Source: an uncultured Latescibacterota bacterium (GTDB lineage Bacteria > Latescibacterota > UBA2968). Taken from it: a stretch of 64,000 nucleotides of DNA. The notes below the pieces were generated by a model. The model did not search any database. It saw only the letters and a program-made list of their open reading frames with translations, and was not told the origin of the DNA. Positions 1 to 64,000 of this stretch are shown here, piece by piece. Numbering within the stretch: position 1 is the stretch's first letter; each line of letters begins with the position of its first letter. The position numbers and the translations under genes are program-made. The DNA lies in NCBI GenBank assembly GCA_951812755.1, contig OX638329.1, positions 4,038,522 through 4,102,521 on the forward strand, given 5' to 3'.

Positions 1-617
1 TTCCCAATGTAGATGTGCGATCAGCCCACGAGCGCGTGATCTCTGCCATGGTCAAAAGCGGCGTCGATTTTTTTGTCATAGAGACGCAGTTTTCCGCCAA
101 AGAAGCGGCAATCGCCGTTGATATTGCGCGGCATACGGGCTTGCCTATCGCCGTGAATATGACGTATAAATTTACAAAAGATCGCAAAACAGGTGAATTG
201 ATTTATCGAACGGACTGGGGCTTTTCGCCTGGCGATGTACTGGACATTTTGGCAAGTGGCGAATATTCAAACGGCGATAATCTGATCGATGACGTACAAC
301 TTTTGGGCTTGAACTGCGGCGCAGAAACGCGCAATACAGACCACACGGGCATGCCCTATGCAATTGAGGGCACAGTGCAGATGCTACAAGCGCTTGTGGA
401 TCGCGGCATTGAAAACAAGCGTTTGATGGCCTATCCCAATGCGGGCTTACCCACCCTGGATAAAGTCACCAAACAGGCGTCGTATTCACAAGGCCCAGAA
501 GACATGGCGCAATATGTCGAAGACTTGTTGGACGCCGGTGGGTTTTTGATAGGCGGATGTTGCGGAACAACGCCCGATCACATTCGGGCATTTCGCAATA
601 TCGTAGAAGCGCGATAG
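1..617 (+). CDS. Homocysteine S-methyltransferase family protein (3' part)
   Basis: The reading frame is open to the left edge of the window (first full codon at base 3), so the N-terminus is missing. The visible 200 or so residues are the C-terminal part of a betaine/homocysteine S-methyltransferase TIM barrel. LGLNCGAE supplies the first zinc-ligand cysteine, and GGCCGTTPDHIRAF near the C-terminus supplies the CC pair that binds zinc in this family. The enzyme would move a methyl group from a donor to a thiol such as homocysteine. The same fold also forms the N-terminal module of MetH, but the frame stops right after this domain, so this is either a stand-alone enzyme or the end of a longer one. 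The next gene starts 43 bp downstream on the same strand. Confidence 0.85.
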   Translation, partial: PNVDVRSAHERVISAMVKSGVDFFVIETQFSAKEAAIAVDIARHTGLPIAVNMTYKFTKDRKTGELIYRTDWGFSPGDVLDILASGEYSNGDNLIDDVQLLGLNCGAETRNTDHTGMPYAIEGTVQMLQALVDRGIENKRLMAYPNAGLPTLDKVTKQASYSQGPEDMAQYVEDLLDAGGFLIGGCCGTTPDHIRAFRNIVEAR

Positions 618-660
618 AGCCCGATATTTTTATACCGATTAAACTTGGGGGATTTGTGTT

Positions 661-1668
661 ATGGCTGATTATTGGGAAGACGATATAGAAGATATCGAGG
701 TCGAAGATATGTTTGTAGGCGCGCTACTGGGCGGGGCGATAGGCGATACTCTGGGCTGTTTTTGTGAGGGATGGCCCAGGGAACGAATTTTAGCAATAGA
801 GGGACTGACAGACCACTATCGAGGCCGGGTCAATCGGGAAGGTGTGTTGACCCGACCTGCTGGAGAATATACAGACGACACCCAGCAGACCCTCGTCCTG
901 GTTGAGTCAATTATAGCGTGTGAAAAGATCGACCCCGAAGACCTGAGCAACCGATTTTTGGCAATGTGGCGCGAGGGACTCCTACAAATGTATGGCAGGG
1001 CTTTTCGGGAAACCCTGGAGCGCCTTGATCAGGGTCTGGCGTGGTCAGAAGCCGCATCGAAAGACCACCCCTCCAACGGGGCGATCATGAAAATCGCGCC
1101 AGTGGGCTTGTGGAACTGGGCAACCGGTGAAAATATCCTGGAAGATGCAATTGCAGCGAGCCATGTGACACACCAGGACCCCCGCGCAGTTGCTCCTGCG
1201 GTCGCAATGGCCCATGTAGTGGGGCATCTGGTAACACATCGCCCCCTGGATGGAAATGAAGTCCTGGACGTAGCCGAGTGGTCGGCCAGACCGATTTGCG
1301 AATCTACAGGAGAGTTGATTGCACAGGTGCGAACATTGCTGACAATGAACGAGGAAGATGCGTGGGCGGCCATGGTAAAAATGCCCGAAGCAGCGCGAGA
1401 AAATGCCATCCCAAGCGAAGCCCAGGCCACAATTGTCGTAGCTCTGGAGGCATTTTTGCGCGCAGAAGGAAAATTTATCCCCACGGTTGAACGCGCGCTG
1501 CTCACGGGTGGAGATGTTGATACATTTGCAGCTATTGCCGGTACATTGAGCGGTTTGTATCACGGAACAGCGGGTTTGCCGCAACATCTCGTAGAGACAC
1601 TGGTTGAACGCACAGAAATCGAAGCATTAGCCCGCACACTTTACGAAAAAACAGGAGGCGCCCTGTGA
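661..1668 (+). CDS. ADP-ribosylglycohydrolase family protein
   Basis: This 335-residue protein belongs to the DraG/ADP-ribosylglycohydrolase family, which removes ADP-ribose from proteins or small molecules using a pair of magnesium ions. The family motifs are visible: GAIGDTLG near residue 25, EYTDDTQQ near residue 70 with the metal-binding TDD, and GGDVDTFAAIAG near residue 285 with the second acidic metal-binding cluster. The acidic N-terminus (DDIEDIEVED) precedes the catalytic domain and looks non-catalytic. The stop codon overlaps the GTG start of the next gene by 4 bp, so the two are translationally coupled. Family members next to sugar-metabolism genes often act on uncharacterised substrates, so the true substrate is not known. 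Confidence 0.9.
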   Translation: MADYWEDDIEDIEVEDMFVGALLGGAIGDTLGCFCEGWPRERILAIEGLTDHYRGRVNREGVLTRPAGEYTDDTQQTLVLVESIIACEKIDPEDLSNRFLAMWREGLLQMYGRAFRETLERLDQGLAWSEAASKDHPSNGAIMKIAPVGLWNWATGENILEDAIAASHVTHQDPRAVAPAVAMAHVVGHLVTHRPLDGNEVLDVAEWSARPICESTGELIAQVRTLLTMNEEDAWAAMVKMPEAARENAIPSEAQATIVVALEAFLRAEGKFIPTVERALLTGGDVDTFAAIAGTLSGLYHGTAGLPQHLVETLVERTEIEALARTLYEKTGGAL

Positions 1669-2555
1669 TACTCGACGGTTTTAAGGGCATGTATCCCGCA
1701 CTCGTCAGCCCAAGAGATGGGGCGGGTGCATTTAGCGTCTCGGCGTACGAAAAACTCATGGCGCGTATTTACGAACAGGGATCACACGGCGTATATGTGG
1801 CCGGCAACACGGGCGAAGGCTATTTGATGACAATGGCCGAACGCAAGCTGGCCACAGAGGTTGCCGTCAAAGCATCAAAAGGTCAAGGGCGGGTGGTAGT
1901 ACACGTAGGCGCGCCCTCTGAGCGCGATGCCGTTGAACTCGCCAAACACGCCGCAGATGCGGGAGCCGATGGTGTTTCGAGTTTGCCGCCTTATGTCCAG
2001 GGGTATCGGTTTGACGATATATTGGCGTATTACAGCGCGCTGAGTTCAGCGGCAAATTTGCCGGTCTTTGTGTATTATATCCCCGTGGTCACGCATCAAG
2101 AGTATTCGTTTGAACAAGTCAACCAGATGCTCGCACTCAAAGGCGTGGTGGGCATTAAGTTCACAAATTTCAACTTGTTCTTAATGGAACGCATCCTCAA
2201 CGGACCACATAAGCCGCATATTTTTAACGGACATGACGAAGTGGCCCTATCGGGCATTGCGGTAGGTGCTCAGGGGGGTATTGGCACATTTTACAATGTG
2301 ATGCCCGCGCATTTTGCGGGCATTTACGAGGCGGTGAACAAGCGCGATTTGGATACAGCACGCACATTGCAAGCAGACGTGAATGAGCTGATCCGGATTT
2401 GTCAAAAATACGGTGGGCACGGCAGCGCACGCGCCGTATTGCGCTGGCAGGGAATCGAGTGCGGCGACCCCATCAAGCCAACACGTCCGCTCAATGAGGA
2501 AGAAGAGAGGGCATTGCGGAAAGAAATCGAAGCGGCGGATTTAGATATATTTTGA
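1665..2555 (+). CDS. Dihydrodipicolinate synthase / N-acetylneuraminate lyase family aldolase
   Basis: This is a 296-residue class I aldolase of the DapA/NanA family. The carboxylate-binding motif reads AGNTGEG (about residues 46-52). The catalytic tyrosine lies in VYYIP (residue 137 or 138), and the Schiff-base lysine is Lys165 in GIKFTN. YYIP and KFTN resemble N-acetylneuraminate lyase more than DapA, so a lyase acting on a sialic-acid-like or 2-keto sugar acid is more likely than lysine synthesis. It starts with GTG inside the stop codon of the ADP-ribosylglycohydrolase gene (GTGA overlap), which indicates one operon. Exact substrate not determinable. Confidence 0.88.
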   Translation: MILDGFKGMYPALVSPRDGAGAFSVSAYEKLMARIYEQGSHGVYVAGNTGEGYLMTMAERKLATEVAVKASKGQGRVVVHVGAPSERDAVELAKHAADAGADGVSSLPPYVQGYRFDDILAYYSALSSAANLPVFVYYIPVVTHQEYSFEQVNQMLALKGVVGIKFTNFNLFLMERILNGPHKPHIFNGHDEVALSGIAVGAQGGIGTFYNVMPAHFAGIYEAVNKRDLDTARTLQADVNELIRICQKYGGHGSARAVLRWQGIECGDPIKPTRPLNEEEERALRKEIEAADLDIF

Positions 2556-2597
2556 AGTGGTGGAAGGTAATATATAATAGGTAAGAGAGGGTGCTTT

Positions 2598-3323
2598 TCA
2601 CGTCTTGTGTCTTTGTGTCTTTGTGTCTTTGTGTGAGGCCCCCTCACCCCTCACGATCTCATACACTGTCGCGCCTTCCCGCTCGGTTATAGTGGAAAAC
2701 CCCCAGCCCGCATCCTGGAGACGATCGAAGAAAGATCTACCTAAGACACGATTGGGTTCAGAAAATAAAATGCGCCCGCCCGGTGCGAGAAAGGCGTCGA
2801 ATGCAGCGATGAGCGGATCGAAAAAGCGCAGTTCGTACACAAGGTCTGCACCCAACAAGGTGGCATAGTGTTGACCTTGCGGTGGGGAGCGCCAGTCGAT
2901 GAGCATTGTCCTGGGCGCGACGCCGGCAATTTGCAAACTGTTGAGTCGCGCGAACTTGAGTGCATCGGGCTGATAATCGGTAGCCGTGACACGCGCGCGT
3001 TTGAGACAGGCAATAGATGACACAAGGCCCAATCCACAGCCGAGTTCAAGTACGGACTCGCCCGGCGCGATCAAGTTATCCGAGAGCAAAACATCGGACA
3101 AAATAAGCGCAGAATCCCAAAGCGTTGCCCAATAAGGCAGACGTTCATCCTGAACCTCAATGCTATCGGGATCGGCCATCCCCAGTTTGTCAAAGAGTGC
3201 TTCGGCATCTTCAACACAAGTCACACCTATCTTGCGCCCACAAATATTGTGGTGTTCTTCGCCGAGTTGATAGCGCGCGGCGAGTTCGCGTTTGAGGGCG
3301 TAAATTTCTTTTTGTACGCTCAT
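2598..3323 (-). CDS. Class I SAM-dependent methyltransferase (METTL21/FAM86-like)
   Basis: The protein has 241 residues. The glycine-rich SAM-binding motif I is VLELGCGLGLVSS at about residue 92. It is followed by TATDYQPDALKFARLN, whose acidic residue would bind the ribose. LLGADLVYE fits the D/E-x-x-Y motif of the METTL21/FAM86 lysine-methyltransferase family (motif post II). This suggests protein methylation, but the substrate cannot be read from the sequence. The C-terminal tail (about ten residues, DTKTQRHK) is encoded by a microsatellite-like repeat and is probably not functional. The gene is convergent with the plus-strand aldolase gene, 42 bp away. Confidence 0.75.
   Translation of the reverse strand: MSVQKEIYALKRELAARYQLGEEHHNICGRKIGVTCVEDAEALFDKLGMADPDSIEVQDERLPYWATLWDSALILSDVLLSDNLIAPGESVLELGCGLGLVSSIACLKRARVTATDYQPDALKFARLNSLQIAGVAPRTMLIDWRSPPQGQHYATLLGADLVYELRFFDPLIAAFDAFLAPGGRILFSEPNRVLGRSFFDRLQDAGWGFSTITEREGATVYEIVRGEGASHKDTKTQRHKT
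2601..2637. repeat. Short tandem repeat of CTTTGTGT type
   Basis: Three to four copies of the 8-bp unit CTTTGTGT lie in a row. On the minus strand they form the last codons of the methyltransferase gene (HKDTKTQRHKT). Similar GTGTCTTTGTG microrepeats occur between genes in many environmental genomes. Here the array seems to have been captured as a C-terminal tail. Confidence 0.7.
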
Positions 3324-3355
3324 GTATCAGTTGCCAGTTGTCAGCAGAGGCCTAC

Positions 3356-4117
3356 CTACTGATACGCTTCCCACAAAGCCTTGTAATACTGGAGCAGACG
3401 CTCGGCATCTGAGCTACCGGGGATTTCGGCCAGCGTATATCCCGCATAGCCTTCGGCATTGAGAAGAGAAAAGAGTTCGCGCCAAGGATAAGCCGGATTG
3501 CACAATTCGGTGATATGTACCAGACCGATTTTGTGTTTGAGCAGGTCAAAATTGGCTTTGATAGACCCATCTTCAACTTCGCCTAAATTCGAATTCCAGC
3601 ACACATAGGCATTGTCGTGATCCGCCCAATCCATAATAGTACGCATATACGCGGGTTTTTGCGTTTCTCGCCCGTGTACTTCCACCCGGATTTGCACCCC
3701 CAGATCTGCAGCCGCAATCGCGCATTCACGCACGGATTTGCCAATTTGTTCGAGTGTTTGATCCACCGAGATGCCCTTCTCGGTTTGCAGACCATTGGGC
3801 CGCACCTTAACGCCCGGGCAACCCAGGTCGGCGGCAAGTTTGGCATATTCAATAGTCCCATCAATATTTTCGCGCACAACGCCGGGATCATCCGAATGAT
3901 ATTCAAACGCCGAGCCCAAACCCGCGATTTCGACACCGCCATCCTCAAATTGTTTGCGGATATCTTGCCGTTGTCCCGCCGAAAGGTCTGTTTCAACGCC
4001 GTGAGCATGCGTGGTACGCAGTTCAGCACCGCCATAACCGAGTTTGGCACAGTTTTCGATAATAGTGGCAACATCCCAGTCCGCGGCGATTTGATACGTG
4101 ACAATACCCAACTTCAT
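3356..4117 (-). CDS. Sugar phosphate isomerase/epimerase (xylose-isomerase-like TIM barrel)
   Basis: This 253-residue protein has the AP-endonuclease-2/xylose-isomerase-like TIM-barrel pattern. It opens with MKLGIVTYQI, and GYGGAELRTTHAHG follows. IRVEVHGRET carries a likely metal-ligand glutamate and histidine, VCWNSNLGEVEDG corresponds to the usual N-x-D metal-binding strand, and GLVHITELCN and YTLAEIPGS carry the remaining expected ligands near residues 205 and 235. Such enzymes isomerise or epimerise sugars or inositols with a divalent metal. It sits 32 bp downstream of the methyltransferase start on the same strand. The particular sugar is unknown. Confidence 0.82.
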   Translation of the reverse strand: MKLGIVTYQIAADWDVATIIENCAKLGYGGAELRTTHAHGVETDLSAGQRQDIRKQFEDGGVEIAGLGSAFEYHSDDPGVVRENIDGTIEYAKLAADLGCPGVKVRPNGLQTEKGISVDQTLEQIGKSVRECAIAAADLGVQIRVEVHGRETQKPAYMRTIMDWADHDNAYVCWNSNLGEVEDGSIKANFDLLKHKIGLVHITELCNPAYPWRELFSLLNAEGYAGYTLAEIPGSSDAERLLQYYKALWEAYQ

Positions 4118-4348
4118 TTTTATCTCCCGATTAGTAGCTCCCAGCCGCGATCAGTCAGCAAAACAAAGGGCCAAAAGCTGAAAGTGGATGAACTTGCAGT
4201 TGCTGACCGCTTCAGAAGATAGGACTTGCTGTAATAATGTCAATGCCTTTGAAGGATCTCTCATAAGACATACAAAATAACTTGACGCACATCAAACATT
4301 TCGCCATATCTACACAGGTACAAACCGCTATTCACAAGGATATTTGAA

Positions 4349-4810
4349 ATGCACATCCAACGTGCTAAAACGCGCGATTTTTTGGAAATCGCAAAATTGG
4401 ATCGCGAAGCCTGGGCACAAAACCGAAATTCTGAGTATATACCCGATGGAGAACACGTCTGGCGATTGTGGACAGAGCACGCACTGGTGTTTTGCGCCTG
4501 GGAACGCGAAAAACTAATCGGTGCTGTGCTGGCATTTCCCACGGCGACAGACAGGCTATATTGTTTGCACAAAGTATTTGTGGATCATACCTTTCGCGGC
4601 AAAGGCATAGGGTCAGCTTTGTTCGACGCAGTTTTGGCCGCGTGCGATCAAATCGGTGTGGATTGTTTCTTGACCGTAGATCCCGAAAATGAAAGTGCTA
4701 TTTCCCTGTACGAAAAATGGGGATTTAGCGAGAGAAATTTTGTGCGGGGTTATTATCGCGCCGCAGAAGACCGGTATGTACTGACGCGACGCCGTAAAAC
4801 AAAGACGTGA
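4349..4810 (+). CDS. GNAT family N-acetyltransferase
   Basis: A 153-residue GCN5-related acetyltransferase. The acetyl-CoA-binding signature is clear: KVFVDHTFRGKGIGSALFDAV, with the Q/R-x-x-G-x-G/A loop as RGKGIG at about residue 90. It is followed by the typical late strand FLTVDPENESAISLYEKWGF. The protein would transfer acetyl from acetyl-CoA to an amine. The acceptor is unknown. The PhyH-family gene follows 22 bp downstream on the same strand. Confidence 0.88.
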   Translation: MHIQRAKTRDFLEIAKLDREAWAQNRNSEYIPDGEHVWRLWTEHALVFCAWEREKLIGAVLAFPTATDRLYCLHKVFVDHTFRGKGIGSALFDAVLAACDQIGVDCFLTVDPENESAISLYEKWGFSERNFVRGYYRAAEDRYVLTRRRKTKT

Positions 4811-4832
4811 GATCACCAAAAGGAGCCAAATA

Positions 4833-5678
4833 ATGGACCCCAAATGTCTCGATTATTGCCTGACAGAAGAAGAAGCGCGTAAATTCAAACAGGATGGCTA
4901 TTTCATCGTTCCAGACGCCCTGCCAACCGACATGGTCAGCGATCTTGTCGCTGCGGTAGATCGCGTGGATAAAGAAGAACGCGCTCGGATGGGCAAAAGC
5001 GCCACAGCGCGCATCAACCACTACGACTTCATTGGCAAGGACGACCACTTCTTGCCCTTGCTCGACTGGTACAAAACATTTCCCAAAGTGTGGGGCATCC
5101 TGGGCTGGCACATCCAGCTCTACCACACCCACATGACCGTGACACCCCCTGCAGAACCGCACAAAACATTCGAAAAAGACGGACCTGGCCTCGGTTTCCA
5201 CCAGGACAGTGGCCGCATCAATCAGGATTTTGACATGAATCCGCGTCCCATGATCTCCCTCAAAATCGGCTTTTTTCTCACTGATACAACTGAACAGGGC
5301 CGCGGCAATTTCTACGTCCTTCCCAAGAGCCAAACGCAAAACACATTTCCAGGAGATAACCGCAACGCGCTGCACAAAGACGCTATCCCGGTGCTCGTGC
5401 CACCTGGATCAGCCGTGTTTTTTGACCGCCGAATATGGCACTCAGCCAGTACCAACTACTGGAAAGAACCCCGCCGCGTACTCTTCTACGGCTACTCCTA
5501 TCGCTGGCTTCGCCCCCGCGACGACATGCAGGTAGAACACTATCTCGACCGCTGCACGCCCATCCAAAAACAACTCCTCGGCGTCAGCTACTCCGGCGGT
5601 CGCGGATACACCTCCCCCACGCCCGAAGATGCGCCCCTCAAAGCCTGGCTTGAAGAACACGGGATCAGCAGTGAATAG
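4833..5678 (+). CDS. Phytanoyl-CoA dioxygenase (PhyH) family protein
   Basis: This 281-residue protein is a non-haem Fe(II)/2-oxoglutarate oxygenase. The iron-binding facial triad is visible as HQD in LGFHQDSGRIN (near residue 127) and the distal His in RRIWHSAS (near residue 204), followed by the 2-oxoglutarate-binding Arg region (EPRRVLFYGYSYRW). PhyH proteins hydroxylate small molecules and are highly expanded in sponge-associated and marine lineages. A strong SD (AAAAGGAG) precedes the ATG. The last 108 bp of this gene and its flank are duplicated about 1.1 kb downstream (6712-6819). Confidence 0.9.
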   Translation: MDPKCLDYCLTEEEARKFKQDGYFIVPDALPTDMVSDLVAAVDRVDKEERARMGKSATARINHYDFIGKDDHFLPLLDWYKTFPKVWGILGWHIQLYHTHMTVTPPAEPHKTFEKDGPGLGFHQDSGRINQDFDMNPRPMISLKIGFFLTDTTEQGRGNFYVLPKSQTQNTFPGDNRNALHKDAIPVLVPPGSAVFFDRRIWHSASTNYWKEPRRVLFYGYSYRWLRPRDDMQVEHYLDRCTPIQKQLLGVSYSGGRGYTSPTPEDAPLKAWLEEHGISSE

Positions 5679-5682
5679 TCAG
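5575..5682 (+). repeat. Direct repeat copy 1 (3' end of phyH-family gene)
   Basis: This is the 3' end of the PhyH gene. It matches 6712-6819 over 108 bp with five single-base differences, and both copies run past the stop codon to ...AATAGTCAG. The two copies flank the AbiEii relic and the DUF433/DUF5615 pair. Confidence 0.9.
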
Positions 5683-5683
5683 T

Positions 5684-5910
5684 CGAAAAAACTGTATAAT
5701 ATGTTCTGCCGACGCATCCCCATAACCCAGCAAGTCCAGATCCCGAGTGACCCGATGCGACTTGCCTGTAAGGACAACGAAAAGCATTGCGCCTTTGAGC
5801 ACAAACCGATCTGCATATTCCGACTGCGAAAGCCGGTAGAGTAGTCGCTCTACGGCATAGGAGGTGAGCAAGAGGAGGACAGCACGTTGACAAAACAGGC
5901 AGAACTGAAT
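5684..5910 (-). pseudogene. AbiEii/AbiGii-type nucleotidyltransferase toxin, N-terminal relic
   Basis: On the minus strand the frame encodes LLLLTSYAVERLLYRL..., then ADRFVLKGAMLFVVL, then TRDLDLLGYGDAS. These are the N-terminal signatures of AbiEii/MenT-like nucleotidyltransferases, including the K-G and D-L-D nucleotidyltransferase motifs. The match breaks off after about 65 residues where the sequence runs into the duplicated PhyH 3' end, so most of the protein is missing. No good start with an SD site is present. It is read as a remnant of a toxin gene cut by the rearrangement that produced the repeat. Confidence 0.75.
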
Positions 5911-5997
5911 ATACTGTCTTTGTCACCTGGAGCTTTTTACATGCTTCGGGCAGGTAATGAGGTTGCAGAGGCCAGAGCCTAAAAGAGGGGACACGCT

Positions 5998-6267
5998 ATG
6001 AAAAATAAGAACCCAATCTGGCAGGATCGCATTGTCACTAACCCGTTGATACTGGCCGGGAAACCAACAATAAAAGGCACTCGAATTTCGGTGGAACTGA
6101 TCATGGAATTGCTGGATGGGGGGCGCAGCGAAGTCGATATCATTCGTATGTACTCGCACATCACCCCGGAGGATATCCGAGCCTGTCGGGATTACGCCGC
6201 CACTGGTGCAAAGCTGTCCAATGTAACCTGGGCAGATATTGACGCTATTATGGATGGCAAACGGTAG
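5998..6267 (+). CDS. DUF433 domain protein (VapB-like antitoxin)
   Basis: This is an 89-residue protein with the DUF433 pattern: RIVTNPLILAGKPTIKGTRI near residues 11-30, then a short helix pair, then HITPEDIRACRDYAA. DUF433 proteins have a winged-helix fold and are commonly paired with PIN-like DUF5615 proteins as predicted toxin-antitoxin modules. The stop codon directly touches the start of the partner gene, consistent with coupled expression. Antitoxin role inferred from family and pairing. Confidence 0.88.
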   Translation: MKNKNPIWQDRIVTNPLILAGKPTIKGTRISVELIMELLDGGRSEVDIIRMYSHITPEDIRACRDYAATGAKLSNVTWADIDAIMDGKR

Positions 6268-6606
6268 ATGAGAATACTTGCCGACGAAAATATATCGGAG
6301 CAGGTCGTTGTCCGGCTACGTGCTGCAGGCCAGGATGTACGATGGACGAAGGAAACGGACCGGGGCGAAGCAGACCCTAACCTCCTAAAATTGGCAACGC
6401 GGGAAAGACGTGCGCTGATAACGTATGATAAGGACTTTGGAGATCTTGTGCATCGTGACGGTATGTCCGCCCCTCACGGCGTCATCTTGTTTCGTATTCA
6501 CAGCGATGTGCCAGATTCAGTGAAAACCGAGTTTGTCGCCAGTAGCGTTATAGCTTGGGATAGTTTGCCGTCCGGAATCTGGACGATTCAGATACGACAT
6601 CAGTGA
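6268..6606 (+). CDS. DUF5615 PIN-like domain protein (putative toxin)
   Basis: A 112-residue PIN-like protein. It starts with MRILADENISEQVVVRLRAAG, which carries the first acidic metal-binding residues (DEN). LITYDKDFGDLV near residue 70 carries the second acidic cluster (DxDF). Both are hallmarks of DUF5615, a PIN-like fold predicted to act as a ribonuclease toxin. It begins on the base after the DUF433 stop codon. The expected size and the motifs are intact, so this pair looks functional even though it sits between two copies of a duplicated gene end. Confidence 0.87.
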   Translation: MRILADENISEQVVVRLRAAGQDVRWTKETDRGEADPNLLKLATRERRALITYDKDFGDLVHRDGMSAPHGVILFRIHSDVPDSVKTEFVASSVIAWDSLPSGIWTIQIRHQ

Positions 6607-6711
6607 AGCAGTGCCACTCAGGCAGACCGAACCTTTTCAAAACGCTCAGCACTGCGGAGCGAATCTCTCCAAACAACTCAACTAAAGTAAAAAGCAACCT
6701 CCCCTATCCGA

Positions 6712-6819
6712 TCCTCGGCGTCAGCTACTCCGGCGGTTGCGGCTACACCTCCCCCACGCCCGAAGATGCGCCTCTCAAAGCCTGGCTCGACGAACACGGG
6801 ATCAGCAGTGAATAGTCAG
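6712..6819 (+). repeat. Direct repeat copy 2 (orphan phyH 3' end)
   Basis: An orphan duplicate of the PhyH gene end, still in a short open frame that encodes the last residues (KAWLDEHGISSE). No other part of the gene is present upstream. See copy 1 at 5575-5682. Confidence 0.9.
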
Positions 6820-6842
6820 CAGTCTGTTTACACAATGAAAAA

Positions 6843-6862
6843 AGGCCGATATAAATCGACCT
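6843..6862. terminator. Bidirectional rho-independent terminator
   Basis: The hairpin AGGCCGAT-ATAA-ATCGACCT has one mismatch. It is preceded by a run of A and followed by a run of T on the plus strand. It lies just past the stop of the minus-strand TIR gene and can also stop plus-strand transcription from the DUF5615 side. Confidence 0.75.
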
Positions 6863-6872
6863 CTTTTTATTT

Positions 6873-7769
6873 TTATACAAGTTTGTTCAGATCAATCGGT
6901 AATCCTGCCTGCTTCATTTCCGTAGCTAATTTCAGTTGCCATTCATTGGGATTATTCATGGGGACATAGACTATACCCTGAATATCTGAAGGTAGCTCAA
7001 CCCCTTCTTTGTAAAGAACACATACACGCTCACGCCCTAATCCACATAAAAAATAGCCGAGTTCCAATATAACGTTCTGACGCGCCCTGTCTTTGAGTTT
7101 GTCTTGCTTATCTTTTGGCGCGCCAACATCGTCAGGCGTCAGCAAGACGATTGCAAAACCCGCCCTGTCCGCATGTTCTTCAAACTTGTCAATGATCGTT
7201 TGGCCTTTACTTGCATGCTCATCGAGTATGGTAGCCTTTAAGTTAAACTTCTCCACGAACCTGGCGATGGCATGTTTGGCGGCCTCGTCATGTCCATGCA
7301 CGATGAAGACATAGTCGCCAAAGGTGCGAGTGGGATTGTCTGAAAATCCTTTATTGTTCAAGGTATGAGGAGTACTGTCTAATACTTCATCGAATAATTC
7401 AAGTCGGTCACAGATTCCTTTTAGGCTATTGATGCTATCAGCCATATTTCCTTGGTATTCTTCATCTACTCTATATTCCCAGTCGGGGGGAACCCCGGCG
7501 TTAATCCAGTTCTTCTTATCCTGAAGACTCAATCTATAGTAATGGAAATCTTTGTATTCATTTTTCATCGACAAGTTATCAAATAGCTTTATCAAAAGGT
7601 CCCTGTTGTATCTTGACCAATTGTTGGCTTCTATACCGCTTTTGTCCAATTCATCTTCTGAACATATCTGCCGATCACGGAGTAGTTCCCCTTTCTCAAT
7701 TTGCGCTTGTATTTTATCTTTTGCCTCTTTTCTACTCACACGCAACTTTGGCAGAGCTATCTCTTCCAT
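6873..7769 (-). CDS. TIR-like nucleotide-binding domain protein (CAP12/Pycsar-effector TIR family)
   Basis: The protein has 298 residues. The C-terminal half (from about residue 150) is the TIR-like domain of the family once called predicted nucleotide-binding protein. Its signatures are YVFIVHGHDE, GQTIIDKFEEHA, FAIVLLTPDDVGAP, ARQNVILELGYF (with candidate catalytic Glu236) and GRERVCVLY. Related domains cleave NAD+ and act as abortive-infection effectors, including in CBASS and Pycsar-type systems. The N-terminal half is a separate alpha-helical region of unknown function that might sense or oligomerise. No cyclase gene is adjacent, so this is an orphan TIR protein here. It is preceded on the same strand by a small antitoxin-like gene and by mutS. 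Confidence 0.8.
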   Translation of the reverse strand: MEEIALPKLRVSRKEAKDKIQAQIEKGELLRDRQICSEDELDKSGIEANNWSRYNRDLLIKLFDNLSMKNEYKDFHYYRLSLQDKKNWINAGVPPDWEYRVDEEYQGNMADSINSLKGICDRLELFDEVLDSTPHTLNNKGFSDNPTRTFGDYVFIVHGHDEAAKHAIARFVEKFNLKATILDEHASKGQTIIDKFEEHADRAGFAIVLLTPDDVGAPKDKQDKLKDRARQNVILELGYFLCGLGRERVCVLYKEGVELPSDIQGIVYVPMNNPNEWQLKLATEMKQAGLPIDLNKLV

Positions 7770-7886
7770 AATTTCCCTCTATTTTTACGCTGTTCCAAGA
7801 ACCACAATTCCTATGTCAACGCGAGATTTTACGAGTTTTTTAATAAATTTATCGACGATGCCCGAGATTTCGCGCAGCTCTTGGTG

Positions 7887-8267
7887 TTATAACGATCTGA
7901 TATTGAGGCGTTGCTTCTCCCTGTCCCAAGAAACCCCCTCACCATTTGCGATTTGTCTTTCCGATTCGGCAATGTCGGTCATTGTCTCAGGGTCAGATAG
8001 GATCTCAGCGGTCTCCCGCCAGGCGTTGACCACTTCATCAACACCTGTACCATTGTCCTTTGCGGCATTTGAGAGTTCCTCGAAAAATTCGTCGCATTCC
8101 GCATCGGATAGGTAACGCACCCACGGATATATTGACAACAGGTCAGCCCGTTTGGGACACTCTCGATCTTTGAGAGAACTCAGCAAACTGACTACAACCC
8201 CCAAACTTTCATCGGAGAGCTCATCGAGAATCTGTTTTGCTTCCGTCCTCAAATCAACAGTTGCCAT
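7887..8267 (-). CDS. Putative antitoxin-like protein
   Basis: The chosen start (MATVDLRTE) is preceded by GGAGAT at good spacing and gives 126 residues. A longer frame would run into mutS. The N-terminal part (EAKQILDELSDESLGVVVSLL) resembles the short helical N-termini of DUF2281-like antitoxins. The C-terminal part (LSDPETMTDIAESERQIANGE then VSWDREK) resembles the tails of RelB/Phd-type antitoxins. No toxin partner is directly attached, and the TIR gene is 117 bp downstream on the same strand. The function is inferred from weak resemblance only. Confidence 0.5.
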   Translation of the reverse strand: MATVDLRTEAKQILDELSDESLGVVVSLLSSLKDRECPKRADLLSIYPWVRYLSDAECDEFFEELSNAAKDNGTGVDEVVNAWRETAEILSDPETMTDIAESERQIANGEGVSWDREKQRLNIRSL

Positions 8268-8283
8268 TTCAGTTATCTCCAAA

Positions 8284-10968
8284 TCATTCTTCCAACGCCC
8301 GCTTCCACGCATCCAATTTTACCAGCGCCTCAACTGGCGTAAGATGGGCGACATCTAAATCGCGCAACTCAGACAGCATCGGATGATCTTCCCGCTCAAC
8401 CACCATTTCTGGGGCGAGTGCGAATAGCGGTATTTGTCCTTTTTCCTGCACATGGCCGGGTTGGGGTTCCCTTCGTGCCCCTTCGTGTCCTTCGTGGATA
8501 TTCTCTTGCACGCGATCGGGTTGGGGTTTTGATCCCACCGACAGATCGTTTTGCTCCAGCCGGTTCAAAATCTCCTTTGCACGCGCAATCATCTCTGCTG
8601 GCATCCCGGCCAGGCGCGCCACCTCAATACCGTAGCTGTGGTCGCACCCGCCCGGCACCAACTTGTGTAAAAACGCGATGGTATCGCCCGTCTCGCGCAC
8701 GGCAACGCTGTAATTCACCACCCGCGGTAGCAAATCCTCCAATTCTGTCAACTCGTGATAATGCGTTGCAAACAGTGTCCGCGGCTGAATCTGCTCGGCA
8801 TTGTGCAAATACTCCGTCATTGCCCACGCAATGCTCAGCCCGTCAAACGTACTCGTCCCGCGTCCGATCTCGTCCAAAAGCACCAGACTCTTTGGCGTCG
8901 CATTATTCAAAATATTCGCCGCCTCATTCATCTCTACCAAAAACGTACTCTCGCCCCGAGCCAGATTATCGGATGCACCCACCCGTGTAAAAATGCGATC
9001 CACCATCCCAATACGCGCCTCGCGCGCCGGCACAAAACTGCCGACCTGCGCCAAAAGCACAATCAACCCGGTCTGGCGCAAAATAGTCGATTTCCCCGAC
9101 ATATTTGGGCCGGTAATCAGCAAAATCTGATCGGATTCGCCATCAATCGTCAGATCATTTGGCACAAAATTGCCGCCCGGAAGCAACTGCTCAACCGCGG
9201 GATGTCGGCCTTCTTTCACATCAATACGCACGCTATCATCCACCTGGGGACGCACATAATCACTGGATGACGCCACCTCGGCCAAAGTACCCAGCACATC
9301 TACAGTGGCCACGGATAGCGCCGTGCGCTGCACGGGCTCCACCCAACCGGCCACCTCTTCGCGCAACGCGGCAAACAAATCGCGCTCGAGATCTTTTGCC
9401 CGCTCATCAGCGCCCAAAATTTTCGCCTCCCAATCCTTCAACTCCGGCGTAATATACCGCTCGGCATTGACCAGCGTTTGCTTGCGCACAAAATACGCGG
9501 GCACCTTATCCTGATTGGCCTTGGTGACCTCGATATAATATCCAAATGCCTTATTATACCCCACCTTCAACGACGCGATACCCGTTTTCTCGCGTTCATC
9601 TGCCTGCAAGTTGGCAACCCAATTGCGCCCACCCGAGGCAATTTCCCGCAATTCATCCAGTTCTTTGTGATAACCCGTTCTGATATATCCGCCATCGCTA
9701 ATCTGCGCGGGAGGATCGTCTTCAAGCGTGTGAGCGACCAAATCAATCAACTCTGTCAGATCCGGCATGCCCTGATCGCGCGCCCGCGCCAGCAAATCTG
9801 CGCGAAATTCAAGCAAGGTTTCTCGCAGTGGCACAACCGCTTCCAAAGACCGCCGAAGAGCCACAAGCTCTCGCGGACTTGCCCGATTGCAACAAATTCG
9901 GGACATCAACCGCTCCAGGTCTCCAACGCGACGCAGCGCCTCTCGCGCCTCGTCCCGATGCGATGCAGATTCGACAAATTCTTGCACGGCATCTAAGCGC
10001 GCTTCAATGCGGCGGACATCCACAAGCGGCTGGGATAACCATGTACGCAGTGTTCGCGCGCCCTGCGGCGTACACGTCTGATCTAAAACCCCAAATAGCG
10101 TACCCTCTCGCCGCCCCTCTTGAATAGTTGTAACCAGTTCCAAATTGCGCTGTGTCACCAGATCCAGTTCCATAACTGACTCGGTGTGTTCGCGCGCCAA
10201 TCGCGTAATGTGGGATACGGCTCCCTTCTGATTCTCGCGCAAATAACACAGCACGCCGCCCGCAGCGCATATCCCAACAGTGAGATCATCGCATCCAAAG
10301 CCCTTGAGAGACGCCACCTTAAAATGTTCCTTTAGTGCATCGTACGCATAATGTTGTCCAAAATGCCAATCTTCAATATGCGTGAGCAATGCACCCGGCA
10401 TCCGCGCTTCGAATTCAGATTCATTGTCTTTGACCCACGACTCGGGCGCCAGCACCTCTGCAGGAGCCACGCGCTCCAATATCTCCCACAAATCATCGAC
10501 CGCGCGTTCTGATGCCCTGAACATTCCCGTTGACAAATCCGCCGTTGCCAGGCCCAATTGATCGTCAGAAACAAAAATGCCCACAAGATAATTATTGCGC
10601 TTTTGATCGAGCAAATCATCGGACATTACCGTTCCCGGCGATACAACCTGTACCACCTCTCGGCGCACCACTTTTTTGCCCTTTTGCGGCGGCTCCATCT
10701 GCTCGCAAATCGCCACTTTTTTACCAGCTTTGATGAGTCTTGCGAGATAGGTATCCAGCGCGTGATACGGAACACCTGCCAGTGGGATGCGATCTGCACG
10801 CCCATTGTTGCGCGATGTCAACGTCAATCCCAAAAGCTGAGATGCAACAACGGCATCGTCGTAAAACGTCTCGTAAAAATCGCCCATCCGAAATAGCAAA
10901 ATCGCATCCGGATGCTGCTCCTTAAAACGCGCGTACTGTTCCATCGCCGGTGTCAGTTGTGTCGCCAT
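8284..10968 (-). CDS. mutS: DNA mismatch repair protein MutS
   Basis: The 894-residue MutS recognises mismatches and starts methyl-independent or methyl-directed repair. The N-terminal mismatch-binding motif is FRMGDFYETFYDDA near residue 25, containing the Phe-x-Glu wedge. The ABC-type ATPase domain shows the Walker A ITGPNMSGKST, the Walker B LVLLDEIGRGTSTFDG and the TLFATHYHEL switch. It is full length for MutS1. In the linker near the C-terminus (about residues 815-845) a repeat-like segment is inserted in frame, flanked by near-copies of a QPDRVQE/QPGHVQE stretch (see the repeat at 8445-8530). The small antitoxin-like gene lies 16 bp downstream. Confidence 0.97.
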   Translation of the reverse strand: MATQLTPAMEQYARFKEQHPDAILLFRMGDFYETFYDDAVVASQLLGLTLTSRNNGRADRIPLAGVPYHALDTYLARLIKAGKKVAICEQMEPPQKGKKVVRREVVQVVSPGTVMSDDLLDQKRNNYLVGIFVSDDQLGLATADLSTGMFRASERAVDDLWEILERVAPAEVLAPESWVKDNESEFEARMPGALLTHIEDWHFGQHYAYDALKEHFKVASLKGFGCDDLTVGICAAGGVLCYLRENQKGAVSHITRLAREHTESVMELDLVTQRNLELVTTIQEGRREGTLFGVLDQTCTPQGARTLRTWLSQPLVDVRRIEARLDAVQEFVESASHRDEAREALRRVGDLERLMSRICCNRASPRELVALRRSLEAVVPLRETLLEFRADLLARARDQGMPDLTELIDLVAHTLEDDPPAQISDGGYIRTGYHKELDELREIASGGRNWVANLQADEREKTGIASLKVGYNKAFGYYIEVTKANQDKVPAYFVRKQTLVNAERYITPELKDWEAKILGADERAKDLERDLFAALREEVAGWVEPVQRTALSVATVDVLGTLAEVASSSDYVRPQVDDSVRIDVKEGRHPAVEQLLPGGNFVPNDLTIDGESDQILLITGPNMSGKSTILRQTGLIVLLAQVGSFVPAREARIGMVDRIFTRVGASDNLARGESTFLVEMNEAANILNNATPKSLVLLDEIGRGTSTFDGLSIAWAMTEYLHNAEQIQPRTLFATHYHELTELEDLLPRVVNYSVAVRETGDTIAFLHKLVPGGCDHSYGIEVARLAGMPAEMIARAKEILNRLEQNDLSVGSKPQPDRVQENIHEGHEGARREPQPGHVQEKGQIPLFALAPEMVVEREDHPMLSELRDLDVAHLTPVEALVKLDAWKRALEE
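8445..8530. repeat. TTCGTG-type repeat inserted in mutS with flanking duplication
   Basis: A core of three TTCGTG units (8471-8501) is flanked by two imperfect 26-bp direct copies (8445-8470 and 8505-8530, both with CGGGTTGGGGTT). The total insert keeps the mutS frame and codes for IHEGHEGARRE on the minus strand. The CTTCGTG core resembles a family of short repeats that is dispersed in many environmental genomes. The flanking copies look like a duplication made at insertion. Confidence 0.65.
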
Positions 10969-10989
10969 CCCAAATCCTCTAAAGACTTC

Positions 10990-11556
10990 TCATTCCCCTA
11001 CCGCTTTTCGATATGAATAATCAAATAACAACTCCCATTCGCACAGTTGAATCTCGCGGCAAAGCGCGTCGTGTGCTGAGCGCCCTTCAAGAGCATCGGC
11101 ACACAGATCGACATAGGCACCGGCATCCCAATGTGCTTGCGTCGTCAAAAAATCTGGCGCTCCGGAAACACCACCCGCAATGCTGGCCGCCGCCTTGCAC
11201 AAATCGTCAAAAATGGCGTGGTTACCCACTTTGCGAAACCAGTATTTTGAATTGGAAAAATCGGGTTCGCGGCGATGCATGATGCCGTGCCAATAACTTC
11301 CTGTCGCTGTATGAATACCCTGGCTGATGGTGTGAGACGCATCTAAAAAGTTGTGATACAACCACATACCAGAAATACAGGCCTGTGCCATATCTTCATC
11401 CGCTACTGTTTTGCCGGCAAATGCAGACGCCACAGTCAATGCGTCGAGCGCGCTTTTCGCGGCGGTATTCTCTTCGCCGCCATCCAGTGGATTCAATCGC
11501 TTTTCGGAAATTAATTCCGCAAAAACATTGCCATAAGCACCTGTTTCAAAAGACAT
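10990..11556 (-). CDS. Conserved hypothetical protein, function unknown
   Basis: This is a 188-residue soluble protein with a good SD (AAAGGAGTGAG) before the ATG. Visible features are a helical N-terminal half, HTISQGIHTATGSYWHGIMHRREPDF in the middle (rich in His, Trp and Glu, so possibly a metal or substrate site), and a C-terminal CREIQLCEWELLFDYSY. No signal peptide or membrane segment is present. It is located just upstream of mutS on the same strand, 21 bp from the mutS start. I do not recognise the family and do not assign a function. Confidence 0.7.
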   Translation of the reverse strand: MSFETGAYGNVFAELISEKRLNPLDGGEENTAAKSALDALTVASAFAGKTVADEDMAQACISGMWLYHNFLDASHTISQGIHTATGSYWHGIMHRREPDFSNSKYWFRKVGNHAIFDDLCKAAASIAGGVSGAPDFLTTQAHWDAGAYVDLCADALEGRSAHDALCREIQLCEWELLFDYSYRKAVGE

Positions 11557-11654
11557 AATCTCACTCCTTTGTTTTGTTGGATCGCAAGAATCACCTTTAA
11601 CAAATACAAAAATTCTTTCTCTTCGGGAATATACTCAGAATTTCAAAAAAAAAA

Positions 11655-11680
11655 AGGCCAATTCCCTTTGGAATCGGCCT
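11655..11680 (-). terminator. Rho-independent terminator downstream of mtaB
   Basis: The stem AGGCCAATTCC / GGAATCGGCCT with a short CTTT loop is followed, on the minus strand, by a run of about eleven T. It lies 20 bp past the mtaB stop codon and separates mtaB from the next minus-strand gene. Confidence 0.9.
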
Positions 11681-11699
11681 GTTCTATCCAAATTTTGCG

Positions 11700-13055
11700 T
11701 TATGCACTTTGCAACTGTAATAATTCTCGCGCGTGATGCCGCACTATTTCGCGATCAAAACCCGCCAATTCTCCGACGACCACATCGTCTTCAACCCGCT
11801 GCAAGCGCACATCGACAATCTTTTCGCACGCGGCATCTGGGGCTGGTGCAACCACGCGGATATAATTATCGGTCAACCCCTGTAAAAGCTGTCCATTGCG
11901 GCGGTTTTCAAAAAGCACGGGCAAGGTCCGCCCAATAAACCGCGCTTGAAATGCCGCCACCTTTTGCTGCCCCAAATTGCGCAGTATTGCACCGCGCCGC
12001 TTTTTCACCTGAGGATCAACCTGATTCTCCATACGCGCTGCAGGCGTTTTGCCGCGCGGCGAATACGGAAATACGTGCAAATACGTCATGGGATGATTGG
12101 CAATCAAATCGCGCGTATTGAAAAATGCCTCATCCGACTCGCCGGGGAACCCCACCATCACATCGCCGCCAATGCCCACATCGGGAATCCTCTCCGCGAG
12201 TTTTTCAATCAGCGCAATATACTGTTCCCGCGTATAGGGGCGGCGCATCGCCTTCAACACGCCATTGTCACCGCTTTGCAATGGGATGTGCAAATGCCTG
12301 CAAAACTTCTGACTCGACGCAAAAAAGTCGATCATGGCATCGGTCACATAAGTCGCTTCGATTGAACTCACGCGAAAGCGTTCTAATCCGTTAACCCGCT
12401 CAATAGCCTCCAGCACCTGCAACAAATCGCGCTCCGCCAAATCCACGCCATAATCGCCAATATGTACTCCCGTCAGCACCACCTCTCGATAGCCTGCCGC
12501 CACCAAATTTTCAACCTGTGATAAGGTACTCTCAAGCGTGCGACTGCGACTGCGCCCACGCGCAAATGGAATAATGCAAAACGAGCAAAATTCGTTGCAC
12601 CCTTCCTGAATTTTGACAAAAGCCCGAGCGCGCCCGCCAAAATTGTAAATATCCATATCCTGAAAATCAGCCGTGCGACTGCGCGTCACAAATGTACGCC
12701 CCAAAGAACAGGTATCATTTACCAGGTCAAGAAGTTGCGTCCGCTCTGCTGTTCCAACCACCAGATCGACTTCGGGCATTGCAGATAGGGCATCTGGATC
12801 GGTTTGTGCATAACACCCCACCGCGACCACGGTACCCGTAGGCGAAATCCGATGCGCTTTGCGCAATGCCTTGCGCGACTGCGCGTCCCCTTGACCGGTC
12901 ACAGTACATGTATTGACCACAGTAACATCTGCCAATTCGCCAAACGGCACCTCGCGATACCCCTGCGCCACAAACTGCTCGGCATACCACTGTGTGTCGT
13001 AAGTATTGAGCTTACAACCAAGCGTATAAAATGCAACTGTCTTTTGATCTCGCAT
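11700..13055 (-). CDS. mtaB: tRNA t6A37 methylthiotransferase MtaB
   Basis: The 451-residue protein is a radical-SAM methylthiotransferase of the MtaB type, which converts t6A at position 37 of tRNAs to ms2t6A. The N-terminal UPF0004 domain carries the second iron-sulfur cluster (YTLGCKLNTYD, VVNTCTVT, AVGCYAQ). The radical-SAM motif is CNEFCSFC in QEGCNEFCSFCIIP, and a TRAM-like C-terminal domain follows. The start at MRDQKTVAF matches other family members. An open frame upstream overlaps rpsA and would add 26 unrelated residues, so it was not used. A strong terminator stands between rpsA and this gene. Confidence 0.95.
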   Translation of the reverse strand: MRDQKTVAFYTLGCKLNTYDTQWYAEQFVAQGYREVPFGELADVTVVNTCTVTGQGDAQSRKALRKAHRISPTGTVVAVGCYAQTDPDALSAMPEVDLVVGTAERTQLLDLVNDTCSLGRTFVTRSRTADFQDMDIYNFGGRARAFVKIQEGCNEFCSFCIIPFARGRSRSRTLESTLSQVENLVAAGYREVVLTGVHIGDYGVDLAERDLLQVLEAIERVNGLERFRVSSIEATYVTDAMIDFFASSQKFCRHLHIPLQSGDNGVLKAMRRPYTREQYIALIEKLAERIPDVGIGGDVMVGFPGESDEAFFNTRDLIANHPMTYLHVFPYSPRGKTPAARMENQVDPQVKKRRGAILRNLGQQKVAAFQARFIGRTLPVLFENRRNGQLLQGLTDNYIRVVAPAPDAACEKIVDVRLQRVEDDVVVGELAGFDREIVRHHARELLQLQSA

Positions 13056-13076
13056 GAAACCCAGCCATTGAAAAAA

Positions 13077-13109
13077 CAAAGCGTTGAGACGATATGCCCC
13101 AACGCTTTG
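13077..13109 (-). terminator. Rho-independent terminator downstream of rpsA
   Basis: This is a perfect 10-bp stem (CAAAGCGTTG / CAACGCTTTG) followed on the minus strand by six T. It closes the rpsA transcript and lies just upstream of the mtaB start, so mtaB expression depends on readthrough or on its own promoter. Confidence 0.92.
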
Positions 13110-13135
13110 CAACCTCTTGACACATCTGAGCAATC

Positions 13136-14926
13136 TTATTCCTCTTTGCTGCTCTGTGCTTTTTCCTCTGCTTCTACTTCCGCCTCTGCTTCCACCTCTG
13201 CCTCAGCTTCTACTTCCGCTTCGGCTGCTTCTACTTCTGCGCGTCGAGGATGTGCCGCCAGGAAAGCGTCGATTTCATCTTGATCGGCATCGCGCAAACG
13301 CTCTCTTACGCTCAACACAATTTTCTTTTGATCTTCGTCAAACTCCACGACTTTCAGCGGTATCCCATCGCCTTCTCCAAAATATTCATCGGGCCGTTGA
13401 AGGCCGTCAATCCCCAGTTGGGAGACCGGCACAAATCCCTCTACATGGCCTTCGAGGTCAACGACCACCCCGCGTTCGAGAATACGCGAAATAGTACCTT
13501 CTACGGCATTGCCCACCGCATAGGTAACAGCCAGTTTCGCCCAGGGATTTTCAATGGTCTGTTTGTGCCCCAACGAGATGCGCCGCCGCTCTTTGTCGAT
13601 ATTGAGCACGACAATATCCAATTCCTGGCCCTTTTTTATTACTTCGCTTGGGTGGCGAATGCGCTTGGTCCAGGACATATCGGAAATATGCACCAGCCCG
13701 TCGATCCCCTCTTCGATTTCGACAAAGGCCCCAAAATTGGTCAAATTGCGCACAGTGCCTCGAAGAGGTGTCCCCGAGGGATATTTTTGGTCGAGATCTT
13801 CCCAGGGATCGGGCTGAACCTGCTTGAGACCCAAAGAAATTTTTTGACCTTCCTGATCAACCCGCAGGACCATAACCTCAACTTCATCGCTGATGGAGAC
13901 CAGCTTGGAAGGATGGCGAATATGTTGCGTCCACGACATTTCAGAAATGTGTACCAACCCTTCGACACCCTGTTCCAACTCGACAAAAGCCCCGTAATCC
14001 GTAATACTGACAACCTTGCCTATCACCTTGCTATCAACCGGATATTTTTCCTCGACATCTTTCCAGGGATGGTCTTGTAATTGCTTCATGCCCAGCGAAA
14101 TGCGCTCGCGTTTCTCATCGTAATTGAGCACCTTGACTTCTACTTCTTCACCAATGGACAAAACTTCTGATGGATGTCCAACGCGCCCCCAGGCAATATC
14201 CGTAATATGCAACAACCCGTCTAAGCCGCCCAGATCGATAAATGCGCCAAAATCGGTGATATTTTTGACCGACCCCTGACGCACTTGCCCCACTTCCAAT
14301 GTGGCGAGAATCTGTTTGCGCAGCCTGGAGCGTTCTTCTTCGAGAACGACGCGGCGAGAAATGACAATATTTCGGCGATTCTTGTTGAGCTTGATAATAC
14401 GAAACGGGTACACATTGCCGAGAAATTGATCAAAATTTTTGACCTGTTTGATGTCAATTTGGGAGCCGGGCAAAAAAGCATCAACGCCGAAAAGATCGAC
14501 CACAATGCCACCCTTGATTCGCCTCATCAAACGCCCCTCAACAATCTGATCACTGTCATACGCGTCCTTAATGCGATCCCACACCCGCATGAAGTCAGCT
14601 TTGGTCTTGGACAGCACCACCTGGCCTTCTTGATCCTCAATGCTCTCTAAAAAAACCTCGATTTCATCGCCTTCTTCTATAGCTGGCGGGTCGCCAAACT
14701 CAGAGAGCGGAATCGCACCTTCCGACTTGAAACCAATATCTACTACCACAGTTCCGTCGTGGATGGACCTCACAGTGCCCATAACAATCTCGCCCTGCTT
14801 AATGGTCTCTAACGTCTCTTCGTAGAGTTCCATCATTTCATTAAATTCTGACTCGCTATATTCGCTTTCGTCCAGCGCAGCCAGTGCTTCTTCAGGGCTG
14901 GGCTTGGGAAGAGTATTAACGGCCAT
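13136..14926 (-). CDS. rpsA: 30S ribosomal protein S1
   Basis: The protein has 596 residues and six S1 RNA-binding repeats. Typical repeat strings are GAFIDLGGLDGLLHITDIAW, GAFVELEQGVEGLVHISEMSW and GAFVEIEEGIDGLVHISDMSW. It unwinds mRNA and helps load it on the 30S subunit. The C-terminal 45 residues are a low-complexity Glu/Ala/Val tail (EVEAEAEVEAEAEVEAEE), which is disordered by composition. It ends the minus-strand run cmk-plsC-rpsA, a known neighbourhood, and a strong terminator follows its stop codon. The N-terminus is extended and acidic, as is common in S1 of this length. Confidence 0.96.
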   Translation of the reverse strand: MAVNTLPKPSPEEALAALDESEYSESEFNEMMELYEETLETIKQGEIVMGTVRSIHDGTVVVDIGFKSEGAIPLSEFGDPPAIEEGDEIEVFLESIEDQEGQVVLSKTKADFMRVWDRIKDAYDSDQIVEGRLMRRIKGGIVVDLFGVDAFLPGSQIDIKQVKNFDQFLGNVYPFRIIKLNKNRRNIVISRRVVLEEERSRLRKQILATLEVGQVRQGSVKNITDFGAFIDLGGLDGLLHITDIAWGRVGHPSEVLSIGEEVEVKVLNYDEKRERISLGMKQLQDHPWKDVEEKYPVDSKVIGKVVSITDYGAFVELEQGVEGLVHISEMSWTQHIRHPSKLVSISDEVEVMVLRVDQEGQKISLGLKQVQPDPWEDLDQKYPSGTPLRGTVRNLTNFGAFVEIEEGIDGLVHISDMSWTKRIRHPSEVIKKGQELDIVVLNIDKERRRISLGHKQTIENPWAKLAVTYAVGNAVEGTISRILERGVVVDLEGHVEGFVPVSQLGIDGLQRPDEYFGEGDGIPLKVVEFDEDQKKIVLSVRERLRDADQDEIDAFLAAHPRRAEVEAAEAEVEAEAEVEAEAEVEAEEKAQSSKEE

Positions 14927-15016
14927 ACTAAATGTTTCCTTTCGCGCTTAAAAATTGCGCAAAAAATAAAAAAGAACGACGAACAACGTCGATCAAACCG
15001 TACCGACACCTTATTG

Positions 15017-15685
15017 TTATCTATTGTGAGAAGCGGGTGCGACCGTGCCGGCTTTCCGCCGCATCCGCCTCAGGATAGCGAGATGACGCATCACTTCATG
15101 AGTGATAAAATTGTAGGCGTCGCGACGCCTATCGGGCAATTGTTCTGGACAAACAAAAATGGGCGCGCCAAACCGCACCTGCAACGGCTCCAACCCAACC
15201 ATCGTTTTCCAGATATTGACTGTGCCCGAAATATATACGGGTATCACAGGCGCCTGAGTGCGATAGACCAGCATGCCAACCCCTGCTCGGGGAGGCAGGA
15301 AACCGGGGTGCTTATTACGCGTACCTTCTGGAAAAATAAGCACGGAATTGCCAGCCTGCAAAGTTTTTGTCCAGGCCAAAAATGCGCTTCGATCTCCACG
15401 GCTTCTATCAACGGGCATCGCGTGCAACCTGTGAATCAACTTTCCCAGCAACGGAATAGGAAAGAGTTCAGCCTTTGCAAGATACCAAAGTTCACGCCCT
15501 GCCGCAACCCCAATAATAACGGGATCGACGTAAGAACAATGGTTAGCAGCCAAAATTAAAGCACCCGACTGGGGAATGTGATGCCGTCCTTCGACCCTCA
15601 CCCGAAAGAGAATAACGGCCAGCCCGTAGGCCAGCCACCAAAAAAAGCGATAAAATGTCATCGATACCATCCATTCATCATTCAC
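15017..15685 (-). CDS. plsC: 1-acyl-sn-glycerol-3-phosphate acyltransferase
   Basis: A 222-residue PlsC-type acyltransferase, which makes phosphatidic acid from lysophosphatidic acid at the inner membrane. The catalytic motif NHCSYVDP (N-H-x4-D) is at about residue 48, and the substrate-binding motif FPEGTRNK at about residue 119. A hydrophobic N-terminal segment (FFWWLAYGLAVILFRV) would anchor it. It is 8 bp from the end of cmk and 90 bp from the rpsA start, so it lies in the cmk-plsC-rpsA operon. Confidence 0.93.
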   Translation of the reverse strand: MNDEWMVSMTFYRFFWWLAYGLAVILFRVRVEGRHHIPQSGALILAANHCSYVDPVIIGVAAGRELWYLAKAELFPIPLLGKLIHRLHAMPVDRSRGDRSAFLAWTKTLQAGNSVLIFPEGTRNKHPGFLPPRAGVGMLVYRTQAPVIPVYISGTVNIWKTMVGLEPLQVRFGAPIFVCPEQLPDRRRDAYNFITHEVMRHLAILRRMRRKAGTVAPASHNR

Positions 15686-15693
15686 GCCCTATT

Positions 15694-16383
15694 TTACCGG
15701 TGGGCAAGTGCTACAATCCGACCTACTTGTTCTGCTATTGACAATCCCGTGGTATCTATACATATGGCATCCGATGAGGGCCACGCGCCGCGCCGTAACT
15801 GCGTCTCCCGGTCGCGGATATCCCGAATGCGAATTTCGTCCAACAGCGACTCAAAATTGGCGGATTCACCCCTTTTTTCGAGGTCTCTGAGCCGTCGCCG
15901 CGCGCGTTTGGCGGGATTGGCAAAGAGAAAAATTTTCAATTCCGCATCTGGAAAAATAGCAGTACCAGTGTCCCGACCTTCCAAAACAATACCCCCATCC
16001 CGCCCCATGGCCCGCTGTAATGCAATGAGCACATCGCGCACCCCCGGATGGACAGCTACGCGAGACGCAGCCTGCGAAATTTCAGATGAGCGAATCGCAT
16101 CGGATATATTTTTTCCATTGAGCAGGGTTTGCAACTGCCCATCTCGCGTTTCAAATGCGATATCGAGCGAGCTACACAATGCAGTCACGTCATCGGCATC
16201 ATCGGGATCAACGCCCTGTTGCAAAGCTGCCAGGCCCACAGCGCGATACATGGCCCCGGTATCCAGATAGAGGTATCCCATTTGCTTCGCAACAAGCCGC
16301 GCAGTCGTGCTCTTGCCAGCACCTGCCGGGCCATCAATCGCAATGACAATCCCTTTTTCGCGCACAAATTGCTCATTGTTCAT
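15694..16383 (-). CDS. cmk: Cytidylate kinase
   Basis: The 229-residue protein phosphorylates CMP and dCMP. The P-loop is AIDGPAGAGKSTTARL near residue 20, followed by LYLDTGAMYRAV, the CMP-binding NMP region. LEGRDTGTAIFPDAELKIFLFA and RDRETQLRRG provide the later CMP-kinase motifs. Its first 11 bp overlap the end of the pseudouridine synthase gene. The order cmk-plsC-rpsA is common in bacteria. Confidence 0.95.
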   Translation of the reverse strand: MNNEQFVREKGIVIAIDGPAGAGKSTTARLVAKQMGYLYLDTGAMYRAVGLAALQQGVDPDDADDVTALCSSLDIAFETRDGQLQTLLNGKNISDAIRSSEISQAASRVAVHPGVRDVLIALQRAMGRDGGIVLEGRDTGTAIFPDAELKIFLFANPAKRARRRLRDLEKRGESANFESLLDEIRIRDIRDRETQLRRGAWPSSDAICIDTTGLSIAEQVGRIVALAHR

Positions 16384-17107
16384 GGTTCAGCCCGACCAGT
16401 TCTCGAAGCCTCTTTACTTCTGCTTGTGTCAGATGCCGCCATTGGCCTAACTTGAGGCGTCGCGTTGTGAGACCGGCAAAATGCGTGCGTGTCAAAGATT
16501 GCACCCGATATCCCGCTGTCTCACACATTCGCTTTACTTGTCTTTTCCGCCCCTCGTGAATCACCAATTCCAACTCTGTGTCCCCATCTCTTGCACGCAT
16601 TACCCGAATATGTGCAGGGGCAGTAACACCATCGCTGAGCTTCACTCCCTCGCGCATTCCCGTCAATACCGCCTCTCCGGGATGCCCGCGCACCCATGCG
16701 CGATAGACTTTTTTTACGCCATACCGCGGATGGGTCAACCGAAATGCCAGATCGCCATCATCCATCAACAACAAAACCCCTCGCGTATCCAGGTCGAGCC
16801 GTCCGACGGGAAAAACCCGAGCATCAATACCGCGCAACAATTTGTAAATTGTTTGGGTATGATGTGGGTCGCGCGCCGAGACCAGATATCCCGGGGGTTT
16901 GTGTAATAAAATGTATGTTTGTCGATCAACCGATTGGATCGCCTGGCCATTGACACATACCCGATCGCTACGCGGATTTAATCGCGTCCCCGGATGTGTC
17001 ACAACAGCGCCATTTATTTTAACGCTACCCGTTTGAATCAACCGATCACTCGCCCGCCGCGAAGCCACCCCCGCGCGAGCCAGAAACCGGTTCAGACGCT
17101 CTGTCAT
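16373..17107 (-). CDS. Pseudouridine synthase, RluB/RsuA family
   Basis: A 244-residue pseudouridine synthase. The N-terminal S4 RNA-binding domain begins MTERLNRFLARAGVASRR. The catalytic motif is VGRLDLDTRGVLLLMDDG, where the Asp of GRLDLDT is the nucleophile. LTHPRYGVKKVYRAW and IHEGRKRQVKRMCETAGY are also family features. Members modify 23S rRNA (RluB/E/F) or 16S rRNA (RsuA). RluB is the usual type next to scpAB. The ATG used gives the typical N-terminus, at the price of a 62-bp overlap with scpB. Confidence 0.92.
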   Translation of the reverse strand: MTERLNRFLARAGVASRRASDRLIQTGSVKINGAVVTHPGTRLNPRSDRVCVNGQAIQSVDRQTYILLHKPPGYLVSARDPHHTQTIYKLLRGIDARVFPVGRLDLDTRGVLLLMDDGDLAFRLTHPRYGVKKVYRAWVRGHPGEAVLTGMREGVKLSDGVTAPAHIRVMRARDGDTELELVIHEGRKRQVKRMCETAGYRVQSLTRTHFAGLTTRRLKLGQWRHLTQAEVKRLRELVGLNHEQ

Positions 17108-17765
17108 GGGTACCCTGTTCACTTTTCCCATCGGTATTGATCACGCCCGATAACGGGCTGTCTTTGCCTTCAGCCACCCGTTGCTCTTCTTCTCGAAGCA
17201 ATTCTTCCAACTCGCGAATCCTGGGCAGATCAGACAGGGTCTTGAGGCCAAAATGCTTTAAAAAATCGCGTGTCGTGCCGTATAACAAGGGCCGCCCGGG
17301 CGCATCTGAGCGACCGGAAATGCGGATCAGCCCTTTTTCCATCAATTGCCTCAAAACGCCATCGACAGACACACCGCGAATATGCTCGACCTCGGCTTTG
17401 GTAATCGGCTGCTTAAAAGCCAGAATGGCGAGGGTTTCCAGGGAAGCTTGAGAAAGCCGAGGTGCGACCTTCTCGCGCATCAGTTGCCGAATCCATGGCG
17501 CAAATTCGCTGTGTACAGCCAATTGAAAGCCACCCGCGACTTCGACAACCCTGAAACTGCGCCCCGTCTGTGCGTACTCTTCATTGAGATCATTGACATA
17601 CGCGCGAATTTCTTTTGCGCCAGTATGCTGTCCCAAGACCGATGACAGGCGCGATGCCCCCAGAGGGTCATCGGCTGCAATCAACAACGCTTCAACCACG
17701 CCTTTGTTGCGTGCATCTTCATCGGTAGCCAAATTTGCGACGCGCGCGTCATCTCTTTCAGACAT
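17046..17765 (-). CDS. scpB: Segregation and condensation protein B
   Basis: The 239-residue ScpB forms the SMC-ScpA-ScpB condensin complex that compacts and segregates chromosomes. Two winged-helix regions are recognisable: EALLIAADDPLGASRLSSVLG in the N-terminal half, and LSQASLETLAILAFKQPITKAEVEHIRGV, the conserved ScpB core. The C-terminal tail of about 40 residues is polar and disordered, and it overlaps the pseudouridine synthase start by 62 bp. Its start overlaps the scpA stop by 8 bp. Confidence 0.94.
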   Translation of the reverse strand: MSERDDARVANLATDEDARNKGVVEALLIAADDPLGASRLSSVLGQHTGAKEIRAYVNDLNEEYAQTGRSFRVVEVAGGFQLAVHSEFAPWIRQLMREKVAPRLSQASLETLAILAFKQPITKAEVEHIRGVSVDGVLRQLMEKGLIRISGRSDAPGRPLLYGTTRDFLKHFGLKTLSDLPRIRELEELLREEEQRVAEGKDSPLSGVINTDGKSEQGTHDRASEPVSGSRGGGFAAGE

Positions 17766-18561
17766 CGGTTATGGTCTCCTCTAAAGACGCCGTGTCTAAA
17801 ACATCGCGGCGATAAACCCAGAGTTCCCCATCGATATCGGCCTGTTGAACGCGAATTTTTCCTTCTTTCATCAATTCCAACAATGCGACAAATGTCACCA
17901 CAACAACAATGCGATGTGTACTGGCAATCAGTTCACTAAATGGAACCTGATGCCGCCGCTCAAGCATATCGAGCACGTATTCGGAGCGCTCCTCTGTGGT
18001 CACATCGACCCGCGTCACCTCGTGAAAATCGACTTTTGGTGCAGCATCCATCGCTTGCTTAAAGGCGCGGAGCAATTCGAACAGGCTCACGGGACGAAAT
18101 TCCCCGGCTTCTGCCGCGTGTTGCTTCCGAATATCTTCCAGGTCCATCGAAGCTCCCCGATAAAAAACATCGCGGTACTCCGTCTGCTGATCGTCCATCC
18201 ACGTGGCTACTTCTCTGAATTGCTGGTATTCCAATAAGCGGCGCACCAATTCCTCGCGAGGATCTCCTTCTTCCTCCTCAGCTTCTGGATCAGAGGGCAA
18301 TAACATGCGCGATTTGATACGCATCAATGTGGCGGCCATAACGACAAAATCGCCGGCGACCTCTAAGTTTAATCGCTGAATGATCTCGACGTATTCTAAA
18401 AATTGCCGCGTAATATCGGCGATGGGAATATCGTAGATATCAATCTCGTTTTTTTGAATGAGAAAGAGCAACAGATCCAGCGGGCCTTCAAACAAATCGA
18501 GCTTCACGCCATAAGGCGCGGCATCCGGATCGAATCGAGCCGTCAAATTGGATGCTATCAT
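17758..18561 (-). CDS. scpA: Segregation and condensation protein A
   Basis: The 267-residue ScpA is the kleisin of the SMC-ScpAB complex. The N-terminal kleisin motif [35 protein letters not shown] is preserved in pieces, and the C-terminal winged helix [13 protein letters not shown] is present. It overlaps the trpS stop (ATGA) by 4 bp and scpB by 8 bp, so the three are tightly coupled. Confidence 0.95.
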
Positions 18562-19628
18562 TGCGCCTCCTTCTCCTGTCTTTTCATCCTATCTCGCGCT
18601 TTGCGAGAAATCCGATTCCATACGCCGGAAAAACCCATCGCCTTTTTCATAGCTACAAGCGTTTCGTGTGCAAGTGCTTGTGTTTTAAGCGTGCCTTCGT
18701 AAATCACTTGCTCGATATAACCCGACTGCGCCGCAAAATGTGCTCGGCGATGGCGGATAGGATCGAGAAACACATTGAGCGCGCGGGCCAATTTATCTTT
18801 CACTTCGACATCGCCCACGCGGCCTTGACGATAGCGGATTTTGAGATCTTCAACTTCATCGACATTGGGATTAAACGCGTCGTGATAGATAAATACGGGA
18901 TTGCCTTCAACAGTGCCCGGAATATCTGCGCGAACGCGATTGGGATCCGTGTACATACCGCGCACTTTTTTTTCTACCGTCTTTTCATCGTCAGACAAAA
19001 AAATCGCATTGTCGAGACTTTTGCTCATCTTGGCCTGTCCATCGGTCCCCACCAGAGTAGGCACATCGCCCATGAGGAGTTCGGGAATGGGAAATACATC
19101 GCCGTAATACGCGTTGAACCGACGCGCAATTTCTCGCGTCACTTCAACGTGTGCTTCATTGTCTTTACCCACCGGCACAACATGTGCGCGCGGCATCAAA
19201 ATATCGGCGCTTTGAAGTACGGGATACCCAATCAGACCAAATGGAATTGCCTCATCTGTCATATTCGCCGCGCGTGCCATATCTTTTATACTGGGCAACC
19301 GCGCCACGCGGGGCAGTGTCACGAGCATCTCAAAAAACAGATTCATTTCATATACAGCGTGAATGACCGATTGAAGGTAAATGGTTGATTTTTTCGGGTC
19401 TATACCCAAAGACAAATAATCCAATACCATCTCATAGATATTTTCACGCAGTGCATCGATATATTCTTTTTGGGGCTGCGTGGTCAACATGTGCAGGTCG
19501 GCCACTAAAAAATAGCACTCGTAATCATCTTGCAAGGCCACGCGATTTTTCAAAGATCCGACATAGTGCCCCAGATGCAAACGCCCCGTGGGCCGATCAC
19601 CTGTCAAAATTCGCTTTTTTTCCATCAA
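18558..19628 (-). CDS. trpS: Tryptophanyl-tRNA synthetase
   Basis: The 356-residue class I synthetase charges tRNA-Trp. The HIGH-type motif is [10 protein letters not shown] at about residue 16. The KMSKS loop is [16 protein letters not shown] near residue 200. GDRPTGRLH near the start and [22 protein letters not shown] are typical for bacterial TrpS. It lies 10 bp from the HNH gene on the same strand and overlaps scpA by 4 bp. Confidence 0.95.
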
Positions 19629-19637
19629 TTCCCGCTT

Positions 19638-20165
19638 TTAATCATCCATAAAAAGATAGGGACGCCAGCGACGGTCTGGCACCCCGATATGATGTCGAAT
19701 AAATGTCACCCGATTGGGAGACTGCGGCTTGCGCAATAATGACAAACCGGCTTCCGCAGGCGTATTGTCGCCCTTGCGGTTGTTGCACCGATTACAGGCG
19801 CATACCAGATTGTCCCATGAATTGCGCCCATTATGAGACCTCGGCACCACATGATCAATGGTAAATGGACCGCGGCGAACACCACAATACTGACACTGGA
19901 ACCCATCGCGTTTTAAGATATTGCGCTTGGTCAAGGCGAGTGGCTTTGGAGGCACGCGCACATATACAGCCAGACGCACCACACTCGGCACGGGGAATGA
20001 ATCGCTCACCGTATGGATACGAGAGTCGCACGCTTCAACAACTTCAGCGCGACCTCGAAAAACCAGCACAATAGCCCTGCGTACAGAACACACATGCAGT
20101 GGTTCGTAACTCTGGTTGAGCACCAGCACAGACTGATTGAGCACTGTGGGCATCGTCACGGGCAT
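19638..20165 (-). CDS. HNH endonuclease
   Basis: The chosen ATG has GAGGTG at 7 bp spacing and gives 175 residues. The HNH core is complete: CQYCGVRRG (first Cys pair), FTIDHVVPRSHNGRNSWDNLVCACNRCNNRKGD (His-Asn-His region with the second Cys pair). Stand-alone proteins of this type with the N-terminal LVLNQSYEPLHVCSVRRAIVL element are widespread in bacteria, and their target is not established. It heads the trpS-scpA-scpB-rluB-cmk-plsC-rpsA run. Confidence 0.9.
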   Translation of the reverse strand: MPVTMPTVLNQSVLVLNQSYEPLHVCSVRRAIVLVFRGRAEVVEACDSRIHTVSDSFPVPSVVRLAVYVRVPPKPLALTKRNILKRDGFQCQYCGVRRGPFTIDHVVPRSHNGRNSWDNLVCACNRCNNRKGDNTPAEAGLSLLRKPQSPNRVTFIRHHIGVPDRRWRPYLFMDD

Positions 20166-20286
20166 GATAAAGCACCTCAAAAATAGCGATTAGCCTCCAC
20201 CCATCCACTCTCTACCATAAATCTTCATGATATATCGCATTGATTACAAGGTGTCAAGCCTTATTCACTGCTCTTAAACAGCGACG

Positions 20287-20330
20287 CAATATATTGTAAG
20301 CCATTTTCAAAAAAATATACAATATATTGT
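20287..20330. promoter_or_regulatory. Paired CAATATATTG palindromes, possible operator
   Basis: The palindrome CAATATATTG occurs at 20287-20296 and again at 20320-20329 (the second one extended to ACAATATATTGT), 33 bp apart, which is close to three helical turns. It lies 120-165 bp upstream of the HNH gene start on the minus strand, so a dimeric repressor site is possible. No regulator is known. Confidence 0.4.
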
Positions 20331-20368
20331 GGTGGAATAAACCATTTGACCTGCTATACTGAATCCGT

Positions 20369-20428
20369 TTTCTCCGAACCTTTCTCCGAACTTTTCTCCG
20401 AACCTTTCTCCGAACTTTTCTCCGAACT
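20369..20428. repeat. Minisatellite, five 12-bp units TTTCTCCGAAC(C/T)
   Basis: Five consecutive 12-bp units differ only in the last base (C, T, C, T, T). A partial sixth unit follows. There is no spacer, so it is not a CRISPR. Because 12 is a multiple of three, copy changes would not shift a frame. Confidence 0.95.
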
Positions 20429-20497
20429 TTTAGTACATCAGGGATAGGATTGCCACATTTGGTGTAAAATTCAAACTCAAATGTAATCAAAAAATAA

Positions 20498-20526
20498 GGC
20501 CGAGCACAACATGCTTGTACTCGGCC
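20498..20526 (-). terminator. Rho-independent terminator downstream of gcvH
   Basis: The stem GGCCGAGCACAA / TTGTACTCGGCC has one G-U pair and a short loop. On the minus strand it is followed by TTATTTTTT. It lies 130 bp past the gcvH stop and closes the efp-accB-accC-gcvH run. Confidence 0.85.
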
Positions 20527-20657
20527 GCATCCCTGGTACCTCAAAATTTGCCGGTGGCATGCCAAAATTGGTCTTCAAACTCAGAATTGACACCCGTTTG
20601 AATACGCATCGCACAAATCCTCTTTCTCACAGATCGGGCAAAATGGCTTAACACCCA

Positions 20658-21041
20658 TTACTCATCAACCAGGCCCGCATAGGCAGGTGCATCCATTAAA
20701 AACTCTGTCTCTGAAGGATCTGAAAGGCGCACTTGAATCATCCATCCCTCTCCATAAGGATCGTCATTGACCAGAGCAGCATCATCTGTCAACTGGATAT
20801 TGACATCAATTACCTCACCCGAAACCGGTGCAATGAGATCGGACACAGTCTTGACCGCCTCAATTATGCCATAGGATTCCCCCTGCGCGACAAAATCGCC
20901 AATCTCTGGCAATTCTAAAAACACAATATCGCCCAGTTCTCCCTGCGCGTAATCCGTAATCCCGCATGTGCCCGTATCGCCCTCAATCCGAACCCAGTCG
21001 TGATCGCTATTAAAAAGTAAATCTTCTGGAATATCCGACAT
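20658..21041 (-). CDS. gcvH: Glycine cleavage system H protein
   Basis: This is a 127-residue lipoyl carrier protein. The lipoylated lysine lies in GIIEAVKTVSD at about residue 63. The domain shape (DLLFNSDHDWVRIEGD start, GDIVFLELPEIGD) is standard for GcvH. It shuttles the aminomethyl group between P- and T-proteins, but no other gcv gene is near. An SD (AAAGGAG) precedes the ATG. It lies 42 bp downstream of accC and ends in a terminator. It may also serve as a lipoate acceptor in lipoic acid metabolism. Confidence 0.95.
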   Translation of the reverse strand: MSDIPEDLLFNSDHDWVRIEGDTGTCGITDYAQGELGDIVFLELPEIGDFVAQGESYGIIEAVKTVSDLIAPVSGEVIDVNIQLTDDAALVNDDPYGEGWMIQVRLSDPSETEFLMDAPAYAGLVDE

Positions 21042-21083
21042 TTTCTGCTCCTTTATACCTTTGCCTATGGGTGAGAATGGGCT

Positions 21084-22427
21084 TCACCCACCATAGCCCA
21101 ACTTGTTCACAAATTCTGTTGTTGCTCGTCCTGTTCTAAAATCCTCGTGTTGCAAAGCATGGAGGTGAAAGGGAATAGTTGTTGGCACGCCTTCGATCAC
21201 AAACTCTTCGAGCGCGCGTACTGCCCGAGCAATTGCCTCGTCGCGCGTGTCGCCATATCCAATGAGCTTGGCCAAAAGGGAATCGTACTGCGGGGGAACT
21301 GTATATCCCGTATATACGTGTGAATCAATGCGAATGCCCGGGCCACCTGGCATATGAAAAGACGTAATTGTGCCGGGCGAGGGCCTGAAATTGTGCTCGG
21401 GGTCTTCGGCATTGATCCGACACTCAATAGCATGTCCTTTGAAATCAAATAGATCTTGAGAAAGTGAAAGAGAAGCACCGGCTGCGATTTGGATCTGCCA
21501 TTTGACCAGATCGAGACTTGCCACCGTCTCTGTAACCGGATGCTCAACCTGAATGCGCGTATTCATTTCTAAAAAATAAAAATCTCCGGAAGCGTCGAGC
21601 AAAAACTCAACCGTACCAGCACTGGCATATCCAACCGAAAGGGCACCTTTAATCGCTGCCTCTCCCATGCGCTGGCGCATGGCGTCATCGACTACGGGAG
21701 AAGGCGACTCTTCAATGAGCTTTTGGTGCCGACGCTGAACCGAACACTCTCGTTCCCCCAAATGCACAATACGCCCTGCCAAATCTCCCAGCACTTGAAT
21801 CTCCACATGCCGGGGCTGCACAATCTCTTTTTCCAAATAGAGCGCACCCGACGTAAATGCCGCCTGTGCCTCTGCCTGCGCCATTTGCCACGCGCGTTCT
21901 AACTCGCGCTCTGAAAACACAGTGCGCATTCCCCGTCCGCCTCCGCCTGCCACGGCTTTGAGGCGCACGGGATATCCAATGTCACGTGCAGATTCTTGAG
22001 CCTCCTCATAGCTCTCCAAAACCCCTGTACCCGGCGCAACGGGCACACCGGCCTCTTGCATGGTCTCTCTTGCAATGGCCTTATCGCCCATTTTGCGTAT
22101 CGCTTCGGCAGATGGACCAATAAAAACAATGCCGCAGGTGCCACAAATTTCGGCAAACTCGGCATTCTCGGCCAGCGGCCCATAGCCCGGATGAATCGCA
22201 TCGGCATCAGTCACTTCAGCAGCACTTAAAATGCGCGGGATATTTCGATAACTTTGCTCGCCGGGGGGTGGACCAATACAAACATCTTCATCGGCCATAC
22301 CGACATGCAGAGAATTGCTATCCGCTTCGGAGTAAACGGCCACAGTTTTCAGGCCCAACTCTTTACAGGCTCGGATAATACGCAGCGCAATCTCGCCGCG
22401 GTCGGCAATGAGAACTTTCTCAAACAA
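21084..22427 (-). CDS. accC: Acetyl-CoA carboxylase, biotin carboxylase subunit
   Basis: The 447-residue protein carboxylates biotin on BCCP with ATP and bicarbonate, the first step of malonyl-CoA formation. The ATP-grasp motif [12 protein letters not shown] is at about residue 160, [13 protein letters not shown] near residue 285, and the N-terminal fold [20 protein letters not shown] is typical (usual form is ANRGEIA). The start codon is TTG, with a weak GAG upstream. It follows accB by 99 bp and precedes gcvH by 42 bp. Confidence 0.96.
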
Positions 22428-22526
22428 GGGTATGATCTCAAAAAAGGAAAGGTCAATAGGGCCTGCTCATTCGCAGGGGGAGGGCAAGCGACAATAAGCG
22501 AACGTGCATCCCCGAAAGGGTCACGG

Positions 22527-23012
22527 CTACTTTTGTGGATCAATTAAAAACAAGGGCGTATTGTATTCGACGGGTGCGGCATTGTCAACCAGTACGCGCA
22601 CCACACGACCATTCACATCACACTCGATTTCATTCATAATTTTCATGGCTTCGATAATGCACAGGATCTGTCCTCTCGTCACCTCATCGCCCTCTGTTGC
22701 ATAAGGCGGGGCTTCGGGATTTGGCGATTGGTAAAACATACCCACCATGGGCGAACGCAAAGTATGATAGCGCCCATCGTCTTCGCTTACAGCATCTTCA
22801 GCAGGAGACTCAGGTACATCAACAGGTGCAGATGCTGACGCCGGTGGTGCGGTCAGCGTTTGCAAAATGGGGGCTTGCTTACTTGCGCGCACAATGCGAA
22901 TGCGCCCGCGACCAAAGAGCTTGCGTTCAATCTCAACTTCCTGCACATCATCGGCACCAATCAGATCGATGAGTTCTTTTGCACTCGCTATTATCTGTTT
23001 GGAAATTTTCAC
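22527..23012 (-). CDS. accB: Acetyl-CoA carboxylase, biotin carboxyl carrier protein
   Basis: The 161-residue BCCP carries biotin on the lysine in CIIEAMKIMNEIE at about residue 123. The N-terminal helix is followed by a proline/alanine-rich linker (PPASASAPVDVPESPAED) and the C-terminal biotinyl domain (LRSPMVGMFYQSPNPEAPPY). It is 9 bp downstream of efp, as in many bacteria. Confidence 0.95.
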   Translation of the reverse strand: MKISKQIIASAKELIDLIGADDVQEVEIERKLFGRGRIRIVRASKQAPILQTLTAPPASASAPVDVPESPAEDAVSEDDGRYHTLRSPMVGMFYQSPNPEAPPYATEGDEVTRGQILCIIEAMKIMNEIECDVNGRVVRVLVDNAAPVEYNTPLFLIDPQK

Positions 23013-23021
23013 AATGATCTC

Positions 23022-23579
23022 CTAAACCCGTTCGACATAAGATTGGGTGCGCGTATCAATTTTCAACACATCGCCAATCTCGACAAATAGCGGAACCTGC
23101 ACTGTCGCCCCGGTTTCTACGCGTGCGGGCTTTGTGCCGCCAGTGGCCGTATCGCCTCGCAAGCCGGGATCGGTTTGATCGACTTTCAATTCCACAAAAA
23201 TGGGCAGTTCCACGCCCAGGGCATTTCCCTCGGCAATCAGCACATCGACAATCTCATTTTCCTGCAATAGCTTTTGCGCATCGCCCACAGTCTCTGTGGG
23301 CACTTCGTATTGGTCGTAGGTGCGGGTATCCATAAAAATGTAAAATGTATCTTGTTTATATAGGTATTGGCTCTTTCGTTTTTCCAGGCGAACATCATCT
23401 ACTTTGTCGCCCGACCGGAATGTGCGGTCAATCACAGCGCCCGACTTTACACTCTTGAGCTTGGTGCGCACGACCGCAGCACCTTTGCCGGGCTTAAAAT
23501 GCTCAAACTCAGTCATAAAAAAAAGCTGCCCATCCAGGCGAATAACCATACCATTGCGAAAGTCAGAAGTAGAAACCAT
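23022..23579 (-). CDS. efp: Elongation factor P
   Basis: The start chosen (MVSTSDFRNGMVI) has AGGA upstream and gives the usual 185 residues. A longer frame adds 68 unrelated residues, which run into the neighbouring gene. The protein has the EF-P pattern: HFKPGKGAAVVRTKLK with the lysine that is modified in many species, and the C-terminal OB domain with VQVPLFVEIGDVLKIDTRTQSYVERV. EF-P relieves ribosome stalling on polyproline. The order efp-accB-accC is a common cluster. The gene before it on this strand, a methyltransferase, ends 4 bp away. Confidence 0.96.
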   Translation of the reverse strand: MVSTSDFRNGMVIRLDGQLFFMTEFEHFKPGKGAAVVRTKLKSVKSGAVIDRTFRSGDKVDDVRLEKRKSQYLYKQDTFYIFMDTRTYDQYEVPTETVGDAQKLLQENEIVDVLIAEGNALGVELPIFVELKVDQTDPGLRGDTATGGTKPARVETGATVQVPLFVEIGDVLKIDTRTQSYVERV

Positions 23580-23583
23580 AAAA

Positions 23584-24330
23584 TTATCCTTGCTTTGACG
23601 CGCTAAAGCCAATAAGTGGGGGATGAGACATAAAAGCATCCCAAAATGAGTTGTGCTGCTGAGATGGGTGTATAAACGGACCAACCCATTGAAAATTGGA
23701 AAAACCAGCTTTCTGAAAGGCCCACTGGTACGTTTCTGGTTTGAGAAAATAATTCTTAAACTCAAACCTCGTGCCATCTTCATTGATCATTTGATACGAA
23801 ATAACATCGCCCTCTTGAGGCGAAGGAGTACACACTTTGTCAAATCCGTATTGGGCGAAGGAGATAGTTCCCCTGGGAACATGCTGGACATTGTCATTGA
23901 ATCCGATAAATCGCCCCCCCAGTTGCAGTCTATTATAAGCCACCTGGACAAAATTGAGAAGTTCCTCTTTTGTCCCGGCATAATTTAAAAGATACATCGC
24001 CACCACGACATCGACAGATTCAGCCATATTGAGTTGTGCCACATCTCGATTCAGGTACTTGCATCCCAAAGGGCGGATGCGTTCTTCTTCTTCTGCCAAC
24101 TTGATCATTTCTGCAGAAAGATCGACGCCTGTAACTTCTGCCGCCCCGGCTTGCTTGATCTTGCGCGTGTAAAACCCCTCACCGCAAGCCAGGTCCAGGA
24201 CCGTTGCCCCTCGGACATCGCCCAATATCTCGAAAAAGGTATATTCTTCAATATATTTTCGGAATGAGAGTTGCTTGGAATCCCTATAGGCCTCCGCAAT
24301 TCCGTCATACTCACTTTCGGACTGATTCAT
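23584..24330 (-). CDS. Class I SAM-dependent methyltransferase
   Basis: The 248-residue protein has a clear SAM-binding core: ATVLDLACGEGFYTRKIKQAGA (motif I, near residue 40), VTGVDLSAEMIKLAEEEE (motif II) and VDVVVAMYLLNYAGT. The C-terminal part (YQWAFQKAGFSNFQWVGP) is typical of small-molecule methyltransferases similar to ubiquinone or toxin O/N-methyltransferases. The substrate is unknown. It overlaps the TPR gene start by 4 bp (ATGA) and sits 4 bp upstream of efp. Confidence 0.85.
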   Translation of the reverse strand: MNQSESEYDGIAEAYRDSKQLSFRKYIEEYTFFEILGDVRGATVLDLACGEGFYTRKIKQAGAAEVTGVDLSAEMIKLAEEEERIRPLGCKYLNRDVAQLNMAESVDVVVAMYLLNYAGTKEELLNFVQVAYNRLQLGGRFIGFNDNVQHVPRGTISFAQYGFDKVCTPSPQEGDVISYQMINEDGTRFEFKNYFLKPETYQWAFQKAGFSNFQWVGPFIHPSQQHNSFWDAFMSHPPLIGFSASKQG

Positions 24331-25046
24331 AATCCCTCTGATTCCGGCAAATTCCGCAACGCATTCAGGCGGGCGATAATATGCTCATTGTCGGGCTCCC
24401 GTGCCACCACCTGTTCCAAAACTGCGATGGCCTCCTGAATAAGGCCCTGACTCGCGTACAGATCAGCCAGTGTTTTCGTTGCAATAACAGGGGCTTCTCC
24501 CCCGGATTTTGGCTCGCGTTTAAGCGATGTAACCAGCGTATCTAAATCATCTTCGCTATCTTCCTCTAAGAGAGCCTGATCAAATGCCTCGCTCTCAGAT
24601 ACGACTCCATGATCGCCAGACTCAGGATCGTTGTCCTGCTCCTCTTCAACCTCCTCGCCCTTGAGTTCGCGAATCTGCTCTATGAGTTCGGGACTAAATG
24701 GATCGCGTACATGGGCCTGTTCAAAATATTTGAGCGCGAGGTCGTCACGGCCCGCTTGCAAAGCGATTTTGCCCATATACCAGTGTGCGGCAAGATGACC
24801 GGCATCTAATTGCAATACCCTTTGAAACGCCAGACGCGCTTCTTCATAATGCCCGGCCGCATGATAGCACTTCCCCATCACCACATGGCCTGCCGTATAT
24901 GACGGTCGGTAGCGCAATCCTCGGCGACAAATCTCAATTGCGCGTGCAACCTCTCCTTGCTGCAACAACCCATCTGCCAGGCGCGCAAATAAAATGGACG
25001 TCGGATTTTGATCACAGATTTTTTGGAGTTTTTCTAATACCGACAT
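24327..25046 (-). CDS. Tetratricopeptide repeat protein
   Basis: A 239-residue soluble protein with TPR units: LADGLLQQGEVARAIEICRRGLRYRPSYT, then AGHYEEARLAFQRVLQLDAGHLAAHWYMGKIALQ, then RDDLALKYFEQAHVRDPFSPE, and a last unit at the C-terminus (DLYASQGLIQEAIAVLEQVV). An acidic segment (EEVEEEQDNDPESGD) separates the two TPR blocks. No signal peptide. It heads the methyltransferase-efp-accB-accC-gcvH run, with which it is coupled by a 4-bp overlap. The partner protein is unknown. Confidence 0.82.
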   Translation of the reverse strand: MSVLEKLQKICDQNPTSILFARLADGLLQQGEVARAIEICRRGLRYRPSYTAGHVVMGKCYHAAGHYEEARLAFQRVLQLDAGHLAAHWYMGKIALQAGRDDLALKYFEQAHVRDPFSPELIEQIRELKGEEVEEEQDNDPESGDHGVVSESEAFDQALLEEDSEDDLDTLVTSLKREPKSGGEAPVIATKTLADLYASQGLIQEAIAVLEQVVAREPDNEHIIARLNALRNLPESEGL

Positions 25047-25385
25047 GGGAATAAATCGCCGTTAAAAAAGACCGGGCATAATAGGAAAAAGGTCCGGGAT
25101 TGTCAACGATAAACAAAAATTAAACCAGATCTCATCCCATTTCTATTGCACCGTCTTCCCGCACAATTAGAAAAAAATAGATTGACGCGCAACAAAATCA
25201 TGCTCAAATGTAAAAAATCTGACCAAAAAATCCAATGTAAAATCAGCCAGCAATTTTGACTATTCCCGATGTGATTTACCTTGTCTCATAAGCGTGAAAT
25301 GGATATATTTCCATCTCGCTATAAGAAGCGTTTTATTCCTAACATTGATGTTTAACAATCTGTTACGCTTACAAGGAGTGCCTTA
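25047..25385. other. Intergenic region between divergent operons
   Basis: This 339-bp A/T-rich stretch lies between the minus-strand TPR gene and the plus-strand chromate-transporter gene, so both promoters must be here. I see no gene and no clear consensus promoter. The SD-like ACAAGGAGTG ends 7 bp before the chromate-transporter ATG. Confidence 0.6.
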
Positions 25386-25907
25386 ATGAAGCTGTGGCAC
25401 CTGTTTGTTTCATTCACCAAAGTCGGCGTTTTCGCTTATGGCGGCGGTCCTTCGATGATCCCCCTCATTCAAGAAGAAGTCGTCGATCGCAATGATTGGA
25501 TGACCATAGAAGAATTTACAGATGCCCTCGCAATGGGCTATGCACTTCCCGGTCCCATTGCCACCAAAATGGCTGCATATATAGGATACCAGGTCGCCGA
25601 CACACCTGGCCTTGTGGTCGCGCTCTTTGGCACGGTATTTCCCTCATTGCTCATGATGATGGTCCTCGGTTTATTTTTCATGAACTATAAGGATACGCCG
25701 CTCGTACAGGCCATGCTCAAAGCCGTGCGTCCGGCAGTAGTCGGGCTTTTAATCGTCGTGGTCTGGGAAATGTGTCCCAAATCCGTTACTTCCTGGCACA
25801 CGGCCCTCATTGCAGTCGCTGCTTTTGCAGCCATCAATTTTCTCAATCTTCATCCCGCTCTGGCCATTGTTGTAACCGCGGTCCTCGGCCTTGCATTTTA
25901 TCGATAA
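25386..25907 (+). CDS. Chromate transporter, single-domain (half-size) protein
   Basis: This is a 173-residue membrane protein of the chromate-ion-transporter family. The N-terminal signature LFVSFTKVGVFAYGGGPSMIPLIQEEVV and the LPGPIATKMAAYIGY motif are typical of one ChrA half. It has about five hydrophobic segments. Half-size ChrA proteins usually work as pairs encoded by two adjacent genes. Only one half is present here, and the next gene is bioB, so it may act as a homodimer or its partner may lie elsewhere. The substrate could be chromate or another anion. Confidence 0.82.
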   Translation: MKLWHLFVSFTKVGVFAYGGGPSMIPLIQEEVVDRNDWMTIEEFTDALAMGYALPGPIATKMAAYIGYQVADTPGLVVALFGTVFPSLLMMMVLGLFFMNYKDTPLVQAMLKAVRPAVVGLLIVVVWEMCPKSVTSWHTALIAVAAFAAINFLNLHPALAIVVTAVLGLAFYR

Positions 25908-25937
25908 CCCAAAAAATATAGACATTCAGGACATACT

Positions 25938-26996
25938 ATGTACACCTCTTATGCCCAAAAGACCCTCTCCGGGACCAACTTATCAACCGCAGAAATGCAC
26001 GCTGTTCTTCAAACGCCTGATCGCGATATCCTGCCGCTTTTGCACGCGGCATACCAGGTGCGCCATCATTATTTTGGGAGCAAAGTACACATTCATGTAC
26101 TGATGAATGCCAAAAGTGGCTTGTGCCCCGAAGACTGTGCCTATTGCTCGCAATCGGCTGTCTCAAATGCACCAATTGATAAATATCCCCTGCGACCAGC
26201 CCGTGAAATGATAGATGCAGCCCGCAAAGCCAAAGAAAACGGCGCGTATCGCTACTGCATTGTTACGAGCGGACGCGCGCCCACCGATAATGAAGTTGAT
26301 GCCATTACAGGTGTCGTGCGCCAGATCAAACGGGAAGTAAATATCGACATCTGTTGCTGTTTGGGCTTGCTGACGGGCGAAAAAGCACAGCGCTTAAAAG
26401 ACGCCGGTGTCGATCGCGTCAATCACAATCTCAACACCAGCAAAGCGCACACGCCGCATATTGTATCTACACATACCTACGAAGACCGCCTGAAAACCCT
26501 GTACAACATCCAAAAAGCGGGCTTGGATACGTGCAGCGGCGGCATTATTGGTATGGGAGAAACCCACGACGACATCATTGATATGGCCCTGTCTTTGCGC
26601 GACCTCGGCGTCAACTCCATTCCCGTCAATTTCCTGCACCCCATCGCGGGCACGCCTCTGTCGAATCAAAATACCTTAACCCCTCACGATTGTCTGCGCG
26701 CATTGTGTCTGTTCCGATTTGTCAACCCATCAACCGAAATTCGCGTGGCAGGTGGTCGAGAAAAAAATCTCAGATCCCTCCAACCCCTGGCACTGTACCC
26801 GGCTAACTCACTCTTCATGGAAGGGTATTTGACCACAGGTGGCCTGGATGTAAAAGATACACACCAGATGATTACCGATCTGGGATTTGAAGTTGAAACA
26901 ATACAAAGCGAATCGCAAAACGATCATCTTCTGGCGATTGGCACACAGGCAGGCAACGAATTAACGCGGGGTTGGGTGGTTGGGACTGACAACTGA
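25938..26996 (+). CDS. bioB: Biotin synthase
   Basis: The 352-residue radical-SAM protein inserts sulfur into dethiobiotin. The cluster motif is GLCPEDCAYCSQS near residue 60. Other signature stretches are ICCCLGLLTGEKAQRLKDAGVDRVNHNLNTS, CSGGIIGMGETHDD and EIRVAGGREKNLRSLQPLAL. The stop codon lies in a CTGACAACTGA-type simple repeat. It follows the half-ChrA gene by 30 bp and precedes mnmG. Biotin produced here would serve the accB/accC carboxylase encoded 3 kb away. Confidence 0.96.
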   Translation: MYTSYAQKTLSGTNLSTAEMHAVLQTPDRDILPLLHAAYQVRHHYFGSKVHIHVLMNAKSGLCPEDCAYCSQSAVSNAPIDKYPLRPAREMIDAARKAKENGAYRYCIVTSGRAPTDNEVDAITGVVRQIKREVNIDICCCLGLLTGEKAQRLKDAGVDRVNHNLNTSKAHTPHIVSTHTYEDRLKTLYNIQKAGLDTCSGGIIGMGETHDDIIDMALSLRDLGVNSIPVNFLHPIAGTPLSNQNTLTPHDCLRALCLFRFVNPSTEIRVAGGREKNLRSLQPLALYPANSLFMEGYLTTGGLDVKDTHQMITDLGFEVETIQSESQNDHLLAIGTQAGNELTRGWVVGTDN

Positions 26997-27018
26997 CAAC
27001 TGACTACTGACTACTGAT
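26985..27018. repeat. ACTGACAACTGA / TGACTACTGA simple repeat
   Basis: A short run of ACTGAC/AACTGAC and TGACTACTGA units ends bioB and fills the space before mnmG. Isolated pieces of the same type are seen at about 3323-3345 and 34808-34830. Confidence 0.8.
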
Positions 27019-27024
27019 TTTCTT

Positions 27025-28902
27025 ATGTCGATCTACGATAAAAAATACGACGTCATTGTTGTTGGCGGTGGACATGCAGGTGCAGAAGCCGCACTGGCCT
27101 CAGCACGCATGGGCTGTGAAACGCTGCTGCTGACCATGAACCTCGACACCATCGCGCAGATGTCGTGCAACCCGGCCATTGGCGGCATTGCAAAAGGCCA
27201 TATGGTGCGCGAAATTGATGCTCTGGGCGGTGAAATGGCTCGCAATATTGACGCCACGGGTCTGCAATTTCGCATGCTCAATCTGCGCAGAGGCCCCGCC
27301 GTACAGGCTCCCCGGGCACAGGCTGATAAAAAAGCATATCAGTTTCGCATGAAAGAAATAGTCGAAAATCAGCCATACCTCGATGTCAAACAGGGCTTAC
27401 TCGAAGATCTCGTGGTCAAAAACAGACGCATTGAGGGCGTGGTCACCAAAGCCAAAACGGTTTTTGCCGCCAAAACCGTCATCCTGACTACGGGCACCTT
27501 CCTCAAGGGCCTCATTCATGTGGGCGATTTTTCCTACAGCGCGGGTCGCGCAGGTGAGCAAGCAGCCGACAAAGCATCCGATGGCCTCTCACAACTCGGC
27601 TTTGAACTCGGGCGGCTCAAAACCGGCACCCCTCCGCGCGTCAATGCGCGCAGCATAGACTTTGGCACATGCGAAGAGCAACCCGGCGATGCCGATCCCT
27701 GCCCCTTTTCCTACCATACCGACTGCATTGAGCAGGAGCAACTCAGTTGTCATCTCACAATGACCGTGCAAAAAACACACGATATTATTCGCAGCAATCT
27801 GGATCGCTCGGCCATGTACAGCGGACGCATCCAAGGTGTAGGACCTCGATATTGCCCCTCGATAGAAGACAAAATTGTGCGTTTCCCCGACAAGGATGGG
27901 CATCAAATTTTTCTCGAGCCCGAAGGGTATCACACCCTTGAAGTCTATCTCAATGGCCTGTCGATGAGCCTGCCCGAAGATGTGCAGGTCGAGGTTGTAC
28001 GCAGCATCCCCGGTCTCGAACGAGCCGAGATTATGCGCCCGGCCTATGCCGTCGAATACGACTATGTGCCTCCAACGCAAATCCATCCCACTCTGGAAAC
28101 CAAACCCATCGCAGGTCTGTTTTTTGCGGGGCAAATCAACGGCACCACTGGATACGAAGAAGCCGCTGGACAGGGGATTATGGCGGGCATCAACGCCGCC
28201 TTAACAGCCCGGGGCGACGATTCCATAATCCTGGATCGCTCGCAGGCTTATATCGGCGTGCTAATTGACGACCTCGTGACCAAAGGCACAGAAGAACCCT
28301 ATCGCATGTTTACCTCACTGGCCGAATATCGCCTGCTCTTGCGGCAGGACAACGCGGATTTGCGTCTATGCGAACTCGGGCGAAAAATTGGCCTGCTCTC
28401 CGACGAAGCGTATAACCGCTATTGCAAACGCAAACGACAAATCGATAAAGAAGTCGGACGGCTGCGATCAACGCGCCTCACCCCAACTGACAATGTTCAA
28501 ACAACACTCAAAGCGTCGCATTCTTCCCCGTTGAAACGCGCGGTGACACTCGCCGAACTTTTGCGGCGCCCAGAATTATCTTACGACATTGTCACACAAT
28601 TGTCACCTGCAACTGATACCCTGCCCAAAGATGTGTGTGAATCGGTCGAAATTGAACTCAAATACGAAGGATATCTCGACCGACAAGAAGAACAGGTGCA
28701 ACGCTTTCACAATTTAGAAAAAAAATACATTCCCGAAAACTTTGACTATGATGCCATTGCGGCTTTGCGAAATGAAGCTGTTGAAAAGTTCACCCGCATC
28801 AGACCCCGATCACTGGGGCAGGCATCTCGCATTCCCGGCATTTCGCCTGCGGATATTGCTCTACTTATGATCATGATCAAAAAACGCGGTACACCTGTAT
28901 GA
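27025..28902 (+). CDS. mnmG: tRNA uridine-5-carboxymethylaminomethyl modification enzyme MnmG (GidA)
   Basis: The 625-residue FAD enzyme works with MnmE to modify the wobble uridine of several tRNAs. The FAD-binding motif [21 protein letters not shown] is at the N-terminus. [24 protein letters not shown] and [29 protein letters not shown] are family signatures. The C-terminal helical MnmE-binding domain ([32 protein letters not shown]) is complete. It overlaps the next gene by 4 bp (ATGA). mnmE is not in the window. Confidence 0.97.
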
Positions 28903-29729
28903 AACTCCATCCCCAACAAATCCGCGCCATTGTATCGCTTCTATCGGACTCCCCTCCCGACATTGCAGATCGTTTGCGCCAAAAACTGTATGATCTGGGA
29001 GAGAAAGCTACACGCGAAATCCACAGTGCCTGCGCCGAAGACTCACGTGCACACCGAGAAGTCAGCCGCGTACTCAGGCGATTTAGAGAACCGTCTCTCG
29101 ACATGCGGTTTCGCAATCTCACCCGCGATCAACACGGCGATATTGCCCTCGAAGAAGGCGTCTTTGCACTGGCGCGATTCGGATATCCCGACCTCGATGA
29201 AAGTACTTACAAAACGCGCCTGGGATACATGGCCTTTGAACTCGCGCCCAGGATTGCTCCCTACGATCATCCCATTCGCATCATTCGCACACTCAATCAC
29301 TATCTTTTTGATGAACAAGGGTTTCACGCATCTACCCGCCATGATCCCGACGATACGTATTTCAACCGCGTACTCGATCGCAAGCGTGGCTGGCCGATCA
29401 CGCTTTCAGCAGTCTATCTCATTCTCGCACAACGCCTGGAATTATCCATCTCAGGCGTTGCTTTACCCAAACACTATATCGTCAAATACACCCAAAACGA
29501 TCAACATATTTATATTGACCCACACAATCGAGGGCAGATCCTCACGGCAAATGAATGCACTGACCTCATTGGTGAAGAAATTCCTGACGATCTTTTTGCT
29601 GAAGCCAGCAACCGCTTCACACTTTTTCGCATGATGAACAACCTCAGATATACGTATCTAAAACTGGACGACCCAAACCGCGCAACAAAACTCGAAGATC
29701 TCATGTACATCCTCCAACCTGATATATGA
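28899..29729 (+). CDS. SirB1/transglutaminase-like family protein
   Basis: The 276-residue protein has the SirB1 (transglutaminase-like core 2) pattern: [57 protein letters not shown] and [12 protein letters not shown], ending with the usual acidic helix region. SirB1-like proteins have a transglutaminase-like core (the family's Cys is replaced by Ser or other residues in many members) and their function is not well defined. It overlaps mnmG by 4 bp and is followed by smpB 10 bp downstream. Confidence 0.82.
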
Positions 29730-29739
29730 GCGGAATCTA

Positions 29740-30210
29740 ATGCCAGACAACATCAAAATTATCGCGCAAAACCGAAAAGCACGACGCGACTACCACATCC
29801 TCAGCACTTATGAAGCCGGCTTGCAACTGCGAGGCACAGAAGTCAAAGCACTGCGCGAAGGCCGGGCCAATTTGAAAGATGGCTACGCGCGTATTGAGGA
29901 TGGAGAAGCTTATTTGCACAACACGCATATCAGCGAATATGCACAGGGCAACCAGTTTAATCACGACACTGAGCGCAAACGCAAATTGCTGCTCCATCGC
30001 CATGAAATCAATCGCCTGAGGGGATATGTCAACGAAAGAGGCCACACATTAATTCCCCTCAAACTCTATTTCAAACGCGGCAAAGCCAAAGTCGAACTCG
30101 GCGTGGCACGCGGCAAAAAACAATTTGACAAGCGGCGCGATATTGCCCTCCGAGATGCCCAACGCGAAGTCGAACAAGCGCTGAAGGCACGCATCCGAAG
30201 TGGGAGGTAA
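29740..30210 (+). CDS. smpB: SsrA-binding protein SmpB
   Basis: The 156-residue protein binds tmRNA and delivers it to stalled ribosomes. Signature stretches are [59 protein letters not shown] and [24 protein letters not shown]. The stop codon is in the same frame as the helicase-loader gene that follows directly. A strong GGGAGG (30202-30207) lies inside its last codons. The tmRNA gene is not in the window. Confidence 0.97.
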
Positions 30211-31068
30211 ATTATCACATCTCGACAAACAACAGCCATTGACCTCCCCCCCAATGATCTCGGCTACGACTACGACCCCCATATCGAAGCGGGGCTTCAC
30301 GGCAAAATCACACTCTCGCCAAAAGTCCTCGAACACTGTCGATGCGGCGGTAAGTCGCCTTTTATGATCCTGAATGCAAAGAGCGGCGAACCCAGCTGGT
30401 GCCCGTGTTATCCCTTCCGGATAAAAATAATCCACATTGATAAATACATCCGAAAATCGGGCATACCAGATCGATTTCGCTTTAAGTTCTTAAAACAGGA
30501 CTTTAAGGAGCAGCATGATAATGGGGAGATCATCCGGAAACTCCTCAGGTCCTATTTTACCACCTTAGTTGATGATATTTACGGCAATAAAGCATCAATC
30601 AAAGGCCTTTATTTGTGGGGAGCACCAGGCCGTGGAAAAACCTATTTTGCATATATCTTGCTCAACGAACTCATTTTTCGGTTTGTAAAACCCGGCAAAT
30701 TCATCTCACTATCAAAGAGCTTTCAAGAACTCAGACATACATTTGACGAAAGCAGTGACACACATGGGCAGGCTATGCCCATGATTGACGTACTGAGCAA
30801 TGTTCCCTATCTCGTCATCGACGACTTTGGCGTGCAGCGCAATACCGAATGGGAAATGGAAATCCTCTACAACCTCATTGATGCCCGCTGTGCCAATCGA
30901 CGCCTGACATTTGTGACCACAAATCAGAAGGTCGATGAACTGAAAGACCTCGCGCAGGGTCGCATCTATTCCCGCTTTCTCGAAATGTGTCGTATCATTC
31001 ACGTCACTGGGCAAGACTTCCGCGAATTGGGCAACCCCGAAGAAAAATGGATCGATCAAGAGAAATGA
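30211..31068 (+). CDS. DnaC/DnaI-like helicase loader ATPase with N-terminal zinc-binding motif, likely non-AUG start
   Basis: The AAA+ core shows Walker A GAPGRGKTYFA, Walker B LVIDDFGV, the sensor TFVTTNQ and the Arg region GRIYSRFLEMCRII, as in DnaC/DnaI/IstB-type loaders that place the replicative helicase. The first ATG in frame (30364) would cut a Cys motif in half: the frame upstream codes for HCRCGG, and CPCYP follows 18 residues later. The frame stays open back to the smpB stop, with GGGAGG 3-6 bp before ATT/ATC codons at 30211-30216 and no ATG, GTG, TTG or CTG in between. I therefore annotate a 285-residue protein from ATT (30211), less certainly ATC (30214). Confidence 0.75.
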   Translation: MITSRQTTAIDLPPNDLGYDYDPHIEAGLHGKITLSPKVLEHCRCGGKSPFMILNAKSGEPSWCPCYPFRIKIIHIDKYIRKSGIPDRFRFKFLKQDFKEQHDNGEIIRKLLRSYFTTLVDDIYGNKASIKGLYLWGAPGRGKTYFAYILLNELIFRFVKPGKFISLSKSFQELRHTFDESSDTHGQAMPMIDVLSNVPYLVIDDFGVQRNTEWEMEILYNLIDARCANRRLTFVTTNQKVDELKDLAQGRIYSRFLEMCRIIHVTGQDFRELGNPEEKWIDQEK

Positions 31069-31098
31069 AGCGATCTGTAGTAACAACGAGGAGCATTT

Positions 31099-31818
31099 AT
31101 GAGCCAACGCATAGATGGACGCCGCCCTGATCAATTGCGTCCCGCGAGTATTGAACGCGGATTTATGAAACACGCCGAGGGATCGGCACTGATCAAAATG
31201 GGTGACACACACGTTATATGCACAGCGAGTGTTGAGAACCGCGTACCCCATTTTCTCGTGGGCAAAAACACGGGCTGGATTACGGCAGAATACGCCATGT
31301 TGCCCCGTTCAACCCATACGCGCAGCGAGCGCGAAACGCGCGGTACTAAGGGCCGAACCCAGGAAATCCAACGCCTTATTGGCCGCGCATTGCGCGCCGT
31401 GATCGACCTCAAAAAACTCGGCGCGCGCACCCTCTGGATCGACTGCGATGTGTTACAGGCCGATGGCGGTACCCGCACAGCCTCAATTTCGGGGGCTTAT
31501 GTTGCAGTCGTCGATGCGATTGACAAACTCAAAAATAAAGGCAGTATTACAGAAAATCCTCTTGGCACTTCCGTCGCCGCCGTCAGCGTTGGCATCATTG
31601 GCAATACGCCCATGCTCGATTTGTGTTATGCCGAAGATGCAACCGCCGAAGTGGATATGAATATCGTCATGACCGGTCAGGGCAACTTTGTCGAAGTACA
31701 GGGCACAGCCGAAGGAAAACCCTTTACATTCGACCAGATGCAACACCTGATCGCCCTCGCCCAAAAGGGCATCTCCGAAATCACTCAACTCCAGCAAGAT
31801 GTTTTGGGACAACAGTAG
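31099..31818 (+). CDS. rph: Ribonuclease PH
   Basis: The 239-residue phosphorolytic 3'-exonuclease trims tRNA precursors. Signature stretches are [74 protein letters not shown] and [20 protein letters not shown] with the phosphate- and metal-binding residues. The length is normal. It precedes rdgB by 8 bp, a widespread rph-rdgB pair. Confidence 0.97.
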
Positions 31819-31826
31819 TCACACCT

Positions 31827-32432
31827 ATGCCTACGCTCATACTCGCCACCCGCAATCAAGACAAGCGCAGGGAAATCCAGGACATGCTCGGCTCCGATAT
31901 TCAGGTAATCTCGCTCGATGCGTTTCCCAACGCGCCCGAAGTGATCGAAGACGGCGACACCTTTGAAGCCAATGCCATAAAAAAAGCCCGTGAAATTGCA
32001 AAATACACGGGCTTGCCTGCTTTGGCCGATGACTCGGGCCTTGTGGTTGACGCCTTAAACGGCGCGCCCGGCGTGTATTCCGCGCGTTACGCCGGGGAAT
32101 ATGCCACGGATAAGGCAAATAACGACAAACTCATTGAAAACCTGCGCGGCATTCCCGAAAACCAGCGCACCGCGCACTTCTGCTGCGCGATGGCTCTCGC
32201 CACGCCCGATGGCCGCGTACAAACCGCCGAGGCTATATGGGAGGGCCGCATCCTCACAACACCCCGAGGCGCGAATGGCTTTGGTTACGATCCGCTCTTT
32301 TACGTTCCCACCCGCAACGCCACTTCCGCCGAGCTATCTTCTGACGAAAAAAATCGCCTCAGCCATCGAGGCCAGGCTCTGCATGCCATCTTGCCCTGTA
32401 TTCTCGACCTTTTCAACGCATCCATACCATGA
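31827..32432 (+). CDS. rdgB: dITP/XTP pyrophosphatase (RdgB/HAM1 family)
   Basis: The correct start (MPTLILATRNQDKRREIQ) gives 201 residues. A longer frame overlapping rph was not used. Motifs are the N-terminal ATRNQDK nucleotide-binding loop, ALADDSGLVVDALNGAPGVYSARYAG, and GANGFGYDPLFYVP with SHRGQAL near the C-terminus. The enzyme hydrolyses deaminated nucleotides to keep them out of DNA. It ends in a 4-bp overlap with a small membrane-protein gene. Confidence 0.95.
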   Translation: MPTLILATRNQDKRREIQDMLGSDIQVISLDAFPNAPEVIEDGDTFEANAIKKAREIAKYTGLPALADDSGLVVDALNGAPGVYSARYAGEYATDKANNDKLIENLRGIPENQRTAHFCCAMALATPDGRVQTAEAIWEGRILTTPRGANGFGYDPLFYVPTRNATSAELSSDEKNRLSHRGQALHAILPCILDLFNASIP

Positions 32433-32584
32433 GCGATCCCAATATCCCACCCCGCCCCAAATGGTATCAAAAAAATGGGTTTGTGCTCCTCTGCGTCGCT
32501 ATCTTTATTATTTTCGCAATAATCTCATTGCTCTATTTGCGCGGCATTGATCCCGTCATTGCGGAATTTTATATCTTCCAATAA
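32429..32584 (+). CDS. Small single-pass membrane protein
   Basis: This 51-residue frame starts in the rdgB stop codon (ATGA overlap). It has a Pro-rich head (MSDPNIPPRPKWYQKN), one strong hydrophobic segment (GFVLLCVAIFIIFAIISLLY) and a short tail. I recognise no family. Tight coupling to rdgB supports that it is translated. The position of the positive head before the membrane segment fits a cytoplasmic N-terminus. Confidence 0.5.
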   Translation: MSDPNIPPRPKWYQKNGFVLLCVAIFIIFAIISLLYLRGIDPVIAEFYIFQ

Positions 32585-32616
32585 AGAGCAAACCCCGAAA
32601 GCATAAGGAGCAAATA

Positions 32617-33057
32617 ATGACCGCTGAGGCAAAACCAAATGTCAAACGGGCAGTCCCGTTTTTTTCGGTATCAAACATCAACGCGTCTATTCGCTTCTAT
32701 GTCGAGGGTCTCGGATTTGAAATGATCCATAAATGGGAACCAGATGGGAAACTTCGCTGGTGCTGGCTCCAATGTGGGGACGCCGCACTGATGTTGCAGG
32801 AATTCCGAACGGAGGGACGCGATTCGTGGGTACCCGAAGGAAAAGTGGGCGAAGGCGTCTCGATTGTATTCATGTGCGAAGATGCCCTGACGATCTATCG
32901 CAGAATCAAGAATCGCGGTATCGAGGTATCGAATCCCTTTGTGGGAAACGGAATGTGGGTTGTTACATTGAACGACCCGGATGGATTTAGTATCTGCTTT
33001 GAAAGCGATACAGATGTACCAGAAGGCACTGAATTTTCAGAAGATTTAAATCTATAA
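32617..33057 (+). CDS. Glyoxalase/bleomycin resistance (VOC) superfamily protein
   Basis: The 146-residue protein has the vicinal-oxygen-chelate fold pattern: AVPFFSVSNINASIRFYVEGLGFEMIHKWEPDGK, WLQCGDAALMLQEF, VSIVFMCEDALTIYRRIKNRG and MWVVTLNDPDGFSICFESD, which holds the C-terminal Glu metal ligand. The first-position ligand is not an obvious His. The family includes glyoxalase I, dioxygenases and antibiotic-binding proteins, so the reaction is not determined. An SD (AAGGAG) precedes the ATG. Confidence 0.85.
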   Translation: MTAEAKPNVKRAVPFFSVSNINASIRFYVEGLGFEMIHKWEPDGKLRWCWLQCGDAALMLQEFRTEGRDSWVPEGKVGEGVSIVFMCEDALTIYRRIKNRGIEVSNPFVGNGMWVVTLNDPDGFSICFESDTDVPEGTEFSEDLNL

Positions 33058-33084
33058 ATTGCTGATACAACTCAGGACTCTACC

Positions 33085-33249
33085 ATGCGCTGGGACGATC
33101 CCCGACGAAACCCCTACCACGATCCAGATACCCGAACTCCGGGATGGCTGCTGTGTCTGATTGCCGTGGGCGTTGCAATAGCGGTGACAGCTATCGGATG
33201 GGTCGTTCTCTATTTGAGAGAAGTATTCAGTGCGCGACCGCTCGGGTAG
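33085..33249 (+). CDS. Small membrane protein, function unknown
   Basis: A 54-residue frame with a polar head (MRWDDPRRNPYHDPDTRTP) and a membrane segment (GWLLCLIAVGVAIAVTAIGWV) followed by LYLREVFSARPLG. There is no strong SD (ACTC upstream). It resembles the small membrane protein at 32429 only in overall plan. It is a weak call. Confidence 0.35.
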   Translation: MRWDDPRRNPYHDPDTRTPGWLLCLIAVGVAIAVTAIGWVVLYLREVFSARPLG

Positions 33250-33266
33250 AGCCTTCGGGTTTGTGA

Positions 33267-33404
33267 TCTTCATGCAAGAGCTGTCTCGAACCAGTAGGCT
33301 TCGAAGCTCTGCCTTCTGAACAGCAAGAGGATGTCGAAGGGGTTATAGACCTTCTCCTCTCCCCGCCAGCTATAGCCGTTGTACCAGTCGCGGATCTCAT
33401 CTGC
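33267..33404 (-). pseudogene. AAA-ATPase-like domain fragment (DUF1703-type protein)
   Basis: On the minus strand the frame DEIRDWYNGYSWRGEEKVYNPF...LLLFRRQSFEAYWFETALA ends in a TGA. This is a fragment from the middle of AAA-ATPase-like proteins (the family that pairs with a C-terminal PD-(D/E)XK domain). In intact proteins this piece lies before the nuclease domain. Here it lies after it and in another frame, so two broken pieces have been joined at about 33405. Confidence 0.7.
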
Positions 33405-33879
33405 GATGCAGGCAGAAGCTATCACATGCCCATACGTCAATCTCTACCCCGCTGATAGATGCCCGGCGGAAATGGAACACTTTGTCGTCCCAACGCTTGT
33501 CTTCTCGGCGGTCAAAAATCACCAGATGCCCCGCCTCCGCATCGCAGCTATCCATGTACTCCGCTGTCTGTTCCAAACCCTCGGCAATGGTCTGTTCCAG
33601 ACTCTTGTGGAGCAACTTGCACTCAATCACGATTTTGCGTGTCTGATCGCCCTGCGGCCAGATGATCAGTAAATCGGTGCGTCCACGTCCCAAACCATAC
33701 TCCCGTTCAATACGCCCGCCACTGTTCACAATACGCTGCAAAAACGCCTGCAACAGCAACTGCGGACCCGCCTCCTGGTATTGGAACCGCGTCACCCAAT
33801 GCTCTGATGGTCTGCTGCCACCACCGGACCGCTCGTATTGAAGAAGCGCATGGATCACACCCTCTCTATAGAAATCCAT
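33397..33879 (-). pseudogene. PD-(D/E)XK nuclease domain fragment of AAA-ATPase-like protein
   Basis: The 160-residue frame shows the C-terminal PD-(D/E)XK nuclease domain of the AAA-ATPase-like family: GRIEREYGLGRGRTDLLIIWP (with the catalytic Asp) and KIVIECKLLHKSLEQTIAEGLEQTAEYMD (the E-x-K pair and a helix). The frame upstream continues as CLWADISFDIYLCFYHM, so the ATG at 33879 is only one possible start. The N-terminal ATPase domain is missing, and its fragment lies downstream. The GHLVIFDRREDKRWDDKVF tail is typical of the family end. It is a decayed gene that may still give a truncated nuclease. Confidence 0.7.
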
Positions 33880-34060
33880 GTGATAAAAACAGAGGTAGAT
33901 GTCAAAAGATATATCTGCCCAAAGACATTGTCAAATGCCAACCCCTGACTTTCTATTCTACACAGAAGATGTATATTTTTTCAGGAATAGGAATTTCACG
34001 GCGACCTGGACTCAGGTCGTTCTCGTGAAGGGCGTTGTTCGCGGTAGGTAGGATCAGGAA

Positions 34061-34421
34061 CTAAAAAGACCGGGCAACTCGAAAATCGGTAGCAGGGAAC
34101 CGGCTCTCGGTGGAATTGTAGAGGCGATCCGCAGAACGCATGTACCTCGGTATGCTGCGCCACGAACCACCACGCATCACGCGACGCTCGCAGTCCCCAG
34201 ACACACAGGCAGACGCAGCACACCGGTAATCCAGTCGTTTTGCCTGTCCTCCCAATCGCGCCGTCCGGATCCGATGCACTGCCGCGGAGTCTCACCCTGT
34301 CGCCCACATTAACCGTCTGATTGGAACCGACTTGTACATTGGGCGGCTGATTTGACTCACAGCCTGCGAACAGGACAACCGTTTCAAGCAATATGAACGT
34401 GGTCAATTTGTTGTGTGTCAT
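34061..34421 (-). pseudogene. Mosaic relic: lipoprotein N-terminus joined to FGE-sulfatase C-terminus
   Basis: The first part (MTHNKLTTFILLETVVLFAGCESNQPPN... to ASDPDGA) is the lipobox and first PKD-like strand of the 46114-48891 lipoprotein. Then the frame is lost. The next part matches the end of the truncated gene at 44561 (a RLDY stretch followed by RCAASAC). The last part is the FGE-sulfatase C-terminus VMRGGSWRSIPRYMRSADRL...FRVARSF, also in a changed frame. No intact start-to-stop frame exists. It is therefore a recombined remnant of at least three island genes. Confidence 0.8.
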
Positions 34422-34896
34422 TTTACTCCCTCCCCTGGAGACTGTGAATGTGTAAGCAGACGGTTCACACACCTCCAGTCGATTTGGGTTAAAATTGAGG
34501 GATGGCGGATGAAAAATAAATCCACCACCCAGGCCCGGCTGTGAAGTTGAATCTGCTGATAGGGCCACACGCGCATAAGTAACGGGCGCCGGATCACCCA
34601 TTCCCCTGCCGACGCCCGTCTTGTCCCAATCCTATGCCTGATAATACCGCCTGAAAGAGTGGGTTGGAGCTTATATTATCTTACGTGATGTGCGACTTCA
34701 AAACCGCCATATAGTAATACCCAGTAAACAGATATAAGAAAGTCAAAACCACTGGATTGCGGCTAACACCCTGCCGCAATGACGGCTCTAAAATCCTTGT
34801 TTTTCTGACTGCTGAGCACTGATTGCTTGTTTTTTTGACCATTATTCTAAAGTCACACATGACGTATTATCTTATTGTAATCTACCTGAGCGACGC
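34422..34896. other. Intergenic region with hairpin and paralog scraps
   Basis: No intact gene in 475 bp. Minus-strand scraps at about 34540-34580 read TYARVALSADST, matching the helical repeat of the 39988-41274 protein. A perfect 8-bp hairpin (ATTGCGGC / GCCGCAAT, 34756-34780) has no T-run, so it is not a clear terminator. Confidence 0.6.
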
Positions 34897-36030
34897 TTAT
34901 CCCGAGCAATTCGAGCCGCTGGTTTCTTCAATACCCTGAAGCCACGCCTGAAAGGCAGCATCAAGCGGCGCACATAGCCCTGTGTTATTAAAGTAAAATA
35001 GCGTCAGCTTCGTCAGCCCGGTCAGGCTTTGAGGAAGCATACCCATCAAGGATGCGTTATCCTGAAGCCACAGAAACTCAAGATTGGACAAATTGCCCAA
35101 TTCTGTTGGTATCTCTCCACTCAACTGATTATTGTAAAGGTACAGTCCCGTAAGGTTAGACAGATTGCCCAATTCTTTGGGAATCTCACCGCTCAACTGA
35201 TTGGTGTGAAGGCTCAGTGTTGTAAGGTTAGACAGGGTGAACAATTCTACTATCTCTCCAACCAACTGATTATTGTGAAGACCCAGTAGCGTAAGGTTCG
35301 ATAGATTGCCCAATTCTTTGGGAATCTCTCCACTCAACTGATTGTCGCCGAGGTCCAGGACAGTGAGATTGGACAGGTTGCCCAATGCTGTTGGAATCGC
35401 ACCAACCAACTGATTACCCCAAAGATACAGGTGTGTGAGATCAGGAAGGGTGAACAATTCGGAGGGGATTGCAGTCAGTTGATTACCTCCCAGATCGAGC
35501 CAACTGAGCGCGGTCAGGTCATCAAAGAGACCATCGGGCAGACTACTGAGTTGATTCTCTTGCAAGCTAAGAGTTATCAGACCTGTCAGATCAGAAAAAT
35601 CGTCAGCTTTCAGTTCTGTGAGGTTTGCATCATCCAAGAAGAGAGAATTTATCGCTGATAGATGCTCCGCTGTCACATCGCCGCAAGCACTTACAGGCAC
35701 TAATGCCATAATCGAGGCGCGCACGGCATTCGTGCGATCACACACCGGCAACCTTACTGTCTGTGATGGCACTTCTTTGCCAAACGAATCCACAAAGATC
35801 AAAAAATCAGGGATACCTATCACACCATTGCCATCCAGATCATATTTGGCCTGGTATGTCCCATCGCCTTGACTTGATCCAAACTTCTCCACAAACTCCA
35901 AAAAATCGGGAATGCCTACCACACCATCTCCGTCAAAGTCCGCAGAAGGGGTCGTATTAGCAGAGACATAACCTACACATACCAGCACCGCAAGCGCGAC
36001 AACATTCACAAATACCCATCTCTTTTTCAT
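34897..36030 (-). CDS. Secreted leucine-rich repeat protein with dockerin-like calcium repeats
   Basis: The start at MKKRWVFVNVVALAVLVCVGY has AAGGAG upstream and gives a 377-residue protein with a signal peptide. After it come two calcium-binding dockerin-like units (DFDGDGVVGIPDFLEFVEKFG and DLDGNGVIGIPDFLIFVDSFG, residues 30-85). The rest is about eight LRR units of plant-like form, repeating LGNLSNLTxLxLxxNQLSGEIP. The C-terminal cap has Cys residues (GLCAPLDAAFQAWLQ and NCSG). It is an extracellular binding protein. The same dockerin-like pair is at the C-terminus of the metalloprotease upstream. Confidence 0.85.
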   Translation of the reverse strand: MKKRWVFVNVVALAVLVCVGYVSANTTPSADFDGDGVVGIPDFLEFVEKFGSSQGDGTYQAKYDLDGNGVIGIPDFLIFVDSFGKEVPSQTVRLPVCDRTNAVRASIMALVPVSACGDVTAEHLSAINSLFLDDANLTELKADDFSDLTGLITLSLQENQLSSLPDGLFDDLTALSWLDLGGNQLTAIPSELFTLPDLTHLYLWGNQLVGAIPTALGNLSNLTVLDLGDNQLSGEIPKELGNLSNLTLLGLHNNQLVGEIVELFTLSNLTTLSLHTNQLSGEIPKELGNLSNLTGLYLYNNQLSGEIPTELGNLSNLEFLWLQDNASLMGMLPQSLTGLTKLTLFYFNNTGLCAPLDAAFQAWLQGIEETSGSNCSG

Positions 36031-36202
36031 ATTCTCAAACTCCTTCAATAAATGTGACCCAAAATGGGGGCAAGTCCACGCCAATCACACCATTTTCATC
36101 CGTCCTGGTTAGGAGAGGACAGCCCAACGGGAGTTAGCTGATGGTCACCAAGTCATCCGCCGAAATTAAAGGGCTGCCCTCCCATTTTCTTAGGGTCAAG
36201 TA

Positions 36203-38737
36203 CTAATCACTTTTGCCAAAGGCATTGACAAAGATCAGAAAGTCACCTATCCCAATTGTGCCATCCCCATCTAAATCATACCGCGCGTTATACCCTGCAT
36301 CGCCCCGGCTTAATCCGAAGTGATCCACAAATGTCAAAAAATCGGCAATGTCAACAGTGCCACTGCCATCAAAGTCTGCGGAAAGAGCGGGTTTATCAAA
36401 CAGGACTTCTACGCCTCTTTTTTGTAAGTCTGGAATATATGTGTTAATGGCTGCTGAACTCAGCGGGTTGTCCTCGAGATTCAATGTGGTCAGGTTGGTT
36501 GCAAATTCAAGCCCGATCAAATTGCGGATGTTTCGATTGCTCACATCGAGTGTGGCCAAACGCGCTATGTCTGTTCTGGTGATGGGTCCGTAACCGGATT
36601 TGCCCAGTGTTTCTCGAATTGCCGTTTTGAGGTTGAAGTCGGCGATATGTACCACGGGTGTGACATAAGGCGACAGGTTCCACAAAACGATGGTGTAATC
36701 CCCCTCTCTTTCATAACCGCCGCCTAATGATGTGGCGAAAGTTGTGCCATCGGGGGAAAAGGCTGCACAGGCACCAAGCAGTCGAGCGTTAGTGTTGCCC
36801 TGAAATCTCACGATTCTTTCGTATGTATTTGCATCCCAGTCTATCTCCCAAAGATCAATATCCCCAGCCTGTGACGCGGTGACGATTTTTTCGCCATCGA
36901 GGGTAAATGACGCATAACGAAGAAGATTATTCACCCTTACATAAAACTGATCCTTAAAGGCTCTTCTTTCCACGTCCCAAAAAGTGACTTCGTTTAGAAA
37001 ATCAGTTGAGACGAGTGTTTTGCCATCCGGTGAGAATGCCACAGAAGTGACCGTGTCCTCGCTGGGAAGGGGGGCGCCAATCTGCCTTTGTGTCGCCACG
37101 TCCCATAGCCTGATTGTGCTATCAAAAGCACCCGAAGCGAGGGTCTTTCCATCCGGTGAAAATGCCACGCTCTGGACAGCATGTGTATGGCCTATAAGAG
37201 GGGGGAGTTGGGTTTTTGTCTCCATGTCCCATAGCCTGATTATGTTTGGGCCGGTCCCATCATCTGCTATTCCTGCGGCGAGGATTTTTCCATCGGGGGA
37301 AAAAGCCAGGGACATGATCCGACTGCCATAAGCACTAAGCGTGAAGGTGGCTATCTCTGTCCTCGTTGCTATGTCCCACAGCTTGATGCTGCCATGCCAT
37401 GTTCCCGTGGCGAGGATTTTTCCATCGGGGGAAAAGGCCACAGAAAAGACCTGTTTAATATCCCCTCGATACGGGTTATATCCCCCAAGTGTGGCGATGT
37501 GTGCGCCGGTCTCTGCGTTCCACAGTTCAACGGTCAGGTTTTCTGTCCCTGCGGCGAGGATTTTTCCATCGGGAGAAAAGGCCACCCCATTGGCTCCATG
37601 CCCCCAGGGCTCTTTCTGCCTGTCCAGGGGGATGATGAGTTTGTGGGTGGAATCATGCAGCAATGAAAGACCTATTTTGCGGATATTACCTCGCGTATCC
37701 ACCGTCTCGAGTGTCATCTTGTGTACAAGAGGGTTGGCGAGATTCGTATTACCGGGATCCGATGGAATAATGCCGTCATACTGGAGATCAATAGTCGCAT
37801 TCGTCGCGCCGCCTAATAGACGACCTGTCTTCAATTCTGGAGCGCCTGCGGAAAAGTGGGTTTCTGGCGTCGTGACAAATAGAGAGACTTGCTGAAGACC
37901 GTCAGGGTCGCTGAGTTCCAGTTGGATAGGGACGCTTGTTGCACCTGTCTGATATGAACGCGCCGAAAGGACCTCACACGTTGGCAAATCCAGCACATAT
38001 TCCTGATACGTCGAACTATCGGGATTGAAATGGGGGTGTACGGCCAAATGCCCGGCGCTGAACTCGGATAACCTGATTCGGCTTTGACCCCCGTAAGACA
38101 TGATGTAGGCATCATTGTTAAAATTGTGCCACAATCCGAAAGCATGTCCCAGTTCATGTGCCGCCCTGACGACGAAATTGGGGTCAATATATTGCCTCAA
38201 TATCGCCCATCCACCATTTCTTGACGTCTGAAGACCAAGCCCTAATACATTTCGAGATTGAATGTCTTCCTCGTTGCCGAGGACGATAAAATAAATATTT
38301 GAATCGAGATCATATCCATATTCCCATTCAATGCGTTGAAGCGCACGCCAGTGGCCGTAATTACCTCCGGCACCATATACGATATGAACCAGGGGTTCAC
38401 CCTGTGCATCTTTTTCATAAGTGAAGATTCTTTCTCCGAAACCATGCGCCCTTATCTGATCGGCATAAATGCGCTGTACTTCTCGAATGGTTGCTTTCAT
38501 CTTATTGACCACTTCTTGCCTGAACCTTTGCGGGTCGGATACGAAGTAGATCATTCGCACGGTGCGCGGTTGTCCAGCATTCAGTGTCTGCTTGCTCGCA
38601 GCGGGTCGAGATTGGCGATATTGTTCAAATTTTGCCAAATCGACTGGGACGCAAAAATGACTCCCATTGTCTGAGGCTGCATAGCTGACTGACAAGAGCA
38701 ACAGACATGAGAGCAGGGTAAATATGAATTTCTTCAT
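36203..38737 (-). CDS. Secreted metzincin metalloprotease with WD40 propeller and dockerin-like repeats
   Basis: The 844-residue protein begins with a signal peptide (MKKFIFTLLSCLLLLSVSYAA). The metzincin zinc motif is HELGHAFGLWHN at about residue 195, followed by the Met-turn YIMSYG. From about residue 370 it has six or seven WD40 blades, each with VAFSPDGKxLA...IxLWD. Next is one LRR-like segment (ATNLTTLNLEDNPLSS), and the C-terminus carries two dockerin-like calcium repeats (DFDGSGTVDIADFLTFVDHFG, DLDGDGTIGIGDFLIFVNAFG). An SD (AGGAGG) precedes the ATG. It is a secreted protease with a protein-binding propeller. The Asn in the last HELGH...WHN triad position is an ordinary neighbour of the third His. 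Confidence 0.85.
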   Translation of the reverse strand: MKKFIFTLLSCLLLLSVSYAASDNGSHFCVPVDLAKFEQYRQSRPAASKQTLNAGQPRTVRMIYFVSDPQRFRQEVVNKMKATIREVQRIYADQIRAHGFGERIFTYEKDAQGEPLVHIVYGAGGNYGHWRALQRIEWEYGYDLDSNIYFIVLGNEEDIQSRNVLGLGLQTSRNGGWAILRQYIDPNFVVRAAHELGHAFGLWHNFNNDAYIMSYGGQSRIRLSEFSAGHLAVHPHFNPDSSTYQEYVLDLPTCEVLSARSYQTGATSVPIQLELSDPDGLQQVSLFVTTPETHFSAGAPELKTGRLLGGATNATIDLQYDGIIPSDPGNTNLANPLVHKMTLETVDTRGNIRKIGLSLLHDSTHKLIIPLDRQKEPWGHGANGVAFSPDGKILAAGTENLTVELWNAETGAHIATLGGYNPYRGDIKQVFSVAFSPDGKILATGTWHGSIKLWDIATRTEIATFTLSAYGSRIMSLAFSPDGKILAAGIADDGTGPNIIRLWDMETKTQLPPLIGHTHAVQSVAFSPDGKTLASGAFDSTIRLWDVATQRQIGAPLPSEDTVTSVAFSPDGKTLVSTDFLNEVTFWDVERRAFKDQFYVRVNNLLRYASFTLDGEKIVTASQAGDIDLWEIDWDANTYERIVRFQGNTNARLLGACAAFSPDGTTFATSLGGGYEREGDYTIVLWNLSPYVTPVVHIADFNLKTAIRETLGKSGYGPITRTDIARLATLDVSNRNIRNLIGLEFATNLTTLNLEDNPLSSAAINTYIPDLQKRGVEVLFDKPALSADFDGSGTVDIADFLTFVDHFGLSRGDAGYNARYDLDGDGTIGIGDFLIFVNAFGKSD

Positions 38738-39143
38738 AACTCTGCCTCCTGATAGGTGAATTTATATTTTTTTATTCAAACTGTGGTTTACGCAGAACCT
38801 GTACCTGCTCTGCTCATCGCCCTGACGGGATTCAAAATTGATTTATAAATGCAAAAATCGTGCCAATAAGAGCGTTGTTCCAGATAGATATACTCGTAAA
38901 TAATTGTTTTCTATGAAAAAAAGAGCCAATCTGACTATAGAATACCGTCGCAGAATAGTCGAATTGGCTCTTAAAAAAAGACTTTATATGGTCTAAAAGA
39001 CGTACTATGGTCTCTGTGGTCCCGAGATTATTACACCCTTCATTATTTCTGTTTGCACGCGTGAGATATAATATTATGTTTTTTTCAAGTGTGAGATTCT
39101 CTTTTTGAATCCGTTTTTTTACCCATATCACAAGGTTCTTTCT
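38738..39143. other. Intergenic region: left copy of the long direct repeat
   Basis: No gene. From about 38815 onward this is the same sequence as the region upstream of the sensor gene at 49372-49700. It includes the long hairpin at 38921-38972. Confidence 0.8.
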
Positions 39144-39525
39144 ATGATCAGGCCACTTAATCGCACGGGCACCTATCGGACTTATTCTATGGCCGATGGC
39201 CTGGCAGGGATGCGCATTGAACACATTGCCGAAGATAGCGAGGGGTGTGTCTGGTTCGCCACATGGGATAATGGCGTCAGTCGCTTCGATGGAAATGAAT
39301 TCCAGAATTTTACCAAACAGGACGGTCTTATTGATGATCGTACTTATTTTGTTACACAAGACAGTCAGAATCGGTTGTGGTTTGGGACAGCAAATGGCGT
39401 CTGCTGGTACGACGGATCCAGATTCCATCATTTGAAGGACGATGGCATTGCAGGCCGAGACGTGCGGTGCATCTACGAAGACAATGAGGGCCGTGTATGG
39501 TTTGGCGGTACCCGTACTTTGGGGT
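38815..39525 (+). repeat. Long direct repeat, left copy (about 711 bp)
   Basis: It matches 49372-50082 almost perfectly and covers the upstream region plus the first 127 codons of the sensor gene. The match breaks at ACTTTGGGGT, after which the left copy runs into unrelated DNA and the integrase relic. The offset between copies is 10.56 kb. Confidence 0.92.
38921..38972. repeat. Long inverted repeat / hairpin, left copy
   Basis: AAGAGCCAATCTGACTAT pairs with ATAGTCGAATTGGCTCTT around a 16-base loop (one or two mismatches). A-runs stand on both sides. On the minus strand it would act as a terminator. The right copy is at 49477-49528. Confidence 0.75.
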
Positions 39526-39578
39526 TGGAGTTCCCCCGTTTTGATGGAGTATTTAGAGCTTGGGATTCAAGCCCGTGA
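39144..39578 (+). pseudogene. Truncated Reg_prop sensor gene (left duplicate)
   Basis: It is a copy of the N-terminal 127 residues of the propeller protein at 49701, starting [16 protein letters not shown]. After RTLG the frame runs into foreign sequence (LEFPRFDGVF) and stops. A start at 39105 would add 13 residues not seen in the intact gene. The rest of the gene is absent, so this is a relic of the recombination that duplicated the island border. Confidence 0.9.
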
Positions 39579-39588
39579 TTGATGTAGC

Positions 39589-39665
39589 TTGCCGTACGGA
39601 ATCTCTGGATTAAAAACATTCCAGAGCAGGCTATTACGGCACATGCTTCGTAAGCCATCGTCGCG
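39589..39665 (+). repeat. 77-bp direct repeat with internal hairpin, left copy
   Basis: It matches 45924-45999 (76 bp) with few differences. A perfect 7-bp stem (CTCTGGA / TCCAGAG) lies inside. It lies right next to the 3' end of the integrase relic, so it could be an attachment-site or IS-end remnant. Confidence 0.8.
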
Positions 39666-39666
39666 A

Positions 39667-39952
39667 TCACCGAATCCGCGTTTTTCTACGCGCGAAGGCA
39701 TCCAGCTCCTGCCGAACGGTTGAACTACTTGCGTAGTTGTACCCCGCTCGACCGGACAGCTCAGCATAGTGCTGGGTGGTCTGCAAATTGCGATGACCAA
39801 GTAGCTGGCGCACTGTGCCAACACCCACACCACTGTTCACCAGTTCCGCCGCGGCCGTGTGCCGAAGCTGGTGGATCCCGCATTTGACCTCTACCTGCCC
39901 ACACAGCTTTGTCCATTGATACAGCGCGGTCCCATAACTCAGGCACTGATCT
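39667..39952 (-). pseudogene. Tyrosine recombinase (phage integrase) C-terminal relic
   Basis: The minus-strand frame lacks a start but encodes the catalytic core end of a tyrosine recombinase: GIHQLRHTAAAELVNSG (the H-x-x-R motif), VRQLLGHRNLQTTQHYAEL (the H/W motif and the catalytic Tyr). It ends at TGA 39667-39669. Upstream, at 39949-39985, the frame reads RNHE*EDGDKIR, a piece of the C-terminal domain of the 42205 and 46114 proteins. Thus the integrase fragment is fused to a fragment of another gene. The N-terminal half is absent. Confidence 0.85.
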
Positions 39953-39987
39953 TATCGCCGTCTTCTCACTCGTGGTTACGCAAAAAC

Positions 39988-41274
39988 TTAACGCTTATCG
40001 GGAATTAGCCCCGCCTCGCGACATCTTTCTTTTTTTATTTTCTTAAAGCCATAACCCCAAATCGGTCCACCCACTTTATGAATCCTGGACGAGCAGTTCC
40101 CCCCATCATAACTCAACCATATGCCTTCTTTTTTTCCGTTTACATATTTACCTTTCTCTTTGTCCTGGGCTTCATCGCCCTCAATCCATTCGCCGTGCTT
40201 CTTGCCATCTGCATCATAAGAGCCTCCCCCTACTATCCCATCCGAAAACCGTATGACCCTTTCGTGCGCCTTGCCATCCACATAGGAGGTTTCTTCTGTG
40301 GTCCCATCCCTATAGCGTGCGACCTGGTGCCCGTGCAACTTACCATCCACATAGAAACTCTCACGACCTACGTCCCCCTTCTTTCCTCGATAGATCCATT
40401 GTCCGTGCTCCTTGCCATCTACATAGGAGCCTTCAAGCTCTATGGATCCATCCGGGTGACGACTGACGTAGTGCCCGTGCAACTTACCATCCACATAGGA
40501 ACTCTCACTTACGTCCCCATCCTTTCCTCGATAGATCCATTGTCCGTGCTTCTTGTCGTCCACATAGGAACCTTCCTCTGTCTTATAGACTATTTCCGCG
40601 TCCGAGTAGTAATACTGCTCAGTCCAGTGCCCCTGCCTCTTGCCTTTTTGAAACGTTCCTGTAAGTACTTGTAATTTTTTCTTTTTTTCATTATAGACAT
40701 TTTCCCATGTTAGTGTTCCCTTCCCATCGGGCAAGTGGCCTGAACACTGACCAGTCCAGATCGCAGTCTCGCCCTCATTGAGGTAGTCATTCCAAACATA
40801 GCACTCAGGATGGTTGGTCAACTCTATCCAACACTTGGAGCCTTTCGGCAATCCCCCACACGTTCCCTCAGCCTTGATGACCTCATTGTAAAAATCCTCC
40901 GCAGTCATGACCTCATTCCCTTCTGCCTTGAGCATCAACGCCAGAGCCTCCTTGTAGAACTGTCCTTCGTCCCCTGTTGCCGATAGATACCTGGTCACCG
41001 ACTCAAGCGCGATCCGCGTGGAATCTGCTGATAGGGCCACCTGTGCATACTTGAAGTGAAATTCGTCCGATAATGTGAGACTGTGCTCTTGTTGCAACGC
41101 GATGATCTTTTCCATCACTTTGAAGGCTTCTGCATAGTCTTTTGCGGCATACAACTGTTCTGCATGAATCAGATGTTTGTCCGCCATGATCTTCGGCGGC
41201 AGTTGGGCAGATACAACTGTGAAGAATCCCAATGAAAATAGGACGAAAATACTTCTGATCATTCTCTGCATCAT
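39988..41274 (-). CDS. Secreted MORN-repeat protein
   Basis: An ATGATG start with AGGAAGAG upstream gives 428 residues and a signal peptide (MIRSIFVLFSLGFFTVVSAQ). The N-terminal part (LIHAEQLYAAKDYAEAFKVMEKIIALQ) is a helical TPR-like region shared with the 43383 and 44561 proteins. From about residue 200 it has many MORN-type beta-hairpin units with the pattern GxYVDGKxHGxWxxRxxDG. MORN repeats bind lipids or proteins, and bacterial ones are also found in YwqK-type antitoxin-like proteins. A frame upstream of the start is FGE sequence in another frame and was not used. Confidence 0.8.
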   Translation of the reverse strand: MMQRMIRSIFVLFSLGFFTVVSAQLPPKIMADKHLIHAEQLYAAKDYAEAFKVMEKIIALQQEHSLTLSDEFHFKYAQVALSADSTRIALESVTRYLSATGDEGQFYKEALALMLKAEGNEVMTAEDFYNEVIKAEGTCGGLPKGSKCWIELTNHPECYVWNDYLNEGETAIWTGQCSGHLPDGKGTLTWENVYNEKKKKLQVLTGTFQKGKRQGHWTEQYYYSDAEIVYKTEEGSYVDDKKHGQWIYRGKDGDVSESSYVDGKLHGHYVSRHPDGSIELEGSYVDGKEHGQWIYRGKKGDVGRESFYVDGKLHGHQVARYRDGTTEETSYVDGKAHERVIRFSDGIVGGGSYDADGKKHGEWIEGDEAQDKEKGKYVNGKKEGIWLSYDGGNCSSRIHKVGGPIWGYGFKKIKKERCREAGLIPDKR

Positions 41275-41372
41275 GTCTCTTCCTGAAAAAATTATAACTC
41301 CCCTCCTGAACCCAAAACCTAAAAAAACGCCACCCCATCTCTCCCACAAAAGTAGAGATATAGGATCAGGAA

Positions 41373-42146
41373 CTAAAAAGACCGGGCAACTCGAAAACCG
41401 GCAGAAGGGAACCGGCTCTCGGTGGAATTCAAGAGGCGATCCGCAGAACGCATGTACCTCGGTTCGCCATTCCACGAACCACCACGCATCACGCGATCGT
41501 CGCAGTCTCCAGTCAGCCAGGCAGTACCATCAGCGGGCGCACCCTCATAACCCCTGTTCCAACAATCTCGCACCCACTCCCATACATTGCCGTGCATATC
41601 GTGAACGCCCCAGGCATTGGCTGCAAAAGATCCCACTGGCGCTGTCTTAAACTTGTCCCACTGACTGGCACAACCGTCACAATTGGCGCGGTTATCACCT
41701 AGGTCGTTACCCCAGCTATACACCGTCTCTGTCCCCGCTCGTGCCGCATACTCCCACTCCGCCTCACTCGGCAAACGATAGCGATCCCCCGTCTGAGACG
41801 ATAACCACGCTGCATACGCCGCCGCGTCATACCACGAAACATTGATCACAGGACGCCGACCTCGACCCCAACCTTTATCGTCCGCCCGCTCGCGTCCCGT
41901 CGCATCTGTGAAAGCATCATACTCCTCAAACGTCACCTCGTATTTAGACAGAGCAAACGAGTCTATTTTCACTTCATGCACAGGCAACTCATCGTCCTCG
42001 CAGTCTATACCCGACACGCACCCCATCTGAAAACTGCCCGCAGGGATCACCACCATCTCTGGCATTGGAAAACTCGGTTGCGAATACACTGAATACACCG
42101 TCCAGAAACTCACCACAACAGTTAGTACAACAAATTTACCCCACAT
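41373..42146 (-). CDS. FGE-sulfatase (formylglycine-generating enzyme-like) secreted protein
   Basis: The start MWGKFVVLTVVVSFWTVYSV has AAAGGGG upstream and gives 257 residues with a signal peptide. The domain follows the FGE/sulfatase-modifying-factor pattern: MVVIPAGSFQMGCVSG, SKYEVTFEEYDAFTDATGRER, PVINVSWYDAAAYAAWLSSQTG, YRLPSEAEWEYAARAGTE, GVHDMHGNVWEWVRDCW and the C-terminal RVMRGGSW...FRVARSF. The two Cys that catalyse formylglycine formation in true FGE are not obvious, so a ligand-binding (C-type-lectin-like) role is as likely as catalysis. It differs from the 34061 relic only by amino-acid-changing codons over its last 40 codons. Confidence 0.85.
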   Translation of the reverse strand: MWGKFVVLTVVVSFWTVYSVYSQPSFPMPEMVVIPAGSFQMGCVSGIDCEDDELPVHEVKIDSFALSKYEVTFEEYDAFTDATGRERADDKGWGRGRRPVINVSWYDAAAYAAWLSSQTGDRYRLPSEAEWEYAARAGTETVYSWGNDLGDNRANCDGCASQWDKFKTAPVGSFAANAWGVHDMHGNVWEWVRDCWNRGYEGAPADGTAWLTGDCDDRVMRGGSWNGEPRYMRSADRLLNSTESRFPSAGFRVARSF

Positions 42147-42204
42147 ACTGAACCCCTTTCTTGCAGGCTTAAAAACAGACAGGGCTTGCGACGTCATTTG
42201 GACC

Positions 42205-43338
42205 TCACCGGGCTGTTTCCACGATGATTCGCGCTTTCGACCCGGCACCGCCGCGATGACGCCAGACCTGCGTTTCTGTGTTCTCTCCAGTAACGCGGAT
42301 CTCACCCGTATTTTCGTCTCGGTAGCTACAGTCTCCCTTGTATCCCGTGCCGTTGAGGGCTGTCAATTCCACTGCATAGCTCTCTCCTGCCCACACATCC
42401 AGCGTGTAGCAGTCCCAGTCGTTGTCAATCTCGCCGGAAAATATGCTCCTACCATCTACATCAACCCTGATCTTATCCCCATCTTCGCACTCGTGGTCAC
42501 GCACGCAAACTTTAAGGCTTCCCGTCGTGCCCTTGATTTTCATCGGGAAGTCCTGGACGTCCTGATTACCCCGGAAGCCCTGATCACTGGTAGCGGCCAG
42601 GCCGCCGTAGGCATAAATCTTATCGTAATGACCGTCCACCACCCACACAGTCGTCCCGTCCGACCAGATCCCTGTGGGAGAATAGATTTCAGCGAGCTTA
42701 TTGAAGTCCTTCGGGTCACGTGCTTTGGATCTCATGTTGTAGGCATACATTGTATCATCCCAGTCGTCCACCACCCACATGGTCGTCCCATCCGACCAGA
42801 TATCCGTATCCTTGGCATACGCTGAGAAGTTTAGCTCGAGGTCCTTGTCAGGGTCACGGGCTTTAAACCTCATGTCGTAGGCATAAATCTTATCTTTAGC
42901 ACTGGCGAGCACCCACATGGTCGCTCCATCCGACCAGATACCCGTCGATGCGCTGTGTAGCTCGAAGTCCTCGCCCGGGTCACGGGCTTTAGATCTCATG
43001 TTGTAGGCATAAATCTTCTTGTAATGGTAGTCCACCACCCACATGGTCGTCCCGTCCGACCAGATATCTTCAGGGAAATTGTTGGCTGCGTCGAGCTCAT
43101 TGAAGTCCTTGTCCGGGTCACGAGCTTTGGATTTCATTTTGTAGGCATAAATCTTATCTTCAAAACTATCGAGCACCCACATGGTCGTTCCATTCGACCA
43201 GATCCCTTCAGGGAATTTGTTTCCTGCAGCTTCCAGCGTATTGAAGTCCTTGTCTGGGACACGGGACAGATCTCCAGTCAATGCAGAACCTGTCAACACA
43301 AACACCGAACAAATGGTCAAGATAAGATGCTTCCACAC
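42205..43338 (-). CDS. Secreted beta-propeller-repeat protein with conserved C-terminal domain
   Basis: A GTG start with GAGGAGG six bases upstream gives 377 residues and a signal peptide (LILTICSVFVLTGSALTG). It has five repeats of about 40 residues with IWSDGTTMWVVD...DKIYAYNMRSKARDP. From about residue 255 a separate domain follows (QDFPMKIKGTTGSLKVCVRDHE, then DWDCYTLDVWAGESY, ELTALNGTGYKGDCS, ENTGEIRVTGENTETQVW). The same domain occurs in the 46114 lipoprotein and as a scrap at 39949-39985. It is an extracellular protein of unknown role. An upstream open extension is FGE sequence read in another frame. Confidence 0.8.
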   Translation of the reverse strand: MWKHLILTICSVFVLTGSALTGDLSRVPDKDFNTLEAAGNKFPEGIWSNGTTMWVLDSFEDKIYAYKMKSKARDPDKDFNELDAANNFPEDIWSDGTTMWVVDYHYKKIYAYNMRSKARDPGEDFELHSASTGIWSDGATMWVLASAKDKIYAYDMRFKARDPDKDLELNFSAYAKDTDIWSDGTTMWVVDDWDDTMYAYNMRSKARDPKDFNKLAEIYSPTGIWSDGTTVWVVDGHYDKIYAYGGLAATSDQGFRGNQDVQDFPMKIKGTTGSLKVCVRDHECEDGDKIRVDVDGRSIFSGEIDNDWDCYTLDVWAGESYAVELTALNGTGYKGDCSYRDENTGEIRVTGENTETQVWRHRGGAGSKARIIVETAR

Positions 43339-43382
43339 AGATGCCTCCTCTATAAGCTGTTTGAAAACTAAAGAATCAGGAG

Positions 43383-44444
43383 CTAAAAAGACCGGACGAC
43401 TCGAAAACCGAGGTCGAAGAAGTCGTCCCGTGTCCCGTCGGAACCGCCGCGACACGCAGAGCGTAAGACCGACGGATGGCTTCTCCACCAACCACCACGT
43501 ACCACATGAATATTGCAGTCTCCAGATTTCCAAGCAGAACCGTCGTCAGGTGCATCCTCATAACTATTATTCCAACAATCTTGAACCCACTCATATACAT
43601 TACCATGCAGGTCATGAAGACCCCAGCTATTGACACTAAACGATCCCACGGGTGCTGGCTGCTTGTTGTCTCACTGGCTGCCGCACCCCTTACAATTGGC
43701 GCGGTTAACACCAATGTCATTCCCCCAGCTATACTGCGTTGTTGTCCCTGCTCGTGCCGCATACTCCCACTCTGCCTCGCTCGGCAAACGATAGGTCTTC
43801 CCTGTCCGCGACGACAGCCACGCTGCGTACGCCACCGTGTCATACCACGAAACATTGATCACTGGACGCCTACCCCGACCCCAACCTTCGTCGTCTGCTC
43901 GTTCGCGACCCGTCGCATTCGTAAAGCGATCATACTCCTCGAATGTCACCTCGTATTTTGACATTTCGAACGATTCTATACGCACACTATGCACAGGCTT
44001 CTCATCATCATCGCAGTCTATACCCGATACACAGCCCATCCAAAAACTCCCCGCTGGAATCACTACCATCTCAGGCTCCAGCGGTAGCATCTGTTCTGCC
44101 TCATTCAACAACGCCAGTGCTTCCTTGTAGAACTCGCCCTTCTTCCCTACTGCGACCAAATACTTGTTCACCGCGTCAAGCGTAGTCTGAGGTTCACCTG
44201 CTTTTAAGGCAAACTTTGCATACTTGAAAAGGAACGCATCTGGCAAGGTGAGATTGTGCTCCTTTTGCAATGCGACAATCTTTTCCATCTCTTTGAAGGC
44301 ACCTGCATAGTCTTTCTTCTCAAATAGCTCTTCTGCCAGAATCAGATGTTTATCTACCATGATCTCTGGCGGCAGTTGGGAGGATGCAATCGTGGAGAAT
44401 CCCAATAAGACGACAATGAAAAAGCTCCTGATGACTTCCCACAT
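43383..44444 (-). pseudogene. FGE-sulfatase protein with helical N-terminus, interrupted by in-frame TGA
   Basis: The gene begins MWEVIRSFFIVVLLGFSTIA (signal peptide, AAAGGAGAG upstream). It continues with the TPR-like N-terminal domain shared with 39988 and 44561 (LAEELFEKKDYAGAFKEMEKIVAL), and then the FGE domain (MVVIPAGSFWMGCVSG...). At 43671-43673 a TGA stands where the 41373 paralog has TGG (GCASQ-W-DKFK becomes GCGSQ-stop-DNKQ). The frame then continues without a shift to the proper FGE end (LGFRVVRSF). So it is a single nonsense change or a UGA read as Trp. The 44445-44560 region after its start holds no gene. Confidence 0.85.
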
Positions 44445-44560
44445 GGGTTCTCTCCTTTTATCAATGATCTATCCTCAAAGAACATACTGGCAGGGGCGCG
44501 CTATGGTTTGAGCCGCCACGCCTGTCTGCTTTGCTCGGCACAGGCAGACGCAGCACAACG

Positions 44561-44908
44561 TCAGTAATCCAGTCGGGCCATCAGCGCAATGTAAAACTCA
44601 CCCCTTCTCCCTGCTGACAGATATTTGCTCACCGCGTCAAGCGCGACGACCTGGAACGAGCCTACTGAAAAGGCAATCTGTGCATACTTGAAGTGGAACT
44701 CATCCAGCAACGTGATATTGTGCTCTTTCTGCAACGCGATGATCTTGTCCATTATATTGAGCGCAGCCACATAGTCTTTTTTCTTAAGTAGCTGTTCTGC
44801 CTGCACCAGATATTTGTCTGCTATGACCTCTGGCGGCAGTTGGGCAGATGCAATCGTGAAGGACCCGAGTAAGGCTACAATGAAAAAACTCCTGAATACT
44901 TCTCGCAT
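44561..44908 (-). CDS. Secreted helical-repeat protein, probably truncated
   Basis: Starts MREVFRSFFIVALLGSFTIA with AAAGGAGAG, a signal peptide. The 115-residue product is the TPR-like domain shared with 39988 and 43383 (LVQAEQLLKKKDYVAALNIMDKIIALQ). It stops at RLDY. In the paralogs this domain continues into MORN or FGE parts, so this gene has lost its second half. The sequence at its end (GCTGCGTCTGCCTGTG and flanks) is repeated in the mosaic relic at 34061. It may still give a small exported protein. Confidence 0.65.
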   Translation of the reverse strand: MREVFRSFFIVALLGSFTIASAQLPPEVIADKYLVQAEQLLKKKDYVAALNIMDKIIALQKEHNITLLDEFHFKYAQIAFSVGSFQVVALDAVSKYLSAGRRGEFYIALMARLDY

Positions 44909-45226
44909 GATGTCTCTCCTTTTATGAACTTTAGCCTGATATCGTTGCGCGAAGGATTCCCTTGGGAGGAAAGTGAAACCACTGAAATCCGTTATATTCA
45001 GAAAATTTCTGCTTTTCAAATAAGAGCATACTAACGTAGAACTTTTAACCTGTTGGATCTGTAATTTGCCAATCTGGATCCAAAAGTTTGTCCACAGATA
45101 TATCATAATGTCGTACAAGAAGAGTTTTAGTTGGCACGGGCACGTACCTCGCTGACCTATAGCATCCGTTGCAGCGCATCTTTAGACCTCTACTTATGAC
45201 CAAATCAGCTTTTTAGCGTTGTAGTG
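44909..45226. other. Intergenic region, nothing recognised
   Basis: These 318 bp lie between two minus-strand genes. An open frame continues upstream of the 44561 start but lacks an SD and matches no paralog. I see no RNA gene, repeat or clear terminator. Confidence 0.5.
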
Positions 45227-45793
45227 TTAGGCTTCTTGTATTTCTTGTGCAAGCCGCCTAACTTCCTTCGTTGTGCGTCTAACATCCAGAATATCTTGAA
45301 TTTCACTTACAAATTTTCGTTTTGCATCAACAATCTGCTTCCTTTTCGGTTTATTCGGAGTCTGATTTTTGTAATCTAAGCTCTCTACAAGATCATAGAC
45401 CTCTGATAAGTAATCAAGAGCGGCTGGACGTAGTCCTCGATATGCACATTCCTTCCAGGTCCCGATGATGTCATGCTTCAGATTGGGAAGAAACAAACGG
45501 CCTTGATCTAATAAAGTTGAAAGCCTGGCTCTCGCAGAGCGGCGTTTCTTATAGAATTCTCCATCTGGCATGCGCTTCGGATCAAGTTCGCAGAGAAAAG
45601 CTGCTTCCGACAATTCCGCAATTGTTTCTTCGGCCCATTTGCGTATGTCCTTGTAATAGGTATGTACATGAGTTGCAACCTGTATTTTTCGCTCTTTCTT
45701 TGCTGAAATACGAGTACGTCGCAGAGATATAACGGAAATCACAAGTCCGAGAAAAGCTATACCGATAGGGAGATAATCCTTGATAAGTTCCAC
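45227..45793 (-). CDS. Single-pass membrane protein with coiled cytoplasmic part, unknown
   Basis: A 188-residue protein: an N-terminal membrane helix (LPIGIAFLGLVISVISL) is followed by a basic segment (RRTRISAKKERK) and a long helical region with KWAEETIAELSEAAFLCELDPKRMP and a charged C-terminus. No known domain is recognised. It stands alone between repeat-rich segments and its codon use and content differ from the secreted proteins around it, so it may be an inserted gene. Confidence 0.55.
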   Translation of the reverse strand: MELIKDYLPIGIAFLGLVISVISLRRTRISAKKERKIQVATHVHTYYKDIRKWAEETIAELSEAAFLCELDPKRMPDGEFYKKRRSARARLSTLLDQGRLFLPNLKHDIIGTWKECAYRGLRPAALDYLSEVYDLVESLDYKNQTPNKPKRKQIVDAKRKFVSEIQDILDVRRTTKEVRRLAQEIQEA

Positions 45794-46113
45794 TGAGTTC
45801 CTCCATTTTGGTGTTGTTGCCGAATTGTTCGAGAGAGAATCTGCGGTTGAAAAGACTGCTGTTTGTGACCTAAATTCAGGCTCTGTAAGCCCTATGTTTA
45901 GTTATATTGAGACATTATTCGATTTGTCGTATAGAATCTCTGGATTAAAACATTCCAGAGCAGGCTATTACGGCACATGCTTCATAGGCCATCGGCGCGT
46001 GGCAGACGATGTAAGAATGCCTACGATGTGGATTATACCAGCCTTCAATAAAAACTCAAAAACACCACCTCCCTTCTTTCCGCAAAAGAGATAAAGAAGT
46101 AAAGAATCAGGAG
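45794..46113. other. Intergenic region with right copy of the 77-bp repeat
   Basis: There is no gene. It contains the second copy of the direct repeat (45924-45999) and ends 30 bp or so before the FGE stop of the lipoprotein gene, with the shared AAGAATCAGGAGCTAAAAAG motif also found at 43374. Confidence 0.6.
45924..45999 (+). repeat. 77-bp direct repeat with internal hairpin, right copy
   Basis: Same orientation as 39589-39665. The two copies flank the MORN-FGE-propeller-FGE gene set of 6.3 kb. The hairpin arms CTCTGGA and TCCAGAG are conserved in both copies. Confidence 0.8.
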
Positions 46114-48891
46114 CTAAAAAGACCGGGCAACTCGAAAACCGAGGCTGTTGTTCCAGCCCTCGGAGGGGTACCAGCTACGAGCCGCGGGACGGGGAGGATA
46201 ATAATGACTTTCCTCGGGAGCACGCACACCGCACAAGGTGCGCAAGTCACAGTTGTCGCTCCAAGCCGAGCCATCCGAAGGTGTTATCTCATAGCCGTGA
46301 GGACAGTCCTGCACCCACTCCTCCACATGGTCAAGCATGTTGTGAAGACCCCAAGCGTTGGGTGGGAACGAACCATCCTCAAACAAGTTCCGGGCCTGCG
46401 ATCTATTGATCTCATTCCTCCAGCCATACTTCGTCGTCGTACCCGCCCGCGCCGCATATTCCCACTCCGCCTGACTCGGCAAGCGATAGCTCTTCCCTGT
46501 CTGCGACGACAGCCACTGCGTATAGGCTACTGCATCATGCCACGAAACGTTAATTACGGGACGCCGACCACGACCCCTGTCTCTGTCGCCTGCCCGCTCG
46601 CGCCCCGTCGCATCTGTGAAAGCATCGTATTCCTCGAATGTCACTTCGTACTTCGACAGCGCAAATGATTTAATCCTCACTTCTTGCAGTGGCTTCCCCC
46701 ACGTTATATAATTTTTCTTGCGCGGACGAGGCTTGCTCTCAGGCTTACCCGGAATGACTTCAACGAGCGTGAGCGTGAAACGCTCATACTCGCAATCTGT
46801 ATAGCAACCCATCTGAAAACTCCCCGCTGGAATTGTCACCATCTCAGGCATGGGAAAACGCGGTTTCACTGTTTCCACGATGAGTCGCGCCTTCGACCCG
46901 ACACCACCTCGATGACGCCATACCTGTGTTTCCGTGTTCTCTCCGGTAACGCGGATCTCGCCTGTGTTTTCGTCTATGAAGCTACATGCCCCCTTGTATC
47001 CCGTACCGTTGAGCGCTGTCAGTTCTACCTGATATGTCTCTCCCCCTCGAACCTCTATAGTCTGGCAGTCCCAGTCATTGACAATCTCTCCGGAAAATAT
47101 GGTCCGGCCTTCCACATCAACGCTGATCTCATCCCCATCTTCGCACTTGTGGTCACGCACGCAAATCTCAAGGCTCCCCGTCGTGCCCGTAATTTTCATC
47201 GGGAAGTCCCGGAGGCCCTGACCATCAGCGACGACCAGACACCTGTCCAGTGATAGATCATCCCCCTCAGTACGCATCGTCCGCGCGTCGCTATAGACAG
47301 GGCCAGCAACAGCAGAAAGCTCTATTTCAGAATCCGGTCGAACCTCGATCTCGAATCGCCCTTCAACATCTGTCGTTGCCTTAGAACTCCCGACATAGTC
47401 TTTCCCGCGGGCAGTCACCTCTACATTTTTGACTGGCTTACCCTGCTGATCCTGGACACAGCCCTTCATCGTGATCGACTCATACAGCACATCCGCATTC
47501 CACGTCGAAAAATGTCCCACACTTCCCGTATAGGCCCACTTGCCACCTGCGGTCCTCTCCAGCGTTGCTGTACCTTCCTCAACCCAATAACCCGTCGCAT
47601 CCGACCAGTAGTACAACGGGATTGATTTGGGAGCATCTTCAGGCCGTCGTCCAGAGGCCAGAGGAATCGAGATACGCGCCTGTTTTCCACTCGCAAGATT
47701 CAGACGATTGCCATTCCCACCCGTAAATTCCACATTCATCGCACCAAAGGACTCTATCGGCTCGGCCTCTCCTGTATCCGCATTCCACTGTTCCATATCG
47801 CCCGGCATCACCGAGGGATCTTTTGACGCATCCAGCACCGTGACCCTCGCAGTCGCCTGGCCGGACGCAGCACCTCCGCCTTCTGTCTCCAGCACATTGG
47901 CAGACAGCGAGACAACCGTTTGACCATCCACCTGTATCGCGGCATTGTTTTCCGGCTGGAAGGGCTGCGTCACCTGAACCGGTATCATGGCCAGATCAGC
48001 CGTTCTCCTCGATCCATCAGATACATCAACAATGATCGATTGGGGCGCGAAGCCTGTGGCATTTGCAGTGACGGTCAACCTGCCTGGATCGACCCGCGCC
48101 TGGACAGAATAGTTGCCATTCCTGTTCGTTTTGGTTTCTACCACTTTTCGAGAATTCTCGCCCTGGTATTGACCAATGGTAATAGAGGCGTCTGAGATGC
48201 CCCTGTAGGTCGAATGGTTCTTGACAGTTCCGGAAAGCGTAATTCCCAAGCGTCCATATTTTCCGATCTTCACCATCACTTTATCTGTTGCCGTTGCATT
48301 GTCGTCATCCGTGACACGCAAGCGAAATGTCAGGGTAACGCCTCCCTCGACTTTGGGTGCAACAAAGGACGCAGATGCCTGATTCTCGTTTGAGAGCGAC
48401 ACGGAAGGGCCAGCGATCTGTTGCCAGCGATAGGTCTCAACCGCGCCGTCCGGATCTGATGCACTCCCGCGGAGCATCACCCTGTCGCCCGCATTAACCG
48501 TCTGATCGGAACCGGCTTGTGCATTGGGCGGCTGGTTGAGCTTGCCCACGATCGTCACGGCCACTTGATCGGTTGCTGTTGCATTGTTGTCATCTACGAC
48601 GGTCAGGCGAAATGCCAATATCTGGGAGCCTTTGACTCTGGGTGCGACAAAGGACGCAGATGCTTGATTCTCGTTTGAGAGCGACACAGGAGGTCCGGCG
48701 ATTTGCTCCCAGCGATAGGTCTCAACCACGCCGTCCGGATCCGATGCGCTGCCGCGGAGCACCACCCTGTCGCCCACATTAACCGTCTGAGCGGAGCCGA
48801 CTTGTACATTGGGCGGCTGATTTGACTCACAGCCTGTGAACAGGACAACCGTTGCAAGCAACATGAACGTGGTCAATTTGTTGTACATCAT
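46114..48891 (-). CDS. Large lipoprotein: PKD-like repeats, carboxypeptidase-regulatory-like part, conserved domain and FGE-sulfatase end
   Basis: The 925-residue protein has a lipobox (LLATVVLFTGC, Cys at about residue 20). Two PKD/Ig-like repeats follow (QPPNVQVGSAQTVNVGDRVVLRG... and QPPNAQAGSDQTVNAGDRVM...). Next comes a carboxypeptidase-regulatory-like beta domain (GTVKNHSTYRGISDASITIG), a central region with another such unit (GCVQDQQGKPVKNVEVTARG), and the domain shared with 42205 (GLRDFPMKITGTTGSLEICVRD). The last 230 residues are an FGE-sulfatase domain (MVTIPAGSFQMGC, YRLPSQAEWEYAARAG), but its end (RTLCGVRAPEESHYYPP then LGFRVARSF) has lost the GGSW motif. It is a surface-anchored multi-domain protein, possibly for binding carbohydrate or protein. 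Confidence 0.85.
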   Translation of the reverse strand: MMYNKLTTFMLLATVVLFTGCESNQPPNVQVGSAQTVNVGDRVVLRGSASDPDGVVETYRWEQIAGPPVSLSNENQASASFVAPRVKGSQILAFRLTVVDDNNATATDQVAVTIVGKLNQPPNAQAGSDQTVNAGDRVMLRGSASDPDGAVETYRWQQIAGPSVSLSNENQASASFVAPKVEGGVTLTFRLRVTDDDNATATDKVMVKIGKYGRLGITLSGTVKNHSTYRGISDASITIGQYQGENSRKVVETKTNRNGNYSVQARVDPGRLTVTANATGFAPQSIIVDVSDGSRRTADLAMIPVQVTQPFQPENNAAIQVDGQTVVSLSANVLETEGGGAASGQATARVTVLDASKDPSVMPGDMEQWNADTGEAEPIESFGAMNVEFTGGNGNRLNLASGKQARISIPLASGRRPEDAPKSIPLYYWSDATGYWVEEGTATLERTAGGKWAYTGSVGHFSTWNADVLYESITMKGCVQDQQGKPVKNVEVTARGKDYVGSSKATTDVEGRFEIEVRPDSEIELSAVAGPVYSDARTMRTEGDDLSLDRCLVVADGQGLRDFPMKITGTTGSLEICVRDHKCEDGDEISVDVEGRTIFSGEIVNDWDCQTIEVRGGETYQVELTALNGTGYKGACSFIDENTGEIRVTGENTETQVWRHRGGVGSKARLIVETVKPRFPMPEMVTIPAGSFQMGCYTDCEYERFTLTLVEVIPGKPESKPRPRKKNYITWGKPLQEVRIKSFALSKYEVTFEEYDAFTDATGRERAGDRDRGRGRRPVINVSWHDAVAYTQWLSSQTGKSYRLPSQAEWEYAARAGTTTKYGWRNEINRSQARNLFEDGSFPPNAWGLHNMLDHVEEWVQDCPHGYEITPSDGSAWSDNCDLRTLCGVRAPEESHYYPPRPAARSWYPSEGWNNSLGFRVARSF

Positions 48892-48924
48892 TCTATTCCC
48901 TTTCTCTCCACAACAGGGGAATCC

Positions 48925-49182
48925 TTACGGACATGGAATTACAGTCGGAGAAGCGACACACCTTCCCTGCGCCGTGCTGTATTTATGTGTGAACTGAATG
49001 CACCCACCCTGACCGTCCGTCGTCCAGTAGTCGAGATGGCTACAATCCGTTGATGGTGCGGTTGGACTATCCGATACACACGCCACCATAAGTCCCATTG
49101 CGATGAATGCGATGAAAATGGCCGCTATTGATAGTTTTGTACGGATTCTTATTCCGATCTCTCCAGTAACAAATTTTCTCAT
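48925..49182 (-). CDS. Small lipoprotein
   Basis: The 85-residue protein has a long basic N-terminus, a hydrophobic segment (LSIAAIFIAFIAMGLMVAC) and a lipobox-like MVAC with Cys35. The mature part is small and has five more Cys (TDCSHLDYW, GGCIQF, GRCVASP, PCP), so it is probably disulfide-bonded outside the cytoplasm. SD (AAAGGAG) is good. It lies 33 bp upstream of the large lipoprotein gene on the same strand and may share its transcript. No family recognised. Confidence 0.65.
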   Translation of the reverse strand: MRKFVTGEIGIRIRTKLSIAAIFIAFIAMGLMVACVSDSPTAPSTDCSHLDYWTTDGQGGCIQFTHKYSTAQGRCVASPTVIPCP

Positions 49183-49700
49183 GGCTATATACTCCTTTAT
49201 TGGGCCTTAAAAAATAGACACGTCTCGCGTACTGATAACTTGCTTTACTTATGCGTTCTACCTCTCAGGTAAACCTCCTTATCTCGTTGCAGCAGGCACC
49301 AAGCAAAGAATGTAATTTGATTTTATGGTTACGAAACTTTGCAGATCCCGCGCTTCATACCGCTCGTTTATCACCCTGATGGGATGATTCCAAATTATTT
49401 ATAAATGCAAAAATCGTGCCAATAGGCGCGTTGTTATAGATAGATATACTCGTAAATAATTGTTTTCTATGAAAAAAAGAGCCAATCTGACTATAGCATA
49501 CCGTCGCAGAATAGTCGGATTGGCTCTTAAAAAAAGACTTTATATGGTCTAAAAGACGTACTATGGTCTCTGTGGTCCCGAGATTATTACACCCTTCATT
49601 ATTTCTGTTTGCACGCGTGAGATATAATATTATGTTTTTTTCAAGTGTGAGATTCTCTTTTTGAATCCGTTTTTTTTATCCATATCACAAGGTTCTTTCT
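49183..49700. other. Intergenic region upstream of the sensor gene
   Basis: From about 49372 it is the right copy of the long direct repeat. The first 190 bp hold no recognisable feature. The long hairpin at 49477-49528 lies 173 bp upstream of the sensor ATG. The sensor ATG has AAGGTTCT as a weak SD. Confidence 0.65.
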
Positions 49701-50082
49701 ATGATCAAACCACTTAATCGCACGGGCACCTATCGGACTTATTCTATGGCCGATGGCCTGGCAGGGATGCGCATTGAACACATTGCCGAAGATAGCGAGG
49801 GGTGTATCTGGTTCGCCACCTGGGATAACGGCGTCAGTCGCTTCGATGGAAATGAATTCCAGAATTTTACCAAACAGGACGGTCTTATTGATGATCGTAC
49901 ATATTTTGTTACACAAGACAGTCAGAATCGGTTGTGGTTTGGGACAGCAAATGGCGTCTGCTGGTACGACGGATCCAGATTCCATCATTTGAAGGACGAT
50001 GGCATTGCAGGCCGAGACGTGCGGTGCATCTACGAAGACAATGAGGGCCGTGTATGGTTCGGTGGTACCCGTACTTTGGGGT
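49372..50082 (+). repeat. Long direct repeat, right copy (about 711 bp)
   Basis: See the left copy at 38815-39525. This copy leads into the intact sensor gene and is the likely source. Confidence 0.92.
49477..49528. repeat. Long inverted repeat / hairpin, right copy
   Basis: AAGAGCCAATCTGACTAT pairs with ATAGTCGGATTGGCTCTT over 18 bp with one mismatch. The loop is AGCATACCGTCGCAGA. On the minus strand the hairpin is followed by a T-run, as in a terminator, though no minus-strand gene lies upstream of it. It could be a regulatory RNA fold or a mobile-element remnant. Confidence 0.75.
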
Positions 50083-51395
50083 ATTGCGATGGCGCTGCTT
50101 TCCGCGACATGATTCCGCTCTACCTTCAGCACTACGAGGTACCTCCTTCTCCGAGATGGCGTCAATGTTGGGGTATTACTCAGGATCCACAAGGTCACCT
50201 GTGGTTTGGCTTCAACTACCTCATCCGGTTCGATGGTGAATCCTTCCATCGCTATGATGAGAAAGACGGCTTTCCCCAGGATGGAACCGCCTATGCCTTA
50301 GATACGGACCATACCGGCAAAGTGTGGATCGGTCGGTTCGAAAAACGAAATGAACTCTGGTGCTATGCCGATGGCACCTTCGAGTCTATTCAGGTAGATT
50401 TAGGTGGCTCACTGCGCAAAATTCAGTGTGACCGGGAAGGCCGGATGTGGTTTAGCACTTCGGAAGGAGGATTGTATCAGGACGGTGATGGGTTCAGCAG
50501 GTTTACCTTTGCCGATGGCCTGCCCCATCCCGCAGTCAAAGCCGTGTTCCAGGATCGCGATCATCAATTTTGGTTTGCCACCTGGGGCGGCGGCGGTCTT
50601 TACGATGCATATAGTATCAACGTTTTTGACCTCGATAAGGCTTCTCCCAAAGACAAAGGGCCGGGCGAGATCTCGCAGATCATACAAGACCGGCAAGGAG
50701 ATATATGGATCGGGTGTATGTCACCTATTCTCTCCTACCTGAAAAAAAGCGTCGCCCGCTTTGATGGCGAGCACTTTGCTTTTGTAGGTTCCGAGCAAGG
50801 CTTTGATATCGACAACTGTTTCTCTATGTACGAGGATCACGAGGGGGATCTGTGGTTTGGTGGTCGCAACGGCCTGTTCCGCTACGATAGACAAGAATTC
50901 AAAAAGATGAAAATAGCTGCGGATTCAGGTGAAAGAGGTATCAGTGCAATTGCCCAGGACTTTCAAGGTCAATTCCTTTTCGGCTATTGGGAAAAGGACA
51001 CCTATAAAACCGAATATATAATAAAAGCAGAACTCTCGGTTAGCCCATTAAAGATCATTTACCAGCGGGGCGAGACGTCCCAAACCATTTTTTTGGAGGA
51101 AGAAAAGAAAGATGTATTAGACCGTATTGGCACAGTGATTGTTAGGCGCGATGGCGAGGTCTATTTTCATTTGGCCTGCCACAATTTCTCAGTTGGCGGC
51201 AGGGGCCTGGCGCGCTGGCATCCCGAGGATGGTCTCAAATTTTATGGGATTGAAGATGGGTTGATCGATGACAGGGTCACAGATCTTATAGAAGACCGCC
51301 ATGGCAACCTGTGGGTCGCTACTCTTAACGGTATCAGCCGCTTTGAGCGCAAGCGCGCCTCTCGATCACAGCAGACCCGCGTATCGAAGCATTGA
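49701..51395 (+). CDS. Reg_prop beta-propeller sensor protein without signal peptide
   Basis: The 564-residue protein is made of two-component-regulator propeller (Reg_prop) repeats, each with a core such as [57 protein letters not shown] and [20 protein letters not shown]. About ten units suggest one large or two small propellers. In classical hybrid systems such repeats are periplasmic and fused to a histidine kinase. Here the N-terminus ([16 protein letters not shown]) has no signal or membrane helix, and no kinase domain is present. The gene overlaps the following sigma-54 activator gene by 4 bp (TTGA), suggesting that it controls it directly. Confidence 0.85.
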
Positions 51396-52384
51396 CGGAC
51401 GTCATCAACCGTCGAGAAAGCCAGAAGTTTATCGGGCATAGCGCGGCCCTGCACCAATTTCAGATCAATCTTGAAAAAATCGCATCTACCAATATGACCG
51501 TGCTGGTTCTGGGCGAGACAGGTGTGGGCAAAGGACTGGCTGCGCGGATGCTACACGCGCTGAGTGCCAATAGCGACGGACCTTTTATAGAGGTCAGTTG
51601 CGGTGCATTGCCCGAAGCGTTGATCGATAGTGAGTTGTTTGGTCACGAGAGAGGGGCTTTTACTGGCGCAGTTTTCCACAGATTGGGCAGGGTGGAACTG
51701 GCGGAGGGGGGCACGCTCTTTCTGGATGAGATCGGCGATATGGCTCTGGAAACGCAGTCCAAGCTGTTGCGCTTGCTGGAAGAGGGCAGGTTTGAACGCA
51801 TTGGGAGCAGTGAGACGCAGATGGCACAGACGCGCATTGTGGCAGCGACCAATCGCGACTTAAAGGAGATGGTCAATGAAGGTGATTTCCGGGAGGATCT
51901 CTATTATCGCCTCAATGCCTTTCCGATGTATTTGCCGCCCCTGCGCGAGCGCCAGGAAGATATATCGGAGTTGGCCGAGTTTTTCAAGACTCGCATGGCG
52001 ACGCATCTGGGCAAGCGAATTGCTCCCCTGACACCTGAAATTATCGAGGTTTTGCAAAGCTACGATTGGCCAGGCAATGTGCGGGAGTTGGAGCATACGA
52101 TACAGCGAGCAGTGGTTTTATGTTCTGATTCTCAAATCAGAAAGGGGAATCTGGGACTGTATGGTTCTCAAATCGAAGATACAGGTCCTGAAGGGCAAAC
52201 CTTATCACCGTCTCAAGATCGAGAAGTCGTATCTTTGGCAGAATTGGAGCGGCGCCACATTCTCGACGCGCTCGAAGCCACCAAATATCGGATAAAGGGA
52301 CCCAGGGGCGCGGCGAAGAGGCTTGGGGTACCGCCTTCTACGCTGTATGGGAAAATAAACAGACTGGGCATCAAACTAAGCTGA
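51392..52384 (+). CDS. Sigma-54-dependent transcriptional activator (AAA+ and Fis domains, no receiver)
   Basis: A 330-residue enhancer-binding protein. It has Walker [15 protein letters not shown] near residue 50, the sigma-54 contact loop ERGAFTGAV, Walker [12 protein letters not shown], the arginine finger region [22 protein letters not shown] and [16 protein letters not shown]. The C-terminal Fis-like helix-turn-helix is [36 protein letters not shown]. There is no N-terminal receiver, GAF or PAS domain, only about 20 residues before the AAA+ core. The start is TTG overlapping the sensor stop. Activity is probably set by a separate partner, most simply the propeller protein. Confidence 0.92.
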
Positions 52385-52397
52385 CCACCTATTCGCC

Positions 52398-53144
52398 TCA
52401 ATACGTCGCCCTGCCACCGCTGACATCATAACACTGCCCGGTCACAAAAGAAGCGTCGTCAGATGCGAGAAAGTGAACAACAGCGGCGACTTCTTCCGGC
52501 TGGCCGAGGCGACCGAGGGGAATTTTTGAAGTCATATAATCGAGTTGATCTGGCTCTACATCTGCCAAAAGTGGGGTTTCGATCAGAGCTGGCGAGACGC
52601 AGTTGACGCGGATATTGTCCTCAAGATGCTCCTTGGCCAGGGCTTTGGTAAAACATATAATACCCGCTTTAGAGACCGAATAAGGTGCCATGCTGGGATT
52701 GCCTTCTTTGCCTGCTATGGAGGCAACCGAGACAATGACGCCCTTTTTTTCTTTAAGCATAGGCACAAGTACAGCGCGCGAACACAGAAAAGTCCCCTTG
52801 AGATTGATATCGAGAACTTGATCCCAGTCCCCTTCCGTGAGATCTTTGACTGGTACATCGCGCCCCACAATGCCCGCGTTATTGACGAGAATGTCGATGC
52901 GTCCCCATATATCGAGACATTCATCAACGGTATTTTGTACACTCTCGGCATTTGCAACATCGAGCGAGAGAGCCAATGCATCTGTCCCAATTTCTCGAGC
53001 CGTTTCGCGCGCGCTGTCCAAATTGAGGTCGGCAATCGCCACAGTTGCACCGGCTCCAGCAAGACGTATGGCAATGGCTTTTCCAATACCCTGCGCGGCA
53101 CCGGTGATAATGGCCGTTCTATTGGTGAGATTTTTTGGAATCAT
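52398..53144 (-). CDS. SDR family oxidoreductase (3-oxoacyl-reductase-like)
   Basis: The ATG at 53144 follows the stop of the neighbour SDR gene by one base, so it gives a 248-residue protein (an ATG seven codons upstream would overlap that gene). The cofactor loop is TGAAQGIGKAIA, NNAG is in VNNAGIVGRD, and the catalytic Y-x-x-x-K is APYSVSKAG. The C-terminal LASDDASFVTGQCYDVSGG is typical of classical SDRs. The cofactor is probably NAD(H) or NADP(H). The substrate is unknown. It forms a pair with the upstream SDR. Confidence 0.88.
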   Translation of the reverse strand: MIPKNLTNRTAIITGAAQGIGKAIAIRLAGAGATVAIADLNLDSARETAREIGTDALALSLDVANAESVQNTVDECLDIWGRIDILVNNAGIVGRDVPVKDLTEGDWDQVLDINLKGTFLCSRAVLVPMLKEKKGVIVSVASIAGKEGNPSMAPYSVSKAGIICFTKALAKEHLEDNIRVNCVSPALIETPLLADVEPDQLDYMTSKIPLGRLGQPEEVAAVVHFLASDDASFVTGQCYDVSGGRATY

Positions 53145-53145
53145 A

Positions 53146-53964
53146 TTATTTCGGATCCGGATCATCTGGCGGCACGGGATGATCTTGTGATTTTAGCTCC
53201 GTCGGTGTGCTATCGGACAAATAGCCACCATCGACATAGATGTTTTGACCCGTGATATAGCGCGCGTCTTCCGAAGCCAGAAAGACGGCGACAGTTCCAA
53301 TATCGCGGGTATATCCGCGAGCACCCCAGGGAATGCGTTTGCGGTAGGCTTCAATGACTTCGGGACCAAGTGACGCGCCCATACCTTCGGATGCAATAGC
53401 ACCCGGTCCAATGGCATTGACATTGATCTTGTAAGGGGCGAGTTCCACGGCAAGGGTTCGCGTGAGCATGACCACAGCGGCTTTAGAGGGCTGATAGGCA
53501 GAAGCATCAAAATGCGCGACTTCGGCCTGTACAGATGAAATGTTAATAATCTTGCCGCCCTGCTTGCGCGCTATCATGTCTTTGACAACAGCGCGACTAC
53601 AATAAAAAGGGCCATTGAGATTGACATCGAGAATGCGCTGCCACGCTTCGTCTGTAATGGCTGTAACGCCGCCATCTTGCGGAATGTACACACCGGCATT
53701 ATTGACCAGAATATCAATGCGCCCGAAGCGATTGAGCGTCTGTTGAACCATATTCTCGACCTGCTCCGAGTCGGCTACATCTGCGGGAATGACGAGGGCC
53801 TCGCGTCCGAGATCTTCGATCTGATGTGCAGTGGTTTCGGCTGTTTCAGCAGTGAGATCATTAACCGCGATATGCGCGCCTGCGCTGCCCATTTCGAGGG
53901 CAATGGCTTTTCCAATGCCCGATCCTGCGCCCGTGATGAGCGCGATTTTGTTTTCGAGTTTCAT
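53146..53964 (-). CDS. SDR family oxidoreductase
   Basis: The 272-residue protein has TGAGSGIGKAIALEM (cofactor loop), VNNAGVYIPQ, and the catalytic ISSVQAEVAHFDASAYQPSKAAVV with Y-x-x-x-K. The end LASEDARYITGQNIYVDGGYL is typical. A C-terminal polar extension (LKSQDHPVPPDDPDPK) is not part of the fold. It resembles glucose/ribitol-type dehydrogenases. The two SDR genes in a row suggest a short catabolic pathway. Confidence 0.88.
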   Translation of the reverse strand: MKLENKIALITGAGSGIGKAIALEMGSAGAHIAVNDLTAETAETTAHQIEDLGREALVIPADVADSEQVENMVQQTLNRFGRIDILVNNAGVYIPQDGGVTAITDEAWQRILDVNLNGPFYCSRAVVKDMIARKQGGKIINISSVQAEVAHFDASAYQPSKAAVVMLTRTLAVELAPYKINVNAIGPGAIASEGMGASLGPEVIEAYRKRIPWGARGYTRDIGTVAVFLASEDARYITGQNIYVDGGYLSDSTPTELKSQDHPVPPDDPDPK

Positions 53965-53990
53965 GAAACCTCCCTGAGATTGCGTTCAAA

Positions 53991-55085
53991 TCAAAAAAGG
54001 CCATTTTGGACATCTTGTTTTAGATAATCAATGAGTTTGCGGCTGGTGCGGGAAAAGGCATAAGCGTTGAAATCAGCACGCACAACCCATGCGAGATTAT
54101 CACACAGGAGTGGATGTGCTCGACCTTTAATATAATGACATTGGAAAGTGTGCAGGGTAATGCTGAAGTGCGTAAAAGCGTGCTTGACGGTGCGGTAGCG
54201 ATCGTTGATTTCGACATCAATACCCGCGATTTCTTTTATTCCGCGCCTGCATGTGTCTTGCAGAGATTCCCCGCTCTGTTGCGTTCCTGAGGGAAATTCC
54301 CAAAGCCCACCCAGCAAGCCATTTTGCGGGCGCTGGGTAATGAGCACTTTGTCATTGTGCCACACAATACCCGCGCACTGCGTGTGATGGGGGCGCGGTT
54401 TCTTTTTAGCTTTGACGGGCAGACGCTGCGGATTTCCGGCCTTGTACGCCGCACAGTATTTTTGCACGGGACACTGATCGCACGCCGGGTTTTTAGTGGT
54501 ACAGACCAGTGCGCCGAGTTCCATAATCGCCTGATTGTAGGTGCCAGCTTCACCTTTTGGCAACAGGGCCTGGGCGAGATTCCAAAGTTGGTTTTTGACG
54601 CGGGTTTGCGTGACGTCGTCACCAATATCAAAGAGCCGCGTGATAACGCGAATGACATTGCCATCGAGCACGGCATGGTCGCGATCATAAGCAATGCTCA
54701 AAACTGCGGCTGTGGTATAAGGCCCAAAGCCGGGCAGAGATTTGAGTTCGTCGTAAGTATTGGGCACCGTGCCGCCAAAGTCCGTAGCAATAGAATGCGC
54801 GGCTTTGTGCAAATTGCGGGCACGGGCGTAATAGCCCAATCCCTCCCAGGCTTTGAGGACATCATCCTGTGAGGCATTCGCGAGGTCACAAACCGTGGGA
54901 AAGCGACCGAGAAAGCGATGGTAATAGGGAATAACAGTATCGACCTGCGTTTGCTGGAGCATAAACTCAGACAGCAGGATGCGATAGGGATCGTCTGTCT
55001 GTCGCCAGGGCAAATCGCGTTTGTATTTGCGATACCACGTAAGGAGATCAGCGGCGATCTGTGTTTTGAAATCCATGCGGGACAT
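53991..55085 (-). CDS. mutY: A/G-specific adenine glycosylase
   Basis: The 364-residue base-excision enzyme removes adenine paired with 8-oxoguanine. LSEFMLQQTQVDTVIPYYHRF has the catalytic Glu region, and the HhH motif is LPGFGPYTTAAV. The catalytic Asp is in VLDGNVIRVITRLF. The iron-sulfur cluster is CTTKNPACDQCPVQKYC (C-x6-C-x2-C-x5-C). The C-terminal NUDIX-like MutT domain is present (GLWEFPSGTQQSGE). The ykvA-like gene is its upstream neighbour on this strand, 3 bp away. Confidence 0.95.
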   Translation of the reverse strand: MSRMDFKTQIAADLLTWYRKYKRDLPWRQTDDPYRILLSEFMLQQTQVDTVIPYYHRFLGRFPTVCDLANASQDDVLKAWEGLGYYARARNLHKAAHSIATDFGGTVPNTYDELKSLPGFGPYTTAAVLSIAYDRDHAVLDGNVIRVITRLFDIGDDVTQTRVKNQLWNLAQALLPKGEAGTYNQAIMELGALVCTTKNPACDQCPVQKYCAAYKAGNPQRLPVKAKKKPRPHHTQCAGIVWHNDKVLITQRPQNGLLGGLWEFPSGTQQSGESLQDTCRRGIKEIAGIDVEINDRYRTVKHAFTHFSITLHTFQCHYIKGRAHPLLCDNLAWVVRADFNAYAFSRTSRKLIDYLKQDVQNGLF

Positions 55086-55088
55086 AAA

Positions 55089-55409
55089 TCACGATTTCTC
55101 TGCAATCTTACGAGCGTGTTCCTGAACGATATTCTGCGGACTGGCCGCGATCAAATTGCGAATAGACAGGATAACAAACACAATGTCATCTCCAAATCCG
55201 ATATGAGGGAGAATCACTTCCGGGATAATATCAAAGGGAGAAAGGCCATATAAAACGGTTAAAACAACAAACACTTTGGGCAATACAGGTATGCGGGAAT
55301 CCCATAACAGTCGCCAGGCAAGGCGCAAGTATTTTGGGAGTCGAGAGATGATTGACAAGACCCCGCGTACGCGCAAGAGACGAAAGAGAAGGAGAAAAAT
55401 ACGCAACAT
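55089..55409 (-). CDS. YkvA/DUF1232 membrane-associated protein
   Basis: The start at MLRIFLLLFRLLRV gives 106 residues. An ATG 24 codons upstream is also possible. The DUF1232 motif is VVLTVLYGLSPFDIIPEVILPHIGFGDDIVF, with the conserved Y-x-x-x-P-x-D-x-x-P/D pattern. Family proteins are small membrane or membrane-associated proteins of unknown function. It overlaps no gene and is tightly placed before mutY. Confidence 0.8.
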   Translation of the reverse strand: MLRIFLLLFRLLRVRGVLSIISRLPKYLRLAWRLLWDSRIPVLPKVFVVLTVLYGLSPFDIIPEVILPHIGFGDDIVFVILSIRNLIAASPQNIVQEHARKIAEKS

Positions 55410-55495
55410 GACAATCACCAGAAAGTGGTCAGTGGCCAGTCCCCACCGCAGGTATATAATGTACAAGACAAATTGTGTCAATCGCAGCAGATAGT

Positions 55496-57142
55496 TCAGA
55501 TGATGTCAATTTGATTCTGAATAATCTCTTGCAGGGCGCTGCGCTGAACTTTACCCGTAGAGGTCAATGGGCGATCTTCAGGTGTAATTGGGATAATGTG
55601 CGAAGGGGCTTCGTAGGCACTCAAGCCTGGAATTTGACCGCTTTGTCCGCGTCTGAGAATATCCTGGACTCCTTCGGCCACGTTGATCCCAGATTTAAAA
55701 ATAGCTGCTGCACAAACGTCTTCTCCCCATCGGTCATGACGAAGACCAATCACATAAACAGCGTCGAGCTCTGGACAGGCGGCGCGCAGGGCATTTTCAA
55801 CGGCGATGGGTGAGATGTTGACACCGCCTTTGATGATGATTTCTTTTTTCCGACCATGCATAAAATAGAAACGATGGTTATACATGTCGCGGAAATAACC
55901 CATGTCGCCACTGTGGAACCAGCCATTGCAAAAAACCTCGGCAGTATCTTTGGGCTGATTGAGGTAGCCATTGGCAACCACGGGACCGCGTATGAGGATT
56001 TCACCAATATCGCCTTCGTTTCTCCCACCATCAATTCTTATATTGTTATTGGCAAGCTCAACACCAATGGCATTTTGTTCGAGTACATCGCGGTACTGCT
56101 CATCGGGCAAATCGGGTGGTACGCCGGTAACGCGCAAACTAACTTCGGTCGAGCCATATCCTTGAACGAGACGAACGCCAAAGCGATCGACAAATTGGCA
56201 GGCAATATTGGGTGGAACAGGTGCCGAGCCGATCATAACTTTTTTCAGCGAAGATATATCGTAGCCCTCGCGCTCAAAGTCATCGGCGCGGGCGAGCAGG
56301 TCGGCCATAATCGTCGGTACAATACTCGCAGATGTCGCCCGCTCCCGCGATATGATACGCCAAAACGCCGAAACACTATAGCGCGAGTTGAGCACAAGGC
56401 TCCCCCCCACCATAAAGCTGGTGATCGAAAACGTGGTAGAATTGATGTGATGAAGTGGTAAAACGAGATTGAGCCGTTCACGCGCATCAAATCCGAGCCA
56501 GCGAATAATGCCATCCGCATTGGCTGTGAGGCTTTGCCGGGTAATACACGCGCCTTTGGGATGGCCTGTTGTACCCGATGTGTACAGCACAATGCTGGTG
56601 TGTTGTTCGCCTTCTGGATCGCCAGACCACTCAGGTTCGATATCCGCGGCGTCATATCCATCGGCGGCGAGCAACTGCTCTGTTGTCGCAATCTGGATAT
56701 CTGGTAATGCACGGCGTTGATCTTCTGCATGTTCGGGCAAAACAACGAGCAACCTGGCCCCGGCATTCTGCAGTTTGTAGCGCTTACGCTCTGTAACATC
56801 TTTGGCAATATCGAGAGGAACAGAAGTCGCGCCAAGGCGAAAAAGAGCAAAGGTAAGTAGGGGTATTTCTGCACAATTGGACAAGGCAACACCGACGCAA
56901 TCGCCGCATCTTATGCCGTATTCGCGATGCATCAGACCTGCAAGCGCGGCGGTGAGACGTTCAAACTCAGAATAGGTAATAACCGTGCGAGCATCCGTAT
57001 CGCAATCGCAAAAGATCAACGCGGGCTTATCTGCCTGATGCTCTGCGCGATATTTTAAGAGATGCGTAAAGTTCCGCCACGGAAAGCGATAGGTGTGAGA
57101 GTTGGCGTTTTTAATACAGGTGAAAATTTGGGCATTGATCAT
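55496..57142 (-). CDS. AMP-dependent acyl-CoA synthetase/ligase family protein
   Basis: A 548-residue adenylate-forming enzyme. The AMP-binding loop is SIVLYTSGTTGHPKGACIT near residue 190. Other motifs are LVQGYGSTEVSLRVTG, GWFHSGDMGYFRDMYNHRFYFMHGRKKEIIIKGGVNISP (with the GRKKE hinge) and the catalytic lysine region LTSTGKVQRSAL. It would activate a carboxylic acid as acyl-AMP and load it on CoA. The acid is not known. Pairing with SDRs nearby could indicate fatty or aromatic acid metabolism. Confidence 0.9.
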   Translation of the reverse strand: MINAQIFTCIKNANSHTYRFPWRNFTHLLKYRAEHQADKPALIFCDCDTDARTVITYSEFERLTAALAGLMHREYGIRCGDCVGVALSNCAEIPLLTFALFRLGATSVPLDIAKDVTERKRYKLQNAGARLLVVLPEHAEDQRRALPDIQIATTEQLLAADGYDAADIEPEWSGDPEGEQHTSIVLYTSGTTGHPKGACITRQSLTANADGIIRWLGFDARERLNLVLPLHHINSTTFSITSFMVGGSLVLNSRYSVSAFWRIISRERATSASIVPTIMADLLARADDFEREGYDISSLKKVMIGSAPVPPNIACQFVDRFGVRLVQGYGSTEVSLRVTGVPPDLPDEQYRDVLEQNAIGVELANNNIRIDGGRNEGDIGEILIRGPVVANGYLNQPKDTAEVFCNGWFHSGDMGYFRDMYNHRFYFMHGRKKEIIIKGGVNISPIAVENALRAACPELDAVYVIGLRHDRWGEDVCAAAIFKSGINVAEGVQDILRRGQSGQIPGLSAYEAPSHIIPITPEDRPLTSTGKVQRSALQEIIQNQIDII

Positions 57143-57151
57143 TTTGGTATT

Positions 57152-57376
57152 TTATTTGTATTCATAAAGCGGTACCATTTCGGCAGGTTGTGAACTTGTT
57201 TTGAGAAGTTCTTCAATATATTGAACTGTCTCAGGCTTAAGAAGCACATCGCCGCAAATGGTGCAAACTTCGGCAGGAATATTGTCAATGACGACAACTT
57301 GCCCTTGATAGCGCACTGTATGAAAAATTTCTTTCTTTTCGTATTCACCTGGGCAACCTTCCATGCTGCATTTCAT
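57152..57376 (-). CDS. YgiT-type zinc-finger protein (MqsA N-terminal-like)
   Basis: The correct start (MKCSMEGCPGEY, AGAGG upstream) gives 74 residues, not the longer frame through aroC. Cys pairs are CSMEGC and EVCTICGD, forming the zinc site of the MqsA/YgiT N-terminal domain. The following VLLKPETVQYIEELLKTS helix is typical. There is no helix-turn-helix part, and no mqsR- or DUF4258-like toxin gene is adjacent. It lies 5 bp past the aroC stop codon, so the two are probably co-transcribed. Confidence 0.8.
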   Translation of the reverse strand: MKCSMEGCPGEYEKKEIFHTVRYQGQVVVIDNIPAEVCTICGDVLLKPETVQYIEELLKTSSQPAEMVPLYEYK

Positions 57377-57381
57377 ATCGA

Positions 57382-58461
57382 TTAACCTCTTTGTCCGCGC
57401 TGGCGCAAATAGTGGTCTGCCAGTACGAGTGCCATCATCGCTTCGACAATGGGAACAGCGCGGGGTAAGACACATGGGTCGTGCCTACCGCGCCCTTTGA
57501 GCGTGGTGGAATTGCCGTGGATATCAACGGTTTCTTGCTCGGCCAAAATCGTAGCAGTCGGCTTAAAAGCTGCGCGAATGACAACGGGTTCGCCGTTGGA
57601 GATACCGCCCTGAATCCCGCCGGAATAATTTGTGCGCGTGTGAATGCCGCTGCCATCGTTGTAAAAAGGATCGTTGTGTGCAGAGCCAGTCATCGCAATA
57701 CCGCCAAAACCAGAGCCGGATTCAAAGCCTTTGCAGGCGGGCAGTGAAAGCATAGATTTGGCGAAGTCGGCTTCGAGTTTGTCAAAGATGGGTTCTCCCC
57801 AGCCGGGTGGAACGCGATGGGCGACGGCCTCGACCACGCCACCGAGAGAGTCGCCATCTTTTCGGGCAGCATCAATGCGCCGAATGATTTGCTCAGCAAT
57901 CTCGAAATCGGGCACACGGGCAATATTCGACTCGACCTGATTGCGGGTAACCCTGACGGGATCGACATTGGCAACAAGGGTGTGAACCTGGCGAACATAA
58001 GCGATAATGTCGATATCGCAATCGCGTTTGAGCAATTTGCGCGCAACCGCACCTGCTGCAACGCGGCCGATTGTCTCGCGCGCACTGGCTCTGCCCCCTC
58101 CTTTCCAGTTGCGAATGCCGTATTTTTGCTGATATGTATAATCGGCGTGCGAAGGGCGGTATTTGGTGCGTATCTCTTCGTAATCTTTGGAACGCGCATC
58201 CTGATTCCACACCATCATCGAGATGGGCGTACCCAGGGTTTGACCCTCAAAAAGACCCGAGTGAATTTCTATCTGGTCTTCTTCTTTGCGTTGTGTGGTG
58301 ATTTTACTCTGGCCCGGTTTGCGGCGGTCGAGCTCAATTTGGATATCTTCTTCGCTGATCTCCAGGCCGGGCGGGCATCCATCCAGAACAACGCCAACGC
58401 CACCACCGTGTGACTCCCCCCATGTGGTGATGCGAAATACGCGACCAAATGTGCTGCTCAT
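57382..58461 (-). CDS. aroC: Chorismate synthase
   Basis: The chosen start ([29 protein letters not shown] upstream) gives 359 residues. The enzyme makes chorismate from EPSP with reduced FMN. Signatures are [50 protein letters not shown] and [36 protein letters not shown] 22-residue upstream extension in frame is not conserved and was left out. Confidence 0.96.
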
Positions 58462-58741
58462 AACAGGCTCCTCTAGATCATGACATAAATGGTATGCAAA
58501 TGTACCCAATGGACAGTGGGGAGTCAAGCAACGCGCGATACTCAGCGGTGTTACTCAGAAGCTGTTTTAAAATTAATACCTGATGCTACGGATGTCCGGC
58601 GTTTTGTCATGCTGAGCGTAGCCGAAGCATCTTTTCCACCTGAGTTGGTAAGAGATTCTTCGACTCCGCTGCGCTCCGCTCAGAATGACAGGGCAATAGC
58701 GCATAGCTGAGAAGGGGCAAAATGAGTTTTAAAACAGTCTC
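58462..58741. other. Intergenic region carrying a small MITE/REP-like repeat
   Basis: No gene. It is mostly taken up by the palindromic element at 58605-58690 upstream of aroC and downstream of the serine hydrolase relic. Confidence 0.6.
58605..58690. repeat. Inverted-repeat element with TGTCATGCTGAGCG ends
   Basis: The 86-bp element begins TGTCATGCTGAGCG and ends CGCTCAGAATGACA, which are near-inverted copies. It has inner GAAGCATCTT and AAGAGATTCTTCG blocks. Elements with these ends are common in intergenic regions of many bacteria and are thought to be non-autonomous palindromic repeats. Confidence 0.8.
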
Positions 58742-59681
58742 TCAGGCAAACACAACCGCCGCGAGTTGTTGCGCAATGGATTTTACAGGGGCGGGATTCA
58801 CATTGCTCAATACAATAATACAGATCTCGTCATCTAAAAACCGCAACAAAACTGTGTTGAATCCCGATACGCTACCGCCGTGCATGACAGATCCATTGTC
58901 CTCCACGCGCCAGCCGCAGGCGTAATTGTTCAACACCGGCGTAAACATCTGCTCGTAAGAAGCCTGTGAAATCAGTTTGCCATCGCCGAGCGCGGCATCC
59001 CACTTCGCCAGATCTTCTGCTGTGGAATACAAATTTCCCCCACCGGTCAGAATTGGCATATAGATCATCGGCGAATTGATCACGCCATTCTCTGCAGGGG
59101 CATACCCGCGTGCCCGATGTGGCAAAATCGCATCCCGTATCGGCCATCTCTATAGGGTCAAATATGTGCTCTTTCAAAAAAGTCTGATATGATTGACCCG
59201 ACACTTTTTCGATCACTCGCGACAACACAAAAAATCCCGTTCCGCTATAGTGATATTTTGTACCCGGCGGCGCCACGAGGGGCCGATCCACAACTTTTTG
59301 AATTGTCTCATCAGGGGTTGCTTTCAGCGACATGGTATCAGAAAAACCGGGCAGTTCCCACACATGTATAATCCCCGCCGTATTGCTCAGCAGATGGTGT
59401 AATGTGATCCCGGTCCAGTGATCGGGAATGTCCGGTAAATGTTCAGAGAGCAAATTGTCTATTTGGAGTTTGCCCTGCTCGGCCAATATCATCACCGCCA
59501 TTGCAGTAAATGTCTTGGTTATGGAACCAATGCGAAATTTGGTATGCAGGGCATTTGGCACATTGTTTTCCAGGTCCGCCAGCCCATATCCTTGAGCCAA
59601 TAATCGCTCTCTCAATCGCACGACGAGAACCACACCCGAAAAATTGTGCGCTTGAACAACCGCATTTAGTTTGTCTCTCAT
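58742..59681 (-). pseudogene. Serine hydrolase (class C beta-lactamase-like), frameshifted
   Basis: The first part (from 59681 or 59693) has the S-x-x-K motif in GSITKTFTAMAVMIL, then TLHHLLSNTAG and KYHYSGTGF, where the usual Y-x-N is Y-S-G. After MADTGCDFA (about 59110-59125) the frame is lost, and the family sequence goes on one frame over with RARGYAPAENG, GGGNLYSTAEDLAKWDAAL and VMHGGSVSGFN to a stop at 58742. So a single frameshift splits the gene. The chance that it is a sequencing or assembly error cannot be excluded. Confidence 0.85.
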
Positions 59682-59803
59682 GGATCTCCTCATAAAAGTG
59701 AACCTGTTTTCAATTGGTTAAATGATAGCGCGACTTGACGAAAAAGCCATTTGGTGCGTAGTTAATAGCATCAGCGACTTCTATTATCACCGAGAAATGA
59801 CGC

Positions 59804-60319
59804 ATGAGAATGCCAAAATACAAATCAATCCATCCCGTTCTCTTTTTGATGTTGTTTGCCTGTATGCCCGAACTCGAGTTACCCAAAGCACCCGGCCGCG
59901 TGACTGAAATGCCCGAATTTGAACAGCACGCGATTCCCTCATACCAAATTTACAAAGACAAACCGCGTCCCGTTAATCTCGTAAGCCATCCGCGCGCGAT
60001 TCGATTCAAAGACCGCCTGATTCAAGGCACCAAAATTGGACCCAATTTTGCGGGCGATCAAACCATTGTGCGGTGGTTTTGCGGTGAAGAATGCCAGCAA
60101 CTCGCCGTTATCGACGCGCGAACAGGCAGTGTGATCTTCGCGCCCTTTGTCACGCATCTGGGCTTTCGTTTTCGTCTCGACAGCAAACTCTTAATCGTCA
60201 ACCCCCCCGAAGCCGTTGAACGCGCTGCCCGAACAGGCAGATCCAAATCGCACTACCGCACGGCGTATTACGTCTGGCACTACGGCGAATTTGTAGAGAT
60301 CTATACGATCAGATACTAA
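59804..60319 (+). CDS. Exported protein of unknown function, possible lipoprotein
   Basis: The 171-residue protein begins with a short hydrophobic segment (HPVLFLMLFAC) ending in a possible lipobox Cys, followed by a Pro/Glu-rich part. The rest shows a pattern seen in a family of bacterial proteins of unknown function: GTKIGPNFAGDQTIVRWFCGEECQQLAVIDARTG, FRFRLDSKLLIVNPPEA and YYVWHYGEFVEI. No catalytic motif is evident. It ends in a bidirectional terminator. Confidence 0.7.
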   Translation: MRMPKYKSIHPVLFLMLFACMPELELPKAPGRVTEMPEFEQHAIPSYQIYKDKPRPVNLVSHPRAIRFKDRLIQGTKIGPNFAGDQTIVRWFCGEECQQLAVIDARTGSVIFAPFVTHLGFRFRLDSKLLIVNPPEAVERAARTGRSKSHYRTAYYVWHYGEFVEIYTIRY

Positions 60320-60352
60320 AAAGGGCTATGCCAATATTCAAATTGAAAAATC

Positions 60353-60384
60353 AAAAGGCCACCTCGCAATAGAGATGGCCTTTT
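60353..60384. terminator. Bidirectional terminator between the exported protein gene and frr
   Basis: AAAAGGCCACCTC / GAGATGGCCTTTT forms a 13-bp stem with one mismatch. A-runs and T-runs on both sides allow it to stop plus-strand transcription of the 59804 gene and minus-strand transcription of frr. Confidence 0.9.
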
Positions 60385-60408
60385 CAATTCAGCAGATCTT
60401 ACTCCGCA

Positions 60409-60966
60409 TCAAACCTCCATAATTTCTTCTTCTTTTTCTGCTAACACATCATCAATTTTTGCGACAAACTCATCGGTCAAAGCCTGCACGCGCTCTGTTG
60501 TTCGCCTGGCATCGTCTTCCGGAATCTCGCCTTCCTTTTGTGCATCGCGGATGAGTTCATTAGCATCGCGACGAGTATTGCGAACTGAAATGCGACTTTC
60601 TTCGGCATATTGCTTCACCACCCGCACCAACTCTCGCCTGCGGTCTTCTGTCAACTGCGGAATAGTCAACCGAATAATTGTGCCATCGTTGGCCGGCGTC
60701 AATCCCAAATTCGATTCCAGAATTGCCTTTTCAACCAGCGGAATCGCCGACTTATCCCAGGGCTGAATCGCGATCAAACGAGGTTCTGGCACACCCACTG
60801 TAGCGACCTGATTAATCGGCACCTGTGAGCCGTAATACTCGACCCGAATTTGATCCAGCAAATGCGCGTTAGCACGCCCGGTGCGTACTGTAGCCATCTC
60901 ATTTTGCAAGGCTATCACAGACTTTTGCATGGCCGTTCTCGCTTCAGCCATAATCTCATCAATCAC
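60409..60966 (-). CDS. frr: Ribosome recycling factor
   Basis: A GTG start with GAGGAGGTGCG upstream gives 185 residues. The frame upstream to an ATG adds unrelated residues. Signature stretches are MQKSVIALQNEMATVRTGRANAHLLDQIRVEYYG, LTEDRRRELVRVVKQYAEESRISVRNTRRDAN and the C-terminal helix. It splits post-termination ribosomes with EF-G. It is the last gene of the rplM-rpsI-rpsB-tsf-frr run. pyrH, which commonly lies between tsf and frr, is absent. Confidence 0.97.
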   Translation of the reverse strand: MIDEIMAEARTAMQKSVIALQNEMATVRTGRANAHLLDQIRVEYYGSQVPINQVATVGVPEPRLIAIQPWDKSAIPLVEKAILESNLGLTPANDGTIIRLTIPQLTEDRRRELVRVVKQYAEESRISVRNTRRDANELIRDAQKEGEIPEDDARRTTERVQALTDEFVAKIDDVLAEKEEEIMEV

Positions 60967-60995
60967 GGCGCACCTCCTCTGGGCATTATCAATGC

Positions 60996-61595
60996 TTAAC
61001 TCTCTTCTCCCAGGACAAAACGGGCAAATCGGCGAATGGTGATATTTTCGCCGCACTTGGCCACCAAATCTGAGTGCAGGTCCTGAATGGTTTTGTCCGG
61101 ATCTTTGACAAAAGCCTGTTCCATTAAGACCACTTCCTGGTAGTATTTTTCCATGCGACCATCTACAATTCGATCCACGATGTGCTCTGGTTTGCCTTCA
61201 CCGAGTGCCTGATCGCGATAAATACTTTTTTCCTTTTCCAGCATTTCGGCATCTACATCCTCGCGATTTACCACAAGAGGTGCAGCGGCGGCGATGTGCA
61301 TAGCCACATCTTTTGAAAATGTCTGGAACTCATCGGTACGCGCTACAAAGTCGGTCTCGCTATTGATCTCGAGCAAAACCCCCAATTGGCTTCCCGCATG
61401 GATATAAGACGCAATCGCCCCCTCTTTGGCCTGACGTCCTGCTCTGCTCTCAGCTTTGGCAATACCCCGTTTACGCAACAACTCAACAGCCTTATCCATA
61501 ACGCCATCGGCCTCTTCGAGTGCCCGTTTACAATCCATCATGCCCACATTGGTTCTGGCACGCAACTCCTGAACCATTTTTGCAGAAATAGCCAT
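60996..61595 (-). CDS. tsf: Elongation factor Ts
   Basis: The ATG of MAISAKMVQELR has GGAGATGGAG upstream and gives 199 residues, a compact EF-Ts. It recharges EF-Tu with GTP. TNVGMMDCKRALEEADGVMDKAVELLRKRG is the N-terminal signature, and SETDFVART is the conserved core. It has one coiled/core subdomain and lacks the second half seen in longer EF-Ts, as in some bacteria. It is 16 bp downstream of rpsB and 29 bp upstream of frr. Confidence 0.96.
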   Translation of the reverse strand: MAISAKMVQELRARTNVGMMDCKRALEEADGVMDKAVELLRKRGIAKAESRAGRQAKEGAIASYIHAGSQLGVLLEINSETDFVARTDEFQTFSKDVAMHIAAAAPLVVNREDVDAEMLEKEKSIYRDQALGEGKPEHIVDRIVDGRMEKYYQEVVLMEQAFVKDPDKTIQDLHSDLVAKCGENITIRRFARFVLGEES

Positions 61596-61611
61596 TTCAG
61601 TCTCCATCTCC

Positions 61612-62370
61612 TCAATTATTGCTGGGATCGATTTCTGTAATCTCAGGGCCTGCATCTGGCGCAGGGCCTTCTTCTTCTTCATCCTGCCGAACAGTTGTTC
61701 CCTCAATTACGGCCTCGGCCATTAAATTTGTAATCAGCGCAATGGACCGCATTGCATCATCATTGCCCGGAATCGGATGGTCAACCTCATCCGGATCGCA
61801 GTTGGTATCGACAATTGCCACAAGCGGAATTTCCAGGCGACGCGCTTCGGCGACTGCGATTTTTTCCTTTTTGGTATCCACGACAAAAACGAGTGCTGGC
61901 AAACGCCCCATGCTGCGGATCCCGCCCAGAGATTTTTGCAACTTATCGCGCTCGCGTTCCAAACGCAACACTTCCTTTTTGGTCAACTGCTGATATGTGC
62001 CATCGCCAGCCATTTTATCCAACGTGTCCAAGCGACGAATGCTCTGCCGAATAGTTTGAAAATTCGTCAGCATGCCCCCCAACCAGCGGTTGTTGACAAA
62101 AAACATATCGCAGCGTTCAGCGGCATTTACAATGATGTCTTTGGCCTGTTTCTTCGTGCCGACAAAAAGTATCGGCTGACCTGTTTCAGCAGCCTTGCGC
62201 ACAGCTTGATATGCCGTTTCGATTTGCATCTGCGTCTTTTGCAAATCGACAATGTAAATACCATTGCGTTCTGTAAAAATGTACTTCTGCATCTTTGGAT
62301 TCCACCGCCGGGTTTGATGCCCGAAGTGAACCCCAGATTCGAGCAGTTGCCTCATAGAAACAACAGCCAT
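61612..62370 (-). CDS. rpsB: 30S ribosomal protein S2
   Basis: The ATG of [19 protein letters not shown] has GCAGGAGGT upstream and gives 252 residues. Signatures are [53 protein letters not shown] and [25 protein letters not shown]. The C-terminal acidic tail ([14 protein letters not shown]) is disordered. A 25-residue upstream extension was not used. Confidence 0.97.
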
Positions 62371-62482
62371 GTTACCTCCTGCACTTTGGGTTTGTCCTCT
62401 GCATCCCTCATATTGCCGCACTGCCATCTGGCACCCGTGAAGCAATCAGGATACATGTGATATCCAGATAAGATACTCTGGT

Positions 62483-62878
62483 CTAACGCTTGGAAAACTG
62501 GAATTTTTTGCGTGCTCCGGGCTGCCCGGGTTTTTTGCGTTCCACTTTGCGCGGATCGCGCGTGAGCAACCCCGCCTGTCGCAGGGGTTTGTGATTGCCC
62601 GTATTCACGCGCTGCAAACTGCGCGCAATACCCAATCGCACGGCACCGGCCTGACCGGTCAAACCGCCACCCTTTGCTTTGGCAACAATATCATAAGTCC
62701 CTCGGGTCTCGGTCACATCTAAGGGCTGTTCGATAATCATCACCAATGTCTCTCGTTTGAGATAGTTGAGCGCGGAAAGCCCATTGATAATAATCGACCC
62801 CGTTCCGGGAAAAAGTTTCACATGCGCTGTCGATGTTTTGCGACGCCCCGTAGCAGAACTCAGTGGTTCAACTGCCAA
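62483..62878 (-). CDS. rpsI: 30S ribosomal protein S9
   Basis: A TTG start with GGAGGTGAT upstream gives 131 residues, the usual length. The longer ATG frame runs into rplM. Signature stretches are SATGRRKTSTAHVKLFPGTGSIIING, LKRETLVMIIEQPLDVTE and the C-terminal GLLTRDPRKVERKKPGQPGARKKFQFSKR, ending in the SKR found in this family. It is 13 bp from the rplM stop, as usual. Confidence 0.96.
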   Translation of the reverse strand: MAVEPLSSATGRRKTSTAHVKLFPGTGSIIINGLSALNYLKRETLVMIIEQPLDVTETRGTYDIVAKAKGGGLTGQAGAVRLGIARSLQRVNTGNHKPLRQAGLLTRDPRKVERKKPGQPGARKKFQFSKR

Positions 62879-62891
62879 ACAATCACCTCCT

Positions 62892-63323
62892 CTATAAATC
62901 AATAGGCTCAGGTGACTGAGCCTGGTGTGGGTGCTCTGGCCCGGCATAAATACGGACCTTTTTGATCATCTGTCGCCCCAACTTGTTGTGAGGCAACATG
63001 CCCCGAATCGCGTGCTCGAGTACAAACGTGGGGCGCTTTTCCAGCGCGTCTTCCAGCGTTTGCTTCTTAAGCCCGCCGGGATATCCACTATAGCTCGTAT
63101 AAACCTTTTGCTGGGCTTTGTTATTGCCCTTCACCTGAATTTTTTCGGCATTTACAATAACCACATGATCCCCTGTATCAACATGGGGAGTATAAAAAGG
63201 CTTGTGTTTGCCGCGCAAAATTCTGGCAACGCCACTGGCAAATCGCCCGAGCACCTTGCCTTCTGCATCGGCGACATACCAGGTCTGTTCAACATCATCT
63301 TTTTTGGCACTAGGTGTCATCAT
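62892..63323 (-). CDS. rplM: 50S ribosomal protein L13
   Basis: The 143-residue protein matches L13: [50 protein letters not shown], then [42 protein letters not shown] and the C-terminal [14 protein letters not shown]. The ATG pair at 63318-63323 has no close SD. The nearest strong SD is 38 bp upstream and belongs to a miniature ORF that ends on the rplM start (see 63320-63355). Confidence 0.97.
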
Positions 63324-63355
63324 CGTCTCAATCGCGCCGCATGGTTATGGCGCAA
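63320..63355 (-). CDS. Candidate leader ORF coupled to rplM ([11 protein letters not shown])
   Basis: A GGAGAGGAGG SD at about 63363-63372 is spaced well from a TTG at 63353-63355. The 11-codon frame is rich in Arg and His, and its TGA overlaps the first rplM ATG. This would let ribosomes reinitiate at rplM. The SD could alternatively be used only for rplM at long distance. No direct evidence of translation. Confidence 0.4.
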
Positions 63356-63397
63356 TGCGCTCACCTCCTCTCCTGATTTTAGAATCTTTAAGCCTTT

Positions 63398-63426
63398 GAA
63401 AGTACAGTATAATCCAATTTTGTCAA
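63398..63426 (-). promoter_or_regulatory. Possible rplM promoter
   Basis: On the minus strand TTGACA (63421-63426) is followed after 16-17 bp by TACTTT/ACTTTC. A TATACT is also there but too close. The -35 is perfect, the -10 weak. It would start the ribosomal operon downstream of the terminator at 63446. Confidence 0.4.
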
Positions 63427-63439
63427 GTTAGAAAGCCAC

Positions 63440-63492
63440 AAAAAAGCGCCACACGTCGGGTGTCGGGTAACCGACCCATCTCCGTGCGGCGC
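63440..63492 (-). terminator. Structured terminator upstream of rplM
   Basis: On the minus strand GCGCCGCAC pairs with GTGTGGCGC around an inner stem (GTCGG/CCGAC), and TTTTTT follows. It lies between the peptide/RNA unit and rplM. It can act as a final terminator or as an attenuator for rplM. Confidence 0.8.
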
Positions 63493-63526
63493 ATCGTCTG
63501 ACGGAAGTCTCTGCCTCGCGACTATC

Positions 63527-63549
63527 AAAAAATCGCCAATATGGCAGAT
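63527..63549 (-). terminator. Rho-independent terminator of the peptide/RNA unit
   Basis: On the minus strand the stem ATC(T)GCCA / TGGCGAT has one bulged T and a three-base loop, followed by five or six T. It would give a transcript of about 160 bases from the promoter at 63696-63724. Confidence 0.65.
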
Positions 63550-63563
63550 AACAAACCGCTCAA

Positions 63564-63644
63564 TGGCTGTCTTGGATTGCCAGGTGCGCTACCATTCGAG
63601 ATGCTATACCCCGCTCCTGGCAGAGGCGCACCTAACGACAGCCA
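63564..63644 (-). ncRNA. Structured RNA with competing helices downstream of an 11-codon ORF
   Basis: Two nested perfect stems are seen: TGGCTGTC / GACAGCCA (63637-63644 with 63564-63571) and AGGTGCGC / GCGCACCT (63626-63633 with 63582-63589). A third helix, TGCCAGG / CCTGGCA (63616-63622 with 63578-63584), competes with the second because both use the AGG at 63582-63584. Mutually exclusive helices are the hallmark of switches. I could not match it to a known riboswitch, tRNA, tmRNA or ribozyme. Confidence 0.5.
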
Positions 63645-63667
63645 CCTCCACTGGTCATTTCACTCAT
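63632..63667 (-). CDS. 11-codon ORF (MSEMTSGGGCR) with strong SD
   Basis: ATG at 63665-63667 follows AAAGGAGG at 7 bp spacing. The frame ends at TAG 63632-63634, where the second RNA stem begins, and its last codons lie in the first stem. The product is rich in Gly and Ser with a single Cys. It may be a leader peptide whose translation decides the RNA fold, or a small active peptide. Confidence 0.5.
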   Translation of the reverse strand: MSEMTSGGGCR

Positions 63668-63695
63668 TCGACCACCTCCTTTCTTGTGTGGTTCC

Positions 63696-63724
63696 AATAT
63701 AGCGCATGCAAGGGCGAAAGTCAA
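63696..63724 (-). promoter_or_regulatory. Consensus sigma-70 promoter for the peptide/RNA unit
   Basis: On the minus strand TTGACT (63719-63724), a 17-bp spacer, and TATATT (63696-63701). Transcription would begin near 63689. It lies 19 bp past the stop of the YWTD gene, which itself is on the same strand. Confidence 0.7.
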
Positions 63725-63743
63725 CCCATGAAAAGGTGAGATA

Positions 63744-64000
63744 TTAGAAGCAGCATAAGGCAATCCCAGATGGCCGATCCAATCCCACGGTAACGAGATC
63801 TTCAACATCTGAACCATCTGTGTTCGCACATTGAATTTTAGACGTGCCATAGTTGTCATAGTCCCCCCAGTACATCTTCCTTTTGACGACATCCAGAGCA
63901 ATCCCAGATGGCCGATCCAATCCCACGGTAACGAGATCTTCAACATCTGAACCATCTGTGTTCGCACATTGAATTTTAGACACACCAGCCCCCTTATAGT
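63744..64000 (-). CDS. YWTD-type beta-propeller protein (3' end, N-terminus outside window)
   Basis: The frame is open to the right edge, so only the last 85 or so residues are seen. Each unit reads SKIQCANTDGSDVEDLVTVGLDRPSGIAL and then the YWTD-like KMYWGDYDNYGT. YWTD repeats form six-bladed propellers as in LDL-receptor-like proteins. The two units are identical. The protein stops at GIALCCF, in the middle of a blade, so its C-terminus looks truncated. Confidence 0.75.
   Translation of the reverse strand, partial: YKGAGVSKIQCANTDGSDVEDLVTVGLDRPSGIALDVVKRKMYWGDYDNYGTSKIQCANTDGSDVEDLVTVGLDRPSGIALCCF
63760..63981. repeat. Two identical 84-bp blocks with 138-bp period
   Basis: 63760-63843 and 63898-63981 are identical over 84 bp. 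This is a recent tandem duplication of a YWTD blade (46 residues). Confidence 0.95.

Follow-up and report, generated by a model that had tools for sequence, protein, structure and literature searches.

A predicted translated small RNA in Latescibacterota that aligns with the Rfam family Ms_IGR-5

Results

A short-ORF element upstream of rplM

The window, a 64,000-nt stretch of DNA from an uncultured Latescibacterota bacterium, carries on its minus strand a compact element immediately upstream of the ribosomal protein gene rplM (Table 1). The near-consensus promoter, Shine-Dalgarno (SD) sequence, ATG and 11-codon ORF proposed in an initial annotation are all present at this locus, as are the two nested stems, here called P1 and P2; together with a terminator they make up the discrete one-strand unit that had been described. 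The leader between the promoter and the SD is very short, and the SD, AGAAAGGAGGTGGTC, is complementary to the 16S tail of the same genome, GGCUGGAUCACCUCCUUUCUA, with one G-U pair. A search of the genome that contains the window found no other copies and no dispersed repeat; the element is single-copy.

Directly 5′ of the promoter, positions 63744-64000 of the minus strand hold a frame with tandem near-identical repeats, SKIQCANTDGSDVEDLVTVGLDRPSGIALDVV, which we take to be of the YWTD/beta-propeller type; the sequence 5′ of the promoter varies among members of the genus. An 8-bp hairpin, AGGCTCAGTCACCTGAGCCT, lies at the rplM end, just 5′ of the rpsI SD (62904-62923, minus strand).

Table 1 Features of the element and its downstream neighbour in the window
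Feature	Position	Strand	Remarks
Sigma-70-type promoter, TTGACT-N17-TATATT	63724-63696	-	10/12 consensus matches; both hexamers kept order-wide
Very long SD, AGAAAGGAGGTGGTC	63684-63670	-	Pairs with the genome's own 16S tail
11-codon ORF, MSEMTSGGGCR	63667-63632	-	ATG at 63667; stop UAG at 63634-63632; ORF in 21/21 order members
Internal SD-like GAGGUG	63648-63643	-	8 nt 5′ of stop codon; invariant in alignment A1
P1 5′ arm, GGUGGCUGUC	63646-63637	-	Within ORF; covariation support
P2 5′ arm, GUUAGGUGCGC	63636-63626	-	Contains stop codon; fold-predicted
CAUCUC, apical part (loop) of P2	63603-63598	-	Complementary to GAGAUG of terminator hairpin; order-specific
P2 3′ arm, GCGCACCUGGC	63589-63579	-	Fold-predicted
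One-sided bulge AAUCCAA (7 nt), 3′ strand, between P2 and P1	63578-63572	-	AAUC common to several phyla
P1 3′ arm, GACAGCCAUU	63571-63562	-	Covariation and pair-probability support
Weak terminator-like hairpin, 5 bp	63546-63534	-	Hairpin with U-run only in the window's genus
Intrinsic terminator, GCGCCGCAC...GUGUGGCGC-UUUUUU	63492-63440	-	Order-wide conservation
GGAGAUG in internal loop of terminator hairpin	63483-63477	-	Third SD-like motif in the order
TTGACA of separate promoter-like site for rplM	63426-63421	-	3′ of terminator; kept in relatives
rplM (L13), first gene of rplM-rpsI-rpsB-tsf	62892-63323	-	Neighbour, not part of the RNA

Predicted fold and terminator

The window RNA has a predicted folding energy of -62.1 kcal/mol, compared with -49.8 kcal/mol for shuffled sequences (z = -3.3), and none of 200 shuffles was as stable. 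P1 (outer) and P2 (inner) are nested and stacked, with the last codons of the ORF in P1 and the stop codon in P2. The initial annotation had also proposed a two-state RNA in which a competing stem, GCCAGG:CCUGGC, provides the alternative. For this stem the computed probability is 0.00, whether the RNA is free or has a ribosome-sized block at the stop codon, and switching through it is therefore not supported.

The hairpin that had been read as a terminator about 160 bases from the start site does exist, but its combination with a U-run is confined to the window's genus. The terminator conserved order-wide lies further downstream (Table 1), which gives a predicted transcript of about 250 nt rather than 160. 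Pair probabilities of its stem are 0.98-1.00 in the free and the ribosome-blocked models, with the outermost pair at 0.80 in the free RNA. Since the terminator forms in both the closed and the ribosome-opened state, the change of state is predicted to leave transcription of the next gene unaffected.

Complementarity between CAUCUC in P2 and GAGAUG in the terminator hairpin occurs in nearly all members of the order, where both motifs show hardly any variation. In family f2 copies they are flanked by an A-U pair, in genome G012 (L054) by a U-A pair, and the two motifs are absent together from G011 (L041). On these small numbers, CAUCUC:GAGAUG may be an order-specific long-range contact. Around the start codon, pairing tends to form between the 3′ half of the SD and GGACC, which lies immediately 5′ of GAGGUG; the longest helix measures 5.5, compared with 4.4 after shuffling.

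A compact structure followed by a terminator, together with a conserved AAUC bulge, is also what a metabolite riboswitch with the P1/P2 core as its aptamer might look like. However, the element has no consistent downstream gene (see below), its P2 domain is variable, its stop codon lies within the core, and the competing stem is not predicted. We regard a riboswitch as extremely improbable.

Conservation in the order and the relation to rplM

A search with an RNA model found the element in each of the 21 genomes searched in the window's order, with a weak second match in three. In 19 of these it lies 5′ of rplM and co-directional with it: all 11 genomes of the genus, two of the same family (G013 and G014) and six of a second family. 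In the remaining two, which represent two genera (G011 and G012), it is found 3′ of a peptide-transporter permease gene with no rplM beside it; the rplM of G011 is on a different contig that lacks the element, and a search of the G012 assembly found no rplM. In the other classes and families of the phylum, no copy was found before rplM. Weak matches (20-25 bits) of our covariance model R1, described below, in family f4 of the class were not accepted.

The promoter, SD, ATG, TSGGGC[RS], UAG, P1, P2 and terminator are kept across the order, while codons 2-4 vary (MSEM, MIIK, MIKT, MTDM); within the window's own genus there is almost no variation in the element. Conservation in relatives, one of the checks suggested in the initial annotation, was thus borne out for both the ORF and the stems. 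Across phyla, neighbours are random, the orientation of the downstream gene is 53:50, and no conserved neighbour was found beyond close relatives; because gene calls in this comparison were crude, product names were left unused. The element does lie upstream of a ribosomal operon, as had been stated, but we conclude that this adjacency is lineage-specific synteny of this order only.

These data bear on whether the element is a cis-acting leader-peptide attenuator of rplM-rpsI, with translation of the ORF choosing between the terminator and read-through. Its co-directional position directly 5′ of rplM in the 19 genomes is in keeping with such a role, and a similarly built leader precedes arfB in Rhodobacteraceae. 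However, the terminator stem is predicted to form whether or not a ribosome block is present, with no mutually exclusive anti-terminator; rplM has a promoter-like site of its own 3′ of the terminator; G011 and G012 carry the RNA away from rplM; and other phyla show no consistent operon association. Given the synteny, the terminator and the separate promoter-like site, we reject cis-control of rplM and consider an attenuator very unlikely.

The element aligns with RF02471 and is widespread

Rfam returned no match for the window copy at the gathering threshold. With an E-value threshold there was one match, to the full model of RF02471 (Ms_IGR-5), at 38.3 bits (E = 2e-7 for 341 nt), below the Rfam cut-off of 45 bits. 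That cut-off is passed by the copy in G013, of the same family (46.6 bits), and by a copy on a Zixibacteria contig (55.9 bits). The conserved 5′ SD block, GAGGUGGCUG, UAG and P2 of RF02471 are all present in the window copy. We conclude from these alignments that the element is the Latescibacterota member of an RNA class held in Rfam only as RF02471 (Ms_IGR-5, 'Actinobacteria sRNA'). It is therefore not undescribed at the family level, contrary to the initial annotation, although its distribution, ORF geometry and P1 exceed the Rfam entry and the papers that we found. Actinobacterial copies have been reported as discrete small transcripts (PMC8079986, PMC8780764, PMC10454040), among them those of S. 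lividans and S. avermitilis (PMC8079986, PMC8780764), and the homologues of both M. abscessus and M. smegmatis carry ribosome footprints (PMC4974804). Our literature search found no paper on the function of Ms_IGR-5 or on the peptide core TCEVAAR.

In a 386-genome sample, the RF02471 model matched unrelated genomes, three of them above the cut-off (G308, G288 and G111); it had no match in 14 well-known control genomes. One copy above the cut-off is present in 30 of the 31 genomes of the family of G308, which is probably actinobacterial, judging from the model scores; MIDCRTREVAAS is an example of the peptides encoded by the inspected copies. A scan of named genomes for the layout pattern identified the element in Actinobacteria, Acidobacteria, Zixibacteria, Sumerlaeota and Binatia, and further in Deinococcota (Truepera), Planctomycetota, Armatimonadetes, one Nitrospirae and one Deltaproteobacteria assembly; the taxon names used here come from the deposited records, many of them metagenome assemblies. 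Outside the phylum, the covariance model R1, built here, matched about 20 of the roughly 320 genomes sampled (E < 1e-4), and also loci outside its training set in Acidobacteria, Truepera, Binatia and further Actinobacteria.

P1 covaries across phyla

The covariation check suggested at the outset gave a positive result for the outer stem. On average 4.48 of the five inner pairs of P1 are formed, compared with 4.01 +/- 0.07 after shuffling, and none of 5000 shuffles reached the observed value; P1 is paired in 91.6% rather than 87.8% of cases, and its covariation score was reached in 0 of 500 shuffles, which correct only in part for relatedness. Variants across phyla include GGUGGCUG:CAGCCACC, GGUGACUG:CAGUCACC, GGUGGUUG:CAACCACC and GGUGUCCG:CGGACACC, and P1 covaries jointly with the actinobacterial copies. 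Within the order, G008 has Asp in place of Gly9 (GAC for GGC), together with a matching C-to-U change in the 3′ arm of P1. The GGUG:CACC half of P1 is mostly invariant. By our reading of its structure line, Rfam instead pairs the SD of RF02471 with a segment after GAGGUG and has no covarying P1. The cross-phylum alignment thus indicates that P1 is a new core helix, absent from the Rfam structure.

The RNA and its stop position are better conserved than the peptide

Among 101 unique elements, complementarity between the SD and the 16S 3′ end extends over 14-20 nt, G-U pairs included. The scan pattern demanded 13 SD bases, so this length distribution is biased, but copies found by Rfam, free of that requirement, show the same lengths. 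The ORF is 10-16 codons long across the class. With the ORF taken from the first start codon after the SD, and with neither ORF nor stop required by the pattern, 86 of the 113 unique scan loci place the stop codon exactly 8 or 9 nt downstream of GAGGUG, a count that becomes 86 of about 96 when Rhodobacteraceae are set aside; the exceptions are mostly of the Rhodobacteraceae group, with the stop at +26. The stop codon is UAG in 118 of 145 entries (redundancy included). Most phyla read GAGGUG as GAG-GUG (EV). Others read it as xGA-GGU-G, giving TSGGGC in Latescibacterota, RGG in Planctomycetes and SGG in Truepera and some Actinobacteria. Since the frame differs among phyla and the stop position does not, we conclude that the RNA and the stop position are more conserved than the peptide.

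Three loci from Truepera and an actinobacterium (L089, L135 and L137) lack a correctly placed, in-frame ATG, GTG or TTG; they have an in-frame AUU at the usual distance from the SD, which suggests that translation of the short ORF starts there. Four Planctomycetes loci (L079, L095, L101 and L105) encode a third peptide core, SxQRGG, and have weak model scores (23-26 bits); a search of these copies did not clearly identify P1.

Could the element be a micropeptide gene, whose 11-aa product (TSGGGC[RS], TSEVAxR elsewhere) is functional and whose RNA structure controls its own translation? The ORF is intact in every member of the order and has a strong SD, homologues carry ribosome footprints (PMC4974804), and the TS-EV and TSGGGC cores recur, so there may be some selection on the peptide. 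However, phyla differ in the frame in which they read this GAGGUG (EV, GGG, RGG) but share the stop position, the initial codons are free to vary, and the Gly9-to-Asp change comes with a compensating change in P1. A small peptide gene, which the initial annotation had offered as one possibility, is decidedly unlikely as the main role.

The long SD complementarity, the internal SD and, in this order, the third SD-like GGAGAUG would also suit a passive decoy for ribosomes or the 16S tail, which titrates 30S subunits as a sponge would and does not switch. Such a sponge would need neither a stop codon at a fixed distance nor a covarying helix that spans the end of the ORF, and a single-copy gene would require very high expression. 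We consider a sponge unlikely.

Discussion

We propose, with about even confidence, that the element is a stand-alone translated small RNA that is opened by a ribosome reaching its stop codon, an occupancy switch rather than a device for cis-control of rplM. The SD should recruit ribosomes very efficiently, and the ORF is about as long as one ribosome footprint. Because the P1/P2 core includes the end of the ORF and the stop codon, its fold is incompatible with a ribosome at that place. Ribosome-free RNA would close into P1/P2. A ribosome loaded by the SD would translate the 10-16 codons to the stop; once the stop codon occupies the A site, the distance from GAGGUG to the P-site codon would be 5-6 nt. 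As this is the spacing of an initiation SD, the geometry suggests that the terminating ribosome can be held there. While held by SD pairing, it would keep the core open and expose the P1 3′ arm, the AAUC bulge and the 3′ domain. The opened RNA might then act in trans, or by holding ribosomes, and so report on or buffer either the availability of ribosomes or termination. The random neighbours across phyla likewise suggest action in trans or on the ribosome itself.

A single-copy RNA that is kept through one order and through a family of another phylum, and whose design centres on the recruitment of ribosomes and a fixed stop, is likely to have a basic role in translation control. More tentatively, and at less than even confidence, we suggest that the class is a housekeeping-type RNA, ancient and very widespread, and serves as a sensor of ribosome availability or translation termination, with a ribosome parked at the stop by the internal SD and the open RNA acting on a further partner. 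The only record that we found is an actinobacterial sRNA entry without a function, and the class is present in many more phyla. The cross-phylum alignment yields a core helix, a fixed ORF geometry and clear mutants (start, stop position, P1 and internal SD), by which the role becomes testable in ordinary laboratory actinobacteria.

Like leader-peptide attenuators of the trp/leu type, the element has a short ORF overlapping RNA stems and a terminator downstream; unlike them, it has no regulatory codon run, anti-terminator or consistent downstream operon, and a separate promoter-like site lies 3′ of its terminator. It shares with L13-type ribosomal protein leaders its position before rplM-rpsI in this order, but it is absent before rplM in G011 and in other classes and families, and present elsewhere without rplM. 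As in dual-function (coding and regulatory) small RNAs, a terminated small transcript carries an ORF; here, however, no target pairing region was identified, and the conserved core coincides with the end of the ORF and the stop codon.

The Rhodobacteraceae leader lies about 170-240 nt 5′ of arfB at loci L073 (7535-7760), L098, L118, L124 and others; arfB encodes a ribosome rescue factor with GGQ. The leader has the same SD, a 17-18 codon ORF (MSxEVLERGVGTVxExxx) and CCACCUCC, able to pair with the SD. Because of its scores (18-26 bits), longer ORF and stop at +26, we keep it as an analogue rather than a member, possibly a related or convergent ribosome-responsive leader. UpsM of R. sphaeroides was considered and not equated with the element.

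The closest comparison is with RF02471 itself. The window ORF reads GAGGUG as GG and not EV, its spacing from SD to GAGGUG is shorter than in the RF02471 consensus, and it has an extra 3′ domain. The two share the 5′ block ACACA-GAAAGGAGGUGGUC, GAGGUGGCUG, UAG, P2, AAUC and CAGYCACC in a full-model alignment, and both occur as one copy per genome and as a separate transcription unit (PMC8780764).
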